A DNA stretch of 64,000 bases, from assembly GCF_013363995.1 (NCBI RefSeq), contig NZ_JABWGO010000004.1:558001-622000 (forward strand). Reading direction: 5' to 3'. A program made the translations under genes and the position numbers. How positions within the stretch are numbered: the first letter of the stretch is position 1; every line of letters starts with the position of its first letter. Below are positions 1 to 64,000 of this stretch, piece after piece. The stretch comes from Nonomuraea rhodomycinica (GTDB lineage Bacteria > Actinomycetota > Actinomycetes > Streptosporangiales > Streptosporangiaceae). Below the pieces are notes generated by a model. That model searched no databases and was not told the DNA's origin. It worked only from the letters and a program-made list of their open reading frames with translations.

Positions 1-47
1 TGGCCCGGGATCGGCGGGCGACCGGCGGAAGCCCGGTCAGGAGCCCC

Positions 48-53
48 TAAGCT
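48..53 (+). promoter_or_regulatory. Probable leaderless -10 hexamer of ettA
   Basis: TAAGCT (TAnnnT type) ends 7 nt before the ATG at 61, and no Shine-Dalgarno sequence is visible, so transcription probably starts at or next to the A of the ATG. This is inferred from spacing only. Confidence 0.5.
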
Positions 54-60
54 AGATGTC

Positions 61-1725
<1,665 letters not shown>

Positions 1726-1791
1726 GCGTCCCCGACGCGCCCGGTGAGCGTTTGAGCGCTCCCGCGGTCGGTGGTTCTCCGCGTACGACGT

Positions 1792-1859
1792 GAGAGCCGC
1801 GCCCGCCGTCATCTCCTCCATCACGCGGATGCCGATGGACGACGGCGGGCGCGGCTCTC
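1792..1859. terminator. Long hairpin downstream of ettA
   Basis: A perfect 19-bp inverted repeat (left arm 1792-1810 starting GAGAGCCGCG, right arm 1841-1859) encloses a 30-nt loop. The loop itself can form a small stem TCCATC/GATGGA. No U-tract follows, as is common for actinobacterial terminators. It most likely ends ettA transcription. Confidence 0.7.
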
Positions 1860-1890
1860 GCGCGTTCACCGGGGCGCCGCTCCCGAGGCG

Positions 1891-1985
1891 TCGTTCCATG
1901 GCGGGCCGACGTCGTCCATGGTGGGCCGACGTCGTCCATGGGGCGTCGTCCATGGCGGGCCGGCGTCGTTCGTGGTGGGCCGAGG
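1891..1985. repeat. Degenerate 20-bp tandem repeat
   Basis: About five copies of a unit like TCGTCCATGGTGGGCCGACG begin near 1891, 1912, 1932, 1946 and 1966. The third copy is cut short (14 bp). The array lies between the ettA hairpin and the thioesterase promoter. I see no gene in 1726-2022. Confidence 0.75.
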
Positions 1986-2009
1986 TGAGGAGGGCGGCGC
2001 CCCGGCGGG

Positions 2010-2015
2010 TACCGT
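2010..2015 (+). promoter_or_regulatory. Probable leaderless -10 hexamer of the thioesterase gene
   Basis: TACCGT lies 7 nt before the GTG at 2023, with no ribosome binding site between. This spacing supports the GTG at 2023 as the true start rather than an upstream codon. Confidence 0.5.
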
Positions 2016-2022
2016 GGCGGGC

Positions 2023-2457
2023 GTGGTGCAAGAATCCCTCGAAACCCTCGCCCAGCGGCACGTCTTCCCCCGGATGGTGCGCTTCGCGGACATCGACTCG
2101 CTCGGGCACGTGAACAACGTCCGGTTCTTCGACTACCTGGAGGACGCCCGGCTCGGCATGCTGCACATCGACCCGTACCGGGCGGGTGACGCGCCGTTCA
2201 AGGGCCTCGTCATCGCCCGGCACGAGATCGACTACCGCCGGCCGCTGTCGTTCCGGGCCGAGCCGGTACGGGTGGAGACGTGGGTGACGGAGATCAAGCC
2301 GGTGCGCTTCACCCTGGCCTACGAGATCCGCGACGACGACGAGGTGTTCGTGACGGCGACCTCGGTGGTCGTGGGCTACGACGTGGAAAGGGCCGCGCCG
2401 CGCAGGCTGTCGCCGCAGGAGGTCGCGTACCTCGAACGCTTCAAGATCACCACGTAG
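2023..2457 (+). CDS. Acyl-CoA thioesterase, 4HBT hotdog family
   Basis: This 144-residue hotdog-fold protein probably hydrolyses an acyl-CoA thioester. The motif RFADIDSLGHVNNVRFFDYLEDAR near the N-terminus matches the 4-hydroxybenzoyl-CoA thioesterase family, where the Asp of D-x-x-G-H-V-N-N is catalytic; the substrate cannot be read from sequence. The GTG at 2023 was chosen because the hotdog domain begins soon after it and a TAnnnT hexamer sits 7 nt upstream. An open frame extends further upstream, but it would translate the 20-bp repeats. The stop is 2 nt before the MFS gene, so the two are probably cotranscribed. Confidence 0.85.
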   Translation: MVQESLETLAQRHVFPRMVRFADIDSLGHVNNVRFFDYLEDARLGMLHIDPYRAGDAPFKGLVIARHEIDYRRPLSFRAEPVRVETWVTEIKPVRFTLAYEIRDDDEVFVTATSVVVGYDVERAAPRRLSPQEVAYLERFKITT

Positions 2458-2459
2458 CG

Positions 2460-3674
2460 GTGGAAACCCGCGAGGGGAAGCGGAGTCAGGGCCGAAGGCG
2501 CTGGGTGATGCTGGCCCTGGGCGTCAACGCGCATGCGAGCGTCACCCTGGGCCTGTTCGGGCTCCCGCTGGTCATGCCGGACCTGCAGCGTTTCTTCGGC
2601 CTGTCGCTGCCGGTGGCGGGCATCGTGGCCAACGCCCCGGCGATCGGCGTGCTGTTCGCCCTCGTCCCCTGGGGCGTGCTCGCCGACCGGCACGGCGAGC
2701 GGCTGGTGCTCGGCGTGGGCGTGGGCCTGGCGGCGGTGCTCTTCGGGGCCGTGACGCTGGTCAGCGGCGTCTGGGCGGTCGTCGCCCTGCTGGCGCTGGC
2801 GGGGGCCGCGGGCTCGGCCGCGATGGTGGGCGGCGGCCGGATCGTGCTGCGCTGGTTCCGGCCGCCGGAGCGCGGCGTCGCGATGGGCCTGCGGCAGGTG
2901 TCGTACACGCTGGGCATGGCCGTGGCCGCGTTCGTGCTGCCGCCCGTGTCACGCGCCCACGGCATCCCGGGGGTGCTGGGCGTCTGCGCCGCCGTGAGCC
3001 TCGTCGCCGCCGTGCTGGCCGCCCTGTTCCTGGCCGAGCCGCCGCACGACGCCCCCGGTGCGGGGGCCGCGCCGGCCGGCTCGCCGTACCGGCAGCCGGC
3101 CCTGTGGCGGGTGCACGCGACCAGCGCGCTGCACGCGGTGCCGCAGATCGTGGTCAGCACGTACGGCGTCGCCTGCCTCGTCCACGTGTACGGCTGGGAC
3201 GGGGTCCAGGCGGGCCAGCTGTTCGGCGTGGCGGCGGTCGGCGGCGCCGTGGTGCGCATCGCGGTGGGGCGCTGGTCCGACCGGACGGGCCTGCGGATGG
3301 CGCCGCTGCGGCTGCTGACGTTCGGCAGCCTGGCGGTGCTGACCCTGCTGCTCGTGGGCACCTTCACCGGGTCGTGGCCCGGGACGGTGATGCTGGCGCT
3401 GGCCGCGGTCATCACCGTGGCGGGCAACGGCCTGGCGTACCTGGCGGCCGGTGAGCTCGCCGGGCCCGGCGCGGCCGGGCGGGTGCTGGGCACCCACAAC
3501 ACCGTCCAGAACGTCGTCGCCCTCGCCGTGACCCCGCTGGCCGGGCTGCTGATCACGCACGAGGGCTACTGGGCGGGGTTCGCGGCGGGGCTGGTGTGCG
3601 CGCTCGTCTCCGTCCCGGTCATCCCGGTACGCGGCGAGCGCGGCGCGCACACCACGCCCGCCGGCGTCACCTGA
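2460..3674 (+). CDS. MFS transporter
   Basis: A 404-residue integral membrane protein with about 12 hydrophobic helices. It has an MFS motif A-like loop (GVLADRHGERLVLG) between helices 2 and 3 and an Ala/Gly-rich helix 4-5 region. The style is that of nitrate/nitrite-like or drug/organic-anion MFS carriers, but the substrate is unknown. The GTG at 2460 follows the thioesterase stop after 2 nt; GTG 2505 and ATG 2508 are possible alternatives. The 3' end overlaps the convergent alpha-glucosidase gene by 8 bp, so both stop codons lie within 3667-3674. Confidence 0.85.
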   Translation: METREGKRSQGRRRWVMLALGVNAHASVTLGLFGLPLVMPDLQRFFGLSLPVAGIVANAPAIGVLFALVPWGVLADRHGERLVLGVGVGLAAVLFGAVTLVSGVWAVVALLALAGAAGSAAMVGGGRIVLRWFRPPERGVAMGLRQVSYTLGMAVAAFVLPPVSRAHGIPGVLGVCAAVSLVAAVLAALFLAEPPHDAPGAGAAPAGSPYRQPALWRVHATSALHAVPQIVVSTYGVACLVHVYGWDGVQAGQLFGVAAVGGAVVRIAVGRWSDRTGLRMAPLRLLTFGSLAVLTLLLVGTFTGSWPGTVMLALAAVITVAGNGLAYLAAGELAGPGAAGRVLGTHNTVQNVVALAVTPLAGLLITHEGYWAGFAAGLVCALVSVPVIPVRGERGAHTTPAGVT

Positions 3675-5256
3675 CGAGGCCGGACGGAGCCTGGAGCCAG
3701 ACGGCCGTGTCCGGGGGCAGGAGGTCGCCGGCCGGCGGCCCGCCTGCGCCCGGCCCGCCTGCGCCCGGTCCGCCTGTCGCCCTTCCGTCCGCCAGCGGCC
3801 CGCTCGCCAGCAGGACGCGTTCGTGCGGCGGCAGCCGTACGGCATCGGTGCCGCAGTTGAGCGCGCACACCAGCGACCCGCGCCGGAAGACCAGCGCGTC
3901 CTCGTGCGAGTCCAGCCACTCGATCGCGTGCGGGACGTCCTCCACCACCTGCCGGCGGCAGGCCAGCGCCGCCCGGTAGAACTCCAGCGTCGAGGCCGGG
4001 TCGCCGGTCTGGGCCTCGACGCTCAGCGCGCCGAACTCCTCGGGCTGCGGCAGCCAGGGCCGGGTGTCGCCCGGCGAGAACCCGTACGACGGCCCCGACC
4101 TCTCCCACGGCAGCGGCACCCGGCAGCCGTCGCGGCCCGGCAGCTTGCCCTCCGACTGGAAGAAGACGGGGTCCTGCCGCGCCTCCGGGGGAAGATTCTT
4201 CACCTCGGGGAGTCCTAGTTCCTCCCCCTGGTAGAGGTATGCAGACCCGGGAAGCGCCAACATGGCGAGAAGTGCCGCTTTTGCCCGGGCGAGCCCGGTT
4301 CCCGGGTCGGCGGTCTCGTAGCGGGTGCGGTGCCGTACGACATCGTGGTTGGACAGCACCCACGTGGCGAACGGCACGGTCGCCAGCGTGTCGTCGATCA
4401 CCTTGCGGAACGCCGTCGCCGACCACGGGGCCTGGAGCCAGGCGAAGTTGAAGCTCTGGTGCAGCTCGTCCGGCCGGACGTAACGGGCCAGATCCTCCGG
4501 GTCGTCCGTCCACACCTCGCCCACGGCCATGCGCTCGCCCGGGTAGGCGTCCAGCAGCTTGCGCCACGACCGGTAGACCTCGTGCACCTCGGGCTGCCCC
4601 CACACCGGTGAGCGCGCACCGAACGCCTGGTCGTCCACCGCCGGCAGGTCCGGCAGGTCCTCCGCCTTGTACAGGCCCATCGCCACGTCGATCCGGAACC
4701 CGTCGACGCCCCGCTCCAGCCAGAAGCGCAGGACGTCCAGGAACTCCTCGTGGACCTCCGGCTCCCGCCAGTTGAAGTCCGGCTGCTCCGGCGCGAACAG
4801 GTGGAGGTACCACTGCCCGTCGGCCACCTGCGTCCAGGCGGGCCCGCCGAACGTGGACTGCCAGTTGTTCGTCCGGTCACGGAAGATGTAGCGCTCGCGC
4901 CGTTCCCCGCGCAGCGCCGCCTGGAACCACGGGTGCTGGGAGGAGCTGTGGTTGGGCACGACGTCGACGAGTACCCGCAGCCCGAGCTCGTGCGCGTCGG
5001 ACACCAGCGCCTCGAAGTCCGCCAGCGACCCGAACAGCGGATCCACGCCGCGGTAGTCGGCCACGTCGTAGCCGCCGTCGGCCATGGGGGAGGGGTAGAA
5101 GGGCGTCAGCCAGACGGCGTCGACGCCCAGGTCGCGGAGGTACGGCAGCCGCCGCCGGATGCCGGCCAGATCGCCGACGCCGTCACCCGAGGCGTCGGCG
5201 AAACTGCGTACATAGATTTCGTAAACGACCGCATCACGCCACCAGGGGATAGTCAT
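3667..5256 (-). CDS. GH13 alpha-glucosidase (oligo-1,6-glucosidase/trehalose-hydrolase type)
   Basis: A 529-residue cytoplasmic glycoside hydrolase of family 13 that releases glucose from alpha-glucosides. Conserved regions are visible: DVVPNHSS (residues 98-105), GFRIDVA with nucleophile Asp190, GEVW with acid/base Glu247, and LSNHD with the third acid Asp305. A (beta/alpha)8 barrel start, WWRDAVVYEIYVRSFADASGD-like, is at the N-terminus. The C-terminal beta domain carries a Gly/Pro/Ala insertion made of a 15-bp repeat (about 3738-3782, GGPGA units), which is unusual and probably a flexible loop. No signal peptide. Maltose, isomaltose or trehalose-derived sugars are all possible substrates. 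Confidence 0.9.
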   Translation of the reverse strand: MTIPWWRDAVVYEIYVRSFADASGDGVGDLAGIRRRLPYLRDLGVDAVWLTPFYPSPMADGGYDVADYRGVDPLFGSLADFEALVSDAHELGLRVLVDVVPNHSSSQHPWFQAALRGERRERYIFRDRTNNWQSTFGGPAWTQVADGQWYLHLFAPEQPDFNWREPEVHEEFLDVLRFWLERGVDGFRIDVAMGLYKAEDLPDLPAVDDQAFGARSPVWGQPEVHEVYRSWRKLLDAYPGERMAVGEVWTDDPEDLARYVRPDELHQSFNFAWLQAPWSATAFRKVIDDTLATVPFATWVLSNHDVVRHRTRYETADPGTGLARAKAALLAMLALPGSAYLYQGEELGLPEVKNLPPEARQDPVFFQSEGKLPGRDGCRVPLPWERSGPSYGFSPGDTRPWLPQPEEFGALSVEAQTGDPASTLEFYRAALACRRQVVEDVPHAIEWLDSHEDALVFRRGSLVCALNCGTDAVRLPPHERVLLASGPLADGRATGGPGAGGPGAGGPPAGDLLPPDTAVWLQAPSGLVR

Positions 5257-5272
5257 GGGGCGGTCATGCCCG

Positions 5273-5653
5273 TTATGTGGGAGAGTTCACCAGGCTGTGC
5301 GCCGCGTACACCAGGTAGTCCCAGAGTCGCTTCTCCTGCTCCTCGGGCAGCTCCAGCGACTCCACGCCGTCACGCATGTGCTTCAGCCAGGCGTCGCGCT
5401 CGGCCTCGCCGATCACGAACGGCACGTGGCGCATGCGCAGCCGGGGGTGCCCGCGCTCCTGGCTGTAGGTGTTGGGCCCGCCCCAGTACTGGATCAGGAA
5501 ACCCCGCAGCCGGTCCTCGGCACCGGTGAGGTCCTCCTCCGGGTAGAGGGGACGGAGCAGCGGGTCCTGGGCCACCCCCTCGTAGAAGCGGTGCACCAGC
5601 CGGCGGAAGGTCTCCTCGCCCCCGACGGCCTCGTAGAAGGAGGTCTCAGTCAC
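5273..5653 (-). CDS. glbO: Truncated haemoglobin, group II (GlbO type)
   Basis: A 126-residue 2-on-2 globin that binds O2 and possibly peroxide or NO. It begins [19 protein letters not shown] and shows the group II signature: the proximal His in [10 protein letters not shown], the [10 protein letters not shown] segment before it and a Trp at the expected G8 position (RDAWLKHM). The start is GTG at 5653; TAGGCT on the minus strand (5660-5665) lies 6 nt upstream, suggesting a leaderless mRNA. It sits 16 bp upstream of the alpha-glucosidase gene, so they may share a transcript. Confidence 0.92.
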
Positions 5654-5662
5654 GGTGCAAGC

Positions 5663-6655
5663 CTACGCGCCGGGCGCCAGTGCGATGCCTGCGGTGTCGA
5701 GCGCGCTCTTGACCTTCAGCCGCATCTCCCGCGCGACCTGCGCCTGCTTGGAGGGCAGCGTCTTGGCGGAGATGCGGAAGACGATCGTGCTGTCGGACAA
5801 CTGCTCGACGCCGAACACGTCGGGCCGCTCCACGATCACCGTCTCGCGGAACTCGGGGTCGTCCCACATGTCCTTGGCGATCCCCTCCAGCACGTCGCGC
5901 ACCGCGGTCACGTCGGTGGCGTAGCCGACCGGCACGTCCACGTAGGCCCGCGACCAGCCCTGCGACTCGTTGCCGACCCGGGTGATGGTGCCGTTGCGCA
6001 CGTACCAGACCCGGCCGTCGGCGTCGCGCAGCCGCGTGATCCGCAGCGTGACCGCCTCCACCGTGCCGACGGCGGCGCCCGCGTCGATCACGTCGCCCAC
6101 GCCGTACTGGTCCTCCAGCAGCATGAACATGCCCGCGATGAAGTCCTTGACCAGCTCCTGCGCGCCGAAGCCGATCGCCACGCCCAGGATGCCGACGCTG
6201 GTCAGCAGCGGGGCGATGGGGATGGTCAGCCGGTCGAGCACGGTGAGCACGGCGGTGCCGAGGATGACGATCGAGGCGATGTGCCGCAGCACCGAGCCCA
6301 TGGTCTCGGCCCGCTGCTTGCGCCGCTCGTGCAGCAGCACGTCGATGCTCTCGGAGCCGGCGCCGTTGCGGCGGAAGCGGGTCATGATCGAGCCGCCGGT
6401 CGCGGCGCGGGTGACCACGCGGGTGATGACGCGGTGCGCGACCTTCCGGATGGCGAACGCGAGGATCAGGATCAGCACGATCGTGATCAGGGTCGCCACC
6501 AGCGGCGCCCACGTCGCTCCGTCGAACAGCCCGGCCAGCGTGGAGCAGAGCAGCGTGTCGCCCGCGCAGACGTTGGACATCTGCTGGCTCAGGCTGTCGA
6601 GGCTGGGGATCACGGACGAGGGAGTGGGTGATGGCGCCGGCGTCGCCAGGAACAC
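5663..6655 (-). CDS. Small-conductance mechanosensitive channel, MscS family
   Basis: A 330-residue membrane channel that opens under membrane tension to release solutes. An N-terminal segment carries an outward region with two Cys, then helices near 45-70, 125-145 and 148-175. The pore-lining helix and beta domain are conserved (GILGVAIGFGAQELVKDFIAGMF, then DQYGVGDVID, split here by a turn). The C-terminal cytoplasmic vestibule domain follows. The GTG at 6655 has a GGGGGAT-like binding site about 8 nt upstream. A 57-bp hairpin-forming element lies 33-89 bp upstream of the start. Confidence 0.9.
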   Translation of the reverse strand: MFLATPAPSPTPSSVIPSLDSLSQQMSNVCAGDTLLCSTLAGLFDGATWAPLVATLITIVLILILAFAIRKVAHRVITRVVTRAATGGSIMTRFRRNGAGSESIDVLLHERRKQRAETMGSVLRHIASIVILGTAVLTVLDRLTIPIAPLLTSVGILGVAIGFGAQELVKDFIAGMFMLLEDQYGVGDVIDAGAAVGTVEAVTLRITRLRDADGRVWYVRNGTITRVGNESQGWSRAYVDVPVGYATDVTAVRDVLEGIAKDMWDDPEFRETVIVERPDVFGVEQLSDSTIVFRISAKTLPSKQAQVAREMRLKVKSALDTAGIALAPGA

Positions 6656-6687
6656 TGGGAGGATCCCCCTTCGGGAAAGCGGGAAAG

Positions 6688-6744
6688 CGGTTCGGTCGGC
6701 GGATCTGGACCGATTCGATCCACAAGATACCGCCGACCGAACCG
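6688..6744. promoter_or_regulatory. Long inverted repeat upstream of mscS
   Basis: A perfect 15-bp inverted repeat, CGGTTCGGTCGGCGG at 6688-6702 with its complement at 6730-6744, encloses 27 nt. The loop region carries a nested GGATC/GATCC pair. The element lies in the mscS 5' region and could be an attenuator hairpin, an operator or a terminator of upstream minus-strand transcripts. Confidence 0.5.
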
Positions 6745-6873
6745 GCCGCCGTCACATCACGCCGGGGAAGACGGGGTCATCAGAGCCCGGGGCCGCGGAG
6801 GGCGGGGCCTGACGCTCCGGTGACGTGCGGCCCGGCAGGGGCGCGCACCCGGAAGCGCGTCCCATACCGTTTC

Positions 6874-6917
6874 TCCCGGGGCGTACACCCCGGGACCCTC
6901 CGGTGTGACCCGGAGGG
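6874..6917 (-). terminator. Tandem hairpin terminator downstream of the 94-residue protein gene
   Basis: Two adjacent perfect stems: TCCCGGGG (6874-6881)/CCCCGGGA (6888-6895), and CCCTCCGG (6896-6903)/CCGGAGGG (6910-6917), each with a 6-nt loop. They lie about 150 bp past the stop of the minus-strand gene at 7065. The rest of 6745-7064 shows no convincing gene on either strand. Confidence 0.6.
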
Positions 6918-7064
6918 CGCCTGTCGAACTGAATGGAACCAGCGGGACGGCCAGGGCCCCCGCGTACGGGAGGCCCTCCGCACCGGCCGCCCCGCCGGCT
7001 CCGCGAAGCCGCGGTGGGCGCGGTGAGCCGTGGTGGCTGCGCTCCACCCGGATCACCGCCTGCG

Positions 7065-7349
7065 TCATTCGCCCACCGCGGCGAGCACCCGGGCGACCTT
7101 CGTCGCCGCACCAGCCGGGTCCTCGGCCGTGTGCATCCGCTCTCCCCAGGACCAGCAGTACCACCAGTCCGGCAGATCGGAGACCGCTGTCGGCCGACAG
7201 GTGACGTTCTCCGTCAGGCTCGTCGCGTTCGGGTTGATCACCCGTACGAACAGCCTGCCGGTCTGGGTGCGGACCACGCGTGCGAGCAGACCGCGTGCGT
7301 CGAGCTCCGCTACCAGACGCTCCAGGTGCTCGAAGTCGTCGTCCCCCAC
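7065..7349 (-). CDS. Conserved small protein divergent from the XRE regulator
   Basis: A 94-residue soluble protein with no recognised domain. It begins VGDDDFEHLERLVAEL and contains a Trp/Tyr-rich segment DWWYCWSWGERM near the C-terminus, then an amphipathic helix (GAATKVARVLAAVGE). The GTG at 7349 is preferred over the ATG at 7383-7385 because AGGGAGGG lies about 9 nt upstream of it. It is divergently arranged with the XRE regulator; small proteins of this style often accompany such regulators in actinomycetes, but I cannot assign a function. Confidence 0.75.
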   Translation of the reverse strand: MGDDDFEHLERLVAELDARGLLARVVRTQTGRLFVRVINPNATSLTENVTCRPTAVSDLPDWWYCWSWGERMHTAEDPAGAATKVARVLAAVGE

Positions 7350-7535
7350 CTTTCGTCCCTCCCTCGCTCGTAGCCGGTGCGCCAAAGATGACTCAACTGA
7401 GCGCGCTACGCAACGAGCACATCCCGATCACAGGGAGTGGCTATTCACCCGTGGGATGTAAGAAACAGTCCGCCGGAGGACGATCCTTAACCGTAAGCTT
7501 CAAGAGGACGTTTTCTTCCCGTCCACAATGGTCCA

Positions 7536-7570
7536 TAGTCTAGGGTAGGCGCTCTGCAACCCAGAGACTA
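7536..7570. promoter_or_regulatory. Imperfect inverted repeat in the divergent XRE promoter region
   Basis: TAGTCT (7536-7541) followed by AGGGT is mirrored by ACCC and AGACTA (7559-7570). The element is 52 bp upstream of the XRE start and could be an operator or a promoter element for this divergent pair. Confidence 0.35.
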
Positions 7571-7621
7571 CGCTCAGTGATCGGTCACGGATCGTACGGG
7601 ACGTGTGTGAGAGGGGCCGGG

Positions 7622-9184
7622 ATGTCCGGCAGGCAGCACAGGGAAACGGAGATGGCGCGGCGCATCCGGGCCAGGGGTCTCGCCGCCGGCCGAACGCCCG
7701 CCCAGATCGCCGAAGAGATACACGAGGCATGCTCGCCTCAGTTCGGCACGACGCGGATCAAGGGCCATCGCCTCTCCCACGGCATCGCCCTGGCCGACGT
7801 CATCGAGCAGGTGCGCGCCCTGTTCGAACGCGACGCCAAGGCGCCGCCCGGCATCGGCGAGACGCTGCTGTCGGCGTACGAGAGCGGCCTGAAACGCCCC
7901 GGACCCGAGTACCTCCACTACCTGTGCACCGTCTACCGCGTCGAGCCCGCGGCCCTCGGCTACGACGGCCCGTGCATCTGCGGCCACGGCCACCGGGGGC
8001 CCGTCGCGGCGGCCTTCGACGTCGCGGAGGGCGCGCCCCTCTCGGTCGACACCCGGGAGCCGCGCATCAGGCCGTCCGGTGACGAGGAGACGCCGCCCGA
8101 CGGTCAGGAGGACGAGAACATCCTGCGCCACACCCTGCTGCAGCTCCTCGACAGCAAGTCCTCCTCCGTCAAGCTGGAGGGGCCGGCGCTCGGCGCCCTG
8201 GAGGGCATCAGGCGGCGCATGGACGAGACGCTGGTCTGCGCCACGGTCTCGCCGGCCATGCTCGACCAGTGGGAGGAGGTCACGCAGGCCTTCGGCCGGC
8301 AGTACACGACCACCGCCCCGCAACGGCTGCTGTGCGACGTGGCGCTGGAGCTGAGCGCCGTGCGCAACGCGCTCAACCGCCGCCAGCCGATCGACCTGCA
8401 GGAGCGGCTGTGCCGCATGGCCGCGCAGCTCGCCGGGCTCAGCGGCATGATCATGATCAACCTGGGCGACCACCGGCTGGCGCGCGCGTTCTTCCGCACC
8501 GGCCGCATCGCCGCCGACGAGACCGGCGACCGCGCGCTGCGCGCCTGGGTGACGGCCCGCGAGTCGCTGGTCCCGCTCTACTACGGCGACGCCCGCGAGG
8601 CGCTCAACCTGGCCAAGAAGAGCCGCGACCTGGCCGGCACCGTGCCGTGCGCCGCGCAGGCCATGGCGCCGGTCGTGGAGGCCCGCGCGCTGGCCATGCT
8701 GTCGGGCACCGACAGCAAGAAGGAGATCGTCGACCAGGCCAAGCGCGCGCTGGCCCGGGCCCGCAACGCCTTCAGCCACATCAAGGGCGACGAGCGCGAG
8801 GACATGGCTTTCGGCTACACCGAGCGCCAGCTCTACTTCTACCAGGGCGACGTGCTCACCAAGCTCGGGCAGACGCTGGAGGCCGAGGTGGTGCTGGAGC
8901 AGGCCCTGGACAAGTACCAGGACCACATCCTCGACCAGACGCTGATCAGGCTCGACCGGGCGCAGTGCCGCCTCATCGAGGGCGACGTCACCGAGGCGCT
9001 GCAGATCGGCACCGAGGCGCTGAGACTGGTCGGGCCCGAGTACCGCACCGAGTTCATCATGCGTCCCGCTCTCGCCTTCGAGCAGGCGGTCATGCAGCGC
9101 GACCGCAACCACCCGGGCCTGGCCGAGTACCGCGAGCAGCTGCACCAGGAGGCGCCCGCGAACGATCGAAAGGCCGGTGCATGA
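7622..9184 (+). CDS. XRE-family transcriptional regulator with TPR-like C-terminal region
   Basis: A 520-residue regulator. An N-terminal DNA-binding region (about 10-100) includes a helix-turn-helix stretch ending ALLSAYESGLKRPGPEYLHYLCTVYRV-like, followed by a CICGHGHRG segment that could bind a metal. Residues about 190-500 are all alpha-helical with TPR-like repeats (NLGDHRLARAFFRTGRIAADE, LYYGDAREALNLAKKSRDLAG). The ATG at 7622 has GAGAGGGG upstream. Its stop overlaps the GNAT start (ATGA), so the two are translationally coupled. The target is unknown; control of its own divergent promoter is plausible. Confidence 0.85.
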   Translation: MSGRQHRETEMARRIRARGLAAGRTPAQIAEEIHEACSPQFGTTRIKGHRLSHGIALADVIEQVRALFERDAKAPPGIGETLLSAYESGLKRPGPEYLHYLCTVYRVEPAALGYDGPCICGHGHRGPVAAAFDVAEGAPLSVDTREPRIRPSGDEETPPDGQEDENILRHTLLQLLDSKSSSVKLEGPALGALEGIRRRMDETLVCATVSPAMLDQWEEVTQAFGRQYTTTAPQRLLCDVALELSAVRNALNRRQPIDLQERLCRMAAQLAGLSGMIMINLGDHRLARAFFRTGRIAADETGDRALRAWVTARESLVPLYYGDAREALNLAKKSRDLAGTVPCAAQAMAPVVEARALAMLSGTDSKKEIVDQAKRALARARNAFSHIKGDEREDMAFGYTERQLYFYQGDVLTKLGQTLEAEVVLEQALDKYQDHILDQTLIRLDRAQCRLIEGDVTEALQIGTEALRLVGPEYRTEFIMRPALAFEQAVMQRDRNHPGLAEYREQLHQEAPANDRKAGA

Positions 9185-9669
9185 ACCTGAAGATCCGCCG
9201 TTACCGCTGGTCCGACCTGGACACCATCCTGGCGCTGCACCAGATCTGCCTCGCCCAGGTCGGCCTGTTCCCCGGTGACGGGGTCTACTACGACGACGAC
9301 TTCCCCCGCATCCAGGAGCTCTACCTGGTCTGCGGCGGCGACTTCCTCGTGGGCGAGGTGGACGGCCGGGTCGTCGCCATGGGAGGCCTGCGGCCCATCG
9401 ACTGCGGCCTGGCCGAGATCTGCCGGCTGCGCGTCCATCCCGACCACCAGCGGCGCGGTCACGGCGCCGCGATGCTGACCGCCCTGGAGCAGCGGGCGGT
9501 CGCGTTGGGCTTCCACAGCGTCCGCGGCGACACCACGCTGCGCCAGGAGGCCGCCCTCGCGCTGTACGCGCGGCAGGGGTGGCGGGAGATCTCCCGCGCC
9601 CGCGTCGGCGACCTCATCGTGGTGTACGGCGAGAAGCGGCTCGTGCCCGCCGCCGTCCTCGACGCCTGA
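9181..9669 (+). CDS. GNAT-family N-acetyltransferase
   Basis: A 162-residue GCN5-related acetyltransferase. The acetyl-CoA binding motif (CRLRVHPDHQRRGHGAAML, V/I-x-x-x-x-Q-R-R-G-x-G/A type) lies around residues 83-101, and a C-terminal ALYARQGWREI segment follows the fold's beta5-alpha4. The start codon overlaps the XRE stop, so it is probably made in a fixed ratio with the regulator. The substrate is unknown. A 21-bp-stem terminator follows. Confidence 0.88.
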   Translation: MNLKIRRYRWSDLDTILALHQICLAQVGLFPGDGVYYDDDFPRIQELYLVCGGDFLVGEVDGRVVAMGGLRPIDCGLAEICRLRVHPDHQRRGHGAAMLTALEQRAVALGFHSVRGDTTLRQEAALALYARQGWREISRARVGDLIVVYGEKRLVPAAVLDA

Positions 9670-9690
9670 CCCGCCGCCCCGATCTCTTCG

Positions 9691-9735
9691 TGCCACCGGC
9701 CGCCGCCGGACCGTGTCCGGCGGCGGCCGGTGGCA
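9691..9735 (+). terminator. Strong hairpin terminator after the XRE-GNAT operon
   Basis: A perfect 21-bp stem (left arm 9691-9711 starting TGCCACCGGC, right arm 9715-9735) has a 3-nt CGT loop. It lies 22 bp after the GNAT stop. The gap 9670-9904 otherwise holds only the presumed promoter of the next gene. Confidence 0.85.
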
Positions 9736-9904
9736 TGTGGGGCGCCAGGGCAAGAGGTGACAAGAGAAATGTGCGATTCGATCACCTCTGCGGATATGGA
9801 TGTACGAGCCCCCGAGTGAGCCTCTTCACTCTTGGTGGTAGAGGAGCATCACCGGCTGCTCGGAGTACATCCGCGGCTGCGTTTCGTAGTGAGATGCTTC
9901 CGCC

Positions 9905-11242
9905 ATGGCAGTCGTGGCCGCTCCCCGACCCCTCCTGGGAGCCGTGCTTCTGTTGTTCGTCAGCGCCGCATGGGGGTCGGCGTTCCCGCTGATGAAGGAT
10001 CTCATCGTCCGGTTACCGGTCGAGGACCTGCTGGCCGAGCGTTACGCCATCGCGGCGCTGACGCTCCTTCTCCTGCGTCCCGGCACGCTGCGGGGGCTTG
10101 CGTGGCGCACGTGGGGGCACGGGGTCGTCCTGGGGGTCATGTTCGGCGTCGGCCAGCTCGGGCAGGCCATCGCGCTGCACAGCCTGCCCTCGGCCGTGTC
10201 GGGCTTCGCCGTCGGGTGCAGCGTGATCTTCACGCCCATCCTGGCGCTCCTGCTGTTCAGGACGCACATGCCCGTCCGGGTGTGGGTGGGCGTCGCGCTG
10301 GCGGTGGCCGGCATGACGGTGTTCACGCTCCTGCGCGGCGTCGGGGAGGGGCCGATCTCGCTGCTCGCGCTCGGCGTCACGCTCGCCGCTGCGGCCCTGT
10401 ACGCCGGGCACACGCTGCTGCTGGCCCGGCTCACCCGCACCCGCGAGGGCTTCAACGCCTACGCCCTGACCGTCATCCAGCTGGCCACCATCGGCCTCAT
10501 GACGGGCGGCTACGCGGTCCGCGACGGGCTGAGCCTGCCGGCCGGTCCCTCCGACTGGGTCGCGCTGGGCCACCTGTCGGTGGTGTCGTGCGCGCTGGGG
10601 TTCCTGGCCCGCTCGTACGGCCAGACGCACGTGGCCGCCGTGCCGAGCGCGGTGCTCATGTCGTCGCAGCCGCTGTGGGTGGCGGGGATCGCGGTGATCT
10701 GGTTCCACGAGCCGGCGGACTGGAGCATGGCCCTCGGCGGCGGCCTCATGGGGGCGGCGATGCTGCTGGCCGTGCCGTCGCGCACGACCGAGTCCCCGCG
10801 CCCGGCGTCCGTCCAGCGGGTGGAGCCGCGGCCCGTGCTGGAGGAGGCGTCGCGCCGCAACCACCTGCTCGCCGTGTCACGCCAGGCGTCGATGCGGCTG
10901 GCCGACCTCAAGATCAAACGGGACGGCGGCCAGGCGAACGAGTCCGTCGAGGATCCCGTCGGGGCGGAGCAGCCGCAGGCGCCGTCCGTGTCGCCGGGAG
11001 TCGCTCCGGTGTGCGTCGACATCCAGGCGTGCCGGCTGCAGACGCATCAGATCAAGGGCAGCGGCCAGCCCAGCCTGGACCGGCTCATCCAGCGGGCGAC
11101 GATCATCGTCCGGGCCAGGAACCTGCCCGGCCCCGGCTGTTGCCAGTCGGTCACGCTGTCCGGTCGCTGTCTGTGCTCACTGATCGAGGAGGCCGAGAAG
11201 AACGGGGAGGCAGCCCGGCCGTGCTGGTTTCGGCCCGGCTGA
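9905..11242 (+). CDS. EamA/DMT-superfamily transporter with cysteine-bearing C-terminal tail
   Basis: A 445-residue protein. Residues 1-300 form a ten-helix drug/metabolite transporter with two EamA repeats (AAWGSAFPLMKDLI near the N-terminus; AVPSAVLMSSQPLWVAGIAVIWFHEP in the second repeat). EamA proteins usually end near 300 residues. Here a hydrophilic tail of about 145 residues follows, with seven Cys clustered at its end: CVDIQAC, GCCQSV, GRCLCSL, PCWFRPG. Codon choice in the tail still favours G/C at third positions, so it appears coding. Its role is unknown; metal binding or a redox switch is possible. The next operon starts 127 bp downstream. Confidence 0.82.
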   Translation: MAVVAAPRPLLGAVLLLFVSAAWGSAFPLMKDLIVRLPVEDLLAERYAIAALTLLLLRPGTLRGLAWRTWGHGVVLGVMFGVGQLGQAIALHSLPSAVSGFAVGCSVIFTPILALLLFRTHMPVRVWVGVALAVAGMTVFTLLRGVGEGPISLLALGVTLAAAALYAGHTLLLARLTRTREGFNAYALTVIQLATIGLMTGGYAVRDGLSLPAGPSDWVALGHLSVVSCALGFLARSYGQTHVAAVPSAVLMSSQPLWVAGIAVIWFHEPADWSMALGGGLMGAAMLLAVPSRTTESPRPASVQRVEPRPVLEEASRRNHLLAVSRQASMRLADLKIKRDGGQANESVEDPVGAEQPQAPSVSPGVAPVCVDIQACRLQTHQIKGSGQPSLDRLIQRATIIVRARNLPGPGCCQSVTLSGRCLCSLIEEAEKNGEAARPCWFRPG

Positions 11243-11251
11243 ACGGCGGGA

Positions 11252-11322
11252 AATCGCTGAATAAACAGCGCATTAGCTATTACCCACTTACTTATATGTC
11301 CCAAACCTTGATAATCGCTGAA
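11252..11322. repeat. Paired direct repeat AATCGCTGAA in the peptide/TPR promoter region
   Basis: AATCGCTGAA occurs at 11252-11261 and again at 11313-11322, 61 bp apart (about six helical turns). The second copy lies between the -35 and -10 elements. The first copy is part of an inverted repeat CGCTG/CAGCG (11255-11270). The pair is a candidate operator. Confidence 0.5.
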
Positions 11323-11335
11323 CTGGCCGAATAAT
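11308..11335 (+). promoter_or_regulatory. Promoter of the peptide/TPR operon
   Basis: TTGATA (11308-11313), a 16-bp spacer and AATAAT (11330-11335) lie in an AT-rich patch unlike the surrounding DNA. A start near 11342 would give a leader of about 27 nt containing GGAGGGG before the ATG at 11369. Confidence 0.65.
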
Positions 11336-11368
11336 GGTGGATTAGTCCCAACGGAGGGGTAGGACACC

Positions 11369-11443
11369 ATGAAGCGCATCGTCGTGCACAAGCCGGGCTC
11401 AGCGAAGCTCACGGGGACTGCGAGCGTCATCCACAAGGGGTGA
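11369..11443 (+). CDS. 24-residue peptide coupled to the TPR protein
   Basis: The peptide begins MKRIVVHKPGS and ends TASVIHKG; it is basic and has no Cys or Trp. GGAGGGG lies 10 nt before the ATG. The stop overlaps the start of the TPR gene (GTGA), so the peptide is translated first and couples to its neighbour. Its size, charge, strong binding site and dedicated promoter fit a precursor-like or signalling peptide, or a regulatory leader peptide. I do not recognise the family and no modification enzyme is adjacent. Confidence 0.6.
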   Translation: MKRIVVHKPGSAKLTGTASVIHKG

Positions 11444-13146
11444 CCGGGAGCGGTTCGCATCACCGGGTGGGAAGCGATCCGCCCGTCGAAACGGGGGCCG
11501 TGCGGCTGCTGATGCCGATGATCGACGGACACCGCCGGCCCCATGGCCCCTACACCGTCGCCTCCGCACTGCTGCACCACCTCGTGCCGGGCGTCCTGGA
11601 ACGTTCCCCGGAACTGGTCGCCGCCCACGACATCGAGATCAGGGCGGCGGCCCCCGGGCTGCGTCGCCTGGTCCCCGCCCGGCGCGTGAGCGTCGACGCG
11701 GCACTGCCCGAGGACGAGCGCATCCTCGTGCCCGCGCCCCGCCGCACGCTGCGGCTGGCCAACGGGCTCGCCGAGTTCGTCCGCGAGGCCGTGACGCCGG
11801 GACGCACCCTGGTCGTGTGCAACGGCGCCGAGACCGACCCGACGGACGCCGAACTGCTCGACGTCATGACCCGCCGCATCCCGCCCGGCGTGCTCACCGT
11901 CGTCGTGTACGAGGGCGGCCCCGAGCCGGCGCCGGACACCCGCGGCCCTGCCGAGCTGTGGCAGGTCGTGGACCGGTGCGTCCACGAGGGGTTCCTGCAC
12001 GCCGTGGCCGAGCTGGGCCCGCGCGGGCTGGAGGCGGCCGAACCGGGAGGAGAGCTGTGGTGGCGCTTCGCGCAGCGCACCGCCACGGCGCTCGGCGGCC
12101 TCGGCCGTAGCGAGGAGGCGCGGGAGGTGTGGGCGCGGGCCCGCAGGTGCAGCCAGGACCCGGCGGTCCACGCCGCCGCCGCGTACGGCCTCGCGATGCT
12201 CGACGCCCGGCACCCCGACCCGGCGCGGCGCGACCTCGGCCGGGCGCGGGAGTGGGTCAACGAGGCCATCGCCATCTCGACGCTGCTGCCCGACCCGTTC
12301 GAGCGGGCGTTCAAGCTGGGCTTCGACCGCAACGGGCTGGCGCTCGTGGAGCTGCGCGAGGGGCGGCCGGAGGCGGCGCTCGCGCTGGTGGAGTCGGCCC
12401 TGGAACTGGCCGGCGAGCTGGGGGAGCGGCATCCGCTGCACCGCCTGGTGCTGCACGCCAACCGTGGCCGGCTGCTCGCCGGGCTCGGCCGTACGAAGGA
12501 GGCGCTCGCCGAGTACACCGCGGCCATCGCCCTCGACCCCGGCTTCCCCGACCACTACCTCGACCGGGGCAACCTGCTGGCCCGGCTCGGCCTGCCGGAC
12601 GAGGCGCTGGCCGACTACGAGAGCGCCATCCGGGCCGGCCCGCCGATGCCCGAGGCGTACTACAACCGCGCCGAGCTGCGGATCTCCCGCGACGACACGG
12701 AGGGCGCGCTGGCCGACCTCGGGCGCGTGCTGGAGCTCGACCCCGGCTACGTGGACGCGTACATCAACCGGGCCGGGCTGCTGGCCGCCCTCGAACGCGA
12801 CGAGGACGCCTGGGCCGACGTGCGCGCCGGACTCGCGCTGGCCCCCGGCGACCCGCACCTGCTCGTGGTCCGCGGGCAACTGGAGACGGCCGCCGGCCAG
12901 CTGGAGGAGGCGCGCGCGACGCTCGACGCCGCCATCGCCCGGGCGCCGTGGCTGGCCGCGGCGTGGGGCAACCGCGGGGTGCTGCGGTTCGCGCAGGGCG
13001 ACGCCGAGGGGGCCGTGGACGACCTCGCCCAGGCGATCGGGCTGGACCCGCACCCCGACCTGTACGCCAACCGGGCGGTGGCGCTGCGCTCGCTCGGCCG
13101 TACGGCGGAGGCGGAGGCGGACGAGGAACGCGCGGCGGGAGGGTGA
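11440..13146 (+). CDS. Tetratricopeptide-repeat protein with uncharacterised N-terminal domain
   Basis: A 568-residue soluble protein. Residues about 20-200 form a compact domain (LLMPMIDGHRRPHGPYTVAS, then LVVCNGAETDPTDAELLDVM) resembling the inactive-looking ATPase/receiver region of actinobacterial TPR regulators. From about 200 to 560 there are roughly eight TPR units, the clearest being ALAEYTAAIALDPGFPDHYL, ALADYESAIRAGPPMPEAYY, ALADLGRVLELDPGYVDAYI and AVDDLAQAIGLDPHPDLYAN. The GTG start overlaps the stop of the 24-residue peptide gene. TPR domains bind peptides or proteins, so the upstream peptide is a natural candidate partner; this is inference. Confidence 0.85.
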   Translation: MTGSGSHHRVGSDPPVETGAVRLLMPMIDGHRRPHGPYTVASALLHHLVPGVLERSPELVAAHDIEIRAAAPGLRRLVPARRVSVDAALPEDERILVPAPRRTLRLANGLAEFVREAVTPGRTLVVCNGAETDPTDAELLDVMTRRIPPGVLTVVVYEGGPEPAPDTRGPAELWQVVDRCVHEGFLHAVAELGPRGLEAAEPGGELWWRFAQRTATALGGLGRSEEAREVWARARRCSQDPAVHAAAAYGLAMLDARHPDPARRDLGRAREWVNEAIAISTLLPDPFERAFKLGFDRNGLALVELREGRPEAALALVESALELAGELGERHPLHRLVLHANRGRLLAGLGRTKEALAEYTAAIALDPGFPDHYLDRGNLLARLGLPDEALADYESAIRAGPPMPEAYYNRAELRISRDDTEGALADLGRVLELDPGYVDAYINRAGLLAALERDEDAWADVRAGLALAPGDPHLLVVRGQLETAAGQLEEARATLDAAIARAPWLAAAWGNRGVLRFAQGDAEGAVDDLAQAIGLDPHPDLYANRAVALRSLGRTAEAEADEERAAGG

Positions 13147-13188
13147 GAACCGGGCGGCCACCCGTGGCGGGGCTGGCAGCATGGCGGC

Positions 13189-13686
13189 ATGACCGGCATG
13201 ACCGAAAGAAGCGCTCCCGGACGCGGAGCCCGCCGTGCTCGCGCGCGGGTGGGCCGGGCGGCGGCGGTCTTCGCCGCGCTGGGCGTGCTGTGGTGGGCCA
13301 GCGTCCGCATGGCGTGGACGGCCGTCGGCTGCGACGACTGGGGGTGCCTCGCGCCGGTCTCGGGCCTGGTGGTCCTGGTGACGGTCGCGGTCCTCGCCGG
13401 CGGCGGGTGGGCCCTGGAGCGCGTGGCGGTCCGTCCCGGCCGCCGGACGGCCGCGGTGGCGGCGGGCGTGCTGGTCTCGCTCGGGCTGCTCGGCCAGGTG
13501 CTGCCGTCGTGGGCCTGGCCGCCGGCGCACGCGGTGCTGTCGGCGGCGGCGTTCGCGGCGGCGGGCGCGGCGGCGGCCTTCCTCACGGCGCCCGAACCGC
13601 CGGGACGCTGGAAGCTCGCGCTGGTCCTGGCGCTGGCGGTCCTGCCGCCGGTGATGCTCGTCCTCCTGTGGACGACCGCCTCGTGA
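13189..13686 (+). CDS. Hypothetical membrane protein
   Basis: A 165-residue protein with an Arg-rich N-terminus and about four hydrophobic helices (near 27-45, 57-77, 88-105 and 112-130, with a last one at 142-160). A short outward loop contains two Cys (CDDWGC). No family recognised. It follows the TPR gene after 42 bp on the same strand. The ATG at 13189 or the ATG at 13198 could start it. The hydrophobic content is consistent along the frame, which supports a real gene. Confidence 0.65.
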   Translation: MTGMTERSAPGRGARRARARVGRAAAVFAALGVLWWASVRMAWTAVGCDDWGCLAPVSGLVVLVTVAVLAGGGWALERVAVRPGRRTAAVAAGVLVSLGLLGQVLPSWAWPPAHAVLSAAAFAAAGAAAAFLTAPEPPGRWKLALVLALAVLPPVMLVLLWTTAS

Positions 13687-13741
13687 CGCGCCTTCGCCGA
13701 CGACCGGCGACGGATGGACTGACGTCCGGCGACGAGGGGAC

Positions 13742-13747
13742 TACGGT
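13742..13747 (+). promoter_or_regulatory. Probable leaderless -10 hexamer of the serine hydrolase gene
   Basis: TACGGT lies 7 nt before the GTG at 13755, which otherwise has no ribosome binding site. This spacing decided the start. Confidence 0.45.
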
Positions 13748-13754
13748 AGGGCGC

Positions 13755-14537
13755 GTGGGCTTCGACGAGCTGCTGCGAGAACTCCAGCCGGGCGCCGGCG
13801 CGCAGGCCGCCGGCATCAGACGCGGTTACGGGGGGCCGCCGCCGCGCTCCCTGGCCCTCACCTCGGGCCCGGACCGGCTGCGCTGCGCCTCCCTGCTGAA
13901 ACCGCTGTACGCGTGGGCGACGGCCGAGCTGGTCGGCGACCACGAGCGGTGGCGCCGCCACGCGGAGCCGGCCGTGGTCGTCTCCTCCAACGCCGACACG
14001 CTCGCCCTGTGGCTGTCCGCCGGCCCGCGTGCCGTGCTCGACGGGATCCACCGGCGTACCGGTGTCCGCTGGGCGCCGCCGAACGGCGACCCGTCGAGGT
14101 TCGGATCCGTGGAGGTGTCCGCCGCCGAGGTCGCCGCCGCGTACGTGGAGCTGGCCCAGGCGGCCCTGGCGGGCGAGCCGGTGGCGGGCGCGATCCTGGA
14201 GTGGATGCGGCTGGTGGGCGGCGACCAGACGTTCGGCGCCAGGGAGGCGCTGGCGGCGCCGGAGGCGGCGGTCAAGTGCGGCTGGTACGGCGGGATGGAC
14301 GAGACGTTCCTGCGCACCCACGCCGTGGGCGTGCTCACCCCGGAGGCGAACCGGGTGGTGGTCGTGGTCGGCATGACCGCGCAGCCGTACACCGACGAGC
14401 TCGAACGCGACATCTACCAGGCTCGGGTGGCCGAGGGGCTGCCGGTCGAGGCGGAGCACGAGAAGGCGGGCGGCGCACTGCTGCGCGGCCTGCTGCGCAC
14501 CACCTTGACCGAGCTGGGGGAGACGCCGGACGGCTGA
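13755..14537 (+). CDS. Serine hydrolase of the class A beta-lactamase/penicillin-binding fold
   Basis: A 260-residue protein with the three active-site motifs of the family in order: S-x-x-K as SLLK (Ser46, Lys49), S-x-N as SSN (77-79), and K-T/S-G replaced by KCG (174-176). A Cys in the third motif is unusual. No signal peptide is visible, so unlike true beta-lactamases it may act in the cytosol, unless an upstream start adds one. The GTG start follows a TAnnnT hexamer. It may be a D-Ala peptidase-like or esterase-like enzyme; resistance activity should not be assumed. Confidence 0.72.
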   Translation: MGFDELLRELQPGAGAQAAGIRRGYGGPPPRSLALTSGPDRLRCASLLKPLYAWATAELVGDHERWRRHAEPAVVVSSNADTLALWLSAGPRAVLDGIHRRTGVRWAPPNGDPSRFGSVEVSAAEVAAAYVELAQAALAGEPVAGAILEWMRLVGGDQTFGAREALAAPEAAVKCGWYGGMDETFLRTHAVGVLTPEANRVVVVVGMTAQPYTDELERDIYQARVAEGLPVEAEHEKAGGALLRGLLRTTLTELGETPDG

Positions 14538-14674
14538 GCCCGGAAGGCGAGGCCGGAAGGGCGCGCGGCATACTCGCCCTGCGGTGCCCGGCGGGTGCGC
14601 GGCGCCGGATCCCTGGTGGTGGCGCACTGCCAAGACTCCCGGCGACGCGTGAGCGCTGGATTCCCGGGGAGCCG

Positions 14675-14744
14675 GGTGACGTGAAAGGGATCCTGGTGGG
14701 CCCGGTGACGTGAACGGGGTCGCGGCGGGGTCCGGTGACGTGAA
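14675..14744. repeat. Three copies of GGTGACGTGAA before the MBL gene
   Basis: The 11-mer occurs at 14675-14685, 14704-14714 and 14734-14744, 29 and 30 bp apart. The third copy runs into AAGGAG, the ribosome binding site of the MBL gene. The array may be tandem duplications of the translation-initiation region, or regulator sites on roughly the same face of the helix. Confidence 0.7.
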
Positions 14745-14753
14745 GGAGAGCGC

Positions 14754-15494
14754 GTGAAGCTGACGGTGCTGGGCGGATGCGGGGCGTGGCCCGCCGCCGG
14801 TCAGGCGTGCAGCGGCTACCTGGTGGAGCACGACGGGTACCGGGTGCTGATCGACCCCGGCTACGCCGTACTGCCCAGGCTGCTGGAGTCGACGGCGGCC
14901 GAGGACGTCGACGCGGTGCTCGTCAGCCACGGCCATCCCGACCACTGCGCCGACCTCAACCCGCTGCTGCGCGCCCGGGCGCTGGGCGACAGGCCGCCGG
15001 CCGCGCTGCCCGTGCACGCGCCGCCCGGAGCGCTCGACATGGTGCTCGCCCTGGACCGGCCGGGCATGCTGGCGTCCAGCTACGTGCTGTACGAACTGGC
15101 GCCCGGCGCGCCGGTGGAGCTCGGCCCGTTCCGGGTGGACATCTGGTCGTTGCCGCACCACGTCCCGAACGCCGGGCTGCGGCTCACCGCCGGTGGCCGG
15201 GTGCTCGCCTACACCGGCGACACGGGACCCGCCGCCGAGCTGATCGACCTGGCCCGCGACGCCGACCTGCTGCTGGCGGAGGCCACCTATCCCGAACGGG
15301 TGCCCGAGGAGGACGCGCCGTTCCTGTCGAGCGCCCTGGACGCGGGCCGTACGGCGTCGCGGGCCGGCGCGGCCCGTCTGATGCTCACGCACCTGTGGCC
15401 GGACACCTTGCCGGAGCCGGCTCTGGAGGCCGCGGCCAAGGAGTACACGGGCGAGCTCACGGCGGCCGCCGGCGGCCTCACGATCTCCTTCTGA
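14754..15494 (+). CDS. MBL-fold metallo-hydrolase
   Basis: A 246-residue metallo-beta-lactamase-fold protein of the RNase Z-like/Lacto B-type group. The dinuclear metal motif is SHGHPDHCAD (H-x-H-x-D-H, about residues 62-71), followed by an LPHHVPNAG segment, a TGDTGP motif supplying the bridging Asp, and LTHLWPD with the last His. There is no signal peptide. The GTG at 14754 has AAGGAG 8 nt upstream. The substrate is unknown; phosphodiester and cyclic-nucleotide hydrolysis are typical of relatives. Confidence 0.88.
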   Translation: MKLTVLGGCGAWPAAGQACSGYLVEHDGYRVLIDPGYAVLPRLLESTAAEDVDAVLVSHGHPDHCADLNPLLRARALGDRPPAALPVHAPPGALDMVLALDRPGMLASSYVLYELAPGAPVELGPFRVDIWSLPHHVPNAGLRLTAGGRVLAYTGDTGPAAELIDLARDADLLLAEATYPERVPEEDAPFLSSALDAGRTASRAGAARLMLTHLWPDTLPEPALEAAAKEYTGELTAAAGGLTISF

Positions 15495-15578
15495 CCGAAC
15501 TGCACAGCGTGCAGCCCCAGGGACCTCCCCCGATCCCCGGCCGTTTCGCGCATGTCAGCCCTCGACGCAAGGACAACC

Positions 15579-15671
15579 ATGAACATCGGCCTCCCCGAAC
15601 TCATCCAGCTCCTGGTGATCGTCGTCGCGGTGTTCATCCTCGTCCGGCTGGTGACCCGCCGCCGGAAGTAG
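15579..15671 (+). CDS. 30-residue single-span membrane peptide
   Basis: The peptide begins MNIGLPELIQLLVIVVAV and ends VTRRRK: a short N-terminus, one hydrophobic helix of about 18 residues and a basic tail predicted to stay in the cytoplasm. The G-L-P-E-L start resembles TatA/TatB N-termini (IG-x-PEL), but the amphipathic helix is missing. AAGGA lies 8 nt upstream of the ATG. It may be a small membrane regulator or assembly factor. 15672-15862 holds no gene that I can support. Confidence 0.55.
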   Translation: MNIGLPELIQLLVIVVAVFILVRLVTRRRK

Positions 15672-15862
15672 CCGGCGCTCGATCCGGTTCTTCTGTGCCG
15701 GCCTGCTGTCCACGGCCGCGGCGCCGGGACGCCGTCGCCGGGCACGGCCCGCCGATGCCGCTGCCGGGGCGCCCTCCTCGGCAGGCGGCGCGACGACGTG
15801 TGCCGGGCGCATGCCTCTGACCGCCCCCGCTGCCAGGCGGCGGCCTTGCGCCATCGTGGCTG

Positions 15863-16258
15863 TCAGCCGTCCTCCTCCCCGCCGGCGGTCTCGGCCGGCT
15901 CCTCGTCCAGCACGAGGGTGAGCAGGCCGGGGAAGCGGCCCTCGAACTCGTCCCGGCGCAGCCGGTTGAGACGGCGCGCGCCCTCGTCGCGCTGCTCCAG
16001 CAGCCCGACGTTGCGCAGCACCGCGAAGTGGTGGCTGAGCGTCGACTTCGCCACCGGCAGGTGGGTGAACGTGCCGCACGGCCGGGTCCAGTCGGGCACC
16101 TCGGCCAGCTCGCGCACGATCCGGCGGCGGACCGGGTCGCCGAGAGCGTCGAGGGCCGCCTGGAGCGACACCTCCGCGGGTGAGGTGTGGGTCAGGCTTC
16201 TCGACCTGCTGGACGCGGAGGTGTTCGACGAGCGTCGAACATTGGTGTAGTGTTCCAT
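15863..16258 (-). CDS. ArsR-family transcriptional regulator
   Basis: A 131-residue winged-helix regulator. The HTH_20/ArsR domain spans about residues 30-110 (LQAALDALGDPVRRRIVREL, then VAKSTLSHHFAVLRNVGLLEQR with the recognition helix). There is no CxC metal site; Cys near WTRPCGTF is solitary. A Glu/Asp-rich tail ends the protein. The ATG at 16258 is used, but a GTG 29 codons later is just before the conserved domain and may be the real start. It is divergent from the LLM oxidoreductase gene, which it probably controls. Confidence 0.85.
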   Translation of the reverse strand: MEHYTNVRRSSNTSASSRSRSLTHTSPAEVSLQAALDALGDPVRRRIVRELAEVPDWTRPCGTFTHLPVAKSTLSHHFAVLRNVGLLEQRDEGARRLNRLRRDEFEGRFPGLLTLVLDEEPAETAGGEEDG

Positions 16259-16271
16259 CTCGATCGAACAT
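16223..16271. promoter_or_regulatory. Operator region between the ArsR and LLM oxidoreductase genes
   Basis: A perfect inverted repeat GTTCGAC-n4-GTCGAAC lies at 16223-16240. The octamer TCGAACAT recurs at 16235-16242 and 16264-16271, 29 bp apart. With the ATG at 16258 the palindrome would lie inside the arsR-like gene; with the internal GTG it would lie in the 5' region. Confidence 0.6.
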
Positions 16272-16291
16272 CCTAGTCCCCTGGAGGGCTC

Positions 16292-17227
16292 ATGGACACC
16301 GGACACGTCGGCGTGTGGCACCCGCTGATCAACAAGGCGCCCGCCGGTGACGCTCGCGCCGCCGCCGCGGAGATCGAACGGCTCGGCTACGGGTCCGTCT
16401 GGCTCAACGAGGCGCCCGGCAGCAAGGAGCCGCTGGCCAACGCCGGTGTCCTGCTGGCCGCCACCACCCGCCTGGCCGTGGGCACCGGCATCGCCAGCCT
16501 CTGGGCGCGCGACGCCACGGCCATGGCCGCCGGAGCCGCCACGTTGGGCGACGCCTTCCCCGGCCGCTTCCTGCTGGGTGTCGGAGTCAGCCACAGCACG
16601 GTCGCCGGGCGGCGCGGCCACGATTACAGCAAGCCCTTGACGACGATGCGCGCCTACCTCGACGGCATGGACGAGGCCGCCCGCGACCTGCCGCAGGCCG
16701 GCGCGCCACGCGTCCTTGCCGCGCTACGCCCGCGCATGCTGGAGCTCGCCCGCGACCGCGCCGACGGGGCGCACAGCTATTTCGTCCCTCCGGAGCACAC
16801 GGCCGCGGCCCGCGGGATTCTCGGCCCCGACCGGCTGCTCATCCCGGAGCAGGCCGTCGTCCTGGAGACCGACCCGGTGCGCGCCCGCGAGATCGCCCGC
16901 GCCCACATGGCCTACTACCTGAACCTGCCCAACTACACCAACAACCTGCGCGAGCTCGGCTACACCGACGAGGACCTCGCGGGAGGGGGCAGTGACCGGC
17001 TCGCCGACGCGATCGTGGCCTGGGGCGACGCCGCCGCGATCGCCGCTCGGGTCCGCGCCCACCTCGACGCCGGCGCCGACCACGTCGCCATCCAGCCGAT
17101 CGCCTCCGGAGCCCCCGACCTGGCCGACGCGCTCACCCAACTTCGCCTGCTCGCCCCTGCCCTGGGCATCCAGCCGGCGGTCAGCGCCCAACCAGAGGGT
17201 GGCGCTCTCACGGTGGCCAGGGTCTGA
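16292..17227 (+). CDS. LLM-class F420-dependent oxidoreductase
   Basis: A 311-residue luciferase-like TIM-barrel protein. The N-terminal region ERLGYGSVWLNEAPG, then TTRLAVGTGIASLWARDA, and GRFLLGVGVSHS are typical of F420-dependent LLM enzymes in actinomycetes. The C-terminal AGADHVAIQPI strand completes the barrel. It probably transfers hydride between F420H2 and a small molecule; the substrate is unknown. GGAGG lies 7 nt before the ATG. The adjacent divergent ArsR-type repressor suggests induction by the substrate. Confidence 0.88.
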   Translation: MDTGHVGVWHPLINKAPAGDARAAAAEIERLGYGSVWLNEAPGSKEPLANAGVLLAATTRLAVGTGIASLWARDATAMAAGAATLGDAFPGRFLLGVGVSHSTVAGRRGHDYSKPLTTMRAYLDGMDEAARDLPQAGAPRVLAALRPRMLELARDRADGAHSYFVPPEHTAAARGILGPDRLLIPEQAVVLETDPVRAREIARAHMAYYLNLPNYTNNLRELGYTDEDLAGGGSDRLADAIVAWGDAAAIAARVRAHLDAGADHVAIQPIASGAPDLADALTQLRLLAPALGIQPAVSAQPEGGALTVARV

Positions 17228-17473
17228 GCGGTTGTCCACGCCCGAACGGCCATCAGGCTGACGGACCGCTGGGGTGAGAGCGGGGGCCGAGAGCGGGGGC
17301 CGAGAGATCGCGTTCCGGTGTGTGTCGCGGCGTTTCGGGGCGACGTGGCGGTCAGGGCGTGACGGCGTTCCGGGGCGTCCGGGGAGGAGCGGCGGTCGGG
17401 GCCTATGCGGTGGCCTGACCGTTGAAGTTTGCGCCGCCGTCCTGCGTGGGCGGGGCACGGCGGCGTTCCGGTG

Positions 17474-18109
17474 TCAGCGTTTCATGGCGCCGTCCGCGAT
17501 GGCGTCCGCGGCCTCGCCGATCGCCATGCCGACGATCTCCAGTCGCCGCACCAGCTCGCGCTGCTTGAGGGCGTCCGCGGTGATCTCACCGGAGAAGATG
17601 CGGGAGATCTCGTACTGGTACATCCGCCGGATCTGCCCGCCCATCTTCTTGGCCTCCAGGGCGTCGTGCACCACGGCCGAGGGGCGGGAGGCGAGGTCAC
17701 GCACCGCGTTCTCCAGCGCGTCGATCCCGGCGATCACCTGGTCGAGGAGGGGGCTGAAGCGGATCTGGTCCGGCACGCGGTACAGGTGCGACTCCCGCAC
17801 GAAGTCGCGCAGCGAGTCCAGCACGTCGTCGATGGAGCGGGAGAGCCGGAACAGGTCCTCCCGGTCGATGGGGGTGACCAGGGCGTTGCGCAGTTCGTCG
17901 ACCAGGCGGCGGCGCTCCTCGTCGCCGAGGTGCTCGATCGTGCGCATCTGCTCGTGCGCTCCGGTACGGCCGACCTCGCCGCCGATCATGGCCATGGCCA
18001 GCCAGGCACCCTGCTTGGTCGCTTCCAACTGGCCGAGCAGGGCCTCCGTCAGCGCGCTGTCCATCCGGCCGGTCATGAGATCGCGGATGCGCCGAAGTCG
18101 CTTCATCAC
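17474..18109 (-). CDS. DUF47 (PhoU-like) phosphate transport accessory protein
   Basis: A 211-residue all-helical cytoplasmic protein. The sequence RRIRDLMTGRMDSALTEALLGQLEATKQGA, here split by a turn, and the ED-rich helices (REDLFRLSRSIDDVLDSLRDF) are typical of DUF47/PhoU-like partners of Pit transporters. GGGAGGAG lies 7 nt upstream of the ATG. It is 113 bp downstream of the Pit gene on the same strand; more often the DUF47 gene comes first. 17228-17473 holds only short GC-rich repeats (GAGCGGGGGCC twice near 17277-17305). Confidence 0.88.
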   Translation of the reverse strand: MMKRLRRIRDLMTGRMDSALTEALLGQLEATKQGAWLAMAMIGGEVGRTGAHEQMRTIEHLGDEERRRLVDELRNALVTPIDREDLFRLSRSIDDVLDSLRDFVRESHLYRVPDQIRFSPLLDQVIAGIDALENAVRDLASRPSAVVHDALEAKKMGGQIRRMYQYEISRIFSGEITADALKQRELVRRLEIVGMAIGEAADAIADGAMKR

Positions 18110-18222
18110 ACTCCTCCCACGGCTCTCGCCGCATCAAAGCTCGTCAGGGTTATGCCCGCAGGGGCGTGGATGATCTGTGGATTCGGACGGGGCGGACAAG
18201 GCTGAGGCGTCGGCGGACGGGG

Positions 18223-19155
18223 TCAGGTCGAGGAGAGGATGAAGGCGACGATTCCGGCGAGCAGGGCGCTGGCCGGGAGGGTGAGCAGCCAGGCCACCAC
18301 GATCTTGACGGCGGCGTACCAGCGCACCCGCCCGCCGCCCGTGGCCACGCCGGCCCCGATGAGGCCGCCGGCCACGGACTGCGTCATGCTCACCGGCATG
18401 CCGAGCAGCGCGCAGGCGATCACAGCCGTGCCCGAGGCGAGCTCCGCCGAGACGCCGTGCAGCGGCCGGGAGGCGATGATCTCCTGGCCGAGCGTGCGGC
18501 CCGCCCTGGGCAGGCCGTACAGCGCGCCGAGCCCGAACAGGACCGCGACCAGCGACGTGTACGGCAGAGGCGCGCCCGAGAAGCCGAGCGCGATCATGAA
18601 CACCGCGAGCATCTTCTGTCCGTCGTTCGCGGCGTAGGCGACGGTCTGGAGCAGGAACCCCGCCCAGTGCCAGCGCCCCAGCCCCCGCGCGCTGGACCAG
18701 CGCACCAGCAGCAGCGCGGCACCCCACGCCACCAGGCCGCCGACGAACGGCGCGGCCAGGCCGAAGGCCAGCACCAGCGCGACCGCACCGGCCGAGACGG
18801 GCAGCCCCCAGCCGATCCCGGCCCCGGTGAGTCCGCCCACGACGGCCAGGGTGAGGCTCGTCGGACGGCCTTTCGCGCTCAGCACGGTCACGACGGTGAG
18901 GGCGGCGAGCACGGCGACCGTCATAGCGGTCCGCCCGCCGGGTTCGTCGAACGTGGCCAGCCGGTGCACGAACGTCCGCGCCACCGCCTGGGTCGCCAGC
19001 GGCACCAGCGCCACCATGACGACGAGCGCCAGGATCCCGGTGGCGGGCCTCACCGTGGGCAGCTTGAGTCCCGTGGCGAGGAGGGCCCCTCCGTCGTTCA
19101 TGCCGGTGACGAGCGCGAACAGGCAGGCGACGGCGACCAGTACGGCGAAGTCCAA
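18223..19155 (-). CDS. Inorganic phosphate transporter, Pit family
   Basis: A 310-residue membrane protein with about nine helices, importing metal-phosphate with protons. The family repeat appears twice: GMNDGGALLATGLKL near the N-terminus (the usual GFHDxANAIA is altered) and AYAANDGQKMLAVFMIALG in the second half. I chose the TTG at 19155 because Pit proteins normally begin a few residues before the first helix (here DFAVLVAVACLF) and GGAGG lies 11 nt upstream. An ATG at 19245 would add 30 Arg/Ser-rich residues. Confidence 0.82.
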   Translation of the reverse strand: MDFAVLVAVACLFALVTGMNDGGALLATGLKLPTVRPATGILALVVMVALVPLATQAVARTFVHRLATFDEPGGRTAMTVAVLAALTVVTVLSAKGRPTSLTLAVVGGLTGAGIGWGLPVSAGAVALVLAFGLAAPFVGGLVAWGAALLLVRWSSARGLGRWHWAGFLLQTVAYAANDGQKMLAVFMIALGFSGAPLPYTSLVAVLFGLGALYGLPRAGRTLGQEIIASRPLHGVSAELASGTAVIACALLGMPVSMTQSVAGGLIGAGVATGGGRVRWYAAVKIVVAWLLTLPASALLAGIVAFILSST

Positions 19156-19426
19156 GGGTGAACGTGCCTCCGTTCCGGCCGGCGCGCGCGACCGGCGTCG
19201 CGGGGCGCATCCCCATGATCGGCTCGATGATGGATGAACTTCCATTCTGCTGGAGAACGGGGTTCGATGGGACTACTGGGGCGCAGGCCCTCGCAAGGGG
19301 TATCGCCGTGGGCAAGGGGCATCCGCCGTGGTACGGAGTGACGGGTACGCTCGTTGGACGCGCGAATCGCGCCGAGCGTTGAGCCCCAGCCGCCGAACGG
19401 CCGGGTGGGGCCGGCCTGCGGGCGGT

Positions 19427-19466
19427 AACCTGCCCGGGTCGGCACCCGGGCAGGAACCTGCCCGGG
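19427..19466 (+). promoter_or_regulatory. Alternative-stem element upstream of purU
   Basis: CCTGCCCGGG (19429-19438) pairs with CCCGGGCAGG (19445-19454). The same left arm recurs at 19457-19466 and could pair with the same right arm instead. The two stems are mutually exclusive. It ends 46 bp before the purU start. The rest of 19156-19512 shows no gene. Confidence 0.45.
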
Positions 19467-19512
19467 CCGGCAGCGACAGCGCCCACCGTCCCACGTCCGC
19501 GAAAGTAATGAC

Positions 19513-20364
19513 ATGAGCCCAGCCGAGTACGTCCTGACCCTGTCGTGTCCCGACCGGCCAGGGGTGGTGGCCGCCGTCTCCGGGCTGCTGGCCGGGCACG
19601 GATGCAACATCACCGAGAGCCAGCAGTTCGGCGACCAGGCCGCGCGGCGCTTCTTCATGCGCGTGCAGTTCACCTCGCCGTTGGCCGAGGACGAGGTGCG
19701 GGCCGCGTTCGCGGCGCTGGCGCCGGAGTTCGGCATGGAGTTCGAGCTGCGCGACAGGGCCCGGAAGCCGCGCGTGCTCATCATGGTCAGCAAGTTCGAC
19801 CACTGCCTCAACGACCTGCTCTACCGGGTGCGCAAGAAGACCCTGGACATCGAGGTCGTGGCCGTCGCCTCGAACCATCCGGACCTGCGCCCGCTCACCC
19901 AGTCGTACGGGATCGACTACCACCACCTGCCGATCACCCCGGAGACCAAGCCCCGGCAGGAGGCCGAGGTGCTGGCCCTGGTGGAGCACTACCAGGTCGA
20001 TCTCGTGGTGCTGGCCCGCTACATGCAGGTGCTGTCGGAGGACCTGTGCGCCAAGCTGGCGGGCCGGGCGATCAACATCCACCACTCCTTCCTGCCGTCG
20101 TTCAAGGGCGCCAAGCCGTACCACCAGGCGCACGACCGGGGCGTGAAGCTGATCGGCGCGACCGCGCACTACGTCACGTCCGACCTGGACGAGGGGCCGA
20201 TCATCGAGCAGGAGGTGGCCCGCGTCAACCACAGCCACTCGCCGGAGGACCTCGCCGCCATCGGCCGTGACGTGGAGTGCGTGGCGCTGGCCAGGGCCGT
20301 GCGCTGGCACGCCGAGCAGCGGGTGCTGCTCGACGGCCACAAGACCATCGTCTTCCCCCGCTGA
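19513..20364 (+). CDS. purU: Formyltetrahydrofolate deformylase
   Basis: A 283-residue enzyme that hydrolyses 10-formyl-THF to formate and THF, balancing one-carbon pools and supplying formate for purine synthesis. An N-terminal ACT domain (about 5-80: LSCPDRPGVVAAVSGLLAGHGCNI) binds effector amino acids. The C-terminal formyl transferase domain has INIHHSFLPSFKGAKPY with the catalytic Asn/His and ATAHYVTSDLDEGPIIEQ with the catalytic Asp. Length is typical. GAAAG precedes the ATG. A possible RNA switch lies in its leader. Confidence 0.95.
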   Translation: MSPAEYVLTLSCPDRPGVVAAVSGLLAGHGCNITESQQFGDQAARRFFMRVQFTSPLAEDEVRAAFAALAPEFGMEFELRDRARKPRVLIMVSKFDHCLNDLLYRVRKKTLDIEVVAVASNHPDLRPLTQSYGIDYHHLPITPETKPRQEAEVLALVEHYQVDLVVLARYMQVLSEDLCAKLAGRAINIHHSFLPSFKGAKPYHQAHDRGVKLIGATAHYVTSDLDEGPIIEQEVARVNHSHSPEDLAAIGRDVECVALARAVRWHAEQRVLLDGHKTIVFPR

Positions 20365-20483
20365 GACCGGAGGCCACAGGCCCGGCGCGTGTCCCGTCAT
20401 GACCTACGCGCCGTACGCCTGGTACACCCCGCCCGGTGCGGCAGTCCGGGCAGGGGCGTCGCGGCTGAAGCCCGGTGTGGCGG

Positions 20484-22538
20484 CTACAGCCCGGTGTGGC
20501 GGGCCAGGAAGGTCAGGGTGTCGGCCGACAGGTCCACCGTACGGCTGATCGAGCGCGCCCCGTGCCCCACCTCGGTCTCGTTGCGCAGCAGCACCGGCCG
20601 GTCCGACGCGGAGGCGTGCTGCAGCGCCGCGCACATCTTCCACGCGTGCAGCGGATGCACCCGCGTGTCCGACTGGAACACCGTGAACAGCACCGCCGGG
20701 TACTCCACGCCCTCGCGCACGTGGTGGTACGGCGAGTACGCCCGCAGCCACCCGAACTGCTCGGGGTCCTCGGCCGAGCCGTACTCGACGTTCCAGGTGG
20801 CCCCCAGCCCGAACAGCTCGTAGCGCACCATGTCGAGCAGCGGCGCCGAGCAGGCCACGGCCGCGTACAGGTCGGGCCGCTGCGTCAGGGCGGCGCCGAC
20901 GAGCAGGCCGCCGTTGGAGCCGCCGGAGATGGCGAGCTGCTCGCGCGTGGTGACGCCGGTGGCGATGAGGTGCTCGGCCGCCGCGTGGAAGTCGTCGAAG
21001 ACGTTCTGCTTGTGGGCGAGCATGCCGGCGCGGTGCCAGTCCTCGCCCTCCTCGCCGCCGCCGCGCAGGTTGGCGATGGCGTACACGCCGCCCGCCTCGA
21101 CCCAGGCCAGGATGGAGGCGGAGTAGCCGGGGGTCATCGACAGGCCGAAGCCGCCGTATCCGTACAGGATGGTGGGGCGCGGTCCCTCGGCGTCGACCGG
21201 GGAGATGACGAGCATCCGCACCTCGGTGCCGTCCTTGGACCGGTAGACCTCCTGGGAGGTGCGCACCGCCGGCACCTGGACCGCGCCCGGGGAGGCCGCC
21301 CACAGCGTGGTCTCGCCCGTGCGGGCGTCGTAGCGCTGGATGGTCGGCGGCGTGGTGTTGTCGGTGTAGCCGAACCACGCCTCGAACCCGCCCTCGGGCC
21401 GCTCCGACAGGCCGCCGATCGAGCCGAGGCCCGGCGTGGGCACCTCGCCCAGGCGCTCGCCCGTGGCCAGGTCGTGCACCGAGATCTCGCTGATGGCGTG
21501 GCGCGTCCAGCTCACCAGCATGACCGGGCGTTCCAGGTCGTCGAGGATGGCGTAGTCGGACAGCACCGCCTCGGGGTCCTCCGGGATCAGGTCGCGCCAC
21601 CCGCCGGCCCCGGGCGTCGCCGGGTCGGTCACGCAGACGCGGCCCCGGGGCGCGTCGCGGTCGGTGTGGACGTACAGCCGCCCGTCGCGGCCGAACGTCA
21701 GCCCGGTCTGCGCGTCCACGCCCTCCTGGACGACCACGAGCTCCGGCCGCTCCGGCGGCGAGGCGGTCAGGTCGGCGACCCACAGGTCGTTGCGCGGGGC
21801 CGTGCCCTCGTGGGCGGAGACCTGCAGCCACCGGCCGTCGCGCGAGACCGAGACGCCGTAGTAGTTGGTCATCTTCAGGCCCTGCCCGAAGATCAGGACG
21901 TCGTCCTCGGTGGACGTGCCGACCCGGTGCAGGTAGACGCGGCGGTGGAACTGCGACTCGTTCTCCGGCACCTCGGTGCTGGGCAGCCGGCGCACGTAGT
22001 AGAACGCCTCGCCGCCCGGGAGCCAGGCCACGGGGGAGTAGCGGCAGCGGTCGATCGGGCCCTCGACGCGGGAGCCGGTCGCGACGTCGATGACGTACAG
22101 GACCGACTCCTCGGTGCCGCCCACCGAGATCTGGTACGCGAGGAGGCGCCCCTCCTTGTCGGGCTGGACGGCGTCGAGCGTGGTCAGCCCGGACGGGTCG
22201 AGCTCCATGGGGTCGATCAGCGCCCGCTCGGTGCCGTCGGGCTCGGCGACGTAGTAGACCGCGTGCTCCTGGTCGGGCGTGCGGCGGCTGAAGAACGCGC
22301 GCCCGCCGCGCCAGGCCGGGGTGCCCACCGAACCGGACCTCAGCAGCTCGCCGATGCGCTCCCGGAAGCGCTGCGGCTCGCTCTCCCGCTTGAACAGGTC
22401 GGCCTGAGCCAGCAGCCACCCTTGCGTCTCGGGGCTGTCGGGATCCTCCAGCCAGCGGTAGGGGTCGGGGACGGGCGTCTCGTGCAGGACGTCGACGGTG
22501 TCCGCACGGCGCGCGGTGGGATACGGCTCTCGCGTCAT
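20484..22538 (-). CDS. Prolyl oligopeptidase family protein (S9A)
   Basis: A 684-residue serine peptidase that cleaves short peptides after proline. It begins [35 protein letters not shown], as the family does, followed by a seven-bladed propeller (about 70-420) and an alpha/beta hydrolase domain. The triad is visible: Ser about 541 in GGSNGG, Asp about 622 in QSDTRVHP and His about 658 in VGHGARS. No signal peptide, so cytoplasmic. The ATG at 22538 follows a TAGGGT hexamer (22546-22551, minus strand) by 7 nt, suggesting a leaderless mRNA. It converges on purU with a 119-bp gap. Confidence 0.93.
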
Positions 22539-22765
22539 GCCCCGAACCCTACTGCGAAGGAACGCGCGTAAAGTCCGGGTGTTACGGGCATAAAACGTAT
22601 CGTGCGTCCCTCTGGTCATTCCGGGCTGGAGGTTATGGGGTGGCGGGGACCACGCGGGAAACGCCAAACTGGGTGACAGGACGGTGCCGTGGTGTTCATC
22701 CGCTGGACCGTCCGGCGGAGGTCCACGTGACGGAAGCATCCATGCCCCAGGAGGGGCCGACAGCA

Positions 22766-22787
22766 GGGACATGCCATGGCATGTCCC
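22766..22787. promoter_or_regulatory. Perfect 22-bp palindrome upstream of the HNH gene
   Basis: The left arm GGGACATGCCA is mirrored exactly with no spacer. It ends 31 bp before the HNH start, in the divergent gap with the prolyl oligopeptidase gene. A gapless symmetrical site suggests a dimeric repressor's operator. The rest of 22539-22818 shows nothing else. Confidence 0.65.
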
Positions 22788-22818
22788 CTTTGATACGCGC
22801 GCGGCGGGATGAGGCCCG

Positions 22819-23328
22819 ATGATGCGCCAGGTCCTGCTGCTGAATGCCACCTACGAGCCGCTCACCACTCTGTCGCTGCACCGGGCCATCGTGCTGGTGC
22901 TGCGGGAGAAGGCCGAAGTCGTGCACCGAGACGGGCGGGGCGCGGTCCTGCGCTCGGCCAGCCGTACGCTGGACGTGCCGTCGGTGATCCGGCTGAGGCG
23001 ATATGTCCGCATCCCTTACCGATCACGCATTCCCCTGACCAGGGCGGCGCTCATGCGCCGCGACGACTACCGCTGCGCCTACTGCGGCCAGCGGGCCGAG
23101 ACCATCGACCACGTCATCCCCCGATCCCGTGGCGGGGCGCACACGTGGGAGAACTGCGTGGCCTCGTGCACCACGTGCAACCACCGCAAGGCCGACAAGT
23201 ACCTGGAGGAGCTGGGGTGGACGCTGCGCGTCACCCCGGCGGTGCCACGGGGCGCCCACTGGAGGCTGATCGGCGCCTCGCTCGTCGGCGACCCCCAATG
23301 GGCGCCCTACCTGGAAGAGGCCGCGTAG
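22819..23328 (+). CDS. HNH endonuclease family protein
   Basis: A 169-residue protein. The N-terminal half (QVLLLNATYEPLTTLSLHRA) is a conserved actinobacterial extension. The HNH domain (about 80-145) has YRCAYCGQRAETIDHVIPRSRGG and then CVASCTTCNHRKADK, with the two CxxC pairs binding structural zinc and D-H-V as the catalytic core. The family is widespread in actinobacterial core genomes, and its biological role is not established. The ATG at 22819 has GGATGAGG upstream. A perfect palindrome and a following terminator isolate it as a single transcription unit. Confidence 0.88.
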   Translation: MMRQVLLLNATYEPLTTLSLHRAIVLVLREKAEVVHRDGRGAVLRSASRTLDVPSVIRLRRYVRIPYRSRIPLTRAALMRRDDYRCAYCGQRAETIDHVIPRSRGGAHTWENCVASCTTCNHRKADKYLEELGWTLRVTPAVPRGAHWRLIGASLVGDPQWAPYLEEAA

Positions 23329-23333
23329 CCCAG

Positions 23334-23360
23334 GGGCCCGCACCCCCGAGGTGCGGGCCC
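23334..23360. terminator. Bidirectional terminator between convergent genes
   Basis: A perfect 11-bp stem, GGGCCCGCACC (23334-23344) and its complement (23350-23360), with a CCCGA loop. It lies 5 bp after the HNH stop and 13 bp before the end of the minus-strand gene. Confidence 0.8.
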
Positions 23361-23373
23361 TTCGCTCATCGGC

Positions 23374-24246
23374 TCATTCGGCGGGCAGCTCGTCGGTCCA
23401 TTCGGCGTCGATCGTGGCCCCCTCGCCGGTGGTGGTGAACGCGAGACCTCCGGTCAGGGGCGCCCAGACGGGCGTGTTGCGCACCCGCGCCGTCTCCGGG
23501 TCCACGACCACCTCGCGGTCACCGCCATGCATCGGGATCCGCAGGCGCCGCCCGTCGTCGGTCTCGCCGAGGTCGGTGACGCCCGGCCGGGAGGCGAGCG
23601 CACGATAGGCGGCGGCGCGGACCTGGGGGGAGACCGGCGCCTCGCTGACCAGCGAGACCAGTGTCTCCACGGTGAAGCCGTCCAGGTCGCTCTCGCTCGG
23701 CGCTCCCGCGCTGGTGCGCACGTCACCGTCGGCGATGGCCGACCGCAGCCGCGTGTAGAGGGCGTCCTCGTCGACGGGCAGTCCGCGCAGTTCGTCGAAG
23801 CTCATGCGCAGCGGCCCCACGATGAACGGCTGCGACTTGGTGGTGAAGCGGAAGAGCTTCCCCTCGCCCTTCAGGCCTTTGCCCTTGATCCAGAACTGCC
23901 CGTCCCGGCGGTACCAGTACTCACTCGGCGGCCGGCTGCCCACGGTGACCGTGATGTGCCAGTACGTCCCCGAGCCCTCCGGGGTGCGCTCGGCGGTGGT
24001 GGCGGCGACGAGCAGCACGTCGCGCGCGGTCGTGACCGCGGGCGGGGGCCCGCCGGGACGGGCGACGGCGACCACGACCGCGGCGGCGACGGCCGCCGCG
24101 GCCACCGGGACCAGCAGCAGGCGCGCCCGCCGCCGGGGGGCACGACCGCTCATCGCGGCGTGGAGCTGCCGGCGGCGCCGGGCGACGACCTCGGGGGACG
24201 GCTCGGGCTTGGCGAGCACGGTCCGGATCTCGCGCAGGTCATCCAT
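23374..24246 (-). CDS. CU044_5270-type membrane-anchored protein, partner of the ECF sigma factor
   Basis: A 290-residue protein. A cytoplasmic N-terminus of about 40 residues (MDDLREIRTVLAKPEPSPEV) precedes one membrane helix (about 43-65) and an extracytoplasmic domain of about 220 residues rich in beta-type sequence (YWHITVTVGSRPPSEYWYRRDGQ split over strands). Its ATG overlaps the sigma-factor stop by 8 bp. Position and topology fit an anti-sigma or sensor role, but the canonical zinc-binding anti-sigma motif is absent, so this is an inference. Confidence 0.8.
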   Translation of the reverse strand: MDDLREIRTVLAKPEPSPEVVARRRRQLHAAMSGRAPRRRARLLLVPVAAAAVAAAVVVAVARPGGPPPAVTTARDVLLVAATTAERTPEGSGTYWHITVTVGSRPPSEYWYRRDGQFWIKGKGLKGEGKLFRFTTKSQPFIVGPLRMSFDELRGLPVDEDALYTRLRSAIADGDVRTSAGAPSESDLDGFTVETLVSLVSEAPVSPQVRAAAYRALASRPGVTDLGETDDGRRLRIPMHGGDREVVVDPETARVRNTPVWAPLTGGLAFTTTGEGATIDAEWTDELPAE

Positions 24247-24811
24247 GGTGGTCCTCCTTGGCCATCGCGTGGTGGATCTTCTTGCGGGCCCGGCTGAGCC
24301 GGGACCCGACGGTTCCGTAGGAGACGCCGAGCGCGTCGGCCACCTCCTGATGGGTCAGCTCCGCCAGGTAGACCAGCGTCACCACGTCACGCTCGCCCCG
24401 GTTGAGCGTGGCCAGTGCGCCGGCCAGGCGGGGCGCCATGCGCTGCGCCGCCACGGACTCCACGACCCGGCCCTCATGGCTGTCGGCGGGAGGCTCGGCG
24501 ACCGTACGGGCCAGCGCCCGGTAGTGGCGCGCCTCCTTGCGCCGGTGGCGGGCGATCAGGTTCGTGGCGATCCCGAACAGCCAGGGCCGCAGCCCTCCGC
24601 GCGCCGGGTCGAAGCGCCCGCGGTCGCGGAAGGCCAGGCAGAACGTCTCCGCCGCGATGTCCTCACCGGCCTGCACGTCCACGCGTCCGGCCGCGTACAG
24701 GTACACCTCGCGGAAGTACCGGTCGTAGACGGCCGTGAACTCCTCCGCGTCCAGCCGGAAGCGGGCGACCAGATCATGGTCGTCCACCTCCGCGCGCGTC
24801 TCGGTCGACAC
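24239..24811 (-). CDS. ECF-type RNA polymerase sigma factor
   Basis: A 190-residue sigma-70 family protein. Region 2 (about 20-90) contains FTAVYDRYFREVYLYAAGRV and AEDIAAETF-like residues (GEDIAAETFCLAFRDR). Region 4 (about 130-180) contains GERDVVTLVYLAELTHQEVA and the helix-turn-helix LGVSYGTVGSRLSRARKKI. Region 3 is absent, as in ECF factors. The GTG at 24811 has AGGAGGG 7 nt upstream. It is translationally coupled to the membrane protein gene, typical of a sigma/anti-sigma or sigma/effector pair. Confidence 0.9.
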   Translation of the reverse strand: MSTETRAEVDDHDLVARFRLDAEEFTAVYDRYFREVYLYAAGRVDVQAGEDIAAETFCLAFRDRGRFDPARGGLRPWLFGIATNLIARHRRKEARHYRALARTVAEPPADSHEGRVVESVAAQRMAPRLAGALATLNRGERDVVTLVYLAELTHQEVADALGVSYGTVGSRLSRARKKIHHAMAKEDHHG

Positions 24812-24928
24812 ACTCTCACCCTCCTGTGAACGGTTGTCATCCTCCCTTCGCCGGACCCCGGCGGAGCTTTCCCGCCCGGCGCCGAAACCCGGATGCCCGT
24901 GGCGCCGCCGGATGGCAGGATCCCGGGC

Positions 24929-25735
24929 ATGTGGACCTTCACGACGGACGTCGCCGAGTACGCCGCGGCCGCGGAGCCGTTCCTGCTGGCCGATCCCGTG
25001 CGCAACACCGTCCCGCTGACCGTGCTGGCCAACATCCGCGACGGGATGCCGGCCCAGGGCGCGGTCTTCGGCTGGTGGACGTCCTGGGGTGAGGTGTGCG
25101 GCGCCGCGTTCCGGACGCCGCCCCGCGCGCTGGTGCTCGCCGACATCCCGGTCGAGGCGGCGGCCGCGCTCGCCGAGGAGTACGACGGCGAGATCCCCGG
25201 GCTTGTCGGGCCGCGCGCGGCGGTCGACGCGGCCTGCGCGGCGCTCGGCCGCTCCGGTGACGTCCGCGCCGAACGCCTCTACCGGCTCGGCACGCTCAAG
25301 CCGCCCGGGACGCCGGGGCGGGGCCGGGTGGCCACGGGCGGCGACCTGCCGCTGATGGTGGCGTGGCTGGACGCGTTCGGCGCCGAGGTCGGCATGGACC
25401 TCGGTGACACGGTGGAGGCCGCCACCCGTCGGCTGACCCGGCGTGAGCTCGTGGTGTGGGAGACGGACGGCGTGCCCGTCTCGATGGCCGGGGTGTCGCC
25501 CGCGATGGGCGGGGTCTGCCGCACCGGGCCCGTCTACACGCCGCCGGCGTGCCGGGGACGCGGCCACGGCTCGGCCGTCACCGCGTACGCCAGCCGCCTG
25601 GCCCTCGACGAGCGGGGCGAGGAGGTGGTGCTGTTCACCGACCTGGCCAACCCGACGAGCAACGCCATCTACCAGGCCATCGGCTACGAGCCGGTGGGCG
25701 ACTACGCGCACGTGACGCTGGCCGGCTCGTCGTAA
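24929..25735 (+). CDS. GNAT-family N-acetyltransferase
   Basis: A 268-residue protein with a divergent N-terminal half (about 1-125) and a C-terminal GNAT domain. The acetyl-CoA loop is CRGRGHGSAVTAYAS (about 210-224), preceded by the strand CRTGPVYTPPA and followed by LFTDLANPTSNAIYQAIGYEPVGDY-like sequence split across the fold. The double-length layout resembles other actinobacterial GNATs whose N-terminal half is a degenerate second GNAT domain. Substrate unknown. The TAA stop forms part of the likely promoter of fmdB. Confidence 0.85.
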   Translation: MWTFTTDVAEYAAAAEPFLLADPVRNTVPLTVLANIRDGMPAQGAVFGWWTSWGEVCGAAFRTPPRALVLADIPVEAAAALAEEYDGEIPGLVGPRAAVDAACAALGRSGDVRAERLYRLGTLKPPGTPGRGRVATGGDLPLMVAWLDAFGAEVGMDLGDTVEAATRRLTRRELVVWETDGVPVSMAGVSPAMGGVCRTGPVYTPPACRGRGHGSAVTAYASRLALDERGEEVVLFTDLANPTSNAIYQAIGYEPVGDYAHVTLAGSS

Positions 25736-25738
25736 TCT
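25733..25738 (+). promoter_or_regulatory. Probable leaderless -10 hexamer of the fmdB-type gene
   Basis: TAATCT overlaps the GNAT stop codon and lies 6 nt before the ATG at 25745. Confidence 0.4.
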
Positions 25739-25744
25739 GTGCTC

Positions 25745-25957
25745 ATGCCACGCTACGAGTTCCGCTGCCGCGCCTGCGGCTCCACCTTCGAGGTGTCCCG
25801 TCCCATGTCCGCCTCCGGTGACCCGGCGACCTGCCCGGAAGGCCACGACGACACGGTCAAGCTGCTGTCGACCGTGGCCATGACCGGCGGCGGCTCCGCC
25901 CCGCGCCCGGCGGCCGGAGGCGGCGGCGGGTGCTGCGGAGGCGGCTGCTGCTCCTGA
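25745..25957 (+). CDS. FmdB-family zinc ribbon protein
   Basis: A 70-residue protein. MPRYEFRCRACGSTFEVSRPM with a CxxC knuckle is followed by CPEGHDDT, completing the zinc ribbon (C-x2-C...C-x2-H/D). A Gly/Ala linker then leads to a Cys-rich tail (GGGGGCCGGGCCS), found in many actinobacterial members. FmdB-type proteins are regulatory or metal-handling; the exact role is unknown. A GTG at 25739 is an alternative start. Confidence 0.85.
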   Translation: MPRYEFRCRACGSTFEVSRPMSASGDPATCPEGHDDTVKLLSTVAMTGGGSAPRPAAGGGGGCCGGGCCS

Positions 25958-26131
25958 CCCGGAGTCGCGCCCGGCCGTCGGCAGGGGCCTGCTGACCTGC
26001 GCATATGCTGGTGCGCTCAGGGCAGCGTGCACAGGCTCCGGCGCACCGGCCGGGCGCCGCGCACAGTTCGGCGGGAGGAGGGCTGACCTATCGTGCGGCC
26101 ACACGTCGCGCCCTTCTCCGAGGAGCTGCTC

Positions 26132-27439
26132 ATGACAGCCGTCGAGCAACGCACGCTGCCCATCGGGGCGGCCTTCGACCGAATGCCGTTCACCCGCCGG
26201 CACGCGCTCATCGCCCTGGCCCTGTTCATCGCGTTCGTCATCGAGTCGTGGGAGCAGCTCGCGCTCATCTACGTCTCCGGTGACCTGAGCACGCGCTTCG
26301 GCATCGACGAGGGAGGCGTCGGCATCGTGCTCTCAGCCGTCGCGTTCGGCATGATCCCGGGCGTGCTCGTGTGGGGGCCCGTCGCCGACCGCGTCGGGCG
26401 CAGGCCGGCCGCGTTCTGGTCGCTGCTGGCCTACGGGGTGTGCGCGTTCGCCTCGGCCTTCGCGCCGGGCACGGCCGCGCTGGTGGGGATCAGGGTGCTG
26501 TCCGGCCTGGCCCTGGCGGGCGTCTACACCATCACCTTCCCCTACTTCCTCGAACTGCTGCCCACCCGGCACCGCGGGCGCGCGGCGGTGTACCTGTCGA
26601 TCGGGTGGCCGATCGGCATGCTGGCCGCGATCGGCGCCTCGGTGACGCTGGGCGACCTGGGCTGGCACGTCGTGGTGCTCGCCAGCGCGGTGGCCGGGCT
26701 GTGGGCGTTCGCCGTCCGGGCCTGGGTGCCCGAGTCGCCGTACTGGCTGGCGGCGCGCGGCCGGCAGGACGAGGCGCGGGCCGTGCTGCGCACCCTGGGC
26801 AGCCCCGACGCCGACGCCGCGTTCACGGTGGCGACCACGCGGGTGGGCCGCCCGCTCGACCTGCTCCGCGGCGGGCTCGCCCGGATCACCCTCGTCATGC
26901 TGGCGCTCAACTTCGTCTTCAACTGGGGGTACTGGGGGCTGCAGACCTGGCTGCCGACCCTGCTGCAGGGCAAGGGGCTGAGCCTGTCGGCCTCGCTCGG
27001 GTTCGCCGCGCTCAGCGCGCTCATGATGATCCCCGGGTACGTGAGCGCCTCCCTGCTCACGGGCCGGTTCGGCCGCAAGCGGGTCTTCCTCGTCTACGTC
27101 GTCGCGGCGGCGCTCGGCGGTTTCTGGTTCGCCACCGCCGACACCACGTTCGAGCTGTACGCGGGCAACTTCGTGCTGTCGTTCTTCAGCCTGGGCGCCT
27201 GGGGCGTCTGGAACACCTGGAACGGCGAGTTCTTCCCCACGGCGCTGCGCGGCACCGGCTACTCCTGGGCCACGGCCGCGCAGCTCGTGGCGACCACCGC
27301 CGCGCCGTCCGTCGTCGGGCTGCTGCTGGCCCGGGCCACCGGGTTCACCGCGGTCATGCTCATCATCAACGCGTTCATGGTCGTGACCGCGCTGCTGGCC
27401 CTGCCGCTGCCGGAGACCGAGGGCCGGGAGCTCGAATGA
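26132..27439 (+). CDS. MFS transporter of the catabolic island
   Basis: A 435-residue, 12-helix carrier of the sugar-acid/aromatic-acid style. MFS motif A is GPVADRVGRRPAAF after helix 2, and ELLPTRHRGRAAVY after helix 4. GAGGAG lies 7 nt before the ATG at 26132. The stop overlaps the next start (ATGA), so it is the first gene of an operon with the hydantoinase-like and DUF917 genes. By context it probably imports the island's substrate. Confidence 0.88.
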   Translation: MTAVEQRTLPIGAAFDRMPFTRRHALIALALFIAFVIESWEQLALIYVSGDLSTRFGIDEGGVGIVLSAVAFGMIPGVLVWGPVADRVGRRPAAFWSLLAYGVCAFASAFAPGTAALVGIRVLSGLALAGVYTITFPYFLELLPTRHRGRAAVYLSIGWPIGMLAAIGASVTLGDLGWHVVVLASAVAGLWAFAVRAWVPESPYWLAARGRQDEARAVLRTLGSPDADAAFTVATTRVGRPLDLLRGGLARITLVMLALNFVFNWGYWGLQTWLPTLLQGKGLSLSASLGFAALSALMMIPGYVSASLLTGRFGRKRVFLVYVVAAALGGFWFATADTTFELYAGNFVLSFFSLGAWGVWNTWNGEFFPTALRGTGYSWATAAQLVATTAAPSVVGLLLARATGFTAVMLIINAFMVVTALLALPLPETEGRELE

Positions 27440-28446
27440 TCGTCGGCGTCGCGCTCGCCCGGCCCGCCCCCGTGGTGGTGGCCGTGCGGGACGGCGCCCT
27501 TCTCCGGTCCGCGACCGCGCGCGCCGTCACCGGGACGGCGCGCGCGGTCTGCGTGGCCGCCGACCTCGACACGGTGCCGCTGGCGCCGGTGGCCGCGATC
27601 CGGGTGGGCGGCCCCTGCCCGCCGGCGCTCGGCCCGGCTGCGGGCCTGGGCGGTGGCGCGGCGGAGTCCACGGAAGCGGTGGGTCAGGGTGATGTCGCGG
27701 AGGCGGCGGTCCGTCCGCCCGCGGCCGTGATCGTGCGCGGCGGGCACAGCCTCACCGGCCGGCCGCTGGCCCCGCTCGACCTCGACGCGGTCCGCCGGTT
27801 CGCGGCCGGGTGCGGGCTGCGCGACTTCGCCGTCACGGCCACCGGCTCTCCCGTCCTGGCCGATCACGAGCTGGCCGTCGCCGCGGCCGTCGCGGCCGAG
27901 GTGCCGGGGGCGCGGATCACGCTGTCGTACGAGTTCGGCCGGCCGGGACTGCGCGAGCGGGAGCGCAGCGCGATCCGCAACGCCGCGCTCGGCCCCGGCG
28001 CCGGCCGCCTGGCCGACCGGCTGGCCCACGACTTCCCCGGGGCGCCCCTGTACTTCGCCCGCTCGGACGGCGGGCTGGTGTCCGCCCACTACTTCCGCCG
28101 CTACCCGGCGGCCTGTGACGGTGGACACGCCGTGAGCCTGGCCGCGGGCCGCACCGCCCTGGCCGGCGCCCCTGGGGAGGCGGAGGTGTCCGACGACGTC
28201 GTGGCGGCGTACGGGGCGACGCTCGGACGGCCCCAGGCGCGGGTGGAGCGCATCGTGCAGGCGCGCGGGCGCGCGGAGCTGGACCGGGCGCTCGCGGACG
28301 TCGGCGACGAGGCGCTGACCCGGGCGGTGAGCGCGGGGGCGGCGCCCGGCTCGGCCAGGATCACCGAGACGACCGTGAACCCGCTGTCCTACCTGCCCGA
28401 CGGCCTCTACCGGGTGAGGGTGACCGCGGAGGGAGGCCCGCCATGA
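27436..28446 (+). CDS. Degenerate hydantoinase A-like (HyuA N-terminal) protein
   Basis: A 336-residue protein resembling the first half of hydantoinase A/oxoprolinase subunits: VPGARITLSYEFGRPGLRERER corresponds to the conserved VSLSHE...REYERT segment, and PLYFARSDGGLVSAHYFRRYP to the VMQSNGGL segment of true HyuA. The N-terminal phosphate-binding GGTFTD motif and the whole C-terminal half are missing, so catalysis by the usual ATP-dependent mechanism is doubtful. Ala/Gly-rich insertions occur near 75-100. It overlaps the MFS gene (ATGA). It may be a substrate-binding or structural partner of the DUF917 protein. Confidence 0.7.
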   Translation: MIVGVALARPAPVVVAVRDGALLRSATARAVTGTARAVCVAADLDTVPLAPVAAIRVGGPCPPALGPAAGLGGGAAESTEAVGQGDVAEAAVRPPAAVIVRGGHSLTGRPLAPLDLDAVRRFAAGCGLRDFAVTATGSPVLADHELAVAAAVAAEVPGARITLSYEFGRPGLRERERSAIRNAALGPGAGRLADRLAHDFPGAPLYFARSDGGLVSAHYFRRYPAACDGGHAVSLAAGRTALAGAPGEAEVSDDVVAAYGATLGRPQARVERIVQARGRAELDRALADVGDEALTRAVSAGAAPGSARITETTVNPLSYLPDGLYRVRVTAEGGPP

Positions 28447-28514
28447 GTGCGCGTGACCCTCGCGCCCGAAGCGGGGCCCGGAGCAGGCGCCACGCGAGGG
28501 GAGGTCGCGGGTGA
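28443..28514 (+). CDS. Possible 23-residue Arg-rich peptide
   Basis: The frame begins MSARDPRARS and ends RRHARGGRG, with eight Arg. GGAGGGAGG lies 6 nt before the ATG. It overlaps the preceding stop (ATGA) and the next start (GTGA), so ribosomes could pass through it in order. It may simply be a relic that keeps coupling, or a small basic peptide. Confidence 0.3.
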   Translation: MSARDPRARSGARSRRHARGGRG

Positions 28515-29545
28515 GCCGCCTGATCGGGCCGGCCGAGCTGGACCTGCTGGCGGCGGGGGCGCGGCTGCTCGCCACGGGGGCGTCCGAGTCGTCGTCCGCG
28601 CTGGTGCGCGACTGGGCGGCGTCCGTGATCGGGGCAGGCGTGGAGCTCGTGGCGGCGGGCGAGCTGGATCCCGGCACCTGGTGCGCGGCCGTGACCCTGG
28701 TGGGCTCCACGACGGCCCTGTCGGAGCAGCTCCCGCGCGGGGACGAGCCGGCGCGGGCCGTACGGGCCCTCGAAGGGCGGCTGGGCCGGCGGGCCGGGGC
28801 GGTGGTGGCGCTCAACCTGGCGGCCGAGAACGCTCTGATGCCGCTCGTCGCCGCCGCGGCCCTGGACGTGCCGGTGGTGGACGGAGACGGCACCGGCCGG
28901 GTGTTCCCGCTGGTGGAGCAGTCGACGTACACGCTGGGCGGGGTGAGCGCGGTGCCGCTGGCCATCGCCGGCGCCTCGGGGGAGCTGGCGGTGCTGGAGA
29001 CCGCCCCCGACCGGGTCGAGGAGCTGCTGCGGCCGGTCGTGCTGGCGATGGGCGGCTGGGGCGTGGCGGCCTGCTATCCGATGGAGGCGGGCGAGCTGGC
29101 CCGGGTGCTGGTGCCGGGCACGGTGAGCCGGCTCCTGGAGGCCGGCGAGAAGGGGGCGCCGCGCGAGGTGGCCGCGCCGTTCGGCGTCCGTACCCTGTGC
29201 CGGGGCCGGATCCTGGCGGTGGAGGGCAGCAGCGGACACGGCGGCGAGCTGGCGATGCCGTCGCTGCCGTCGAGCATCGTGGTGCAGGAGCTGGAAGGGC
29301 TGCGCCGCCTGGTACGGCTGGAGGCGCACAACGAGATCGTGCTGGCCCTGGCCGACGGCGCGGTGGTCGCCAGGGCGCCCGACCAGATCTGCATGATCGC
29401 GTGCGGTGACGGGCTGGTCGTGGACGTCGACAAGGCCGAACCGGGGCTGGAGGTGGAGGTCATGACCGTGACGGCCGCGCCGGTCTGGCACACGGAGGCG
29501 GGACTGGCGCTCGGCGGTCTGCGCGCGTTCGGGATCCGGCTGTGA
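28511..29545 (+). CDS. DUF917 protein (S-methyl thiohydantoin desulfurase-like)
   Basis: A 344-residue cytoplasmic protein of the DUF917 family, which is usually encoded beside hydantoinase subunits. Family features include the ATGASESSSALV start, ENALMPLVAAAALDVPVVDGDGTGRVFP with acidic residues, a central YPMEAGELA segment, and the C-terminal DQICMIACGDG...WHTEAGLALGGLRAFG module. GGGGAGG lies 6 nt before the GTG. A role in thiohydantoin or hydantoin breakdown is inferred from the family name and context only. Its stop lies inside a 35-bp tandem repeat. Confidence 0.83.
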   Translation: MSRLIGPAELDLLAAGARLLATGASESSSALVRDWAASVIGAGVELVAAGELDPGTWCAAVTLVGSTTALSEQLPRGDEPARAVRALEGRLGRRAGAVVALNLAAENALMPLVAAAALDVPVVDGDGTGRVFPLVEQSTYTLGGVSAVPLAIAGASGELAVLETAPDRVEELLRPVVLAMGGWGVAACYPMEAGELARVLVPGTVSRLLEAGEKGAPREVAAPFGVRTLCRGRILAVEGSSGHGGELAMPSLPSSIVVQELEGLRRLVRLEAHNEIVLALADGAVVARAPDQICMIACGDGLVVDVDKAEPGLEVEVMTVTAAPVWHTEAGLALGGLRAFGIRL

Positions 29546-29617
29546 GCGGCGGGTTGCGTGCGGAAGGGGGCCGGCTGTGAGCGGCGGGTTGCGCGCGGAC
29601 GGGGGCCGGCTGTGAGC
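29536..29617. repeat. 35-bp tandem repeat across the DUF917 stop codon
   Basis: Units starting CCGGCTGTGAGCGG begin at 29536, 29571 and 29606 (the last is partial). The first unit contains the TGA of the DUF917 gene. The array fills the gap before the PucR gene. Confidence 0.85.
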
Positions 29618-29662
29618 GCGGCCGGGTTTCCCGGGCGGCCCGGCGCCGGCTGGGAGGCCCCG

Positions 29663-31474
29663 GTGACCGTGGCCGAGCTGGTCGAGGGCGGTCCGCTGGC
29701 CGGGGCGCGCATGTACGGCGCCGGACGCGACCCGGTGCGCCAGGTGCGGATCGTGGACGAGCTGGCGGTGTTCGGCACGGTCGCCCCGCACACGGCGGTC
29801 GTGCTGATCGGCGCGGCCGCGGCGGGCGGCTGGGCCGTCGAGATGGCCGTGCGCCGGGCGTGGGAACAGGCGGCGGCCTGCGTCATCGCGCCGTCCGGAG
29901 GGCTGGACGAGGGCTCGGGCGAGGCGCTGGCGGAACGGCTCGGCGTGACCCTGGTCTTCGTCGACGAGGACCCGCTGGTCACCGCCGTCCACGTCGCGTC
30001 GGCCGCCTCCCGGCCGGAGGCGGCCCGCACGCAGCTCGTCGCCCGCTGCGCGACGCGGCTGGCCGGGGACCGCCCGTCCGTGCGGCGCGTGCTCGGGGTG
30101 CTCAACGCGGAGCTGCCCGGCACCTCGGTCGCCTTCCTCGACCCGTACGGCGACCACCTGGCGGGCAGGCGAGCCACGGGCCGGGGGCGGGACGGCTGGA
30201 CCGTCGAGGTGGACGTGGCCGACGCCGACGGCGCCACGCTGGGCAAGCTGGTGGCGGGCGGGTCGTCCCGTTCGCCCGGGTGGCCGGCGGTGGTGCGCAC
30301 GGTGCTGGAGCTCGCGCTGGCGCCGCTGGCGGCGTGGGCGGCCACCGAACGGCTCCGCGCCTGGCAGGACTTCACCGTCCAGGAGGCACTCGCCGAACGC
30401 CTCCTGACCCTCCCTCCCGAACCCGCGCATCACGGGCCGGTATCCCGTCAGGCGGCCCCTCATCAGGTCGCTTCCCGTCAGGTGCCCCCTCACGAGGTCG
30501 CACGGCAGGAGGCTGCACGTGAGGAGGTCGCCCGTGAGGTGGCCGCGCGTGAGGTGGCCGCGCGTGAGGTGGCCGCGCGTGAGGAGGTCGCGCGTGAGGA
30601 GGTCGCAGTCCGTGAGCCCGGCATTCGCGAGGGCGTCTCTCACGATCCCGCGTCTCACGATCCCGGGTCTCACGACCTCGCGTCTCACGAGGCGGCGTCT
30701 CACGGGGCGGCCTCTCGTGAGGCTGGGCTTCCTCGTGGGGCCGGGCTTCCGGGGCGGCGCGGGGGTACGTCCTCCCCGACCCCTCGGGAAGAGCCCTCCG
30801 GGGCCGAGGAGGGCGCGTACGAGCAGGTGACAGACGAGGTGCGGGCGGCGGCGGCCGCGCTCGGCTGGGCGGTGCGCGGGCCTCTCACCGCCTACCTGGT
30901 CCGCCCGGCCGGGGGACGGCCCGACGCCGTCCGCGCCCGCGCCCTGATCGCCGCCGCTCTCGGCCCCGTGCCGGTGGTGCGCCGGGGCGAGGGATGGGCC
31001 GGCTGGTCGGGGGTGTCCCCGGACGAGCTGGCCGTACGGCTGCGGCGGTGCGTCGAGTCGACGCCGTGGCCGTGCGCCGCCGGAGCGGGCGCCCCCGTCG
31101 GCGGGCTCGGCGCGGCGGAGGAGTCGCTGCTGGGCGCCGAGGCCGCCGCCTTCGTGGCGGGACCGGGGACGGTCGCGCGCGCCGACCGGATGGGACCGGC
31201 CGAGCTGCTCGGCGCCATCCCGGCGGACGCGCTGCGGGCGCCCGCGTCGGTGGTGCTGCGACCGCTGCTCGCCGTGGACCGCGATGGCACGCTGCTGCGC
31301 ACGCTGGCCGCGGTCCTCGACGAGGGCGGGGCGCTGAAGGCGGCCGAACGCCTGGGCGTCCACCGCAACACGGTCACGACCCGCATCGAGCGGATCAGGG
31401 CCGCGGGCTTCGACCTGGAGGACGCCGCCACCCGCCTCGCCCTCCAGCTCGCCTGCCGTGTCCTGCTGCCCTGA
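29663..31474 (+). CDS. PucR-family transcriptional regulator with pentapeptide-repeat linker
   Basis: A 603-residue regulator. The N-terminal PucR ligand domain begins TVAELVEGGPLAGARMY and runs to about 125. A middle region follows to about 250, then an unusual repetitive linker of roughly 105 residues, and a C-terminal PucR helix-turn-helix (TLAAVLDEGGALKAAERLGVHRNTVTTRI, split here by a loop, about 545-590). PucR proteins control purine, allantoin and amine catabolism, so it probably controls this island. The GTG at 29663 has GGAGG 6 nt upstream; GTG codons at 29558 and 29612 are less likely. Unlike most PucR proteins it lacks a continuous GGDEF-like middle domain. Confidence 0.85.
   Translation: MTVAELVEGGPLAGARMYGAGRDPVRQVRIVDELAVFGTVAPHTAVVLIGAAAAGGWAVEMAVRRAWEQAAACVIAPSGGLDEGSGEALAERLGVTLVFVDEDPLVTAVHVASAASRPEAARTQLVARCATRLAGDRPSVRRVLGVLNAELPGTSVAFLDPYGDHLAGRRATGRGRDGWTVEVDVADADGATLGKLVAGGSSRSPGWPAVVRTVLELALAPLAAWAATERLRAWQDFTVQEALAERLLTLPPEPAHHGPVSRQAAPHQVASRQVPPHEVARQEAAREEVAREVAAREVAAREVAAREEVAREEVAVREPGIREGVSHDPASHDPGSHDLASHEAASHGAASREAGLPRGAGLPGRRGGTSSPTPREEPSGAEEGAYEQVTDEVRAAAAALGWAVRGPLTAYLVRPAGGRPDAVRARALIAAALGPVPVVRRGEGWAGWSGVSPDELAVRLRRCVESTPWPCAAGAGAPVGGLGAAEESLLGAEAAAFVAGPGTVARADRMGPAELLGAIPADALRAPASVVLRPLLAVDRDGTLLRTLAAVLDEGGALKAAERLGVHRNTVTTRIERIRAAGFDLEDAATRLALQLACRVLLP
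30428..30745 (+). repeat. In-frame 15-bp minisatellite inside the PucR gene
   Basis: About 21 degenerate 15-bp units encode pentads, first with A-R-E-V-A type (three near-identical units GTGAGGTGGCCGCGC around 30533-30580), then S-H-D-P-A type (six units TCTCACGA... from about 30637). No unit breaks the frame. Confidence 0.85.
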
Positions 31475-31525
31475 TCCCCGGCGCGACGTGATCGTCCACA
31501 GGCGGCCTCACACCCGCGCGCCGCA

Positions 31526-31553
31526 GGCGGGAAGGAGATCTCGCCTTCCCGCC
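31526..31553. terminator. Terminator between convergent pucR and hyuB
   Basis: A perfect 10-bp stem GGCGGGAAGG (31526-31535) and its complement (31544-31553) with an 8-nt loop lies between the two stop codons. Confidence 0.75.
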
Positions 31554-31577
31554 GGTCAGGAGCCCGCCGGTCAGGAG
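31548..31577 (-). repeat. Exact 15-bp tandem repeat across the hyuB stop codon
   Basis: CCCGCCGGTCAGGAG (plus strand) occurs at 31548-31562 and 31563-31577. On the minus strand each copy contains TGA, and the second TGA is in frame with the first. Confidence 0.85.
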
Positions 31578-33166
31578 GCGTGGGTGCTCGTCGCGGTCGC
31601 GGCGCCGTAGCCTCCGCCGCCGCCCGACTCGCAGCGCAGCACGTCCCCCGCTGTCACGGGCAGCGCGTTCACCTTGAGCATCCGGCGCTCGTCCGCCCGG
31701 CCGGGGTTGAGGGTGACGCTCGGCGGGGCGCCCGCCTCGCCGCCCGCCAGCCCCCACGCCGGGGTGACCGACCGCTCGAACCACAGCGACAGCGAGGTGT
31801 CGGCGCAGAACTCGTACTCGCGGACCACGCCGTCGCCGCCCCGCCACCGGCCCGCGCCGCCGCTGCCGGGCCGCACCTCGTAGCGGGTGACCCGGACAGG
31901 GAAGAGCGTCTCCAGCACCTCGATCGGCATGTCGCGCAGCGAGCCGTTGACGTTGTTGATCAGACAGGTCTCGCCGTCGCCGCCCTCCCAGGCGCCCCAG
32001 CCGCCGACCGTGGCCTCCTGCGAGACGTACAGCTTGCCGGTGCGCGGGTCGGTGCCCGTGAACTGGACGATCATGGAGTCGCCGTACGAGGCCGCGGCGG
32101 CCCGCTCCGGCATCACCGGCGCCAGCGCCTTGACCACGAGGTCGATGAGCAGCCCGAGGTGCGAGTAGTAGTACTGGCAGGCGGCGGGGGAGCGGGCGGC
32201 CAGCATGGACCCGGGCCGGGTCTCCACCGTCAGCGGCCGGAACGAGCCGCCGTTGAGCGGCACGTCGCCCGACACGAGCAGCTTGTAGCCCACCCGCACG
32301 GCGGCCACCGCCTGGGCGGCGCCGCAGTTGACCGGGCCGAGCGCCTGGTCGGCGCAGTCGGTCAGGTCCACGCGCATCGACTCGCCCGTCACCGTGATCG
32401 TGACGTTCACCGGGAGGGGCGTGGCGAGGTCGATGCCGTCGTTGTCGAGGTGGCCGCCGGCCCGGTACACGCCGTCGGGGATGGCGGCGATCGCGGCCCG
32501 CTCCATGCGCTCGGTCTGGGCGAAGATCTCGTCGCGGGCGGCCATGACCGTGCCGAGGCCCCACCGGGTGACGATCTCGCTCAGCCGCCGCTGCCCCATG
32601 AGGACGCAGCTCACCTGGGCGCGCAGGTCGCCGAGCGTGGCGTGCGGGAAGCGGACGTTGGCCCCGATCACCTCGTGCAGGTCCACGCAGGGCCGCCCGC
32701 CCTCGTACACCTTGACCGGGCCGAGCCGCAGCCCCTCCTGGAAGATGGAGGTGGAGTCCATGGAGCCGCCGGGGTCCTTCGAGCCGACGTCCAGCCAGTG
32801 CGCCCGCGACGCCGCGAACCCGGCCAGCTCGCCGCCCACGAAGATCGGCCCGTACACGGTGACGTCGTTGAGGTGCGTGCCGCCGATGTAGGAGTCGTTC
32901 AGCACCCACACGTCGCCCTCGCGCCAGACCTGCGGCCCGTGGCGGCGCTCGGTCTCGCGGGTGCACACCTCCAGGTTGCCCAGGAAGATCGGCAGGCCGG
33001 ACGACTGCCCGAGCACGTTGTGGTCGCGGTCGAGCAGCGCGACCGCGCAGTCCTTGGCCTCGTAGATGACCGGCGTGTAGGAGCTGCGGATGAGCGTGGT
33101 GTTCATGTCCTCCGCCGCCTGGACGAGCGCGCAGCGGATGATCTCCGTGGTCACGGGGTCGATCAC
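31571..33166 (-). CDS. hyuB: Hydantoinase B/oxoprolinase family protein
   Basis: A 531-residue beta subunit of an ATP-dependent hydantoinase/5-oxoprolinase-type amidohydrolase. The family start DPVTTEIIRCALVQAAEDMNTTLIRSSY, here cut by a turn, is followed by NDSYIGGTHLNDVTVYGPIF, which carries metal-ligand His/Asp residues, and the C-terminal GGAGRWRGGDGVVREYEF and GGGGGYGA segments. The GTG start overlaps the hyuA stop (GTGA), so the subunits are translated as a pair. The substrate is not given by sequence; hydantoins, oxoproline and N-methylhydantoin are possible. Confidence 0.9.
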   Translation of the reverse strand: MIDPVTTEIIRCALVQAAEDMNTTLIRSSYTPVIYEAKDCAVALLDRDHNVLGQSSGLPIFLGNLEVCTRETERRHGPQVWREGDVWVLNDSYIGGTHLNDVTVYGPIFVGGELAGFAASRAHWLDVGSKDPGGSMDSTSIFQEGLRLGPVKVYEGGRPCVDLHEVIGANVRFPHATLGDLRAQVSCVLMGQRRLSEIVTRWGLGTVMAARDEIFAQTERMERAAIAAIPDGVYRAGGHLDNDGIDLATPLPVNVTITVTGESMRVDLTDCADQALGPVNCGAAQAVAAVRVGYKLLVSGDVPLNGGSFRPLTVETRPGSMLAARSPAACQYYYSHLGLLIDLVVKALAPVMPERAAAASYGDSMIVQFTGTDPRTGKLYVSQEATVGGWGAWEGGDGETCLINNVNGSLRDMPIEVLETLFPVRVTRYEVRPGSGGAGRWRGGDGVVREYEFCADTSLSLWFERSVTPAWGLAGGEAGAPPSVTLNPGRADERRMLKVNALPVTAGDVLRCESGGGGGYGAATATSTHAS

Positions 33167-35187
33167 TGGTCCACCTTCACGATGAGGAAGCCGTTGTCGT
33201 CGACCGTGGCCAGGCACCCGGGCGGGACGACCGTCGTCGCGGTCTCCTCCACCACGATGGCCGGCCCGGTCAGCTCTCCGTCGAGGTGCGCGCGGCGCAG
33301 CACCGGCGTGCGATGCACGGCGCCGTCGAACACCACGTCCCGTACGGCCGGCGCCGCCTCCCCGGTGACGTCCGGGGCGCCGGCCGCGGCGCGCGGGAAG
33401 GAGCCGAGCCCGGTGCTGCGGACCATGACGAACTCCACCGGCGCCTCGGGCGTGGCGTGGCCGTAGCGGCTGGTGTGGGCCTCGGCGAAGCGGGCCGCGA
33501 TCTCGGTGAGGAAGCCGGGCGCGGCCGGTTCGCCGGCATCGCGCAGCGGGATGGTCAGCGTGTAGTCCTGGCCCTCGTAGCGCATGTCCACGGCGTGCTC
33601 GACCCGGCGCCGCTCCGCCGGCACGCCCTGCTCGGCCAGCGCCTCCAGGGCCTCGGCCTCCAGGGCGGCGAGGCGGCCGGCCAGGTCGGCCCCGTCGAGG
33701 ACGTCCTGCGGCCGGAAGTACGGGTGCGTCAGGTCCCGCCGCACCTCGGCCTCCAGCATGCCCCACGCGGAGAACGCGCCGGGGAAGCGCGGGATGACCA
33801 CCTCGGAGATGCCCAGCTCGCGGGCGATGAACACGGCGTGCATGGCGCCCGCCCCGCCGAAGGCGACCAGCGAGAACTCCCGCGGCTCCACCCCGTGCTC
33901 CACCGTGAGCGTGCGGATGGCCTGGGCCATCTTGGCGTTGGCCACGGCGCAGATCCCCTCGGCCAGGTCGAGCGGGTCGAGGGCCAGCTTTTCGGCGAGC
34001 GTGGCGACGGCGGCGCCGGCCGCCTCCACGTCGAGGTCCATGAGGCCGCCCGCGAACCACTCCGGGTCCACCCGGCCCAGCACCACGTTGGCGTCGGTGA
34101 CCGTGGGCCGTGTGCCGCCCCGGCCGTAGCAGGCGGGCCCGGGAACGGCGCCGGCCGACTCGGGGCCGACCCGCAGCGCGCCCGCCTCCGCGTACGCGAT
34201 GGAGCCGCCGCCCGCGCCGATCGTGTGCAGGTTGACGATGGGCATCAGCACGGGATGGCCCTCGATGCGCGCCTCGGCGCTGACGTCGGGACGGCCGTCG
34301 ACGACCAGCGACACGTCGAACGACGTGCCGCCCATGTCCACGCAGATCGCGTTGCGGCGGCCGAGCAGCCGGGCCGCGGCGACACCGCCCATGGTGCCGC
34401 CCACCGGCCCGGACAGCAGCGTCTGCAACGGCCTGCGCATGGCGTAGGCGGCGTTGACCAGCCCGCCGGACGACTGCATGACGTGGACGGGCACGCCCAG
34501 CCCGCGCTCGGCGAAGCGCCGCTCGATCTCGGCCAGGTAGCGGCGCACGACGGGCCCGGTGTACGCCTCCAGCACCGCCGAGGAGGTGCGCTCGTACTCG
34601 CGCCACTCGCGGGCCACCTCGTGCGACAGCACGACCAGGACGTCCTCGCCCAGCTCGGCCCGCAGGATCTCCCCGGCGCGCACCTCGTGGCGCGGGTCGG
34701 CGTACGAGAACAGCAGGCACACGGCGACCGCGTCGAACCCCTCCTCGCGCACCCGGCGGGCCGCCCGCCGCACGCCCTCCTCGTCCAGCGGGACGAGCTC
34801 CTCGCCGCGCCAGTCGAGCCGGCCGTCCACCTCGGCCACGTCCTCGGCGGGGACCAGCGGGGCGGGCTTGCGGTAGCGCAGGTCGAACATGCGGTCGCGG
34901 TTGCCGCGGGCGATCCGGTAGACGTCGCCGGCTCCCGTGCTCGCCAGCAGCAGCACCCGCGCGCCCTTGCGCTCCAGCAGGGCGTTGAGCCCCTGGGTGG
35001 TGCCGTGCACGAAGTACGAGATCCGCGAGGGGTCGTCGACGACCCGGCTGAGGGCGGCGAACACGCCCTCGGCCAGGTCGTGGGGCGTGGTGGACGCCTT
35101 CGACGCCACGACGGACCCGGTCGTCTCGTCGTAGCGGACGACGTCGGTGAAGGTGCCTCCGATGTCCATGGCGACGCGATAGCTCAT
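33163..35187 (-). CDS. hyuA: Hydantoinase A/oxoprolinase family protein
   Basis: A 674-residue alpha subunit that uses ATP to activate a cyclic amide for ring opening. It has the phosphate-binding start MDIGGTFTDVVRYDE (residues about 7-21), LLFSYADPRHEVRAGEI and LSHEVAREWREYERTSSAVL in the N-terminal domain, VMQSSGGLVNA, CVDMGGTSFDVSLV and GGGSIAYAEAGALRVGP in the ATPase domain, and a C-terminal domain with RYEGQDYTL. The ATG at 35187 is 7 nt from TACCGT (35195-35200, minus strand), suggesting leaderless transcription. It is coupled to hyuB. Confidence 0.93.
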   Translation of the reverse strand: MSYRVAMDIGGTFTDVVRYDETTGSVVASKASTTPHDLAEGVFAALSRVVDDPSRISYFVHGTTQGLNALLERKGARVLLLASTGAGDVYRIARGNRDRMFDLRYRKPAPLVPAEDVAEVDGRLDWRGEELVPLDEEGVRRAARRVREEGFDAVAVCLLFSYADPRHEVRAGEILRAELGEDVLVVLSHEVAREWREYERTSSAVLEAYTGPVVRRYLAEIERRFAERGLGVPVHVMQSSGGLVNAAYAMRRPLQTLLSGPVGGTMGGVAAARLLGRRNAICVDMGGTSFDVSLVVDGRPDVSAEARIEGHPVLMPIVNLHTIGAGGGSIAYAEAGALRVGPESAGAVPGPACYGRGGTRPTVTDANVVLGRVDPEWFAGGLMDLDVEAAGAAVATLAEKLALDPLDLAEGICAVANAKMAQAIRTLTVEHGVEPREFSLVAFGGAGAMHAVFIARELGISEVVIPRFPGAFSAWGMLEAEVRRDLTHPYFRPQDVLDGADLAGRLAALEAEALEALAEQGVPAERRRVEHAVDMRYEGQDYTLTIPLRDAGEPAAPGFLTEIAARFAEAHTSRYGHATPEAPVEFVMVRSTGLGSFPRAAAGAPDVTGEAAPAVRDVVFDGAVHRTPVLRRAHLDGELTGPAIVVEETATTVVPPGCLATVDDNGFLIVKVDQ

Positions 35188-35319
35188 GCCGTGAACGGTA
35201 TGCGCTCGGCGCCGCGCCGGCATGTGCGGCGTGCACAGCCGGACGCGGCCCGCGGTGCGCCGCGCTCAACGGCGGGCTTGATGCCTCGGCCCTGCCCGCC
35301 GGGCTCGGCGCGTCGGGAG

Positions 35320-35814
35320 CTACGCCGCCCTGGCGCGCTTGCGGCGCTGGAACGGCAGGAAGCGGTCGGCCAGGTGGGGGCGCGACGGGGTCAGCGTCGG
35401 CTCGACCGCGAGGATGCGGTCGAACCGGAACGCCCGGATGGCCCGGCGCATCCGGCACACCCCGACGAGATACCAGTATTCGCGGTGGACCAGGCACGTC
35501 ACCGGCTCGACGTCGCGGACCGTCACGTGGCCCCCGGCGTCGCAGTAGTGGAGGCGGATCATCATGCGGCTGGTGATGGCGTCGGCGATGAGCCGGGCCC
35601 GGGAGGCGACCTCCACGGGCAGCGGGTCGGTGAGCGTCGAGAGCGTGGTGGCGATGACGTCGTCGTCGAGCTCCAGGTGCTCGAGCGCGTGCTGCAGGCC
35701 GCGCCTGGCGGTGACGGCCTGGGGGCCCGTGCCGAGGTGGGCCAGGGAGAGGGCGAGGGCGGCGATCTCGGCGGTCGTCAGCGGGCGGGTGGTGGGCTTC
35801 ACGACTCTAGCCAT
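35320..35814 (-). CDS. Stand-alone WYL-domain protein
   Basis: A 164-residue protein made mostly of a WYL domain: RLHYCDAGGHVTVRDVEPVTCLV and HREYWYLVGVCRMRRAIRAFRFDRI, which matches the ligand-binding core of WYL regulators. The usual N-terminal helix-turn-helix is missing; only the connecting helices (LTTAEIAALALSLAHLG) are present. TATCGT (35821-35826, minus strand) lies 6 nt before the ATG. It may be a co-regulator or binder of nucleic acid or a nucleotide. It lies 132 bp downstream of hyuA's start, upstream in transcription order of nothing else. Confidence 0.75.
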   Translation of the reverse strand: MARVVKPTTRPLTTAEIAALALSLAHLGTGPQAVTARRGLQHALEHLELDDDVIATTLSTLTDPLPVEVASRARLIADAITSRMMIRLHYCDAGGHVTVRDVEPVTCLVHREYWYLVGVCRMRRAIRAFRFDRILAVEPTLTPSRPHLADRFLPFQRRKRARAA

Positions 35815-35941
35815 ACCCCCACGATAGAGAGCGCCACCGACAATTTTCGAAAGCGTGTACGCAAGGAAGGGGACACTGACCCCCGGGACAGCCGCGCCCG
35901 GCACCCCTCGGACGGGGGCGCCGGGCGGCGGTGAGCGGAGG

Positions 35942-37780
35942 TCAGCGGGAGAGCTGGGTGAGGTCGCGCGAGGCGCCGGTCGAGGCGGACGTGGTCATCG
36001 CCGCGTACGCCTGGAGCGCCACGCTGACCGGCCGGTTGCGGTCGCGCGGGCGGTAGCCCCCGAGGTCGGCCAGCAGCTTCTCACGCCGCGCCGCCAGCTC
36101 GGCCTCCGGCACCCGCAGCTCCATCGTGCGCGCCGGGATGTCGATGTCGATGATGTCGCCGTCCTCGACGAGCGCGATCGCGCCGCCCTCGGCGGCCTCC
36201 GGGGAGGCGTGGCCGATCGACAGGCCGGACGTGCCGCCGGAGAAGCGCCCGTCGGTCACGAGCGCGCACGCCTTGCCCAGCCCCTTGCCCTTGAGGAACG
36301 AGGTCGGGTAGAGCATCTCCTGCATGCCGGGGCCGCCCTTCGGGCCCTCGTAGCGGATGACCACCACGTCGCCCTCGCGCACCCGCCCGCCGAGGATGCC
36401 CTCGACGGCCTGCTCCTGCGACTCGAACACGACGGCGGGCCCGCTGAAGCGCCAGATCGACTCGTCGACGCCGGCCGTCTTGACCACGGCGCCGTCGCGG
36501 GCGATGTTGCCGTAGAGCACGGCCAGGCCGCCGTCGGCGGTGTAGGCGTGCTCGCGGTCGCGCACGCAGCCCTCGGCCCGGTCGAGGTCGAGGGAGTCCC
36601 AGCGGTTGTCCTGGGAGTACGGCTTGACCGTGCGGACGTTGCCCGGCGCGGCGTGCCACAGCTCGACGGCCTCGGGCCGCACCTCGGGCGAGCGCGGGTC
36701 CCACTGGGCCAGCAGCTCGCCCAGCTTCAGCCCGCTGACCGTGGGCAGGTCGCGGTGGAGCAGCCCGGCGCGGTCGAGCTCGCCCAGGATGGCCGGGATG
36801 CCGCCGGCGCGGTGGACGTCCTCGACGTGGTACTTGCTCGTGGCGGGCGCCACCTTGCACAGGCAGGGCACGCGCAGTGAGATCTCGTTGATCTCCTTGA
36901 GGCTGAAGTCGACGCCCGCCTCGCGGGCCGCGGCCAGGATGTGCAGGATCGTGTTGGTCGAGCCGCCCATGGCCACGTCGAGCGCCATCGCGTTCTCGAA
37001 CGCCTCGCGCGTGGCGATCGAGCGCGGCAGCACCGACTCGTCGTCGTCCTCGTAGTAGCGCCGGGTGATCTCGACGAGCTGCCGGCCGGCGTCCTGGAAG
37101 AGCTGCTTGCGCGCCCGGTGGGTGGCCAGGATCGTGCCGTTGCCGGGCAGTGCCAGGCCGATGGCCTCGGCCAGGCAGTTCATCGAGTTGGCGGTGAACA
37201 TGCCGGAGCACGACCCGCACGTCGGGCAGGCCTGCTCCTCCATCTCCAGCAGCTCGGCGTCGGAGACCGAGTCGTCGGCCGCGGCGATCATGGGGTCGAC
37301 CAGGTCGAGCTTGCGGCCGGGCGTCTTGCCGGCCTCCATCGGGCCGCCCGAGACGAAGATCGTCGGGATGTTGAGCCGGAAGGCGGCCAGCAGCATGCCC
37401 GGGGTGATCTTGTCGCAGTTGGAGACGCAGATGAGCGCGTCGGCGCAGTGGGCGTTGACCATGTACTCGACCGCGTCGGCGATCAGCTCGCGCGAGGGCA
37501 GGGAGTAGAGCATGCCGCCGTGGCCCATGGCGATGCCGTCGTCGACGGCGATCGTGTTGAACTCGCGCGGGATCGCCCCGGCCTCGCGGATCGCCGCCGA
37601 CACCACGTCGCCGACCTCGCGCAGGTGAACGTGGCCGGGGACGAACTGGGTGAAGCTGTTGGCCACGGCGATGATGGGCTTGCCGAAGTCGCCCCCGGCT
37701 ACACCGGTGGCGCGGAGCAGGGCCCGCGCGCCGACCATGTTCCTGCCGTGGGTGACCGTTCGTGACCTGAGGGCCGGCAT
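35942..37780 (-). CDS. ilvD: Dihydroxy-acid dehydratase
   Basis: A 612-residue Fe-S enzyme of branched-chain amino acid and pantothenate synthesis that converts 2,3-dihydroxy-isovalerate (or -methylvalerate) to the keto acid. Cluster ligands are visible in [12 protein letters not shown] and [18 protein letters not shown], plus the C-terminal [26 protein letters not shown] loop (here [13 protein letters not shown]). Length is standard for the long bacterial form. GGGAG lies 8 nt upstream of the ATG. No other ilv gene is nearby. Confidence 0.97.
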
Positions 37781-37950
37781 TGTGCTACTCCCATCGCTTT
37801 CCGATCCTCACATCGTACGGCCATCGCCCGGCTGCTGAGACAGCGCGTCCAGCACTCGGACATTCCTCTCCCGCCTCCTGGGACGCCGCGGAATCGGCAC
37901 CGGCACGGCCCGCACCCCCAAATCAGTCAAAAGTCGGCGTAAGCTATTCT

Positions 37951-37974
37951 TTGTACTGACCGGTCAGTTCAAAG
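37951..37974. promoter_or_regulatory. TetR-type operator of the ABC/YhgE operon
   Basis: A 24-bp palindrome with one mismatched pair has the exact core ACTGACCGGTCAGT (37956-37969). It begins 38 bp before the GTG of the ABC gene and overlaps the probable -10 region (TATTCT just upstream). The operon's last gene encodes a TetR protein, the likely ligand. Confidence 0.85.
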
Positions 37975-37988
37975 AAGGAGGGACCGTC

Positions 37989-38543
37989 GTGATCGTCGCC
38001 AAGGGCCTGTCCGTGGAGGGGGTGTACGCCGGCGTCTCCTTCGAGGCCGGGGCCGGCACCCTCACCGCCGTCGCCGGTCCCGCCGGCAGCGGCCGCACCA
38101 GCCTGCTCCTCACGCTGGCCGGGCGGATGAAGCCCACGGCGGGCACTCTTGCCGTGGCCGGGCACGTCAAACCTCGCGCCATCCGCAAGGTGGCCGCCCT
38201 GGCCCTCGTGGACGGCGTCACCGACCTCGACCGGTCGCTGACGGTGGGGGAGCACCTGCGCGAACGCGGGCGCGGCCCGTACCCGAAGCTGCTCAAGCAG
38301 GCCGGTCTGGACGCGGGCGAGCGGACGCTCGTCCGCGAGCTCGACCGGGAGGGGCAGGTGCGGCTCGGCGTCGCCCTCGCCCTGCTCGACGACCCGAAGG
38401 TCATCGTCGCCGACAACGTGGACGCCGGCCTGCCGCCCGACCGGCAGGAGGCGCTGTGGACCCTGCTCGCCGGGCTCGACCGCGCCGTGGTCGCCTCGTG
38501 CGTGACCCCGCCCGCCCGCTACGACCACCTCGTGGAGCTGTGA
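37989..38543 (+). CDS. Short, degenerate ABC transporter ATP-binding protein
   Basis: A 184-residue ATPase-like protein. Walker A is GPAGSGRTSL (residues about 29-38) and a Walker B-like strand VIVADNVD has Asn where the catalytic Glu is expected. No LSGGQ signature is visible (ELDREGQVRLG occupies its place), and the protein is shorter than a normal 220-250-residue ATPase. It probably binds nucleotide poorly or hydrolyses slowly. The GTG has AAGGAGG upstream. It overlaps the YhgE gene (TGATG) and is the first gene of the TetR-controlled operon. Confidence 0.82.
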   Translation: MIVAKGLSVEGVYAGVSFEAGAGTLTAVAGPAGSGRTSLLLTLAGRMKPTAGTLAVAGHVKPRAIRKVAALALVDGVTDLDRSLTVGEHLRERGRGPYPKLLKQAGLDAGERTLVRELDREGQVRLGVALALLDDPKVIVADNVDAGLPPDRQEALWTLLAGLDRAVVASCVTPPARYDHLVEL

Positions 38544-40609
38544 TGAGAGGAATGCTGCGGTCGAGACTGCCCCGGATGGCGCTGGCGGCCGTCGTCGTGC
38601 TGCCGCTGCTGTACGCGGGCCTGTACCTGTGGTCGTTCTGGGACCCGCAGGGCAACCTGGACCGCGTGCCCGTCGCGCTGGTCATGGAGGACCGGCCCGC
38701 CACGGCCGGGAACAAGAACCTGCACGCCGGCCAGGACCTCGCCGAGGAGCTGCGCGAGCGGCACGTCTTCAACTGGCACGAGGCCACGCCCCAGCAGGCC
38801 GCCGACGGCGTCAGGGACGGCAGCTACTACCTGTCGCTGACCATCCCCGCCGACTTCAGCTCCCGGCTGGCCTCGCCGTCGGACGACGCCGCCACCCCCG
38901 CGCCCGCCCAGCTCGGCGTCCGCGTCGACACCGGCCGCAGCTACATCATCGGCAGCATCTCCGACGCCGTGTTCAACGAGGTGCGGGCCGCCGCCGAGCG
39001 CACCGTCGTGCACGACTACTTCGACCGGGTCTTCATCTCCATCGGCGACATCCACGACAAGACCACCGAGGCCGCCGACGGCGCCGACAAGCTGCACGCG
39101 GGCACGGTGAAGGCCGGCGACGGCGTCTCCAAGCTCAACTCCGGCCTGGGCACCGCAGAGAGCGGCGCCCGGCAGCTCTCCACCGGTCTCGACACCGCCG
39201 GGAACGCCACCGCCCGCCTGCGCGACGGCTCCGCCAAGATCACCGACGGCATCACCCAGGCACAGCGCGGCATCGGCGCGCTGCGCGGCGGCCTGACCAA
39301 GCTGCGCAGCCAGGGCACCGTCCCGCTGCGGCGGGGCGCCCGCGAGGCGTCGAACAAGGTCCACGCCCAGACCCGTACGGTCGACCAGCTCGCCGACAGG
39401 TACGTCCCCCTCCTCAACCAGTACGGACCCGAGGTGGCCCGCGCCGCCGAGCGCGTCGCCGACCAGGCCGACAAGCTCCAGGACCCCGAGGCCGCCGAGC
39501 TGAGCGCCGCCGCGCGCGACCTGGCCGCCACCGCCCGCAAGATCGCCCAGGTGGCCCCGCAGCTCGGCCCCCGGGTGAGCCAGGTCAGGAAGCAGGTCGA
39601 CCAGCTCGACGCCGGCCTGGCCAAGCTCGCCGCCGGAGCCGCCAAGATCGACAGCAGCGTCGGCAAGGCCGGCCAGGGCGCCGACAAGCTGTACCAGGGC
39701 GCCACCCGGCTGCGCTCCGGCTCGGCCCAGGTCACCAACGGCCTCACGCAGCTCGGCGGCGGGCTGACCCGGCTCGGCGACGGCGCCGACCGGCTCACCT
39801 CCGGCGTGGACCGGCTGCACGACGGCGCCGGCCGGGTCGACAAGGGACTGTCGAAGCTCGCCGAGGGCTCCAAGGACCTCGCCACCGGCCTCGGCGACGG
39901 CGCCAGGAAGATCCCCGACTACGACGCCCAGGAGCGCGACGCCCGCGCCGACATGATGAGCGACCCCGTGCGCCTGGACAAGGACGTGGACAACGAGGTG
40001 CCCAACTACGGCACCGGCTTCGCCCCGTTCTTCCTGCCCCTGGCGCTCTGGGTGGGTGCGATGATCGCGTACATGGTGCTCAAGCCCCTCAACCAGCGGC
40101 GGCTGGCCGGCACGACGGGCGCGGTGCGGATCGCGCTGTCCGGCTGGGTCCCGGCGCTCGCGCTCGGCGCGGCGCAGGTCGGCGTGCTGGCGGCCGTCCT
40201 GCGCTTCGGCCTCGGCCTGCAGGCGGCGAACTGGGCCGGCGTGATCGGCCTGCTGCTGCTGGCCGCCGCGGCCTTCCTGGCGGTGGTGCAGGCGGTCAAC
40301 GCGCTGCTCGGCCCGCCCGGCCGGGTCGTCGCGCTGGCGCTGCTCATGCTCCAGCTCACCTCCGCGGCGGGCACGTACCCGATCGAGACGTCGCCCGGCT
40401 TCTTCCAGACGATCTCGCCGTGGCTGCCGATGAGCTGGGTCGTGGCCGCGCTGCGCCGGCTGATCAGCGGCGGCGACCCGACCGTGGTCTGGCAGGCGTG
40501 CGGCGTGCTCACCGCGTTCCTCGTGCTGGGGCTCGCGCTCACCACGCTCGCCGTCGAGCGGAGCCGCACCTGGACGGTCAAGCGGCTGCACCCGGAGCTG
40601 TCGCTGTGA
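38543..40609 (+). CDS. YhgE/Pip domain membrane protein
   Basis: A 688-residue ABC-2-like membrane protein. One N-terminal helix (about 10-32), a large extracytoplasmic region (about 35-485) and six C-terminal helices (about 490-670). The extracytoplasmic part holds two stretches of coiled YhgE repeats (GADKLHAGTVKAGDGVSKLNSG; LRSGSAQVTNGLTQLGGGLT). Relatives include phage-infection protein and the EsaA/YueB of type VII secretion; here it is paired with an ABC ATPase and is probably an exporter component. Stops overlap at both ends (TGATG, GTGA). Confidence 0.9.
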   Translation: MRGMLRSRLPRMALAAVVVLPLLYAGLYLWSFWDPQGNLDRVPVALVMEDRPATAGNKNLHAGQDLAEELRERHVFNWHEATPQQAADGVRDGSYYLSLTIPADFSSRLASPSDDAATPAPAQLGVRVDTGRSYIIGSISDAVFNEVRAAAERTVVHDYFDRVFISIGDIHDKTTEAADGADKLHAGTVKAGDGVSKLNSGLGTAESGARQLSTGLDTAGNATARLRDGSAKITDGITQAQRGIGALRGGLTKLRSQGTVPLRRGAREASNKVHAQTRTVDQLADRYVPLLNQYGPEVARAAERVADQADKLQDPEAAELSAAARDLAATARKIAQVAPQLGPRVSQVRKQVDQLDAGLAKLAAGAAKIDSSVGKAGQGADKLYQGATRLRSGSAQVTNGLTQLGGGLTRLGDGADRLTSGVDRLHDGAGRVDKGLSKLAEGSKDLATGLGDGARKIPDYDAQERDARADMMSDPVRLDKDVDNEVPNYGTGFAPFFLPLALWVGAMIAYMVLKPLNQRRLAGTTGAVRIALSGWVPALALGAAQVGVLAAVLRFGLGLQAANWAGVIGLLLLAAAAFLAVVQAVNALLGPPGRVVALALLMLQLTSAAGTYPIETSPGFFQTISPWLPMSWVVAALRRLISGGDPTVVWQACGVLTAFLVLGLALTTLAVERSRTWTVKRLHPELSL

Positions 40610-41172
40610 GCCGCCAGGACACCCGCTCGAAGGTGTTCGCCGCGGCCGTGGACCTGATCGCCGAGCAGGGCTACACCGCCACGACGGTCGAGGCCATCGC
40701 CGAGCGGGCCGGCGTGGCCAAGGGCACCGTCTTCTACAACTTCGGCAGCAAGGAGGCGCTGTTCGGCGCGCTGCTGGAGCACTCCATCGGACGGCTGGCC
40801 GACGCCCTGGCCGCCGCCGACACCGGCGCGAGCGCGCTGGAGGCGCTCGACTCGGTCGTCCTCGGCCAGCTCCGCTTCTTCGAGGAGCACGGCCCGCTCG
40901 CGCGGGTGCTGCTGGCCGAGATGTGGCGGACCGCCTGGCAGCAGGCCGTGGCGCAGCTGCGCGAGCGGGCGCTCGGCGTCTACACGGGCGTGCTGCGCCG
41001 GGCCGTGCAGGCCGGCGAGGTCAGGGCCGACCTCGACGTGGAGACCGCGGCCACCGCCGTGTTCGGCATGGTGCTCACGGTCTCCATCGAACGGCGCGCG
41101 CTCTACCCCGACCGGCCCGTGGAGCGCACCCACGCCACGCTGGTGGAGCTGCTGCACGGCCGGATCAGGTGA
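40606..41172 (+). CDS. TetR-family transcriptional regulator
   Basis: A 188-residue repressor. The helix-turn-helix spans about 5-50 (RSKVFAAAVDLIAEQGYTAT, AERAGVAKGTVFYNFGSKEAL) and an all-helical ligand domain follows. The GTG start overlaps the YhgE stop, so the regulator is made in proportion to the exporter. It probably binds the palindrome at 37951-37974 and represses its own operon; the inducer may be the exported compound. Confidence 0.92.
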   Translation: MSRQDTRSKVFAAAVDLIAEQGYTATTVEAIAERAGVAKGTVFYNFGSKEALFGALLEHSIGRLADALAAADTGASALEALDSVVLGQLRFFEEHGPLARVLLAEMWRTAWQQAVAQLRERALGVYTGVLRRAVQAGEVRADLDVETAATAVFGMVLTVSIERRALYPDRPVERTHATLVELLHGRIR

Positions 41173-41190
41173 GAGCGGTCGCGGGGACGG

Positions 41191-42048
41191 TCAGTCCTCG
41201 CCGTAGCGCGGCGGCAGCACCTCGGCGGCGATCTCGTACAGGCGCTGGATCTCCTCGTCGGTCAGCGCCCGCTCGCGCTTGGTGATCCACTTGCGGGCGC
41301 GCCCGCCCTCGTAGACGTCCACGCCGCGGATCGTCATGATCTTCCAGGGCACGGCCGGGCCGTAGATGGCCAGGGAGGGCACGACCTGCACGTCGCGGCC
41401 GTACGCCTTGCTGATCAGCTCGCTGGCCGCCGACGCCTCCATCTTCGCCTCGGCGAGCCGGGCCTTCTTGTCGAACGGGCCGTGGAAGAGCTTCTTGCCC
41501 ATCTGCACGCGGACGGGCAGCTGCTTGTCCCACTTCTCGGAGTCGACCGCGTACACGCCCGTCGGCCCGACGACGAGGTGGTCGATCTGCGCCTCGGTGT
41601 CGGGGATCGCCCGCGCGTGCAGGGTGCGGTAGCCGTTGCGCTCCAGCTTGCGCAGCTGGGCCTCGGTGCGCCGCTCCGCGACGGAGGCGCGCCGCCAGGC
41701 CGGCACGGTCGAGTGGGACCGGGCGCGGTAGACCGCGTCGGCGATGGCCGCCACGATGCCCGCCGTGACGCCCAGCCGCCAGTCGTTCAGCAGGAAGCCC
41801 GCGACCAGCGCCACGGCCACCGTCAGCAGCGCGCGGTTGCGCAGGTTGCGGTAGCGGGGCTGCTCGATCAGGCTGCGCAGGGGCACGCGCACGACCGGTA
41901 CGGACGCGGGGTCGGCCTGGCCGGCGCCGGTCCGCGCGGCACCGGCCGGCTCGGCGTCCGTGCCGGTGTCGGCGTCGGTGTCGGGTCGGTCGCTCACCCA
42001 GATGGGCGACGTGCTGTGACCGTCATCACGCTGGTGGTCGGAGTCCAC
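41191..42048 (-). CDS. NERD (nuclease-related) domain protein
   Basis: A 285-residue protein. A hydrophilic Asp/Thr-rich N-terminus is followed by two membrane helices (about 70-110: ALLTVAVALVAGFLLNDW, GVTAGIVAAIADAVY) and a cytoplasmic NERD domain (about 130-250) with the nuclease-like core DTEAQIDHLVVGPTGVYAVDSEKW. The core D...E/D-x-K pattern is partly altered. I chose the GTG at 42048 because TACGGT (42056-42061, minus strand) lies exactly 7 nt before it; a GTG at 42057 overlaps that hexamer. Function unproven. Confidence 0.83.
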   Translation of the reverse strand: MDSDHQRDDGHSTSPIWVSDRPDTDADTGTDAEPAGAARTGAGQADPASVPVVRVPLRSLIEQPRYRNLRNRALLTVAVALVAGFLLNDWRLGVTAGIVAAIADAVYRARSHSTVPAWRRASVAERRTEAQLRKLERNGYRTLHARAIPDTEAQIDHLVVGPTGVYAVDSEKWDKQLPVRVQMGKKLFHGPFDKKARLAEAKMEASAASELISKAYGRDVQVVPSLAIYGPAVPWKIMTIRGVDVYEGGRARKWITKRERALTDEEIQRLYEIAAEVLPPRYGED

Positions 42049-42174
42049 GCGACTCACCGTAGCCGGTGGCGATCGTCGATTCCTAGTGTTGCCCCGTCCA
42101 TAGTTTTATGGCTCAGGTCACCGTGTCCTGCGCCGGATTTCCGGGTATCTATTACGTTCTTCGCCGCAGATCCC

Positions 42175-42180
42175 TAGTGT
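42175..42180 (+). promoter_or_regulatory. Probable leaderless -10 hexamer of the amidase gene
   Basis: TAGTGT lies 7 nt before the GTG at 42188. The earlier in-frame GTG at 42179 would overlap the hexamer. Confidence 0.4.
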
Positions 42181-42187
42181 GCGTAAC

Positions 42188-43594
42188 GTGCGAGACCTTC
42201 ACGAGCTATCCGCGCTGGAGCAGGCGCGGGCCGTGCGCGACCAGGTCGTCTCACCGGTCGAGCTCGCCCGCCACTACCTCGACCGGATCGAACGCATCGA
42301 CCCGCGTGTGGGCGCCTACGTGACCGTGACCGCCGAGCGGGCCCTCGACCAGGCGCGGCACCTGGAGAAGGAGCTGCCCGACGGGCCGCTCGCCGGGGTG
42401 CCGATCCCGGTCAAGGACCTCAACCTGGTCAAGGACGTGCCGATCATGTTCGGCTCGGCGACGTACCGGGAGTTCGTCTCGCCCGTGGACGACACGGTCG
42501 TCGAGCGGCTGCGCGACGCCGGGACGGTCATGCTGGGCAAGACCGCCACGCCCGAGTTCGGCCTGCCGTGTTACACCGAGACCGCGCTCTCGCCGCCGGC
42601 GCGTTCGCCGTGGGACCCCGCCACCTCCGCCGGCGGGTCGAGCGGCGGCGCGGCGGCCGCGGTGGCGGCCGGCCTCGCGCCCGCCGCGCAGGGCAGCGAC
42701 GGCGCCGGCTCCATCCGCATCCCCGCCTCCGTGTGCGGGCTGTACGGCATCAAGCCGACGCGCGGGCGCATCAGCTTCGCGCCGATCATCCCCGACCTCG
42801 CGGGCCTGTCCACGAACGGGCCCATCGCCAGGACCGTCGCCGACGCCGCCGCGCTGCTCGACGTCATGACCCACAACACCCCCGGCGACCACTACCTCGC
42901 GCCGCCGCACGAGGGCACGTTCCTGGAGGCCGCCCGCCGCGAGCCCGGCCGCCTGCGCATCGCCCGCCACGCCGACCCGGTCGTGCCCGGCGCCGTCGTG
43001 GAGCCCGAGGTGCTCGCCGCGTACGAGGAGGCGAGCGCCACGCTCGCGGCGCTGGGCCACGAGATCGTCGACATCGTCCCGTCGTACGGGCCCGACCTGG
43101 TGCCGCATTTCGTCACCCTGTGGTGCTCCTTCGCCTGCATGCACCCGGTCGCCGACGACAAGGCCGGGATGCTGCGGCCGCTCACCGCCTGGCTGCGAGA
43201 GCGCGGCTTCGCCACCCCCGCGCCCACCTTCCTGCAGGCGCAGGCGGCGCTCCAGCTCGCCACCCGCGCCGCCCTGGCCGCCACGGCCGACTACGACGCG
43301 ATCCTCACCCCGACCGTCACCCAGCCGCCCCGGCCGGTGGGCTGGTTCGAGGACGTGGACGGGCCCGAGGAGACGTTCGAGCGGATGAGCCGGTTCGCGG
43401 CCTTCCCGGCCCTCTACAACGTCACCGGGCAGCCGGCGGTGAACCTGCCCCTGCACTGGACGGACGGCGGGCTGCCGATCGGCGTCATGCTGGCCGGGCG
43501 CGTCGGCGGCGAGGACACCCTGATCTCGCTGTCGGCCCAGGTCGAGGCGGCGCGCGGCGGCTTCTGGGGAGAACGCCGCCCGCCCCTGTGGTAG
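42188..43594 (+). CDS. Amidase (amidase signature family)
   Basis: A 468-residue amide hydrolase with a Ser-cisSer-Lys triad: Lys in GVPIPVKDLNLV (about 75), the Gly/Ser-rich signature TSAGGSSGGAAAAVAAGLAP (about 145-164) and the nucleophile Ser in GSDGAGSIRIPASVCGLYGIKPT. C-terminal FPALYNVTGQPAVNLPLHW is typical. GatA-type tRNA amidotransferase is excluded by the lack of gatB/gatC neighbours and by the shorter C-terminus. The substrate is unknown. Confidence 0.9.
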   Translation: MRDLHELSALEQARAVRDQVVSPVELARHYLDRIERIDPRVGAYVTVTAERALDQARHLEKELPDGPLAGVPIPVKDLNLVKDVPIMFGSATYREFVSPVDDTVVERLRDAGTVMLGKTATPEFGLPCYTETALSPPARSPWDPATSAGGSSGGAAAAVAAGLAPAAQGSDGAGSIRIPASVCGLYGIKPTRGRISFAPIIPDLAGLSTNGPIARTVADAAALLDVMTHNTPGDHYLAPPHEGTFLEAARREPGRLRIARHADPVVPGAVVEPEVLAAYEEASATLAALGHEIVDIVPSYGPDLVPHFVTLWCSFACMHPVADDKAGMLRPLTAWLRERGFATPAPTFLQAQAALQLATRAALAATADYDAILTPTVTQPPRPVGWFEDVDGPEETFERMSRFAAFPALYNVTGQPAVNLPLHWTDGGLPIGVMLAGRVGGEDTLISLSAQVEAARGGFWGERRPPLW

Positions 43595-43646
43595 GAGGCC
43601 CGGGAGGGGTCTGGCCGGGGCCGGGAAGCCGGTCTACGGTCGAGGG

Positions 43647-43937
43647 GTGAACAGCGCGCTGGGAAGCATGGGCGCACTCTTCGGGGTGTCGCTGGGGCTG
43701 TTCGTCCTGATCAGCCTGATCGTGATGGCGGCGGGGCAGGGCGCGCCGCGCGGGCAGGAGCCCGGGCCCGTGTGGCTCGGCGGCCCGGGCCGCGGCGAGC
43801 ACGGCGTGAGCACCTCCGGCATCGTGCTCGTCGACCGGACGCCCGCCTGGGCGCCCGGCACCGCGACCGACTGGGTGGCCGCGGCCCGGACCGCCGAGCC
43901 CGGCCGGCGCACCGGCGGCGCCTGCGCGGGGTGGTGA
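43647..43937 (+). CDS. Small hypothetical membrane protein
   Basis: A 96-residue protein with one hydrophobic helix at the N-terminus (about 8-30: ALFGVSLGLFVLISLIVMAAG) and a Gly/Pro-rich tail containing one Cys. TACGGT (43635-43640) lies 6 nt before the GTG. Its stop overlaps the next start (GTGA), so it forms a two-gene unit with the DUF5130-type gene. No family recognised. Confidence 0.65.
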   Translation: MNSALGSMGALFGVSLGLFVLISLIVMAAGQGAPRGQEPGPVWLGGPGRGEHGVSTSGIVLVDRTPAWAPGTATDWVAAARTAEPGRRTGGACAGW

Positions 43938-44308
43938 CGGCGATGCGCGGGCTCAGCACGGCGCAGGCCGACGACGTCAGGCGGGCCCTGCGCGCCGCCG
44001 AGCGGCGCAGCGGGCTCCGTTTCGGCCTCTTCCTCGGCCCGCCCGCGGGCGGCCGGCGGCACTTCGCCGAGCGCCTGCACGCCGCGCTCGGCGACGAGGC
44101 CCCCGACGCGGTCGTCGTCCTCGTGGACGTCACCGGGCGGGCGCTGGAGATCGTCACGGGTGAACGCGCCCGGCGGCGGCTGCCCGACGGCGCCTGCCGG
44201 CTGACCGCCATGTCCATGGCCACCGCGTTCGGTGCGGGCGACCTGGTGGGCGGGCTGCTGTACGGCATCGCGGCGCTGGGGGAGCAGGCCGCCACGGCAA
44301 GGAGATGA
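43934..44308 (+). CDS. DUF5130-like (TPM-type) protein
   Basis: A 124-residue protein with sequence FAERLHAALGDEAPDAVVVLVDVTGRALEIVTGERARRRL, cut here by a loop, resembling the actinobacterial DUF5130/TPM-like phosphatase-fold domain (alternating strands and helices, RLTAMSMATAFGAGDLVGGL at the end). No signal peptide. The start is GTG 43934 (GTG 43931 and ATG 43943 are alternatives). The assignment to the family is from memory of its pattern and is moderately secure. Confidence 0.68.
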   Translation: MTAMRGLSTAQADDVRRALRAAERRSGLRFGLFLGPPAGGRRHFAERLHAALGDEAPDAVVVLVDVTGRALEIVTGERARRRLPDGACRLTAMSMATAFGAGDLVGGLLYGIAALGEQAATARR

Positions 44309-44341
44309 CCGCGCAGGGAGGGCCGGAAGAGATGACCGCGC
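44302..44341 (+). repeat. Direct repeat across the DUF5130-like gene's stop codon
   Basis: GAGATGACCGCGC occurs at 44302-44314 and 44329-44341, 27 bp apart. Each copy contains TGA, and the second is in frame with the first. Confidence 0.75.
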
Positions 44342-44355
44342 CGGGGCGGCGGGCC

Positions 44356-45321
44356 TCAGACGGCGTCGGAGGGCATGCGGTCGAGCAGGGTCACGACGTG
44401 CTCGCTCACCCCGGCCAGCAGCGTCGAGGGCTCGATGGGCGCCTCGGCCACGGCCGCGAACAGCGACGGCAGCCCCGGCAGCGGGAACCCGTCGTCCTTG
44501 GAGGCCGCCGCGCCGATCGCGTTCTTGTCCAGGGCGACGCGGCTGCGCTCCCAGGCCTCCAGCACCTCCTCGGGCGACGGCACGCCGAACCCGTGGCCGA
44601 CGGGGGCCGCGTGGCGCAGCCGTACCAGCGGGGTGTCGGCGAACGCCAGCGCGGTGCGGGCCCGCACGGACAGGCCCGCGCGCGGCTCCGGCGGGATCCA
44701 GTGCATCGCCGTGCAGGGGTTGCGGCACGTGGCGACGCACACGGCCAGCGCGCCGGCGACCTGGCTGTGCTGCCGGTCGAAGTACGCGCGCCAGCCCTCG
44801 GCGGGCTCGATCGAGACCCGCAGGGTCCGGTTGGTGGCCGACTGCTCGGACTTGGTGTGGTCGCAGTCGCGGTCGCCGATCACGCCGAAGCGGCTGCCCG
44901 GGGCGCTCAGCCCGTCGGGCCAGCGCGCCGGGTCGCCCGCGTGGCCGAGGTGGGGCTCGAAGGCCAGCAGCGGGAGGTACTCGCTGGCGATGTGCACGGC
45001 GGCGATCATCGGGCTCAGCTCGCGGCGCTGCCAGCGCACGGCGATGACCTCCAGCAGGAGCCCGTACGCCGGACGCAGCGACTCCAGCGCGCCCCGCGGC
45101 TGCTCGCGCGGGGTCTGCGGCATGTGGCACGCCCGCGCCCGCCGCCTCAGCTCCGCCGGGACCGACCGCGCCTCGGCCGCGAAGTCCTCGGCGTCGAGGG
45201 AGAGCAGCCGGTGCCCGAACTCGCACACGTCCGCCACCTCCGCCGAGGGGGCGAGCGCGGCGAGGTCGGCGAACGCGTGACGGCGGGCCAGAGCGACGAG
45301 CAGATCGTGCGTGGACTTCAC
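44356..45321 (-). CDS. Hypothetical protein of unknown family
   Basis: A 321-residue soluble protein with no recognised domain. Features are a helical N-terminal part, GVIGDRDCDHTKSEQ and a Cys/His-rich segment (CVATCRNPCTAMHW) about residues 195-208 that could bind a metal, and ELSPMIAAVHIASEYLPLL. The GTG at 45321 has GAGAGGG about 9 nt upstream. The sequence keeps normal codon bias over its whole length. Neighbours give no clue to function. Confidence 0.75.
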   Translation of the reverse strand: MKSTHDLLVALARRHAFADLAALAPSAEVADVCEFGHRLLSLDAEDFAAEARSVPAELRRRARACHMPQTPREQPRGALESLRPAYGLLLEVIAVRWQRRELSPMIAAVHIASEYLPLLAFEPHLGHAGDPARWPDGLSAPGSRFGVIGDRDCDHTKSEQSATNRTLRVSIEPAEGWRAYFDRQHSQVAGALAVCVATCRNPCTAMHWIPPEPRAGLSVRARTALAFADTPLVRLRHAAPVGHGFGVPSPEEVLEAWERSRVALDKNAIGAAASKDDGFPLPGLPSLFAAVAEAPIEPSTLLAGVSEHVVTLLDRMPSDAV

Positions 45322-45381
45322 CCGATCACCCTCTCACGCGCCGGACCGTTCCCCGGCAAAGCGGACGTCACCGTCACGAAC

Positions 45382-45483
45382 GTCTTGCCGCGCTGTGCCC
45401 GCGCCGCCCGCACGGGTGTTTTGTCGTGCTGTGCCCGCACCGGCGTCTTGCCGCGCTCTGCCCGTGCCGCCCGCACGGGCGTT
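45382..45483. repeat. About 40-bp direct repeats in the gap 45322-45596
   Basis: A unit starting GTCTTGCCGCGCT and ending CGCACGGG plus GTTT occurs at 45382-45422 and 45445-45483, with a shortened related copy (GTCGTGCTGTGCCCGCACCGGC) between them. The gap contains this array and the kinase 3' repeats, and no gene I can support. Confidence 0.7.
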
Positions 45484-45555
45484 TCCCGGGCGGCTCCCCG
45501 CGCCTGCCGGACCTGTGCCGACGGACCGGACGGACACTGCGCGGGCCCCAGGACC

Positions 45556-45606
45556 ACGCGCGACCCAGGGGCACGCGACCCAAGGGCACGCACGACTCAG
45601 GGGCAG
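45556..45606 (-). repeat. 15-17-bp repeats across the kinase stop codon
   Basis: Three units of the type CACGCGACCCAGGGG (plus strand) lie end to end; the rightmost one contains the complement of the kinase TGA (45597-45599). The two downstream copies have lost the stop. Confidence 0.7.
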
Positions 45607-46880
45607 GGGGAGCGGACGCACTGGATGTCGCCCGGATCGCGGGTCAGCGTCGGATCCGGGGTCGGCTCCTGCGGATCGGGCGTCGTCGGCTCCACGGTCG
45701 GCTCCGGCTCACGCGTGGTGGGCGTCGCCGTGGGAGCCGTCGTGATGGGGCTCGCGGTGGGCGTGGCCGCCGTCGGCGAGGCCGTGGGCGTGACGGGGGT
45801 GCGCGTGCCGCTCGGCCGCGGACCGGCGGTCGTCTTGGCCGGCGGCGCCGAGTGGCGCCGGGGCGCGGGCGGCTCGGCCGCGCTCGTCGTACGGCTGTGC
45901 GTGGTGGGCGCCGGCAGGACCGTGCCCGGGTCGGCGGCGCTCTCCTGACGCGTCCAGACGGACCCGGCGACGGCCATGGTGACCGTGACGGCCGCCGCCA
46001 CCGACGCCAGCGCGCTCAGCAGCCCGCGACGGCGCCGCGACGAGGGCCGCGAGCCCGGCTCGGCCAGCGCGCGGCGCGCCGCCGCGGCCAGCTCGGCGGC
46101 CGACCGCCAGCGCATGTCGGGCGCCTTCTCCAGCGCCCGCTGCACCACCTGCCGCGGCCCCGCGGGCACCTCCGGCGGCAGCGCCGGCACCGGCGCGTGG
46201 AGGTGCTTGTAGATGATCTGTACGGGCGTGTCGCCCTCGTACGGCAGGCGCCCCGTCAGGCACTCGTAGGCCACCACGCCCAGCGCGTAGACGTCGACCG
46301 CGGGCGTGACCTCGCTCGCGGTGGCCAGCTCGGGAGCGCAGTAGCCGGCCGAGCAGAGCATCGCGCCGGTCGCGGTGAGCTGCCCGGCCGAGACGGAGTG
46401 CGCGATGCCGAAGTCGGTCAGCGCCACCCGCCCGTCGGGCCTGACCATGAGGTTGGCGGGCTTCACGTCGCGGTGGACGATGCCCTGCTCGTGGGCCGCG
46501 GCCAGGGCGTCGGCCACCTCGGCGACGAGCCGCATCGTCTCGGCCGGGGAGAGCGCCCTCGCGCGCAGGATCCGGTCGAGCGACTCCCCCTCGACGAACT
46601 CCATCACCAGGAAGCTGACCCGCCGCCCGCCGACCTCGCACGTGCCGTAGTCGTAGACGTCGACCACGCCCGGATGCCGCAGCGTGGCCATGGCGCGCGC
46701 CTCGTTCTGGAACCGGCGGGCGAACGCCGGGTTCTCGGCCAGCGCGGGCATCATCACCTTGACGGCGACGGTGCGGCCGAGAACCGTGTCGGCGGCACGC
46801 CAGACCTCGCCCATGCCGCCACCGCCGACGCGGTCGGCGAGCACGTAGCGGTCGTTGAGCGTGGTCCCGGAGCCGAGCAC
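45597..46880 (-). CDS. Membrane Ser/Thr protein kinase (PknB-like)
   Basis: A 427-residue kinase. The catalytic domain (about 10-270) has GGGGMGEVW glycine loop, VAVK with Lys41, HRDVKPANLM with catalytic Asp138, and DFGIA. A GAMLCSAGYCAPE activation segment is notable for two Cys. A membrane helix (about 290-312) leads to an extracytoplasmic Pro/Thr-rich tail ending CVRSPCP, without PASTA repeats. The start is GTG 46880, with TAGCCT (46888-46893, minus strand) 7 nt upstream. Ligand and targets unknown. Confidence 0.92.
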   Translation of the reverse strand: MLGSGTTLNDRYVLADRVGGGGMGEVWRAADTVLGRTVAVKVMMPALAENPAFARRFQNEARAMATLRHPGVVDVYDYGTCEVGGRRVSFLVMEFVEGESLDRILRARALSPAETMRLVAEVADALAAAHEQGIVHRDVKPANLMVRPDGRVALTDFGIAHSVSAGQLTATGAMLCSAGYCAPELATASEVTPAVDVYALGVVAYECLTGRLPYEGDTPVQIIYKHLHAPVPALPPEVPAGPRQVVQRALEKAPDMRWRSAAELAAAARRALAEPGSRPSSRRRRGLLSALASVAAAVTVTMAVAGSVWTRQESAADPGTVLPAPTTHSRTTSAAEPPAPRRHSAPPAKTTAGPRPSGTRTPVTPTASPTAATPTASPITTAPTATPTTREPEPTVEPTTPDPQEPTPDPTLTRDPGDIQCVRSPCP

Positions 46881-46950
46881 GCCATCGAGGCTAACACCGG
46901 CAGGCCCATGACCTGGCCGGAATCCGCGACGCAGCCCGGCCTCCCGGACG

Positions 46951-46988
46951 CCGAGGGCCCCGGCGCGCGAACGCGCCGGGGCCCTCGG
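46951..46988 (-). terminator. Strong hairpin terminator downstream of pepN
   Basis: A perfect 17-bp GC-rich stem (left arm 46951-46967 starting CCGAGGGCCC, right arm 46972-46988) with a CGAA tetraloop. It separates pepN from the kinase gene on the same strand. Confidence 0.85.
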
Positions 46989-47010
46989 ACAACCGGAGAT
47001 CAGGAACCGG

Positions 47011-47082
47011 ACGACGCCGATTCCGCGCCGGTCCCTACGACGCCGATTCCGCGTCCATCCCTACGACGCCGATTCCGCGTCC
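47011..47082 (-). repeat. 26-bp tandem repeat across the pepN stop codon
   Basis: Three copies of a unit containing CGACGCCGATTCCGCG (plus strand) start near 47011, 47037 and 47063, at a 26-bp period. The rightmost one encodes the last pepN codons and its TAG; the others lie downstream of the gene. Confidence 0.85.
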
Positions 47083-49631
47083 TTGGCGCGGTTGCGCAGG
47101 GCGCGGCTCACGCCGTCGGCGCCCTCCAGGATCAGGCGGCGCAGCGCCTGCGGCGGCTGGTGCTCGGCGAGGTAGCGCTCGGCCGCCTCCACCGTCTCCT
47201 GCTCGATGAGCAGCGCCGGGAAGCACCCCACCGCGAACGTCGACGCCTGGTCGAAGGTCCACTCCTTGTAGATCCGCCCGACCTCCGCGAAGTACTTGTC
47301 GCGGTACGCCTCCAGCAGCTCGACGTGGTTCGCGTCCTGGAAGCCGTTGATCGTGGTGCGGGCGATGTGGTTGGCCAGCTTGCCCTCCACGATCCGCTCC
47401 CACGCGGCCGCCTTCGCCTCGGCCGTCGGGACGGCGGCCCGGCACATCGCCGCCGAGCGCTCGCCGGTCGCGGTCGGGTCGCGGCGCAGCTCGGCCTCGA
47501 TGTCGGCCTCGCCCAGCACGCCGCCCGACACCAGCGCGTGGACGAGGGTCCAGCGCAGGTCGGTGTCGACGGTCACCCCCTCGGGCACCGCCGAGCCGTC
47601 CAGGATGCCGCCGAGCAGCGCGAGGTCGCCCTCGGAGGTGGCCACCGGCGCGAACGCCTGCAGGAACGCGAGCTGCTGGTCCGAGCCCGGCTCGGCGCCC
47701 TCCAGCAGCGAGCGCAGCTCGGTGGCGAGCAGGGCCAGGCCCTCCGCCCGCCAGGCCGGGTCGGCGTACTGCTGCACGGCCAGCCGCGCCTGCCGCAGCA
47801 CGGCCTGCAGGACCGTGATGTCCTTGACCGTGGACACGCCCGACACCACGAGCCGCACGTAGTCGCGGGTGGACATCTCGCCGTCACGCGTCATGTCCCA
47901 GGCCGCCGACCAGCACAGCGCGCGCGGCAGCGACTCGGTGAAGCGGGCGATGCCGCCGTCGACCAGCGTGCGCAGCGACCGCTCGTCCAGGCGGATCTTG
48001 GCGTACGTCAGGTCGTCGTCGTTGATCAGCACCAGGTCGGGCTGCTCCTCGCCGACCAGGTCCGGGACGGCCGTGCGCGCGCCCACGACGTCGAGCTCGA
48101 CCCGCTTGACCCGGGTGAGCGCGTCGCCGTCCAGCTTGTACAGGCCGATCGCGACGCGGTGCGAGCGCAGCGTCGGGTAGTCGGCCGGGGCCTCCTGGAG
48201 CACCTCGAAGGTGTCGTAGCGGCCGTCCTCGGTCAGCGTGAAGGAGGGGCGCAGGGTGTTGACCCACGCGGTCTCCAGCCACTCCTTCGACCAGGACGAC
48301 AGGTCGCGGCCGGAGGTCCGCTCCAGGGCGTTGAGCAGGTCCTTCAGCTCGGTGTTGCCCCAGGCGTGCTCGTTGAAGTAGTCGCGCACGCCGGCCAGGA
48401 AGTTCTCCAGCCCGACGTAGGCGACGAGCTGCTTGAGCACCGAGGCGCCCTTGGCGTACGTGATGCCGTCGAAGTTGACCTCGACCGCCTGCATGTCAGG
48501 GATGTCGGCGGAGATGGGGTGCGTGGACGGGAGCTGGTCCTGGCGGTAGGCCCAGGACTTCTCCACGTTCGCGAACGTCGTCCACGCGCCCTTGCCCCAG
48601 CGCGTCGCCTCGGCCTGCGCGAGCACCGACATGTAGGTGGCGAACGACTCGTTCAGCCACAGGTCGTCCCACCAGCGCATGGTGACGAGGTCGCCGAACC
48701 ACATGTGCGCCATCTCGTGCAGGATCGTCTCGGCGCGCCGCTCGACCACCGCGTCGGTGACCCGGGAGCGGAAGACGTAGTCCTCCAGGAAGGTGACGCA
48801 CCCGGCGTTCTCCATCGCGCCGGCGTTGAACTCCGGCACGAAGAGCTGGTCGTACTTGCCGAACGGGTAGCGGAAGCCGAACACCTTGTGGAAGAAGTCG
48901 AAGCCCTGCCGGGTGACCTCCAGGATGTTGTCGGCGTCGAGGTGCTCGGCGAGCGAGGCGCGGCAGTAGACGCCGAGCGGGATGCCGTCGTGCTCGGAGG
49001 TCACCTTGTGGTACGGCCCGGCCACGAGCGCGGTGATGTACGTGGACATGACCGGCGTGGGCGGGAACTCCCACCGCTTGGCGGCCTGCACCGACCCGTG
49101 CCGGCCGTGCTCCTCCGCCAGCTCCTCCACCTTGGCGGCGGCGGCGTTGGAGACGACCTCCCAGTCGGCCGGGGCCAGCACGGTGAGCTGGAAGGTGGCC
49201 TTGAGGTCGGGCTGGTCGAAGCACGCGTACATGCGGTGCGCGTCGGCGGTCTCGAACTGGCTGTGCAGGTAGACCTTCTGGTCGACCGGGTCGACGAAGC
49301 GGTGCAGGCCCTCGCCGGTGCGCATGTAGGCGCAGTCGGCGTCGACGCGCAGCTCGTTGGAGGCGGCCAGGCCGGGCAGCGGGAAGCGGCCCTTCTCGGC
49401 GTCGTAGGCCGAGACGTCGAGGTCCTCACCATTGAGGGTGACGCGGCGTACCCGGGCGCCGTGCAGGTCGATGAAGGTGGACGCGCCGGGTTGCGTGCCG
49501 GTGAAACGGACGGTGGTGATGCTCTCGAACCGCTCGTCCCCCTCGGTCAGATCGAGGGCGACCTCGTATGACTCGACATTCAGCAGCCGGGCGCGCTCGC
49601 GAGCCTCGTCCCGAGTCAGGTTGCCTGCCAA
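47061..49631 (-). CDS. pepN: Aminopeptidase N (M1 family)
   Basis: An 856-residue zinc metallo-aminopeptidase that removes N-terminal residues from peptides in the cytoplasm. The exopeptidase motif GAMENAG (about 270) and the zinc site HEMAHMWFGDL with the distal Glu (HExxH-x18-E, about 303-326) are intact. A long helical C-terminal domain follows. I chose the TTG at 49631 because AAAAGGAG lies 8 nt upstream and related actinobacterial enzymes begin near AGNLTRDEARERA; an ATG at 49679 would add 16 residues with no family match. Confidence 0.95.
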   Translation of the reverse strand: MAGNLTRDEARERARLLNVESYEVALDLTEGDERFESITTVRFTGTQPGASTFIDLHGARVRRVTLNGEDLDVSAYDAEKGRFPLPGLAASNELRVDADCAYMRTGEGLHRFVDPVDQKVYLHSQFETADAHRMYACFDQPDLKATFQLTVLAPADWEVVSNAAAAKVEELAEEHGRHGSVQAAKRWEFPPTPVMSTYITALVAGPYHKVTSEHDGIPLGVYCRASLAEHLDADNILEVTRQGFDFFHKVFGFRYPFGKYDQLFVPEFNAGAMENAGCVTFLEDYVFRSRVTDAVVERRAETILHEMAHMWFGDLVTMRWWDDLWLNESFATYMSVLAQAEATRWGKGAWTTFANVEKSWAYRQDQLPSTHPISADIPDMQAVEVNFDGITYAKGASVLKQLVAYVGLENFLAGVRDYFNEHAWGNTELKDLLNALERTSGRDLSSWSKEWLETAWVNTLRPSFTLTEDGRYDTFEVLQEAPADYPTLRSHRVAIGLYKLDGDALTRVKRVELDVVGARTAVPDLVGEEQPDLVLINDDDLTYAKIRLDERSLRTLVDGGIARFTESLPRALCWSAAWDMTRDGEMSTRDYVRLVVSGVSTVKDITVLQAVLRQARLAVQQYADPAWRAEGLALLATELRSLLEGAEPGSDQQLAFLQAFAPVATSEGDLALLGGILDGSAVPEGVTVDTDLRWTLVHALVSGGVLGEADIEAELRRDPTATGERSAAMCRAAVPTAEAKAAAWERIVEGKLANHIARTTINGFQDANHVELLEAYRDKYFAEVGRIYKEWTFDQASTFAVGCFPALLIEQETVEAAERYLAEHQPPQALRRLILEGADGVSRALRNRAKDAESAS

Positions 49632-49718
49632 GTTGTGCTCCTTTTCACCACTCCGTCGGGGTTGTCGGTATCCTGTCATGCTGGAATAGGCACCGACGCA
49701 CCCAGGTTATGGCCCCAC

Positions 49719-50339
49719 ATGACTACCAGGACTCCTGTCGATCTGTGGTTCGATCCTTCCTGTCCGTTCGCCTGGGCCACGTCCCGCTGGCTGATCGAGG
49801 TCGGGGACGTCCGCTCGATCGAGCCGCGCTGGCGTCTCATGAGCCTGAAGCTGCTCAACCAGGACAAGGACGTCCCTCAGGACTACAAGGACCGCACGGT
49901 CCGCGCCATGGGGCTCGTCCGCGTGATCGCCGCCGCCCAGCAGAAGTACGGCGACCACGTCACCGGCACGCTCTACACCGAGATGGGCACCCGGCTGCAC
50001 AACGAGGGCCGCTCCAAGCAGGCCGACTCCTACCGGGAGATCGCCGAGGAGTCCCTGGTGGCCGCCGGTCTCGACGCGGAGCTCGTCTCCGCCATGGACT
50101 CCGATGAGCACGACGAGGCCATCGCCGCCTCGCACGAGGAGGGCATCGGCCTGGTCGGCGACGACGTCGGCACCCCGATCATCCGCGTCGGCGCCAACGC
50201 CTTCTTCGGCCCCGTCATCACCCGCGTCCCGCGCGGCGAGGAGGCGGGCCGCCTGTGGGACGGCGTGCTCCTGGTGACGGCGTTCGAGGACTTCTTCGAA
50301 CTCAAGCGCACCCGTACGCGCTCGCCGCGCTTCGACTGA
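49719..50339 (+). CDS. DsbA-family protein (mycothiol-dependent nitroreductase Rv2466c type)
   Basis: A 206-residue thioredoxin-fold protein with an inserted helical domain, as in FrnE/Rv2466c. The active site is [13 protein letters not shown] near residue 14: the first Cys is present but the second position of the CxxC is Ala. That points to a monothiol, mycothiol-coupled mechanism rather than a disulfide oxidase. [19 protein letters not shown] supplies the cis-Pro loop (GTP). It is divergent from pepN with an 87-bp gap. Confidence 0.87.
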
Positions 50340-50494
50340 GTCCCGTCAACCGGTCCGAGTCAACTCCGGTCAGGCCGGCAGCGGTGCCCGGGGGCGGTTT
50401 CCTTACCTCCCGGGCACAAGTTCGTACGCTTCTGACGAACTCCCGTCATCCGCGTGGCCTCGCAATGCCGATGGAGGCGCGCCACCATGGGGCC

Positions 50495-51898
50495 ATGCGC
50501 AAGCTCTACATCGGCGGCGCCTGGACCGCGTCGGTCTCGGGCGAGGCGATCGACGTCGTCAACCCCGCCACGGAGGAGATCATCGACCGGGTTCCCGCGG
50601 GCGCGCCCGCGGACGTCGAGGCCGCGGTCATGGCGGCGCGCGGGGCCTTCCCCGCGTGGTCGGCCGCCGGTCCCGAGGACCGCGCCAAGGTCCTCGCCGC
50701 CGCGGCCGAGCTGCTCGAACGGCGCTCCGCGGACGTCGCGGAGACCATCGCGACCGACATGGGCGCCCCGCTGCGCTTCGCGCTCAAGGTGCAGACGCTG
50801 ATGCCCGCCGGGGTGCTCGCCTCCTACGCCCGGATGGCCGCGAGCCACCCGCGCGAGTCACGCGTCGGCAACTCCCTGGTGCTCAGGGAACCGGTCGGCG
50901 TCGTCGCCGCGATCACCCCGTGGAACTACCCGCTGCACCAGGTCATCTGCAAGGTGGCCCCGGCGCTCGCGGCAGGCTGCACGGTCGTGCTCAAGCCGAG
51001 CGAGGTGGCGCCGCTGGCCGCGTACGCGCTGGCCGAGATCCTCGACGAGGTCGGCCTGCCGCCCGGGGTGTTCAACCTGGTGAGCGGGCGCGGCCCGGTC
51101 GTCGGCGAGGCCATGGCGGCGCACCCCGAGGTGGACATGGTGTCCTTCACCGGCTCGACCGCCGCGGGCCGCCGGGTCGCCGCCCTCGCGGCCGAGGGCG
51201 TCAAGCGGGTCGCGCTGGAGCTGGGCGGCAAGTCGGCCAACATCATCCTGCCCGACGCCGACCTGACCAAGGCCGTCACCGCGGGCGTGGCCAACTGCTT
51301 CGTCAACTCCGGCCAGACCTGCACGGCCTGGACCCGCATGATCGTCCACCGTGACCAGTACGACGAGGCGGTCGGCCTGGCCGTCGAGGCGGCCCGCACG
51401 TACACGGTCGGCGACCCCTTCGACGACGCCACACGCCTCGGCCCGCTCGTCTCGGCCGCCCAGCGCGACCGCGTCGTCCGCTACATCAACCGCGGCCAGG
51501 AGGAGGGCGCCCGGCTGGTCACGGGCGGCACCGAACGGCCCCTGCCCCGCGGCTACTACGTCGAGCCGACGGTCTTCGCCGGGGTCGAGCCGGGCATGGC
51601 CATCGAGCAGGAGGAGATCTTCGGCCCGGTGCTGTCGGTCATCCCGTACACCACCGAGGACCAGGCCGTCCGCATCGCCGACGGCACCCGCTACGGCCTG
51701 TCGGGCGCGGTGTGGGCGGGCACGGAGGAGCGCGCCGTCGCCGTGGCCCGCCGCCTGCGCACGGGGCAGGTCATGGTCAACGGCGGCCGGTTCAACCCCT
51801 CGGCCCCCTTCGGCGGCTACAAGCAGTCCGGCCTCGGCCGCGAGCTGGGCGAGGCCGGACTGGAGGAGTACTTCGAGCTCAAGAGCCTTCAGCTCTGA
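50495..51898 (+). CDS. NAD(P)-dependent aldehyde dehydrogenase
   Basis: A 467-residue ALDH-superfamily enzyme that oxidises an aldehyde to its acid. Seen are [21 protein letters not shown] (cofactor fold), [22 protein letters not shown] with the catalytic Glu (about 242) and [13 protein letters not shown] with the nucleophile Cys (about 276), then [10 protein letters not shown] and [14 protein letters not shown]. It is close to betaine/gamma-aminobutyraldehyde-type enzymes, but the substrate is not certain. 50340-50494 carries only the promoter region. Its stop codon lies inside a bidirectional terminator. Confidence 0.92.
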
Positions 51899-51919
51899 CC
51901 CGTCCGCGCGGGTCAGAGC
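51892..51919. terminator. Bidirectional terminator containing both stop codons
   Basis: An 11-bp perfect stem GCTCTGACCCG (51892-51902) with its complement (51909-51919) and a 6-nt loop. The TGA of the aldehyde dehydrogenase gene is in the left arm and the TGA of the convergent SDR gene is in the right arm. Confidence 0.75.
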
Positions 51920-52641
51920 ATCAGCCCGCCGGTGGCCAGGAGGTTCTGCCCGGTGATCCACCCGCCGTCCGGCCCCGCCAGGAACGCGACCACCGAGGCG
52001 ATGTCGTCCGGCCGGCCCAGCCGGCCCAGCGCCGTGAACGCCGTCGCCCGCTCCAGCGCCTCCGGCGGGTTGCTGCCCCGCAGCATGTCGGTGTCCGTGG
52101 CGCCGGGCGAGACGGTGTTGGCCGTGATGCCGCGCGGGCCCAGCTCGCGCGCCGCCACCTTGGCGAACTGCTCGACCGCCGCCTTGCTGGCCGCGTACAG
52201 GCCGACGCCCGGCGCGGCCATCGCGGTGTTGAGGGTGGAGATGTTGATGATCCGGCCGCCGTCGCGCATGACGCGGGCGGCCCACTGGATCGCCAGGAAC
52301 GTGGCGCGGGTGTTGACGGCGAACACCCGCTCGTACGTCTCGTCCGTCACCTCCGTGAGGAGCCCCTGGCCGGTCTCGGCCGCGTTGTTGACGACGATGT
52401 CCACGCCGGGCAGCAGCTTCTCCGCCTCGGCGAACAGCGTCTCCAGGTCGTCGCGGCTGGCCTGGTCCGCCCGGACGGCGTGCGCCCCCGTCTCCTCGGC
52501 GACCCGCGCCGCCGCCTCCGCGTTGCTGTGGTAGCTGAAGACCACCTCGGCGCCGTCGGCGCGCAGCCGCTCGACGATCGCCCTGCCGATGCCCCGGGAC
52601 CCGCCCGTGACCAGTGCGCCCTTGCCGGAAAGCTGGATCAT
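51913..52641 (-). CDS. Short-chain dehydrogenase/reductase (SDR)
   Basis: A 242-residue classical SDR. The NAD(P) motif TGGSRGIGRAI (about 12-22), the NNAAETG segment, and the catalytic YAASK (Tyr about 151, Lys about 155) are visible, with GWITGQNLLATGG at the C-terminus, as in 3-oxoacyl-ACP reductase-like enzymes. The substrate is unknown. It follows peptide deformylase by 9 bp on the same strand, so the two are probably cotranscribed. Confidence 0.92.
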   Translation of the reverse strand: MIQLSGKGALVTGGSRGIGRAIVERLRADGAEVVFSYHSNAEAAARVAEETGAHAVRADQASRDDLETLFAEAEKLLPGVDIVVNNAAETGQGLLTEVTDETYERVFAVNTRATFLAIQWAARVMRDGGRIINISTLNTAMAAPGVGLYAASKAAVEQFAKVAARELGPRGITANTVSPGATDTDMLRGSNPPEALERATAFTALGRLGRPDDIASVVAFLAGPDGGWITGQNLLATGGLML

Positions 52642-52650
52642 GGGGCCAAT

Positions 52651-53136
52651 CTATGCCTTCGACATGATCTTGCGCGCTTCGTCCCTGGGCAGCCGGTCGA
52701 CGTACAGCCTGCCGTCGAGGTGGTCGGTCTCGTGCTGGAAGCAGCGGGCCAGCGAGCCCCGGGCCTTGATCCGCACCGGGCGGCCGAGCCGGTCGAGCCC
52801 CTCGACGGTGACCCCGGCGGCCCGGGCGACCGGCGCGTAGATGGGCTTGCCGCTCTGCCGGTCGGGCACCGACAGGCAGCCCTCCTGGTCGAGGACCTCC
52901 TCGGGGTCGTCCACGGTCAGCACCGGGTTGATCACGTGCCCCTTGCGGCCGCTGATGTCGTAGACGAACAGCCGCCGCGACACGCCGATCTGCGGGCCGG
53001 CCAGGCCGACGCCGTCCACCGCGTACATCGCCTGGAACATCTCGTCGATCAGGCGGCGCAGCTCCTTGTCGAAGCCCTCGACGGGCTCGGCGGGCGTACG
53101 CAGGACCGGGTCGCCGATCGCGCGGATCTCACGCAT
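52651..53136 (-). CDS. def: Peptide deformylase
   Basis: A 161-residue iron enzyme that removes the formyl group from nascent proteins. The three motifs are present: GVGLAGPQIGV (Gly replaces the second Ala of the usual GLAAPQ), EGCLSVPD with the metal Cys, and QHETDHLDG (HExxH). Length suits actinobacterial type I enzymes. It is divergent from rpiB (105-bp gap) and precedes the SDR gene. Actinomycetes often carry several def copies. Confidence 0.95.
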   Translation of the reverse strand: MREIRAIGDPVLRTPAEPVEGFDKELRRLIDEMFQAMYAVDGVGLAGPQIGVSRRLFVYDISGRKGHVINPVLTVDDPEEVLDQEGCLSVPDRQSGKPIYAPVARAAGVTVEGLDRLGRPVRIKARGSLARCFQHETDHLDGRLYVDRLPRDEARKIMSKA

Positions 53137-53241
53137 GGACGCTCAACTTCCGTAAGGGGCGGTCATGGTTGGCAGTCCTTACTGTAGCGAGTGGCCGCGC
53201 CGCCCACATCTCCTCGCGGCGGCCTGTGGAAGACTGGTCGC

Positions 53242-53709
53242 GTGCGCGTCTACATCGGTGCCGACCATGCCGGCTATGAGCTCAAGAACCATCTCGTGTC
53301 GTGGCTGAAGGACCACGGCCACGAGGTGACCGACTGCGGTCCCTTCGTCTACGACGCCGAGGACGACTACCCGGCGTTCTGCCTGCGGGCGGCCGAGGGC
53401 GTGGCGGGCGACCCGGCGAGCCTGGGCGTGGTGATCGGCGGATCCGGCAACGGCGAGCAGATCGCCGCCAACAAGGTGCGCGGCATCCGCGCGGCGCTCG
53501 CCTGGAGCGAGGAGACGGCCAGGCTCGCCCGCGAGCACAACGACGCCAACGTGGTCAGCGTCGGCGCCCGCATGCACTCCACCGAGGAGGCGACCAGGTT
53601 CGTCGAGGTCTTCCTGGCCACGCCGTTCTCCGGCGCCGAGCGGCACAGCCGCCGCATCGCCCAGGTCGAGAGCTACGAGACGATCGGCCAGCTCCCCTCG
53701 CTGCCGTAG
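53242..53709 (+). CDS. rpiB: Ribose-5-phosphate isomerase B
   Basis: A 155-residue RpiB/LacAB-family isomerase interconverting ribose-5-phosphate and ribulose-5-phosphate. MRVYIGADHAGYELK-type start (GTG 53242), DCGPFVYDAEDDYP and GVVIGGSGNGEQIAANKV, where Glu rather than the Cys of E. coli RpiB serves as base, as known for the mycobacterial enzyme. The frame remains open upstream, but GGAAG precedes the GTG and homologues start here. Confidence 0.94.
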   Translation: MRVYIGADHAGYELKNHLVSWLKDHGHEVTDCGPFVYDAEDDYPAFCLRAAEGVAGDPASLGVVIGGSGNGEQIAANKVRGIRAALAWSEETARLAREHNDANVVSVGARMHSTEEATRFVEVFLATPFSGAERHSRRIAQVESYETIGQLPSLP

Positions 53710-53764
53710 CGCCGGGCGGCCGGGACCGCCCCCGGGGCACCGCGTCCGGCGGGCGGCCGGGCCG

Positions 53765-53911
53765 CTATGTCCGTCGCCGGGGCTCGCGCCTCGGCATCTC
53801 GTCACGCAGGGGCCGCCGGTCGGCGGCCTCCTGCTGCTCCTTCGACGGTCGTGACACGTCGCGGGCCCGCATCGCGGTGACCGCCGTGATCTGCAAGCTC
53901 TGCAGCGCCAT
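53765..53911 (-). CDS. 48-residue small protein, unknown
   Basis: The frame begins MALQSLQITAVTAMRAR and ends with a basic DEMPRREPRRRT. An amphipathic helix (about 1-20) precedes a charged tail. TAGTCT (53919-53924, minus strand) lies exactly 7 nt before the ATG, matching the leaderless pattern of neighbouring genes. It fills part of a 514-bp gap between rpiB and the phosphatase gene. I see nothing in the remaining 53925-54207. Confidence 0.5.
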   Translation of the reverse strand: MALQSLQITAVTAMRARDVSRPSKEQQEAADRRPLRDEMPRREPRRRT

Positions 53912-54223
53912 GCCGTCGAGACTACGTCAGAAGGTCAGCCCCGCCCACGCTCCGGGCTCCAGGCCATGGCGGTGGCAGGCTCCCGCACCGCGCCGGGCGT
54001 GCGCTCCCGCGCCGGGTCGTGCGGCGTCCCCGGGACGAAGGGCGGCGACGCTCACCCCGCGCTCGCGCACGCCGGCGAGCCGGCGGCGCGTCAAGGAGGA
54101 TCATCCGTCCGCCGTGGGAGCGGCCGAACGGGCACGGCCACCCAATAACCGCTGGATGATGATCAAGGCGTTGGTCAAGTGGGCTGCCCAAACCGGGGTC
54201 AGACCGATACAGTCACACGCATC

Positions 54224-55336
54224 ATGAGTTCCCGACCGGCGCCGCTGATCCCGCCACGGCTCCGCGCGCTCCTGGTACGGGTGCCGCTGCTGGTGCCCGC
54301 TGTCCGATTCCTTCGCCGCACCCTGTCCCGCGACCGCAACCTGCTCGTCACCCTCATCATGCTGACGCTCCTCGTCGGCCTGCTGGCGGCGCGCGTGTCC
54401 ACCGAGTGGTTCTCGCCGTCGCTGCTCATCCTCATCACCCTCGTGGGCGGGCTCCAGCTGCGGCTGGCGAGCCTGGCCAAGCTGCTCGGCGCCGTCGCGG
54501 TCGCCCTGGGCTACATCGCCCTCACGCTGGGCGTGGGCCGCATCGGGCTCGGGCTCATGGTGACGATCGGGTTCACGACCGTGCTCGCCGTGCTCATGGC
54601 GCGCACCCGCGGCAAGCTCGGCGTGCAGGGGCTGCGCGGCGACGCGATGCTGCTGGAGCTGCGCGACCGGCTGCGCGGCCAGGGCGAGCTGCCGCCCCTG
54701 CCCAAGGACTGGGGCGGGCGGGTGGTGCTCAAGCAGGCGGGCGGCTCCTCCTTCGGGGGCGACTTCCTCGTCTCCAAACGTGACGGCGACCAGGTGGACA
54801 TCGCGCTGGTCGACGTCTCCGGCAAGGGCGTCGACGCGGGCACCAGGGCGCTGATGCTGTCGGGCACGTTCGGCGGCCTGCTCGGCTCGGCGGACGACTT
54901 CCTGGCCGCCTGCAACGCCTACCTGCACCGGCAGCACGGCGACGAGGGCTTCGTGACCGCCGTCCACGTACGCCTCGACCTGGCGACGGGCGACTACACG
55001 ATCACCTCCGCCGGGCACCCGCCCGTGGTGAAGTTCGACGCGGGCACCGGCAACTGGCAGGTCGCCTCGGCCAAGGGCGTGGTCCTCGGCGTGGTGCCCG
55101 ACCTGCACTGCGAGCCCGACAGCGGCACGCTGCGCAAGGGCGACGCCCTGATGTTCTTCACCGACGGGCTGATCGAGCAGCCCGGGCGCGACATCGACGC
55201 GGGCCTGGACAAGCTGCTCGGCGAGGCGGAGCGGCTGCTCACCTCGGGCTTCCACGACGGCGCGCGGGCCCTGGTCAACGCCATGTCCTCCGGCCACAAC
55301 GACGACTGCGCGCTGGTGCTCATCTGGCGGCCGTGA
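54224..55336 (+). CDS. PP2C/SpoIIE-type serine phosphatase with membrane anchor
   Basis: A 370-residue protein. Three or more N-terminal helices (about 40-120: LVTLIMLTLLVGLLAARV, SLLILITLVGGLQL, LGYIALTLGVGRIGLGLMV split by loops) precede a cytoplasmic SpoIIE/PP2C domain (about 150-370) with GGDFLVSKRDGDQVDIALVD, SGKGVDAGTRAL, FFTDGLIE and HNDDCALVLI, which supply the metal-binding Asp residues. It probably dephosphorylates an anti-anti-sigma factor. TACAGT (54208-54213) lies 10 nt before the ATG. No partner is adjacent. Confidence 0.9.
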   Translation: MSSRPAPLIPPRLRALLVRVPLLVPAVRFLRRTLSRDRNLLVTLIMLTLLVGLLAARVSTEWFSPSLLILITLVGGLQLRLASLAKLLGAVAVALGYIALTLGVGRIGLGLMVTIGFTTVLAVLMARTRGKLGVQGLRGDAMLLELRDRLRGQGELPPLPKDWGGRVVLKQAGGSSFGGDFLVSKRDGDQVDIALVDVSGKGVDAGTRALMLSGTFGGLLGSADDFLAACNAYLHRQHGDEGFVTAVHVRLDLATGDYTITSAGHPPVVKFDAGTGNWQVASAKGVVLGVVPDLHCEPDSGTLRKGDALMFFTDGLIEQPGRDIDAGLDKLLGEAERLLTSGFHDGARALVNAMSSGHNDDCALVLIWRP

Positions 55337-55531
55337 CCGCCGGCGGCCCCCGCGCCGCGACCGCCCGACCATGACGAACCACACGGGTGAATGGTGAACA
55401 CCGTCACTGGCCGAAGGATCTCCGTCCTGGGATCGTCGTACTGCTTGCCCATGTGCCCGGGCCCCGGGGGAGCGGCGCGGCTTCTTCCGGGGCCCGGCTT
55501 GTCCTCCTGCGGTACGCCCCGGACTCCGGGG

Positions 55532-56137
55532 TCAGAGCCAGCCGGAGTCGCTGGCGATGCGGATGGCGTCGACGCGGTTGCGGGCCCCCGTCTTGCAGAT
55601 GACCCGCGACAGGTGGTTGCGCACCGTGCCGACCGACAGGCAGAGCTGGTCGGCGATCTCCGCCGAGCGGGCCCCGCCGGCGGCGGCGCGCAGCACGTCC
55701 AGCTCGCGCCGGGTCAGCGGGTTGGCCGCCGACTGCAGCGCGGCGGCGGCCAGCTCGGAGTCGACCGCGCGCCGGCCCGCCGCGACCTGCCGCAGCCCGT
55801 CGGCCAGCCGCTCGGGCGCCACGTCCAGGCTCATGAAGCCGAGCGCGTGCGCGGCGAACGCCCGGCGCACCTGCCCAGGGCTGGGCTGCGCGGACAGCAC
55901 CAGCGCCCGGCAGCCGGGGGCCTTCTCGTGCAGCGCCGCCACCACCGGCAGGCCGCCCGCGCCCGGCAGGTCGAGATCGACGACCGCCGTGTCGGCCGCG
56001 GAGGCCAGCGCCGCCGGCACCACGTCCTCGGCGCCGCCGACCTCGGCCACGACCCGCATCCCGGGCTCGGCGCCCAGGGCGGCGACCAGGCCGCGCCGTA
56101 CCAGGGGCAGATGCTCGGCGACCAGGATCCGGATCAA
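55532..56137 (-). CDS. Response regulator, NarL/LuxR type
   Basis: A 201-residue regulator. A receiver domain (about 1-115) has ILVAEHLPLVRRGL, VVDLDLPGAGGLPV with the likely phospho-Asp, and VLSAQ. The LuxR helix-turn-helix (about 140-200) is LTRRELDVLRAAAGGARSAEIADQLCLSVGTVRNHLSRVICK-like. The acidic pocket is reduced to AE instead of DD. The TTG at 56137 has GAAGGGAG upstream; an ATG at 56209 would add 24 residues. No sensor kinase is adjacent, so it is an orphan. 55337-55531 holds no gene. Confidence 0.88.
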   Translation of the reverse strand: MIRILVAEHLPLVRRGLVAALGAEPGMRVVAEVGGAEDVVPAALASAADTAVVDLDLPGAGGLPVVAALHEKAPGCRALVLSAQPSPGQVRRAFAAHALGFMSLDVAPERLADGLRQVAAGRRAVDSELAAAALQSAANPLTRRELDVLRAAAGGARSAEIADQLCLSVGTVRNHLSRVICKTGARNRVDAIRIASDSGWL

Positions 56138-56168
56138 GGCGCTCCCTTCGTCATACCCCAGGGTGATC

Positions 56169-56182
56169 GTATGATCGCATAC
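56169..56182. promoter_or_regulatory. Short inverted repeat upstream of the response regulator
   Basis: GTATG-n4-CATAC, followed on the minus-strand side by a TTGACA-like hexamer, lies 32-45 bp upstream of the TTG start. It may be an operator or part of the promoter. Confidence 0.35.
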
Positions 56183-56291
56183 TGTCAACGAAGTCTCTCG
56201 ATTCCCCAAAGGGGGCGCAAGCCAATCAGGTGTGGAGAGTTCGACTAGTCTTGGGTGGTCGGGACCTTCCGTTTACCTGGAGAGCGCCTAG

Positions 56292-57596
56292 ATGAACTGG
56301 CTGTTCGTCGCCGGGATCGCCGTCTTCTTCATCGGACTGATGGCCTCCATCGCGCTGCACGAGATCGGACACCTCGTGCCGGCCAAGATCTTCGGCGTCC
56401 GGGTGCCCCAGTACATGGTCGGTTTCGGCACGACCGCCTGGTCGATCCGCCGGGGCGAGACCGAGTACGGCATCAAGTGGATCCCGCTGGGCGGCTACAT
56501 CCGCATGATCGGCATGCTGCCGCCGCGGCCGGGCGACGCCCCGGGCAAGCTCCGCGGCACCTCGACCGGGCCGTTCCAGGGCCTCATCGAGACCGCCCGC
56601 GAGGCGTCCATGGAGGAGGTTCGTCCCGGCGACGAGGACCGGGTGTTCTACCGGAAGAAGTGGTGGCAGAAGGTCATCATCATGTCCGGCGGCCCGGCCA
56701 TGAACTTCGTGCTGTCGTTCATCCTGTTCTCGATCCTGCTCGTCGGCGTCGGCCTGCCCACCCTGGCTCCGATCGTCTCGCCGAGGACCCACACCTGCGT
56801 CATCCCGGCCGGCGAGAACCGCGCCGACTGCCGTCCCACCGACCAGCCGACCCCCGCCGCCAAGGCCGGGCTCAAGCCGGGCGACCGGATCGTCTCCTTC
56901 GACGGCCAGAAGATCGCCACCTGGGACGACGCCACCCGCCTCATCCGGGGGCACGGCGCCGGCGCCGTCCAGCTGGGCATCGTGCGCGACGGCAAGCCCA
57001 TGACGCTGCCCGTCACGCTCATCGCCCAGGACCGGCCCTCGCTGACCGACCCGAACAAGATCGACAAGGGCGTCGGCTTCCTCGGCGTGCTGCCCGACCA
57101 GGTCATGGAGAAGCAGAGCTTCGGCATGGTCGTCGGCTACATGGGCGAGCTGACCGGCCGGGTCGCCGGGTCGCTGCTCAACCTGCCGCAGAAGATGGTC
57201 GGCGTCTGGCACGCCGCCTTCTCCGGGCAGGAGCGCGACCCCGAGGGCCCCGTCGGCGTCGTGGGCGCCGGGCGGCTGGGCGGCGAGATCCTCTCCTCGG
57301 ACATGACCACCGAGATGAAGATCTACAACGTGCTGAACCTGCTGGCCGGGTTCAACCTGGCGATCGGCATGTTCAACCTCATCCCGCTGCTGCCGCTCGA
57401 CGGCGGCCACATCGCGGGCGGCCTGTGGGAGGGCCTCAAGCGGGCCTTCGCCCGGATCACCCGCCGGCCGGAACCCGCGTACGTGGACATCGCCAAGGTG
57501 CTGCCGCTGACGTACACGCTGGCCCTCGTGATGATCGTCATGGCCGGGCTGCTCGTCTACGCCGACCTGTTCAACCCGCTCAAGCTCACCGGCTAG
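56292..57596 (+). CDS. Site-2 protease, Rip1/RseP (M50B)
   Basis: A 434-residue intramembrane zinc protease that cleaves anti-sigma factors in membranes. The zinc motif HEIGH is in helix 1 (residues 23-27), a PDZ domain spans about 190-250 (GLKPGDRIVSFDGQKI) and LPLDGGH with the third ligand Asp is near 367-372. Four helices. GGAGAG lies 7 nt before the ATG. Usually this gene lies between dxr and ispG; here neither neighbour is present. Confidence 0.92.
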   Translation: MNWLFVAGIAVFFIGLMASIALHEIGHLVPAKIFGVRVPQYMVGFGTTAWSIRRGETEYGIKWIPLGGYIRMIGMLPPRPGDAPGKLRGTSTGPFQGLIETAREASMEEVRPGDEDRVFYRKKWWQKVIIMSGGPAMNFVLSFILFSILLVGVGLPTLAPIVSPRTHTCVIPAGENRADCRPTDQPTPAAKAGLKPGDRIVSFDGQKIATWDDATRLIRGHGAGAVQLGIVRDGKPMTLPVTLIAQDRPSLTDPNKIDKGVGFLGVLPDQVMEKQSFGMVVGYMGELTGRVAGSLLNLPQKMVGVWHAAFSGQERDPEGPVGVVGAGRLGGEILSSDMTTEMKIYNVLNLLAGFNLAIGMFNLIPLLPLDGGHIAGGLWEGLKRAFARITRRPEPAYVDIAKVLPLTYTLALVMIVMAGLLVYADLFNPLKLTG

Positions 57597-57632
57597 GCCG
57601 CCCCGCGCCACCGTGCCGGGCGGCCCGCCGGG

Positions 57633-58835
57633 TCAGGCCGCCCGCCGCCCGCGGCGGGCTCGTGGGCGGCGGAACAGGAAGAACGCGCCGACCCCGCACA
57701 GCAGGCCGACGCCGATCGCCGCGCCGCCCACCCAGAGCAGGGACTGCTCGATCGGCGGGTGCCCGACGGGCGAGCCGACCGGCCCGTTCCCGAAGTACTG
57801 CTTCCCCTTGTACGGCACGGCCACGGTCTTCGCCGCCTTGGCGCCGGCCGCCGCCTTCACCGCCGCCTCCGCGTTCACCAGCCCGAAGCCGAGGAACGGG
57901 GTGTAGCCGGCCGGCGGCTTGCTGGCCGTCTTGATGAGGATGTCGCGCACCTGCCGGGGCGTCAGCTTCGGGTTGGCCGACAGCATCAGCGCCGCGGTGC
58001 CCGCCACCAGAGCGCAGGCCGGCGAGGTGCCGTCGCCCGCCTCGTAGCCGCCGGTGTTGCGGGCGGCGTAGATGTCGACGCCCGGCGCGGCGATCGTGTT
58101 GTACGTGTGCACCTGCGAGAACTCCGCCCGCGCGCCCTCCGGCGCCATCGCCGCCACCGCGATCACGCCCGGATAGCCGGCCGGGTACGACATGGTGTTG
58201 TTGGCGTCCACCTCCAGCGGGTCGGTGGAGCCTCCGTTGCCGGCGCTGGCCACGAGGATCGCGCCCTTGCCGACGGCGTAGTCGACGGCCGCGGCCGTGT
58301 CGTCCTCGTAGCCGCCCCAGCCCCACTCCGAGGTGCCCAGCGACATGGAGACGACCCGGGCGCCGTGGTCGACCGCGTAGCGGATGCCCTTGGCCAGGGC
58401 GTTGCCGGCGCGCTCGCTCTCCTTGTCGGCTCCGGTCCCGCCGTCCTTGGCCGCCTTCTCCGCCCGCTTGCGCGCCGGGTCCTCGCGGTCCCAGATCACC
58501 CGTACGGACAGCACCCGCGAGCCCGGCGCCACGTGCAGGACGCTGGAGGCCATGGCCGTGCCGTGCCCGCCCCAGTAGCTCTGACCGGGACGGGCGCCGC
58601 CGCCGATGAAGTCCGGGCCGCCGGTCACCCTGCCCCTGAACTCCGGGTGGCCCTTCATCACGCCCGTGTCGAGGACCGCGACGGTGACGCCCTTGCCCTC
58701 GGTGAGCCGCTGGGCGCCCGGCACGCGCATGGCCGTCCGCTCCCAGCCGCGCGGTGCGTCGGCCACGCCCGGGACCGCCGCGCCGGCGACGAGCCCGGCG
58801 GTCAGGACGGCCGTGGCCGCCACTCTGCTGATCAT
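57633..58835 (-). CDS. mycP: Mycosin-type membrane subtilase (type VII secretion-associated)
   Basis: A 400-residue S8 protease. Signal peptide (1-26: LTAGLVAGAAVPGVADA), then the triad Asp56 (VAVLDTG), His91 (GGHGTAMAS) and Ser about 271 (GDGTSPACAL). A C-terminal helix (about 365-385) and basic end anchor it, placing the domain outside the membrane. Mycosins process type VII substrates. No ecc genes or WXG100 genes lie in this window. The ATG overlaps the upstream gene's stop (ATGA). Confidence 0.88.
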   Translation of the reverse strand: MISRVAATAVLTAGLVAGAAVPGVADAPRGWERTAMRVPGAQRLTEGKGVTVAVLDTGVMKGHPEFRGRVTGGPDFIGGGARPGQSYWGGHGTAMASSVLHVAPGSRVLSVRVIWDREDPARKRAEKAAKDGGTGADKESERAGNALAKGIRYAVDHGARVVSMSLGTSEWGWGGYEDDTAAAVDYAVGKGAILVASAGNGGSTDPLEVDANNTMSYPAGYPGVIAVAAMAPEGARAEFSQVHTYNTIAAPGVDIYAARNTGGYEAGDGTSPACALVAGTAALMLSANPKLTPRQVRDILIKTASKPPAGYTPFLGFGLVNAEAAVKAAAGAKAAKTVAVPYKGKQYFGNGPVGSPVGHPPIEQSLLWVGGAAIGVGLLCGVGAFFLFRRPRARRGRRAA

Positions 58836-59842
58836 GCGCCCACCTTCGGGATCTCGTCGGTCAACCGGTAGGCCAGGTTCTCGGCCAGCCCCTCGGCCGT
58901 GGAGGTCCAGGCCGAGCGGTCGTCCTTCTGCTCCAGCGGCCGGTTGCCCCAGGGGTCGGGCAGCCTGCCGGGGCGCCTGCCGTCGGCCGGGCCGGCGGTG
59001 ACCGCCACGAACAGCGGCGTGTACATGTCGAACACGGCCGTGCCGCCGTCGCCCGTGCGGGCCGCGTCCTTCCACTGGGTGCCGGGGGCCGCCAGGGCGC
59101 GCACGACGTGGTCCTGCTCGTCCTGTCCGTCGCGGACGTGGTCGCCGAGGTCCTCCTTGGCGGAGATGTCGCGGAAGGCGATGATCGCGGCGGTCGCGGC
59201 GGTGCCCCCGGTGTCGTCGAGGTAGGTGGCGCGTAGGGCCGCGACGCAGCCGCGCTGGGCGGCGAGCTTGGCCAGGCCGCCGGACAGCGCGGCGTCGCAC
59301 GAGGTGCTGGAGGAGATGGCGACCCTGGTCCAGCCGCGCTCGTCGTCGGGGTCGTCGCTCTTCTTGTCCGGGTCCTGGCGGCCGATCGCGGCGGGGAACA
59401 GCTTCTCGACGGGGACGTTGCGCCACAGCTCCATGGAGAACTGCTTGTTGCGGATCTTCTGCTGGCTGTTGCTGACGGCGTGCTGGACGAGCAGGCCGCC
59501 GCCGAGCGCGGAGACCAGGCCGAACCCGGCCACGAGCACCCCGGCGACGATCCGTCCCGCCCCGCGCCTGCGCGGGGCGGGTTCGGGCGGCTGCGGAGGC
59601 GGTCCGTAGGGTCCGGGCGCGCCCTGGGGTGGTCCGTACGGTCCCGGTCCGCCCTGCGGGGGTGCGTACGGTCCCGGCGCGCCCTGGGGCGGTCCGTACG
59701 GTCCCGGTCCGCCTTGGAGCGGTCCGTACGGTCCCGGCGCGCCCTGGGGCGGGTAAGCCTGCGGCTGGTACGGGGCGGGATGCCCGCCGGACGGCTGCGG
59801 GGCGGGATACCCCGGCCCTGGACCGGGCGGGGGGTACGTCAT
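58832..59842 (-). CDS. Proline-rich membrane protein coupled to mycosin
   Basis: A 336-residue protein. The N-terminal 95 residues are Pro/Gly/Tyr/Gln-rich, including five decapeptide repeats (GAPGPYGPPQ type). One membrane helix (about 98-122) leads to an extracytoplasmic domain of about 215 residues with three Cys (CDAALSGG; GCVAAL). Its stop overlaps the mycosin start, so the two are cotranscribed; it may be a partner or substrate of the protease. GGAGAG precedes the ATG. Confidence 0.82.
   Translation of the reverse strand: MTYPPPGPGPGYPAPQPSGGHPAPYQPQAYPPQGAPGPYGPLQGGPGPYGPPQGAPGPYAPPQGGPGPYGPPQGAPGPYGPPPQPPEPAPRRRGAGRIVAGVLVAGFGLVSALGGGLLVQHAVSNSQQKIRNKQFSMELWRNVPVEKLFPAAIGRQDPDKKSDDPDDERGWTRVAISSSTSCDAALSGGLAKLAAQRGCVAALRATYLDDTGGTAATAAIIAFRDISAKEDLGDHVRDGQDEQDHVVRALAAPGTQWKDAARTGDGGTAVFDMYTPLFVAVTAGPADGRRPGRLPDPWGNRPLEQKDDRSAWTSTAEGLAENLAYRLTDEIPKVGA
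59601..59750 (-). repeat. Five 30-bp repeats in the proline-rich gene
   Basis: Units of 30 bp begin at 59601, 59631, 59661, 59691 and 59721 (GGTCCGTACGGTCCCGG type) and encode the decapeptides. The frame is kept. Confidence 0.88.
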
Positions 59843-60066
59843 CGTCTCTCCAGTGGTGCGTCACAGGCGCCCCCCAGACCACAGGCGGCGCTTCAGGCTT
59901 TTTGACCTTATCGGTCACAAACGACATCTCCGGCTCAGGGGTTCCCGGCTCGTGGTGTGGGTCCAAAACTGGTACAGGCGCGGGCAAACGCCATGCAACC
60001 GCCACGCAAGCGCTCTCGTGTCTCCTGTGACCACACAAGTCGTACAGGCCAGTGAGGAACACGCAG

Positions 60067-60942
60067 ATGGCACAGAAAGGAAAGCTGCTCCCCCTCGGGG
60101 TGGCTGTCGTGGGGAGCGGCCTCGTCCTGCTGGGCGCGGGCGTCATGGGGATGACGATGTGGCCCATGCCCGGATGGGCCGGCGTGGCCTTCTCGGTGGG
60201 CATGACGCTCACCGTCCCGGGAGCCTTCCTGGTCGTCTTCGGGCTGATCAACCGGTCGATGGGCACGGCCATGTCGTCCATGGACGGAGCCCTGCGGCCG
60301 GCCGGCTCGGGCGGCGTGCTCGGCCTCATCAAGGACCTGGCCGGGGGCAATCGCGACCTCCTCCTGAACGGGTCGCCGGCGAGCGCCGTCGTCCTGTCGA
60401 TGCGCGACACGGGCGTGACGGTCAACGACCTGCCCGTGGCGGTGTTCGAGCTGGAGGTCCACCGGCCGGGCTCGGAGCCGTACCGCGTGGCGCACCGCGA
60501 GCCGATCCCTCGCCTGCTCGTGGGCGCCGTCCTGCCCGGCTCCCCCCTCGCCGTCCGCGTCGACCCGAACGACCCCGGCCGCCTGGCGGTCGACTGGTCC
60601 CAGGCCGCGGGCCCGGCCGCGCGGCCGCCGGTGGCCGGTCAGCGGGTGTCGGCCGCCGACATCCTGGCCCGTGGCGTGCCCGCCACCGTGACGATCCTCG
60701 GGACGTTCTCGATGAACGGCACGACCACCGACGACGGCGACCCGGTCGTGGGCTTCGACCTGCGGGTGACCGGGCCGTACCGGCCGTACGAGGTGCGCCT
60801 GGCCCACCGGGTCCCGCGGCCGCACCTGACCCGGCTCGTGCCGGGCAACGTGCTCCCGGCCAAGATCGCCCCCGAGGACCCGCAGAAGGTCGCCATCGAC
60901 TGGGAGGCGGACAGCTTCGTCGGCGAGCCGCAGACGCTCTGA
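60067..60942 (+). CDS. Membrane protein with a duplicated extracytoplasmic-type domain
   Basis: A 291-residue protein with two N-terminal helices (about 8-32 and 36-62) and a large domain made of two related halves. Half one: PVAVFELEVHRPGSEPYRVAHREPIP and LAVRVDPNDPGRLAVDW. Half two: PVVGFDLRVTGPYRPYEVRLAHRVP and AKIAPEDPQKVAIDW. No family name recognised. GTGAGGA lies about 10 nt before the ATG at 60067. The gap 59843-60066 carries the divergent promoters, including an inverted repeat TGACC-n5-GGTCA at 59903-59917. Confidence 0.8.
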   Translation: MAQKGKLLPLGVAVVGSGLVLLGAGVMGMTMWPMPGWAGVAFSVGMTLTVPGAFLVVFGLINRSMGTAMSSMDGALRPAGSGGVLGLIKDLAGGNRDLLLNGSPASAVVLSMRDTGVTVNDLPVAVFELEVHRPGSEPYRVAHREPIPRLLVGAVLPGSPLAVRVDPNDPGRLAVDWSQAAGPAARPPVAGQRVSAADILARGVPATVTILGTFSMNGTTTDDGDPVVGFDLRVTGPYRPYEVRLAHRVPRPHLTRLVPGNVLPAKIAPEDPQKVAIDWEADSFVGEPQTL

Positions 60943-61005
60943 GCCCGGGCGGCCGCCCCGGGTACACCTGGGGGGAAGGACCCTGGGGGAGGGGGTGGCC
61001 GGGGC

Positions 61006-62211
61006 ATGACGACGCTGCTGGTCACCGCTGCGGCGATCTTCCTGTGGGGCGTCGTGTCGGGGCGCCTCCAGCGCGCCGACCTGACCGCGCCGATCGTCTT
61101 CGTCGCCGCCGGCTGGCTCGTCGCCGGAACCGGCCTGGCCGGTCCGCCGTCGGTGACGGCGCGGACGCTGAAGCCCCTGGTCGAGATCACCCTGGTCTGG
61201 GTGCTGTTCTCCGACGCCGCGGGCGTGCCCCTCAGCCAGGTGCGCCGCGACCTCGGCCGGTACCTGCGCCTGCTGGCCGTCGGGCTGCCCCTCACCGTCC
61301 TGGCCGGCTGGGCGCTGGCGGACCGGCTCTTCCCGGCGCTCGGCGGCTGGCTCGCCCTCCTGGTGGGGGCCGCCCTCGCGCCGACCGACGCCGCTCTGGG
61401 ACTGCCGGTGGTCACCAACCCCGCGGTGCCGGCGGACGTCCGGCGGCTGATCACCGTCGAGAGCGGCCTCAACGACGGCGTCGTAACCCCCGTGGTCGTC
61501 CTGGCGATCGCCGGGGCCGCCACCGCGGAGGGGCTCGGCGGCGCGCACGGCTGGGCGGCGCTCGCCGAGCTCGGCATCGGCGTGCTGGCGGGCGCCGGCA
61601 GCGGCCTGGCCGGCGGCGGGCTGCTGCGGTGGGCGCGCCGACGGGGATGGGCCGCCGACGACTGGACCGGCATCGCCGTCCTGGCCCTCGCGATCGTCGC
61701 CTACACGGCCGCGCTCGGCCTCCACGGCAACGGGTTCGTGTCGGCCTTCTGCGGAGGTCTCGCCTTCGGCGCGGCGACCGGTCCGCGGGGCCCCGCCGAG
61801 CTGGTGTTCCTGGAGCAGGCGGGCGGTCTGGTGTCGCTGCTGGTCTGGCTGGCGTTCGGCGCGGTCGCGGTGCCGATCGTGGCCGGCGGGGTCCACCTCG
61901 CCGTCGTGGCGTACGCGGTCCTGAGCCTGACCGTGCTGCGGATGGCGCCCGTCGCGCTGGCCTGCGCCGGCGCCGGGCTCGGCCGCGCCACCGTGCTGTT
62001 CGTCGGCTGGTTCGGACCCCGGGGGCTCGCCTCGCTGGTCTTCGCCCTGCTCGCGGTGGAGGAGCTCGGGAGCGCCGCGGGCGAGGCCGCCGCCGTCATC
62101 GGCGTGACCGTGCTCATGAGCGTCCTGCTGCACGGCCTCAGCGCCAGGCCGCTGGCCGCCCGGTACGCACGGGCCGTCACGCGGTCCGGCGACGGCCGTG
62201 ACACGCCATGA
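61006..62211 (+). CDS. Cation:proton antiporter, CPA1 family
   Basis: A 401-residue protein with about 12 helices that exchanges Na+ or K+ for H+. LAPTDAALGLPVVTNPAVP with the paired-acid region and ESGLNDGVVTPVVVLA match the Na+/H+ exchanger core. GGGGAGGGGG lies about 10 nt before the ATG. It follows the duplicated-domain protein after 63 bp on the same strand. Confidence 0.9.
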   Translation: MTTLLVTAAAIFLWGVVSGRLQRADLTAPIVFVAAGWLVAGTGLAGPPSVTARTLKPLVEITLVWVLFSDAAGVPLSQVRRDLGRYLRLLAVGLPLTVLAGWALADRLFPALGGWLALLVGAALAPTDAALGLPVVTNPAVPADVRRLITVESGLNDGVVTPVVVLAIAGAATAEGLGGAHGWAALAELGIGVLAGAGSGLAGGGLLRWARRRGWAADDWTGIAVLALAIVAYTAALGLHGNGFVSAFCGGLAFGAATGPRGPAELVFLEQAGGLVSLLVWLAFGAVAVPIVAGGVHLAVVAYAVLSLTVLRMAPVALACAGAGLGRATVLFVGWFGPRGLASLVFALLAVEELGSAAGEAAAVIGVTVLMSVLLHGLSARPLAARYARAVTRSGDGRDTP

Positions 62212-62256
62212 GACGGCGCGGTGGCCGCCGCGGCCCGCCTCACGCACCGGGCCGCG

Positions 62257-63219
62257 TCAGTTCATCGAGATGTGCACGTGGTCGTAGTGGTTCTCGGTGA
62301 TGCTGCCGCGGTCCTCCATGGCCCGCCAGCCGGAGCCCATGTTGATGCGTTGCTGCCAGATGACGTACTTCACGCCGAGCTTGGCGCGGTTCTCCAGCGC
62401 CCAGGCCGCGATGCGGTCGCCGAGCGCCTTGTTGGCCGAGCTCGGCATGGTGCCGCCCGTGCTCATCATGAAGTCGCAGGCCCGCCCCAGCGGGTGCTCG
62501 CCGCTCGACCCCGAGCGGAAGCAGCCGACCGTGAACGGCAGGGAGAAGTTCTTCTCGACCAGCGCGCGCATCGCCCGGGTGCGGGGGGTGATGTTGTCGG
62601 AGCCCGAGGGCAGCTCGGGCGCCCAGGTGCCGTCGGAGCGGCGGCCGGTGCTGACCGGGACGAGGTCCTTGAGCTTCTGCTCGATGTCGTCGATGACGTC
62701 CTGCGCCTCGTCGCGCCGCTTGGCGACGTCCGCCGTCTCGGTGCGGATCCGGGCGGCCAGCGCGGTGGCCTCCTCGGCCGCCTTCCGCTGCTCGTCGCGG
62801 GCCTGGGCGACGTTGCGCACGACCGCCTGCTGCTCGGCGATCATCTGCTCGAGGACGGCGGCGCCGGTGGTGTTGCCGGGGAACACGAAGCCGAGCACGG
62901 CCGGGTCGCCGCTCTGGTAGCGCATCTGGGCGATCTGGGCGACCCGGCTCTCCGCCGCGGCGACGGCCCGCTCCGCGGCGGTCAGCCGCTCGCCTGCCGT
63001 CTCGGCCGCCTGCTGGGCCTTGGCCAGCTCGACCCGCTTGAGGTTGTAGCTCTCGATCAGCTTGTCGACCTTGGCGTTCAGCTTCTTCAGCTCGGCGCGC
63101 AGCTCGGACTCGCTGGGCTTGGGGGCCGCGGTCGCGCTCGCCGCGCCGAAGGCGACGACGGCGATGACCAGGCCGATGACGAAGTTGATGGCAAAGCGCG
63201 TGGGGGGCGCGGACGCCAC
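62257..63219 (-). CDS. Secreted coiled-coil protein with ARB_07466-like cell-wall domain
   Basis: A 320-residue exported protein. A signal sequence (about 10-33) ends near ATAAPK, a long coiled coil runs from about 35 to 175 (LRAELKKLNAKVDKLIESYNL), and the C-terminal domain (about 205-320) has the pattern of M15/ARB_07466-type peptidases: CFRSGSSGEHPLGRACDFM, VIWQQRINMGSGWRAMEDRG and HYDHVHISMN with the metal His residues. It probably acts on peptidoglycan. GTG start with AGAGGA upstream. A c-di-AMP riboswitch precedes it. Confidence 0.87.
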   Translation of the reverse strand: MASAPPTRFAINFVIGLVIAVVAFGAASATAAPKPSESELRAELKKLNAKVDKLIESYNLKRVELAKAQQAAETAGERLTAAERAVAAAESRVAQIAQMRYQSGDPAVLGFVFPGNTTGAAVLEQMIAEQQAVVRNVAQARDEQRKAAEEATALAARIRTETADVAKRRDEAQDVIDDIEQKLKDLVPVSTGRRSDGTWAPELPSGSDNITPRTRAMRALVEKNFSLPFTVGCFRSGSSGEHPLGRACDFMMSTGGTMPSSANKALGDRIAAWALENRAKLGVKYVIWQQRINMGSGWRAMEDRGSITENHYDHVHISMN

Positions 63220-63236
63220 GAAGGATTCCTCTCCCT

Positions 63237-63380
63237 CTGCCGGCCGGGTTAGCTGACGGGTTCGGGATGGGAGGTCCCTACCACGGACGACGTGGATTCA
63301 CCCCAGGTACGGTGGGTCCCCGGCTCCCGGGCGACGCGCCCGGGATTAGGCGGGTCCCGGCCGTGACGACCGGGACAAAA
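63237..63380 (-). promoter_or_regulatory. ydaO/yuaA (c-di-AMP) riboswitch
   Basis: On the minus strand the leader contains GGGGTGAATCC (63294-63304), GGTAGGGACCTCCC just after it and AACCCGTCAGCTAACC (63247-63262), the conserved blocks of this class, plus a GC-rich stem (GTCCCGG/CCGGGAC, 63354-63376). The start of the gene lies about 20 bp past the 3' end. In actinomycetes these riboswitches control cell-wall hydrolases. Boundaries are approximate. Confidence 0.85.
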
Positions 63381-63429
63381 GGGATGCTAGTGGTAAAACT
63401 CCAGTAATGCGACTCCAAGCGGAGATCAA

Positions 63430-64000
63430 TCAGTGATCTACCTGTGATCGAATCAGCCGCGCGGCCTCCTCGGGCAGCACGTCGTTGACGAACGCGCCCA
63501 TCGCCGACTCCGACCCCGCCAGGTACTTCAGCTTGCCGGGCGCCCGCCTGATGCTGAACAGCTCCAGGTGCAGGTACGCCAGCTCGCGATCCTGCCGTAC
63601 CGGAGCCTGGTGCCAGGCCGCGACGTACGGCATGGCGACGCCGAACATCCCGTCCAGCGCCCGCAGCACCGAGGTGTAGAGCGGCGCGAAGGCGGCCCTC
63701 TCCTCCTCCGTCAGCGCGGCCAGGTCGGGCACCTGCCGGTGCGGATACACGTGCACCTCGTACGGCCAGCGCGCCGCGGCCGGCACGAACGCCGTCCACA
63801 GCTCGTTGGCCGCCACCACTCGCGTCCCGGCGGCGCGCTCGGCCGCCAGCACGTCCGCGAACAGGTTGCTCCCGTGCCGGGCCGCGTGCCGCGCGGCGGC
63901 GCCGAGCTGCAGCCGCGTGCGCGGCGTGACGTACGGGTAGGCGTAGATCTGGCCGTGCGGGTGGGTCAGCGTGATGCCGATCTCCTCGCCGCGGTTCTCG
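63430..64000 (-). CDS. galT: Galactose-1-phosphate uridylyltransferase, C-terminal part
   Basis: The last 190 codons of galT; the start lies beyond the window. The enzyme exchanges UMP between UDP-glucose and galactose-1-phosphate in the Leloir pathway. The active-site motif THPHGQIYAYP (the nucleophile His is in HPHGQ) and ENRGEEIG precede AYLHLELFSIRRAPGKLKYLAG-type C-terminal residues that bind zinc/iron and substrate. Its reading frame stays open to the right edge. The promoter of the neighbouring riboswitch gene lies just downstream. Confidence 0.93.
   Translation of the reverse strand, partial: ENRGEEIGITLTHPHGQIYAYPYVTPRTRLQLGAAARHAARHGSNLFADVLAAERAAGTRVVAANELWTAFVPAAARWPYEVHVYPHRQVPDLAALTEEERAAFAPLYTSVLRALDGMFGVAMPYVAAWHQAPVRQDRELAYLHLELFSIRRAPGKLKYLAGSESAMGAFVNDVLPEEAARLIRSQVDH

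Follow-up and report, generated by a model that had tools for sequence, protein, structure and literature searches.

The window (the whole 64,000-nucleotide stretch of DNA that was analysed) carries a very short gene whose stop codon overlaps the start of a gene for a TPR protein, with three further genes upstream on the same strand. The features of this locus are as follows.

7577..9184, + strand: NsdA-family HTH/TPR-like regulator, a syntenic neighbour (NCBIfam NF053720)
9181..9669, + strand: GNAT-family acetyltransferase, a syntenic neighbour (its homologue at locus L119 matches Pfam Acetyltransf_1)
9905..11242, + strand: EamA-family transporter, between the GNAT gene and the peptide gene in Nonomuraea (Pfam EamA)
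11308..11335, + strand: promoter-like TTGATA-N16-AATAAT (comparison with shuffles)
11353..11359, + strand: Shine-Dalgarno-like GGAGGGG (from the sequence)
11369..11443, stop included, + strand: gene for the 24-residue peptide MKRIVVHKPGSAKLTGTASVIHKG (sequence, orthologs, pN/pS)
11440..13146, + strand: 568-residue TPR protein with a GTG start (Pfam TPR families)
11506..11919, + strand: N-terminal domain of the TPR protein, with some likeness to STAND NTPases in their Walker-B part and without a P-loop motif (weak profile matches)
11932..13143, + strand: TPR superhelix, residues about 165–568 (AlphaFold2 model, TPR matches)

The ATG at 11369 opens 24 codons and the TGA stop (11441–11443) is overlapped, as GTGA, by the GTG at 11440 that begins the TPR frame; this arrangement had been claimed in a first-pass annotation made from the letters of the window, and the sequence confirms it. 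The Shine-Dalgarno-like GGAGGGG is likewise where that annotation had placed it, with the difference that its spacer to the ATG measures 9 nt rather than the 10 nt given there. The peptide, described as basic, has a pI of 11.3 and, unmodified, a mass of 2516 Da, and no hydrophobic signal stretch was found in its 24 residues. The promoter-like site proposed at 11308–11335 stands out as well, as one such site occurs in 11100–11600 compared to a mean of 0.1 in shuffled sequence, and TTGNTA-N15/16-NANAAT recurs upstream of 31 of the 35 distinct Nonomuraea R-type peptides (we refer to the window's own peptide/TPR type as R and to that of a paralog behind ftsY as H). The anatomy alone was rejected as evidence for a peptide gene: among 12 frames in the window that begin with an SD-preceded ATG and span 18–32 codons, three show this kind of overlap with a frame 200 or more codons long. 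It is because the frame is conserved, and not because of its anatomy, that we regard it as a gene beyond chance. Two further SD-preceded short frames overlapping long frames begin at 28443 (+) and 24242 (−).

The host's relationships are indicated by the TPR protein, which shares 96% identity with its counterpart in N. montanisoli and 95% with the one in N. roseoviolacea subsp. carminata. By coordinates, 54 Nonomuraea genomes contain 53 R-type TPR places (one genome, G032, is without an R-type TPR), and in 52 of the 53 a peptide lies 71–131 nt upstream. The sole miss, in G027, is probably due to a contig break: the peptide sits less than 0.5 kb into contig C69, and the TPR gene is on contig C79. 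A 24-residue peptide precedes the TPR gene in 21 of 22 loci from a TPR search (L009–L029), the other being a Chloroflexi fragment (L030) with a 146-residue match that gave no peptide, and in all 29 further loci (L031–L059), with some species probably present in both sets. A DNA pattern for the peptide matches 60 of 150 genomes of the order, while the reversed control pattern had no match among the listed genomes of the order. The claim of a conserved peptide gene paired with a TPR gene is thus upheld by orthologs lying upstream of the TPR gene.

Synonymous change also exceeds non-synonymous change in the orthologous peptides, a comparison that the first-pass annotation had named as able to refute its claim: when R peptides of the MKR type (Nonomuraea) are set against those of the MKK type, pS is 0.57 compared to a pN of 0.17, a ratio of 0.30. 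By part, pN/pS in the R group is 0.42 in codons 2–15 and 0.09 in codons 16–24; for H peptides it is 0.45 overall, with 0.37 and 0.58 in the same two parts. Histidine occupies position 22 in all 81 distinct 24-mers, and R peptides end in VIHKG (33 of 37), AIHKG (3) or VLHKG (1), leaving out orphans with other ends; R-type peptides of other genera likewise end in HKG. In these pN/pS, codon and residue counts each distinct ORF or upstream enters once and the set is limited to 24-residue frames that show the leader pattern, thus length, P9 and G10 are fixed by the selection.

The overlap with the TPR gene is similarly persistent. The last base of codon 24 and the stop read GTGA in 88 of 91 R-type occurrences (repeats included), ATGA in one and CTGA in two. 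R-type loci of other genera keep the overlap, with a TPR frame that runs open from there onwards, and one deposited protein (P0120, compare L114) starts exactly there. Of 62 distinct R sequences, 60 have GGG as codon 24, a near-invariance explained by the GTGA overlap, since the third G is the first base of the GTG start.

The genes upstream are shared to differing degrees. NsdA-like and GNAT genes lie upstream on the same strand in all the compared R-type loci that span 5 kb or more, including four orphan loci in which the peptide has no adjacent TPR gene, while EamA was present in all 12 Nonomuraea R-type loci compared and was not found in the other R-type loci. We considered the GNAT protein as a candidate peptide-dedicated modifying enzyme. 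Twelve GNAT loci were found, and with the window's own (L254) left out 11 were examined: six have the peptide, three (L257, L259 and L264) have none in the 1.5 kb behind, and two in Nonomuraea (L255 and L256) are uninformative as EamA or a contig end intervenes. The candidacy is weakened by these relatives; because they occur without the peptide we did not treat the GNAT as dedicated, and it is probably not. No processing or modification enzyme was found near the window's peptide, where the neighbours are NsdA-like, GNAT, EamA and TPR genes, and the RRE/M50 protease described below had no match at E ≤ 1e-10 in the window's own genome, with 4 of 75 first-look candidates scored. The earlier statement that no modification enzyme is adjacent stands for the window; distant relatives, which the first-pass annotation could not take into account, encode an RRE-like/M50 protein between peptide and TPR.

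Orphan peptides were identified at L105, L116, L117 and L119 (the nsdA-GNAT locus) and at L225 (behind ftsY). Three of the four R-locus orphans have altered tails (IHEG twice, and IHTG with six extra residues), hinting that loss of the TPR gene relaxes constraint on the tail. Orphans L116 and L117 end in GGCTGA, and L119 keeps GTGA.

The host genome contains two further TPR relatives at 51% identity, each with a peptide of its own. The paralog behind ftsY, the H type, has the 24-residue peptide MKKVVVHKPGTVKPSGAAAPRHGH; the third locus, an MFS-TPR operon, has the 27-residue peptide MKRIVIHLPGTVRLTGAATPKHADPTR, which is encoded on the opposite strand at a distance of 2.4 kb from its TPR gene. 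At this third locus the peptide is immediately preceded by a gene of 343–420 codons that is TPR-like by eye and points away from MFS and TPR (L224 4960–5991, L226 4453–5715, L228 2660–3691). A strict pattern recovers the peptide at 24 of 54 Nonomuraea H-type TPR places; 22 of the 30 misses were examined, and 21 of these carry a variant peptide with RPG for KPG. The exception, L231 in G040, is the second gene of a tandem TPR pair and has no peptide of its own; there, a single peptide stands before two tandem H-type TPR genes, and an MFS gene comes next. H-type peptides start 85–390 nt before the aligned TPR start, most without overlap, and their last two residues vary, with 26 different pairs among the 42 distinct peptides. 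Downstream of the H-type TPR gene there is an MFS gene in 6 of 23 H-type loci and also in L002, and the MFS genes at some H-type loci and at the third locus are candidates for export.

More distant relatives extend the family. W-type TPR proteins (38–41% identity; L124–L127) have a 27-residue peptide upstream in all four loci, MKKMTIRRKSTQRLMSGARRLWIEWCW or a close variant. These peptides end in WIEWCW or WFEWCW, and TPR relatives at 74–79% identity are listed in Micromonospora. Beside one W-type TPR gene (L168, 4255–6344) we noted by eye lasso-type PqqD-like and asparagine-synthase-like genes, which were dropped as possible partners as they are absent from the gene lists of the sister loci L167, L169 and L170. 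In a tree of 33 of the 38 TPRs chosen, the R group is supported at 97/98, W at 100/100 and the third-locus group at 100/100, the last lying inside H; a group of TPRs from M50 loci is weakly supported (79/48).

This last group is defined by the gene order peptide, RRE-like/M50 membrane protease, TPR, seen in all six loci compared (L128, L129 and L160–L163). Their peptides, e.g. MKKIKVRKAGTVRLTTSAAIYATPLCWPV and MKKIVVRKPGTVRLTAMACYCYGCCCCGGRAAI, have the leader common to the family and differ in their tails. A search of 394 genomes with a profile of the protease gave seven close matches, four of which had led to the family and three of which were new, and all seven have the peptide upstream and the TPR gene downstream. 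HExxH is invariant in five of the M50-type proteases, in which RTDLY is also conserved. The structural model of the protease has a mean pLDDT of 84.7, and its N-terminal domain resembles the lasso RRE TbiB1 with leader (5v1v_A) at probability 0.91 and TMt 0.66 with a poor E-value of 0.91, which is suggestive of an RRE-like domain; Foldseek gave no match to the protease model at E ≤ 0.001, the top rows being TRP channels at a probability of about 0.1. Among the 120 listed of 565 protease relatives, those named come from Actinokineospora, Umezawaea, Amycolatopsis, Streptomyces and Kitasatospora and are mostly annotated as hypothetical proteins; the protease of locus L161 is the same as a deposited protein of Actinokineospora spheciospongiae. 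Beyond the close seven, 16 M50 homologues were scanned: three (L178, L188 and L193) have a short peptide with a KKL-type start, e.g. MKKLVVRKLEPIKTSANADCVPAAA, that of L193 lying far upstream, and 13 gave none. These three loci are possibly a sister family. Seven peptides of the family, as well as one protease, matched no Pfam model at the cut-off; in NCBIfam no family was found at E ≤ 1 for the same seven peptides, queries short enough that matches may be under-detected, and none for the protease. A sub-threshold match of one peptide to Pfam PriS_C (E 0.044) was taken as chance.

The TPR protein is the constant partner in these loci. Its AlphaFold2 model (mean pLDDT 91.9) forms a superhelix from about residue 165; its Foldseek and VIA matches are generic TPR proteins, OGT and LGN among them. 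Pfam has no match in the first 229 residues, the P-loop (Walker A) motif GxxxxGK[ST] is absent from the protein, and neither an HTH nor an effector domain is found among its Pfam and NCBIfam matches. Five of the eight weak matches to a profile of the N-terminal domain were viewed, and all five fall in the Walker-B part of large frames which by eye resemble SARP/LuxR-type regulators. We read it as a putative STAND-type domain that would have lost nucleotide binding. The 120 listed of 696 relatives of the TPR protein are 495–679 residues long.

In 296-genome class samples, strong matches to profiles of this N-terminal domain (E ≤ 1.7e-28) and of the peptide (E ≤ 2.8e-8) occur in the same 14 genomes, a coincidence that is not independent of the profiles, which were built from such genomes. 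There are 22 strong TPR places, of which 21 have the peptide before them (four with an M50 gene between) and one is divergent, and two of the 24 strong peptide matches are orphans. The eight weak matches to each profile (E 8.8e-8 to 7.7e-6 for TPR, 0.0017 to 0.009 for the peptide) have no genome in common. Two independent sets of 14 would be identical with a chance of 3e-24, which is not usable as a true probability because 11 of the 14 genomes belong to one family. The other three belong to three other families and each has a peptide-M50-TPR locus. The genome samples of the TPR and peptide searches agree among the handles listed; first-look candidates scored per genome were 11 as a rule in the TPR search, 4 in the protease search and 28 in the peptide search.

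We lean towards a dedicated peptide–TPR pair in which the peptide serves as precursor or ligand, in a family of RiPP type. The basic N-terminal part (M-K-K/R-I-x-V-R/H-K-P-G-x-x-x-L) would be the recognition segment shared by the family, and the short tail (about residues 16–24, ending in VIHKG) the acting part. Peptide and TPR genes would be translated together via the stop-start overlap, and the TPR protein, with its P-loop-less STAND-like domain and superhelix, would hold the peptide as a dedicated carrier or receptor. In the distant relatives the RRE-like/M50 membrane protease would recognise the same leader and cut the peptide, while the window's lineage may have kept peptide and TPR alone, with any processing done elsewhere. 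We infer each of these steps, from peptide–TPR binding and the division of labour between leader and tail to processing and product. The relatives with an RRE-like/M50 gene speak for a cleaved precursor; since no cutter is seen near the window's peptide, the ligand there may be left unprocessed or may be processed by a general protease. The tail of the R group is more conserved than its leader part (0.09 vs 0.42), which is the reverse of the usual relation of leader and core, and tails vary solely across the family as a whole.

With that reservation on the R tail, this arrangement resembles RiPP systems with an RRE and a leader protease in having a short ribosomal peptide, a shared leader and a tail that varies across the family and, in relatives, an operon gene for an M50-type protease fused to a putative RRE-like domain. 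It differs in that the constant partner is a TPR protein and that neither a modifying enzyme nor an RRE is seen in the window. M50 proteases act in epipeptide and pearlin pathways, according to the available part of PMC10885120. As far as the accessible text of PMC7159879 goes, a further parallel is provided by the FxSxx-COOH, RxD and acidic peptide-processing systems with TPR-bearing AP-ATPases, which share with the present family an actinobacterial small peptide, an NTPase-like protein with C-terminal TPRs and a metallopeptidase (here solely in relatives). Set against that same text, the leader here is basic and conserved, the N-terminal domain is without a P-loop, the protease is M50-like with membrane helices, and no NCBIfam precursor model matched. 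In the loci whose genes were listed, no vWA or radical-SAM gene stood out by eye.

A signal–receptor pair like those of RRNPP systems, in which the tail would be exported, re-imported and read by the TPR protein, shares the adjacent short peptide gene and TPR gene but is an unlikely explanation. Many known RRNPP receptors have an HTH domain, while neither this nor any effector domain was found in the 568-residue TPR protein; the peptide has no hydrophobic signal segment, and the R-type tail is near-invariant across genera, unlike a diverging code. In the part of PMC10075063 available, the receptor criterion is a length of 250–500 residues and the known systems described are from Bacillota, rather than Actinomycetes. 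It is less probable again that the peptide is an unprocessed structural subunit or lasting cofactor filling the groove of the TPR superhelix. The strict 24-residue length, the start-stop overlap, the conserved R tail and the lack of any visible processing gene in the window would fit such a role, however peptides exist as orphans, H tails vary in their last two residues, and distant relatives carry the RRE-like/M50 protease. Least probable of all is a cis-acting leader whose short frame brings ribosomes to the overlapping TPR start and whose amino-acid sequence matters little; a leader that sets TPR translation was the alternative offered by the first-pass annotation. Although GTGA or ATGA in 89 of the 91 R-type occurrences and the near-constant GGG codon would suit it, as a sole role it is contradicted by the five orphans (four at R loci, one at an H locus) and the opposite strand of the third-locus peptide, and further opposed by the amino-acid conservation, with His22 invariant, and the distance of most H-type peptides from their TPR start.

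Returning to the precursor or ligand reading, a more specific form of it is tentative and rather doubtful as a whole: the peptides may represent a new class of actinomycete ribosomal precursors with the leader MKKIxVRKxGxVRLT, partnered by a P-loop-less, STAND-derived TPR protein as leader-binding carrier, with the R type yielding a C-terminal peptide ending in VIHKG for housekeeping or signalling and the RRE–M50 relatives yielding diversified products, often bearing Cys or Trp. The pair is not described in the available portions of PMC10885120, PMC12710340, PMC10075063, PMC7159879 and PMC8068269, and in that of PMC12710340 neither TPR nor M50 occurs; in open-access PMC no title among the matches listed names a peptide–TPR system, and the leader strings were unmatched. 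With its relatives in other actinomycetes, the pair looks like a real, undescribed peptide-handling system. If so, actinomycetes hold an overlooked family of peptide genes, below the length that most gene finders pick up, whose partner proteins have been overlooked with it, and which would provide a test bed for the handling of short ribosomal peptides by a TPR protein outside Bacillota. The leader profile and the TPR N-terminal domain, optionally with the RRE-like/M50 protease, would then serve as a genome-mining handle for new ribosomal products. That the R tail is almost the same in many genera speaks for a common physiological function and not for an arms race.

A further motif was noted upstream of the peptides. 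In the 90 nt before the R-type peptides of genera other than Nonomuraea, AATA[CA]TTG occurs in 23 of 32 distinct upstreams (0.09 in shuffles); it is also present in 6 of 51 H upstreams but in none of 35 Nonomuraea R upstreams, and is possibly the mark of a shared regulator.
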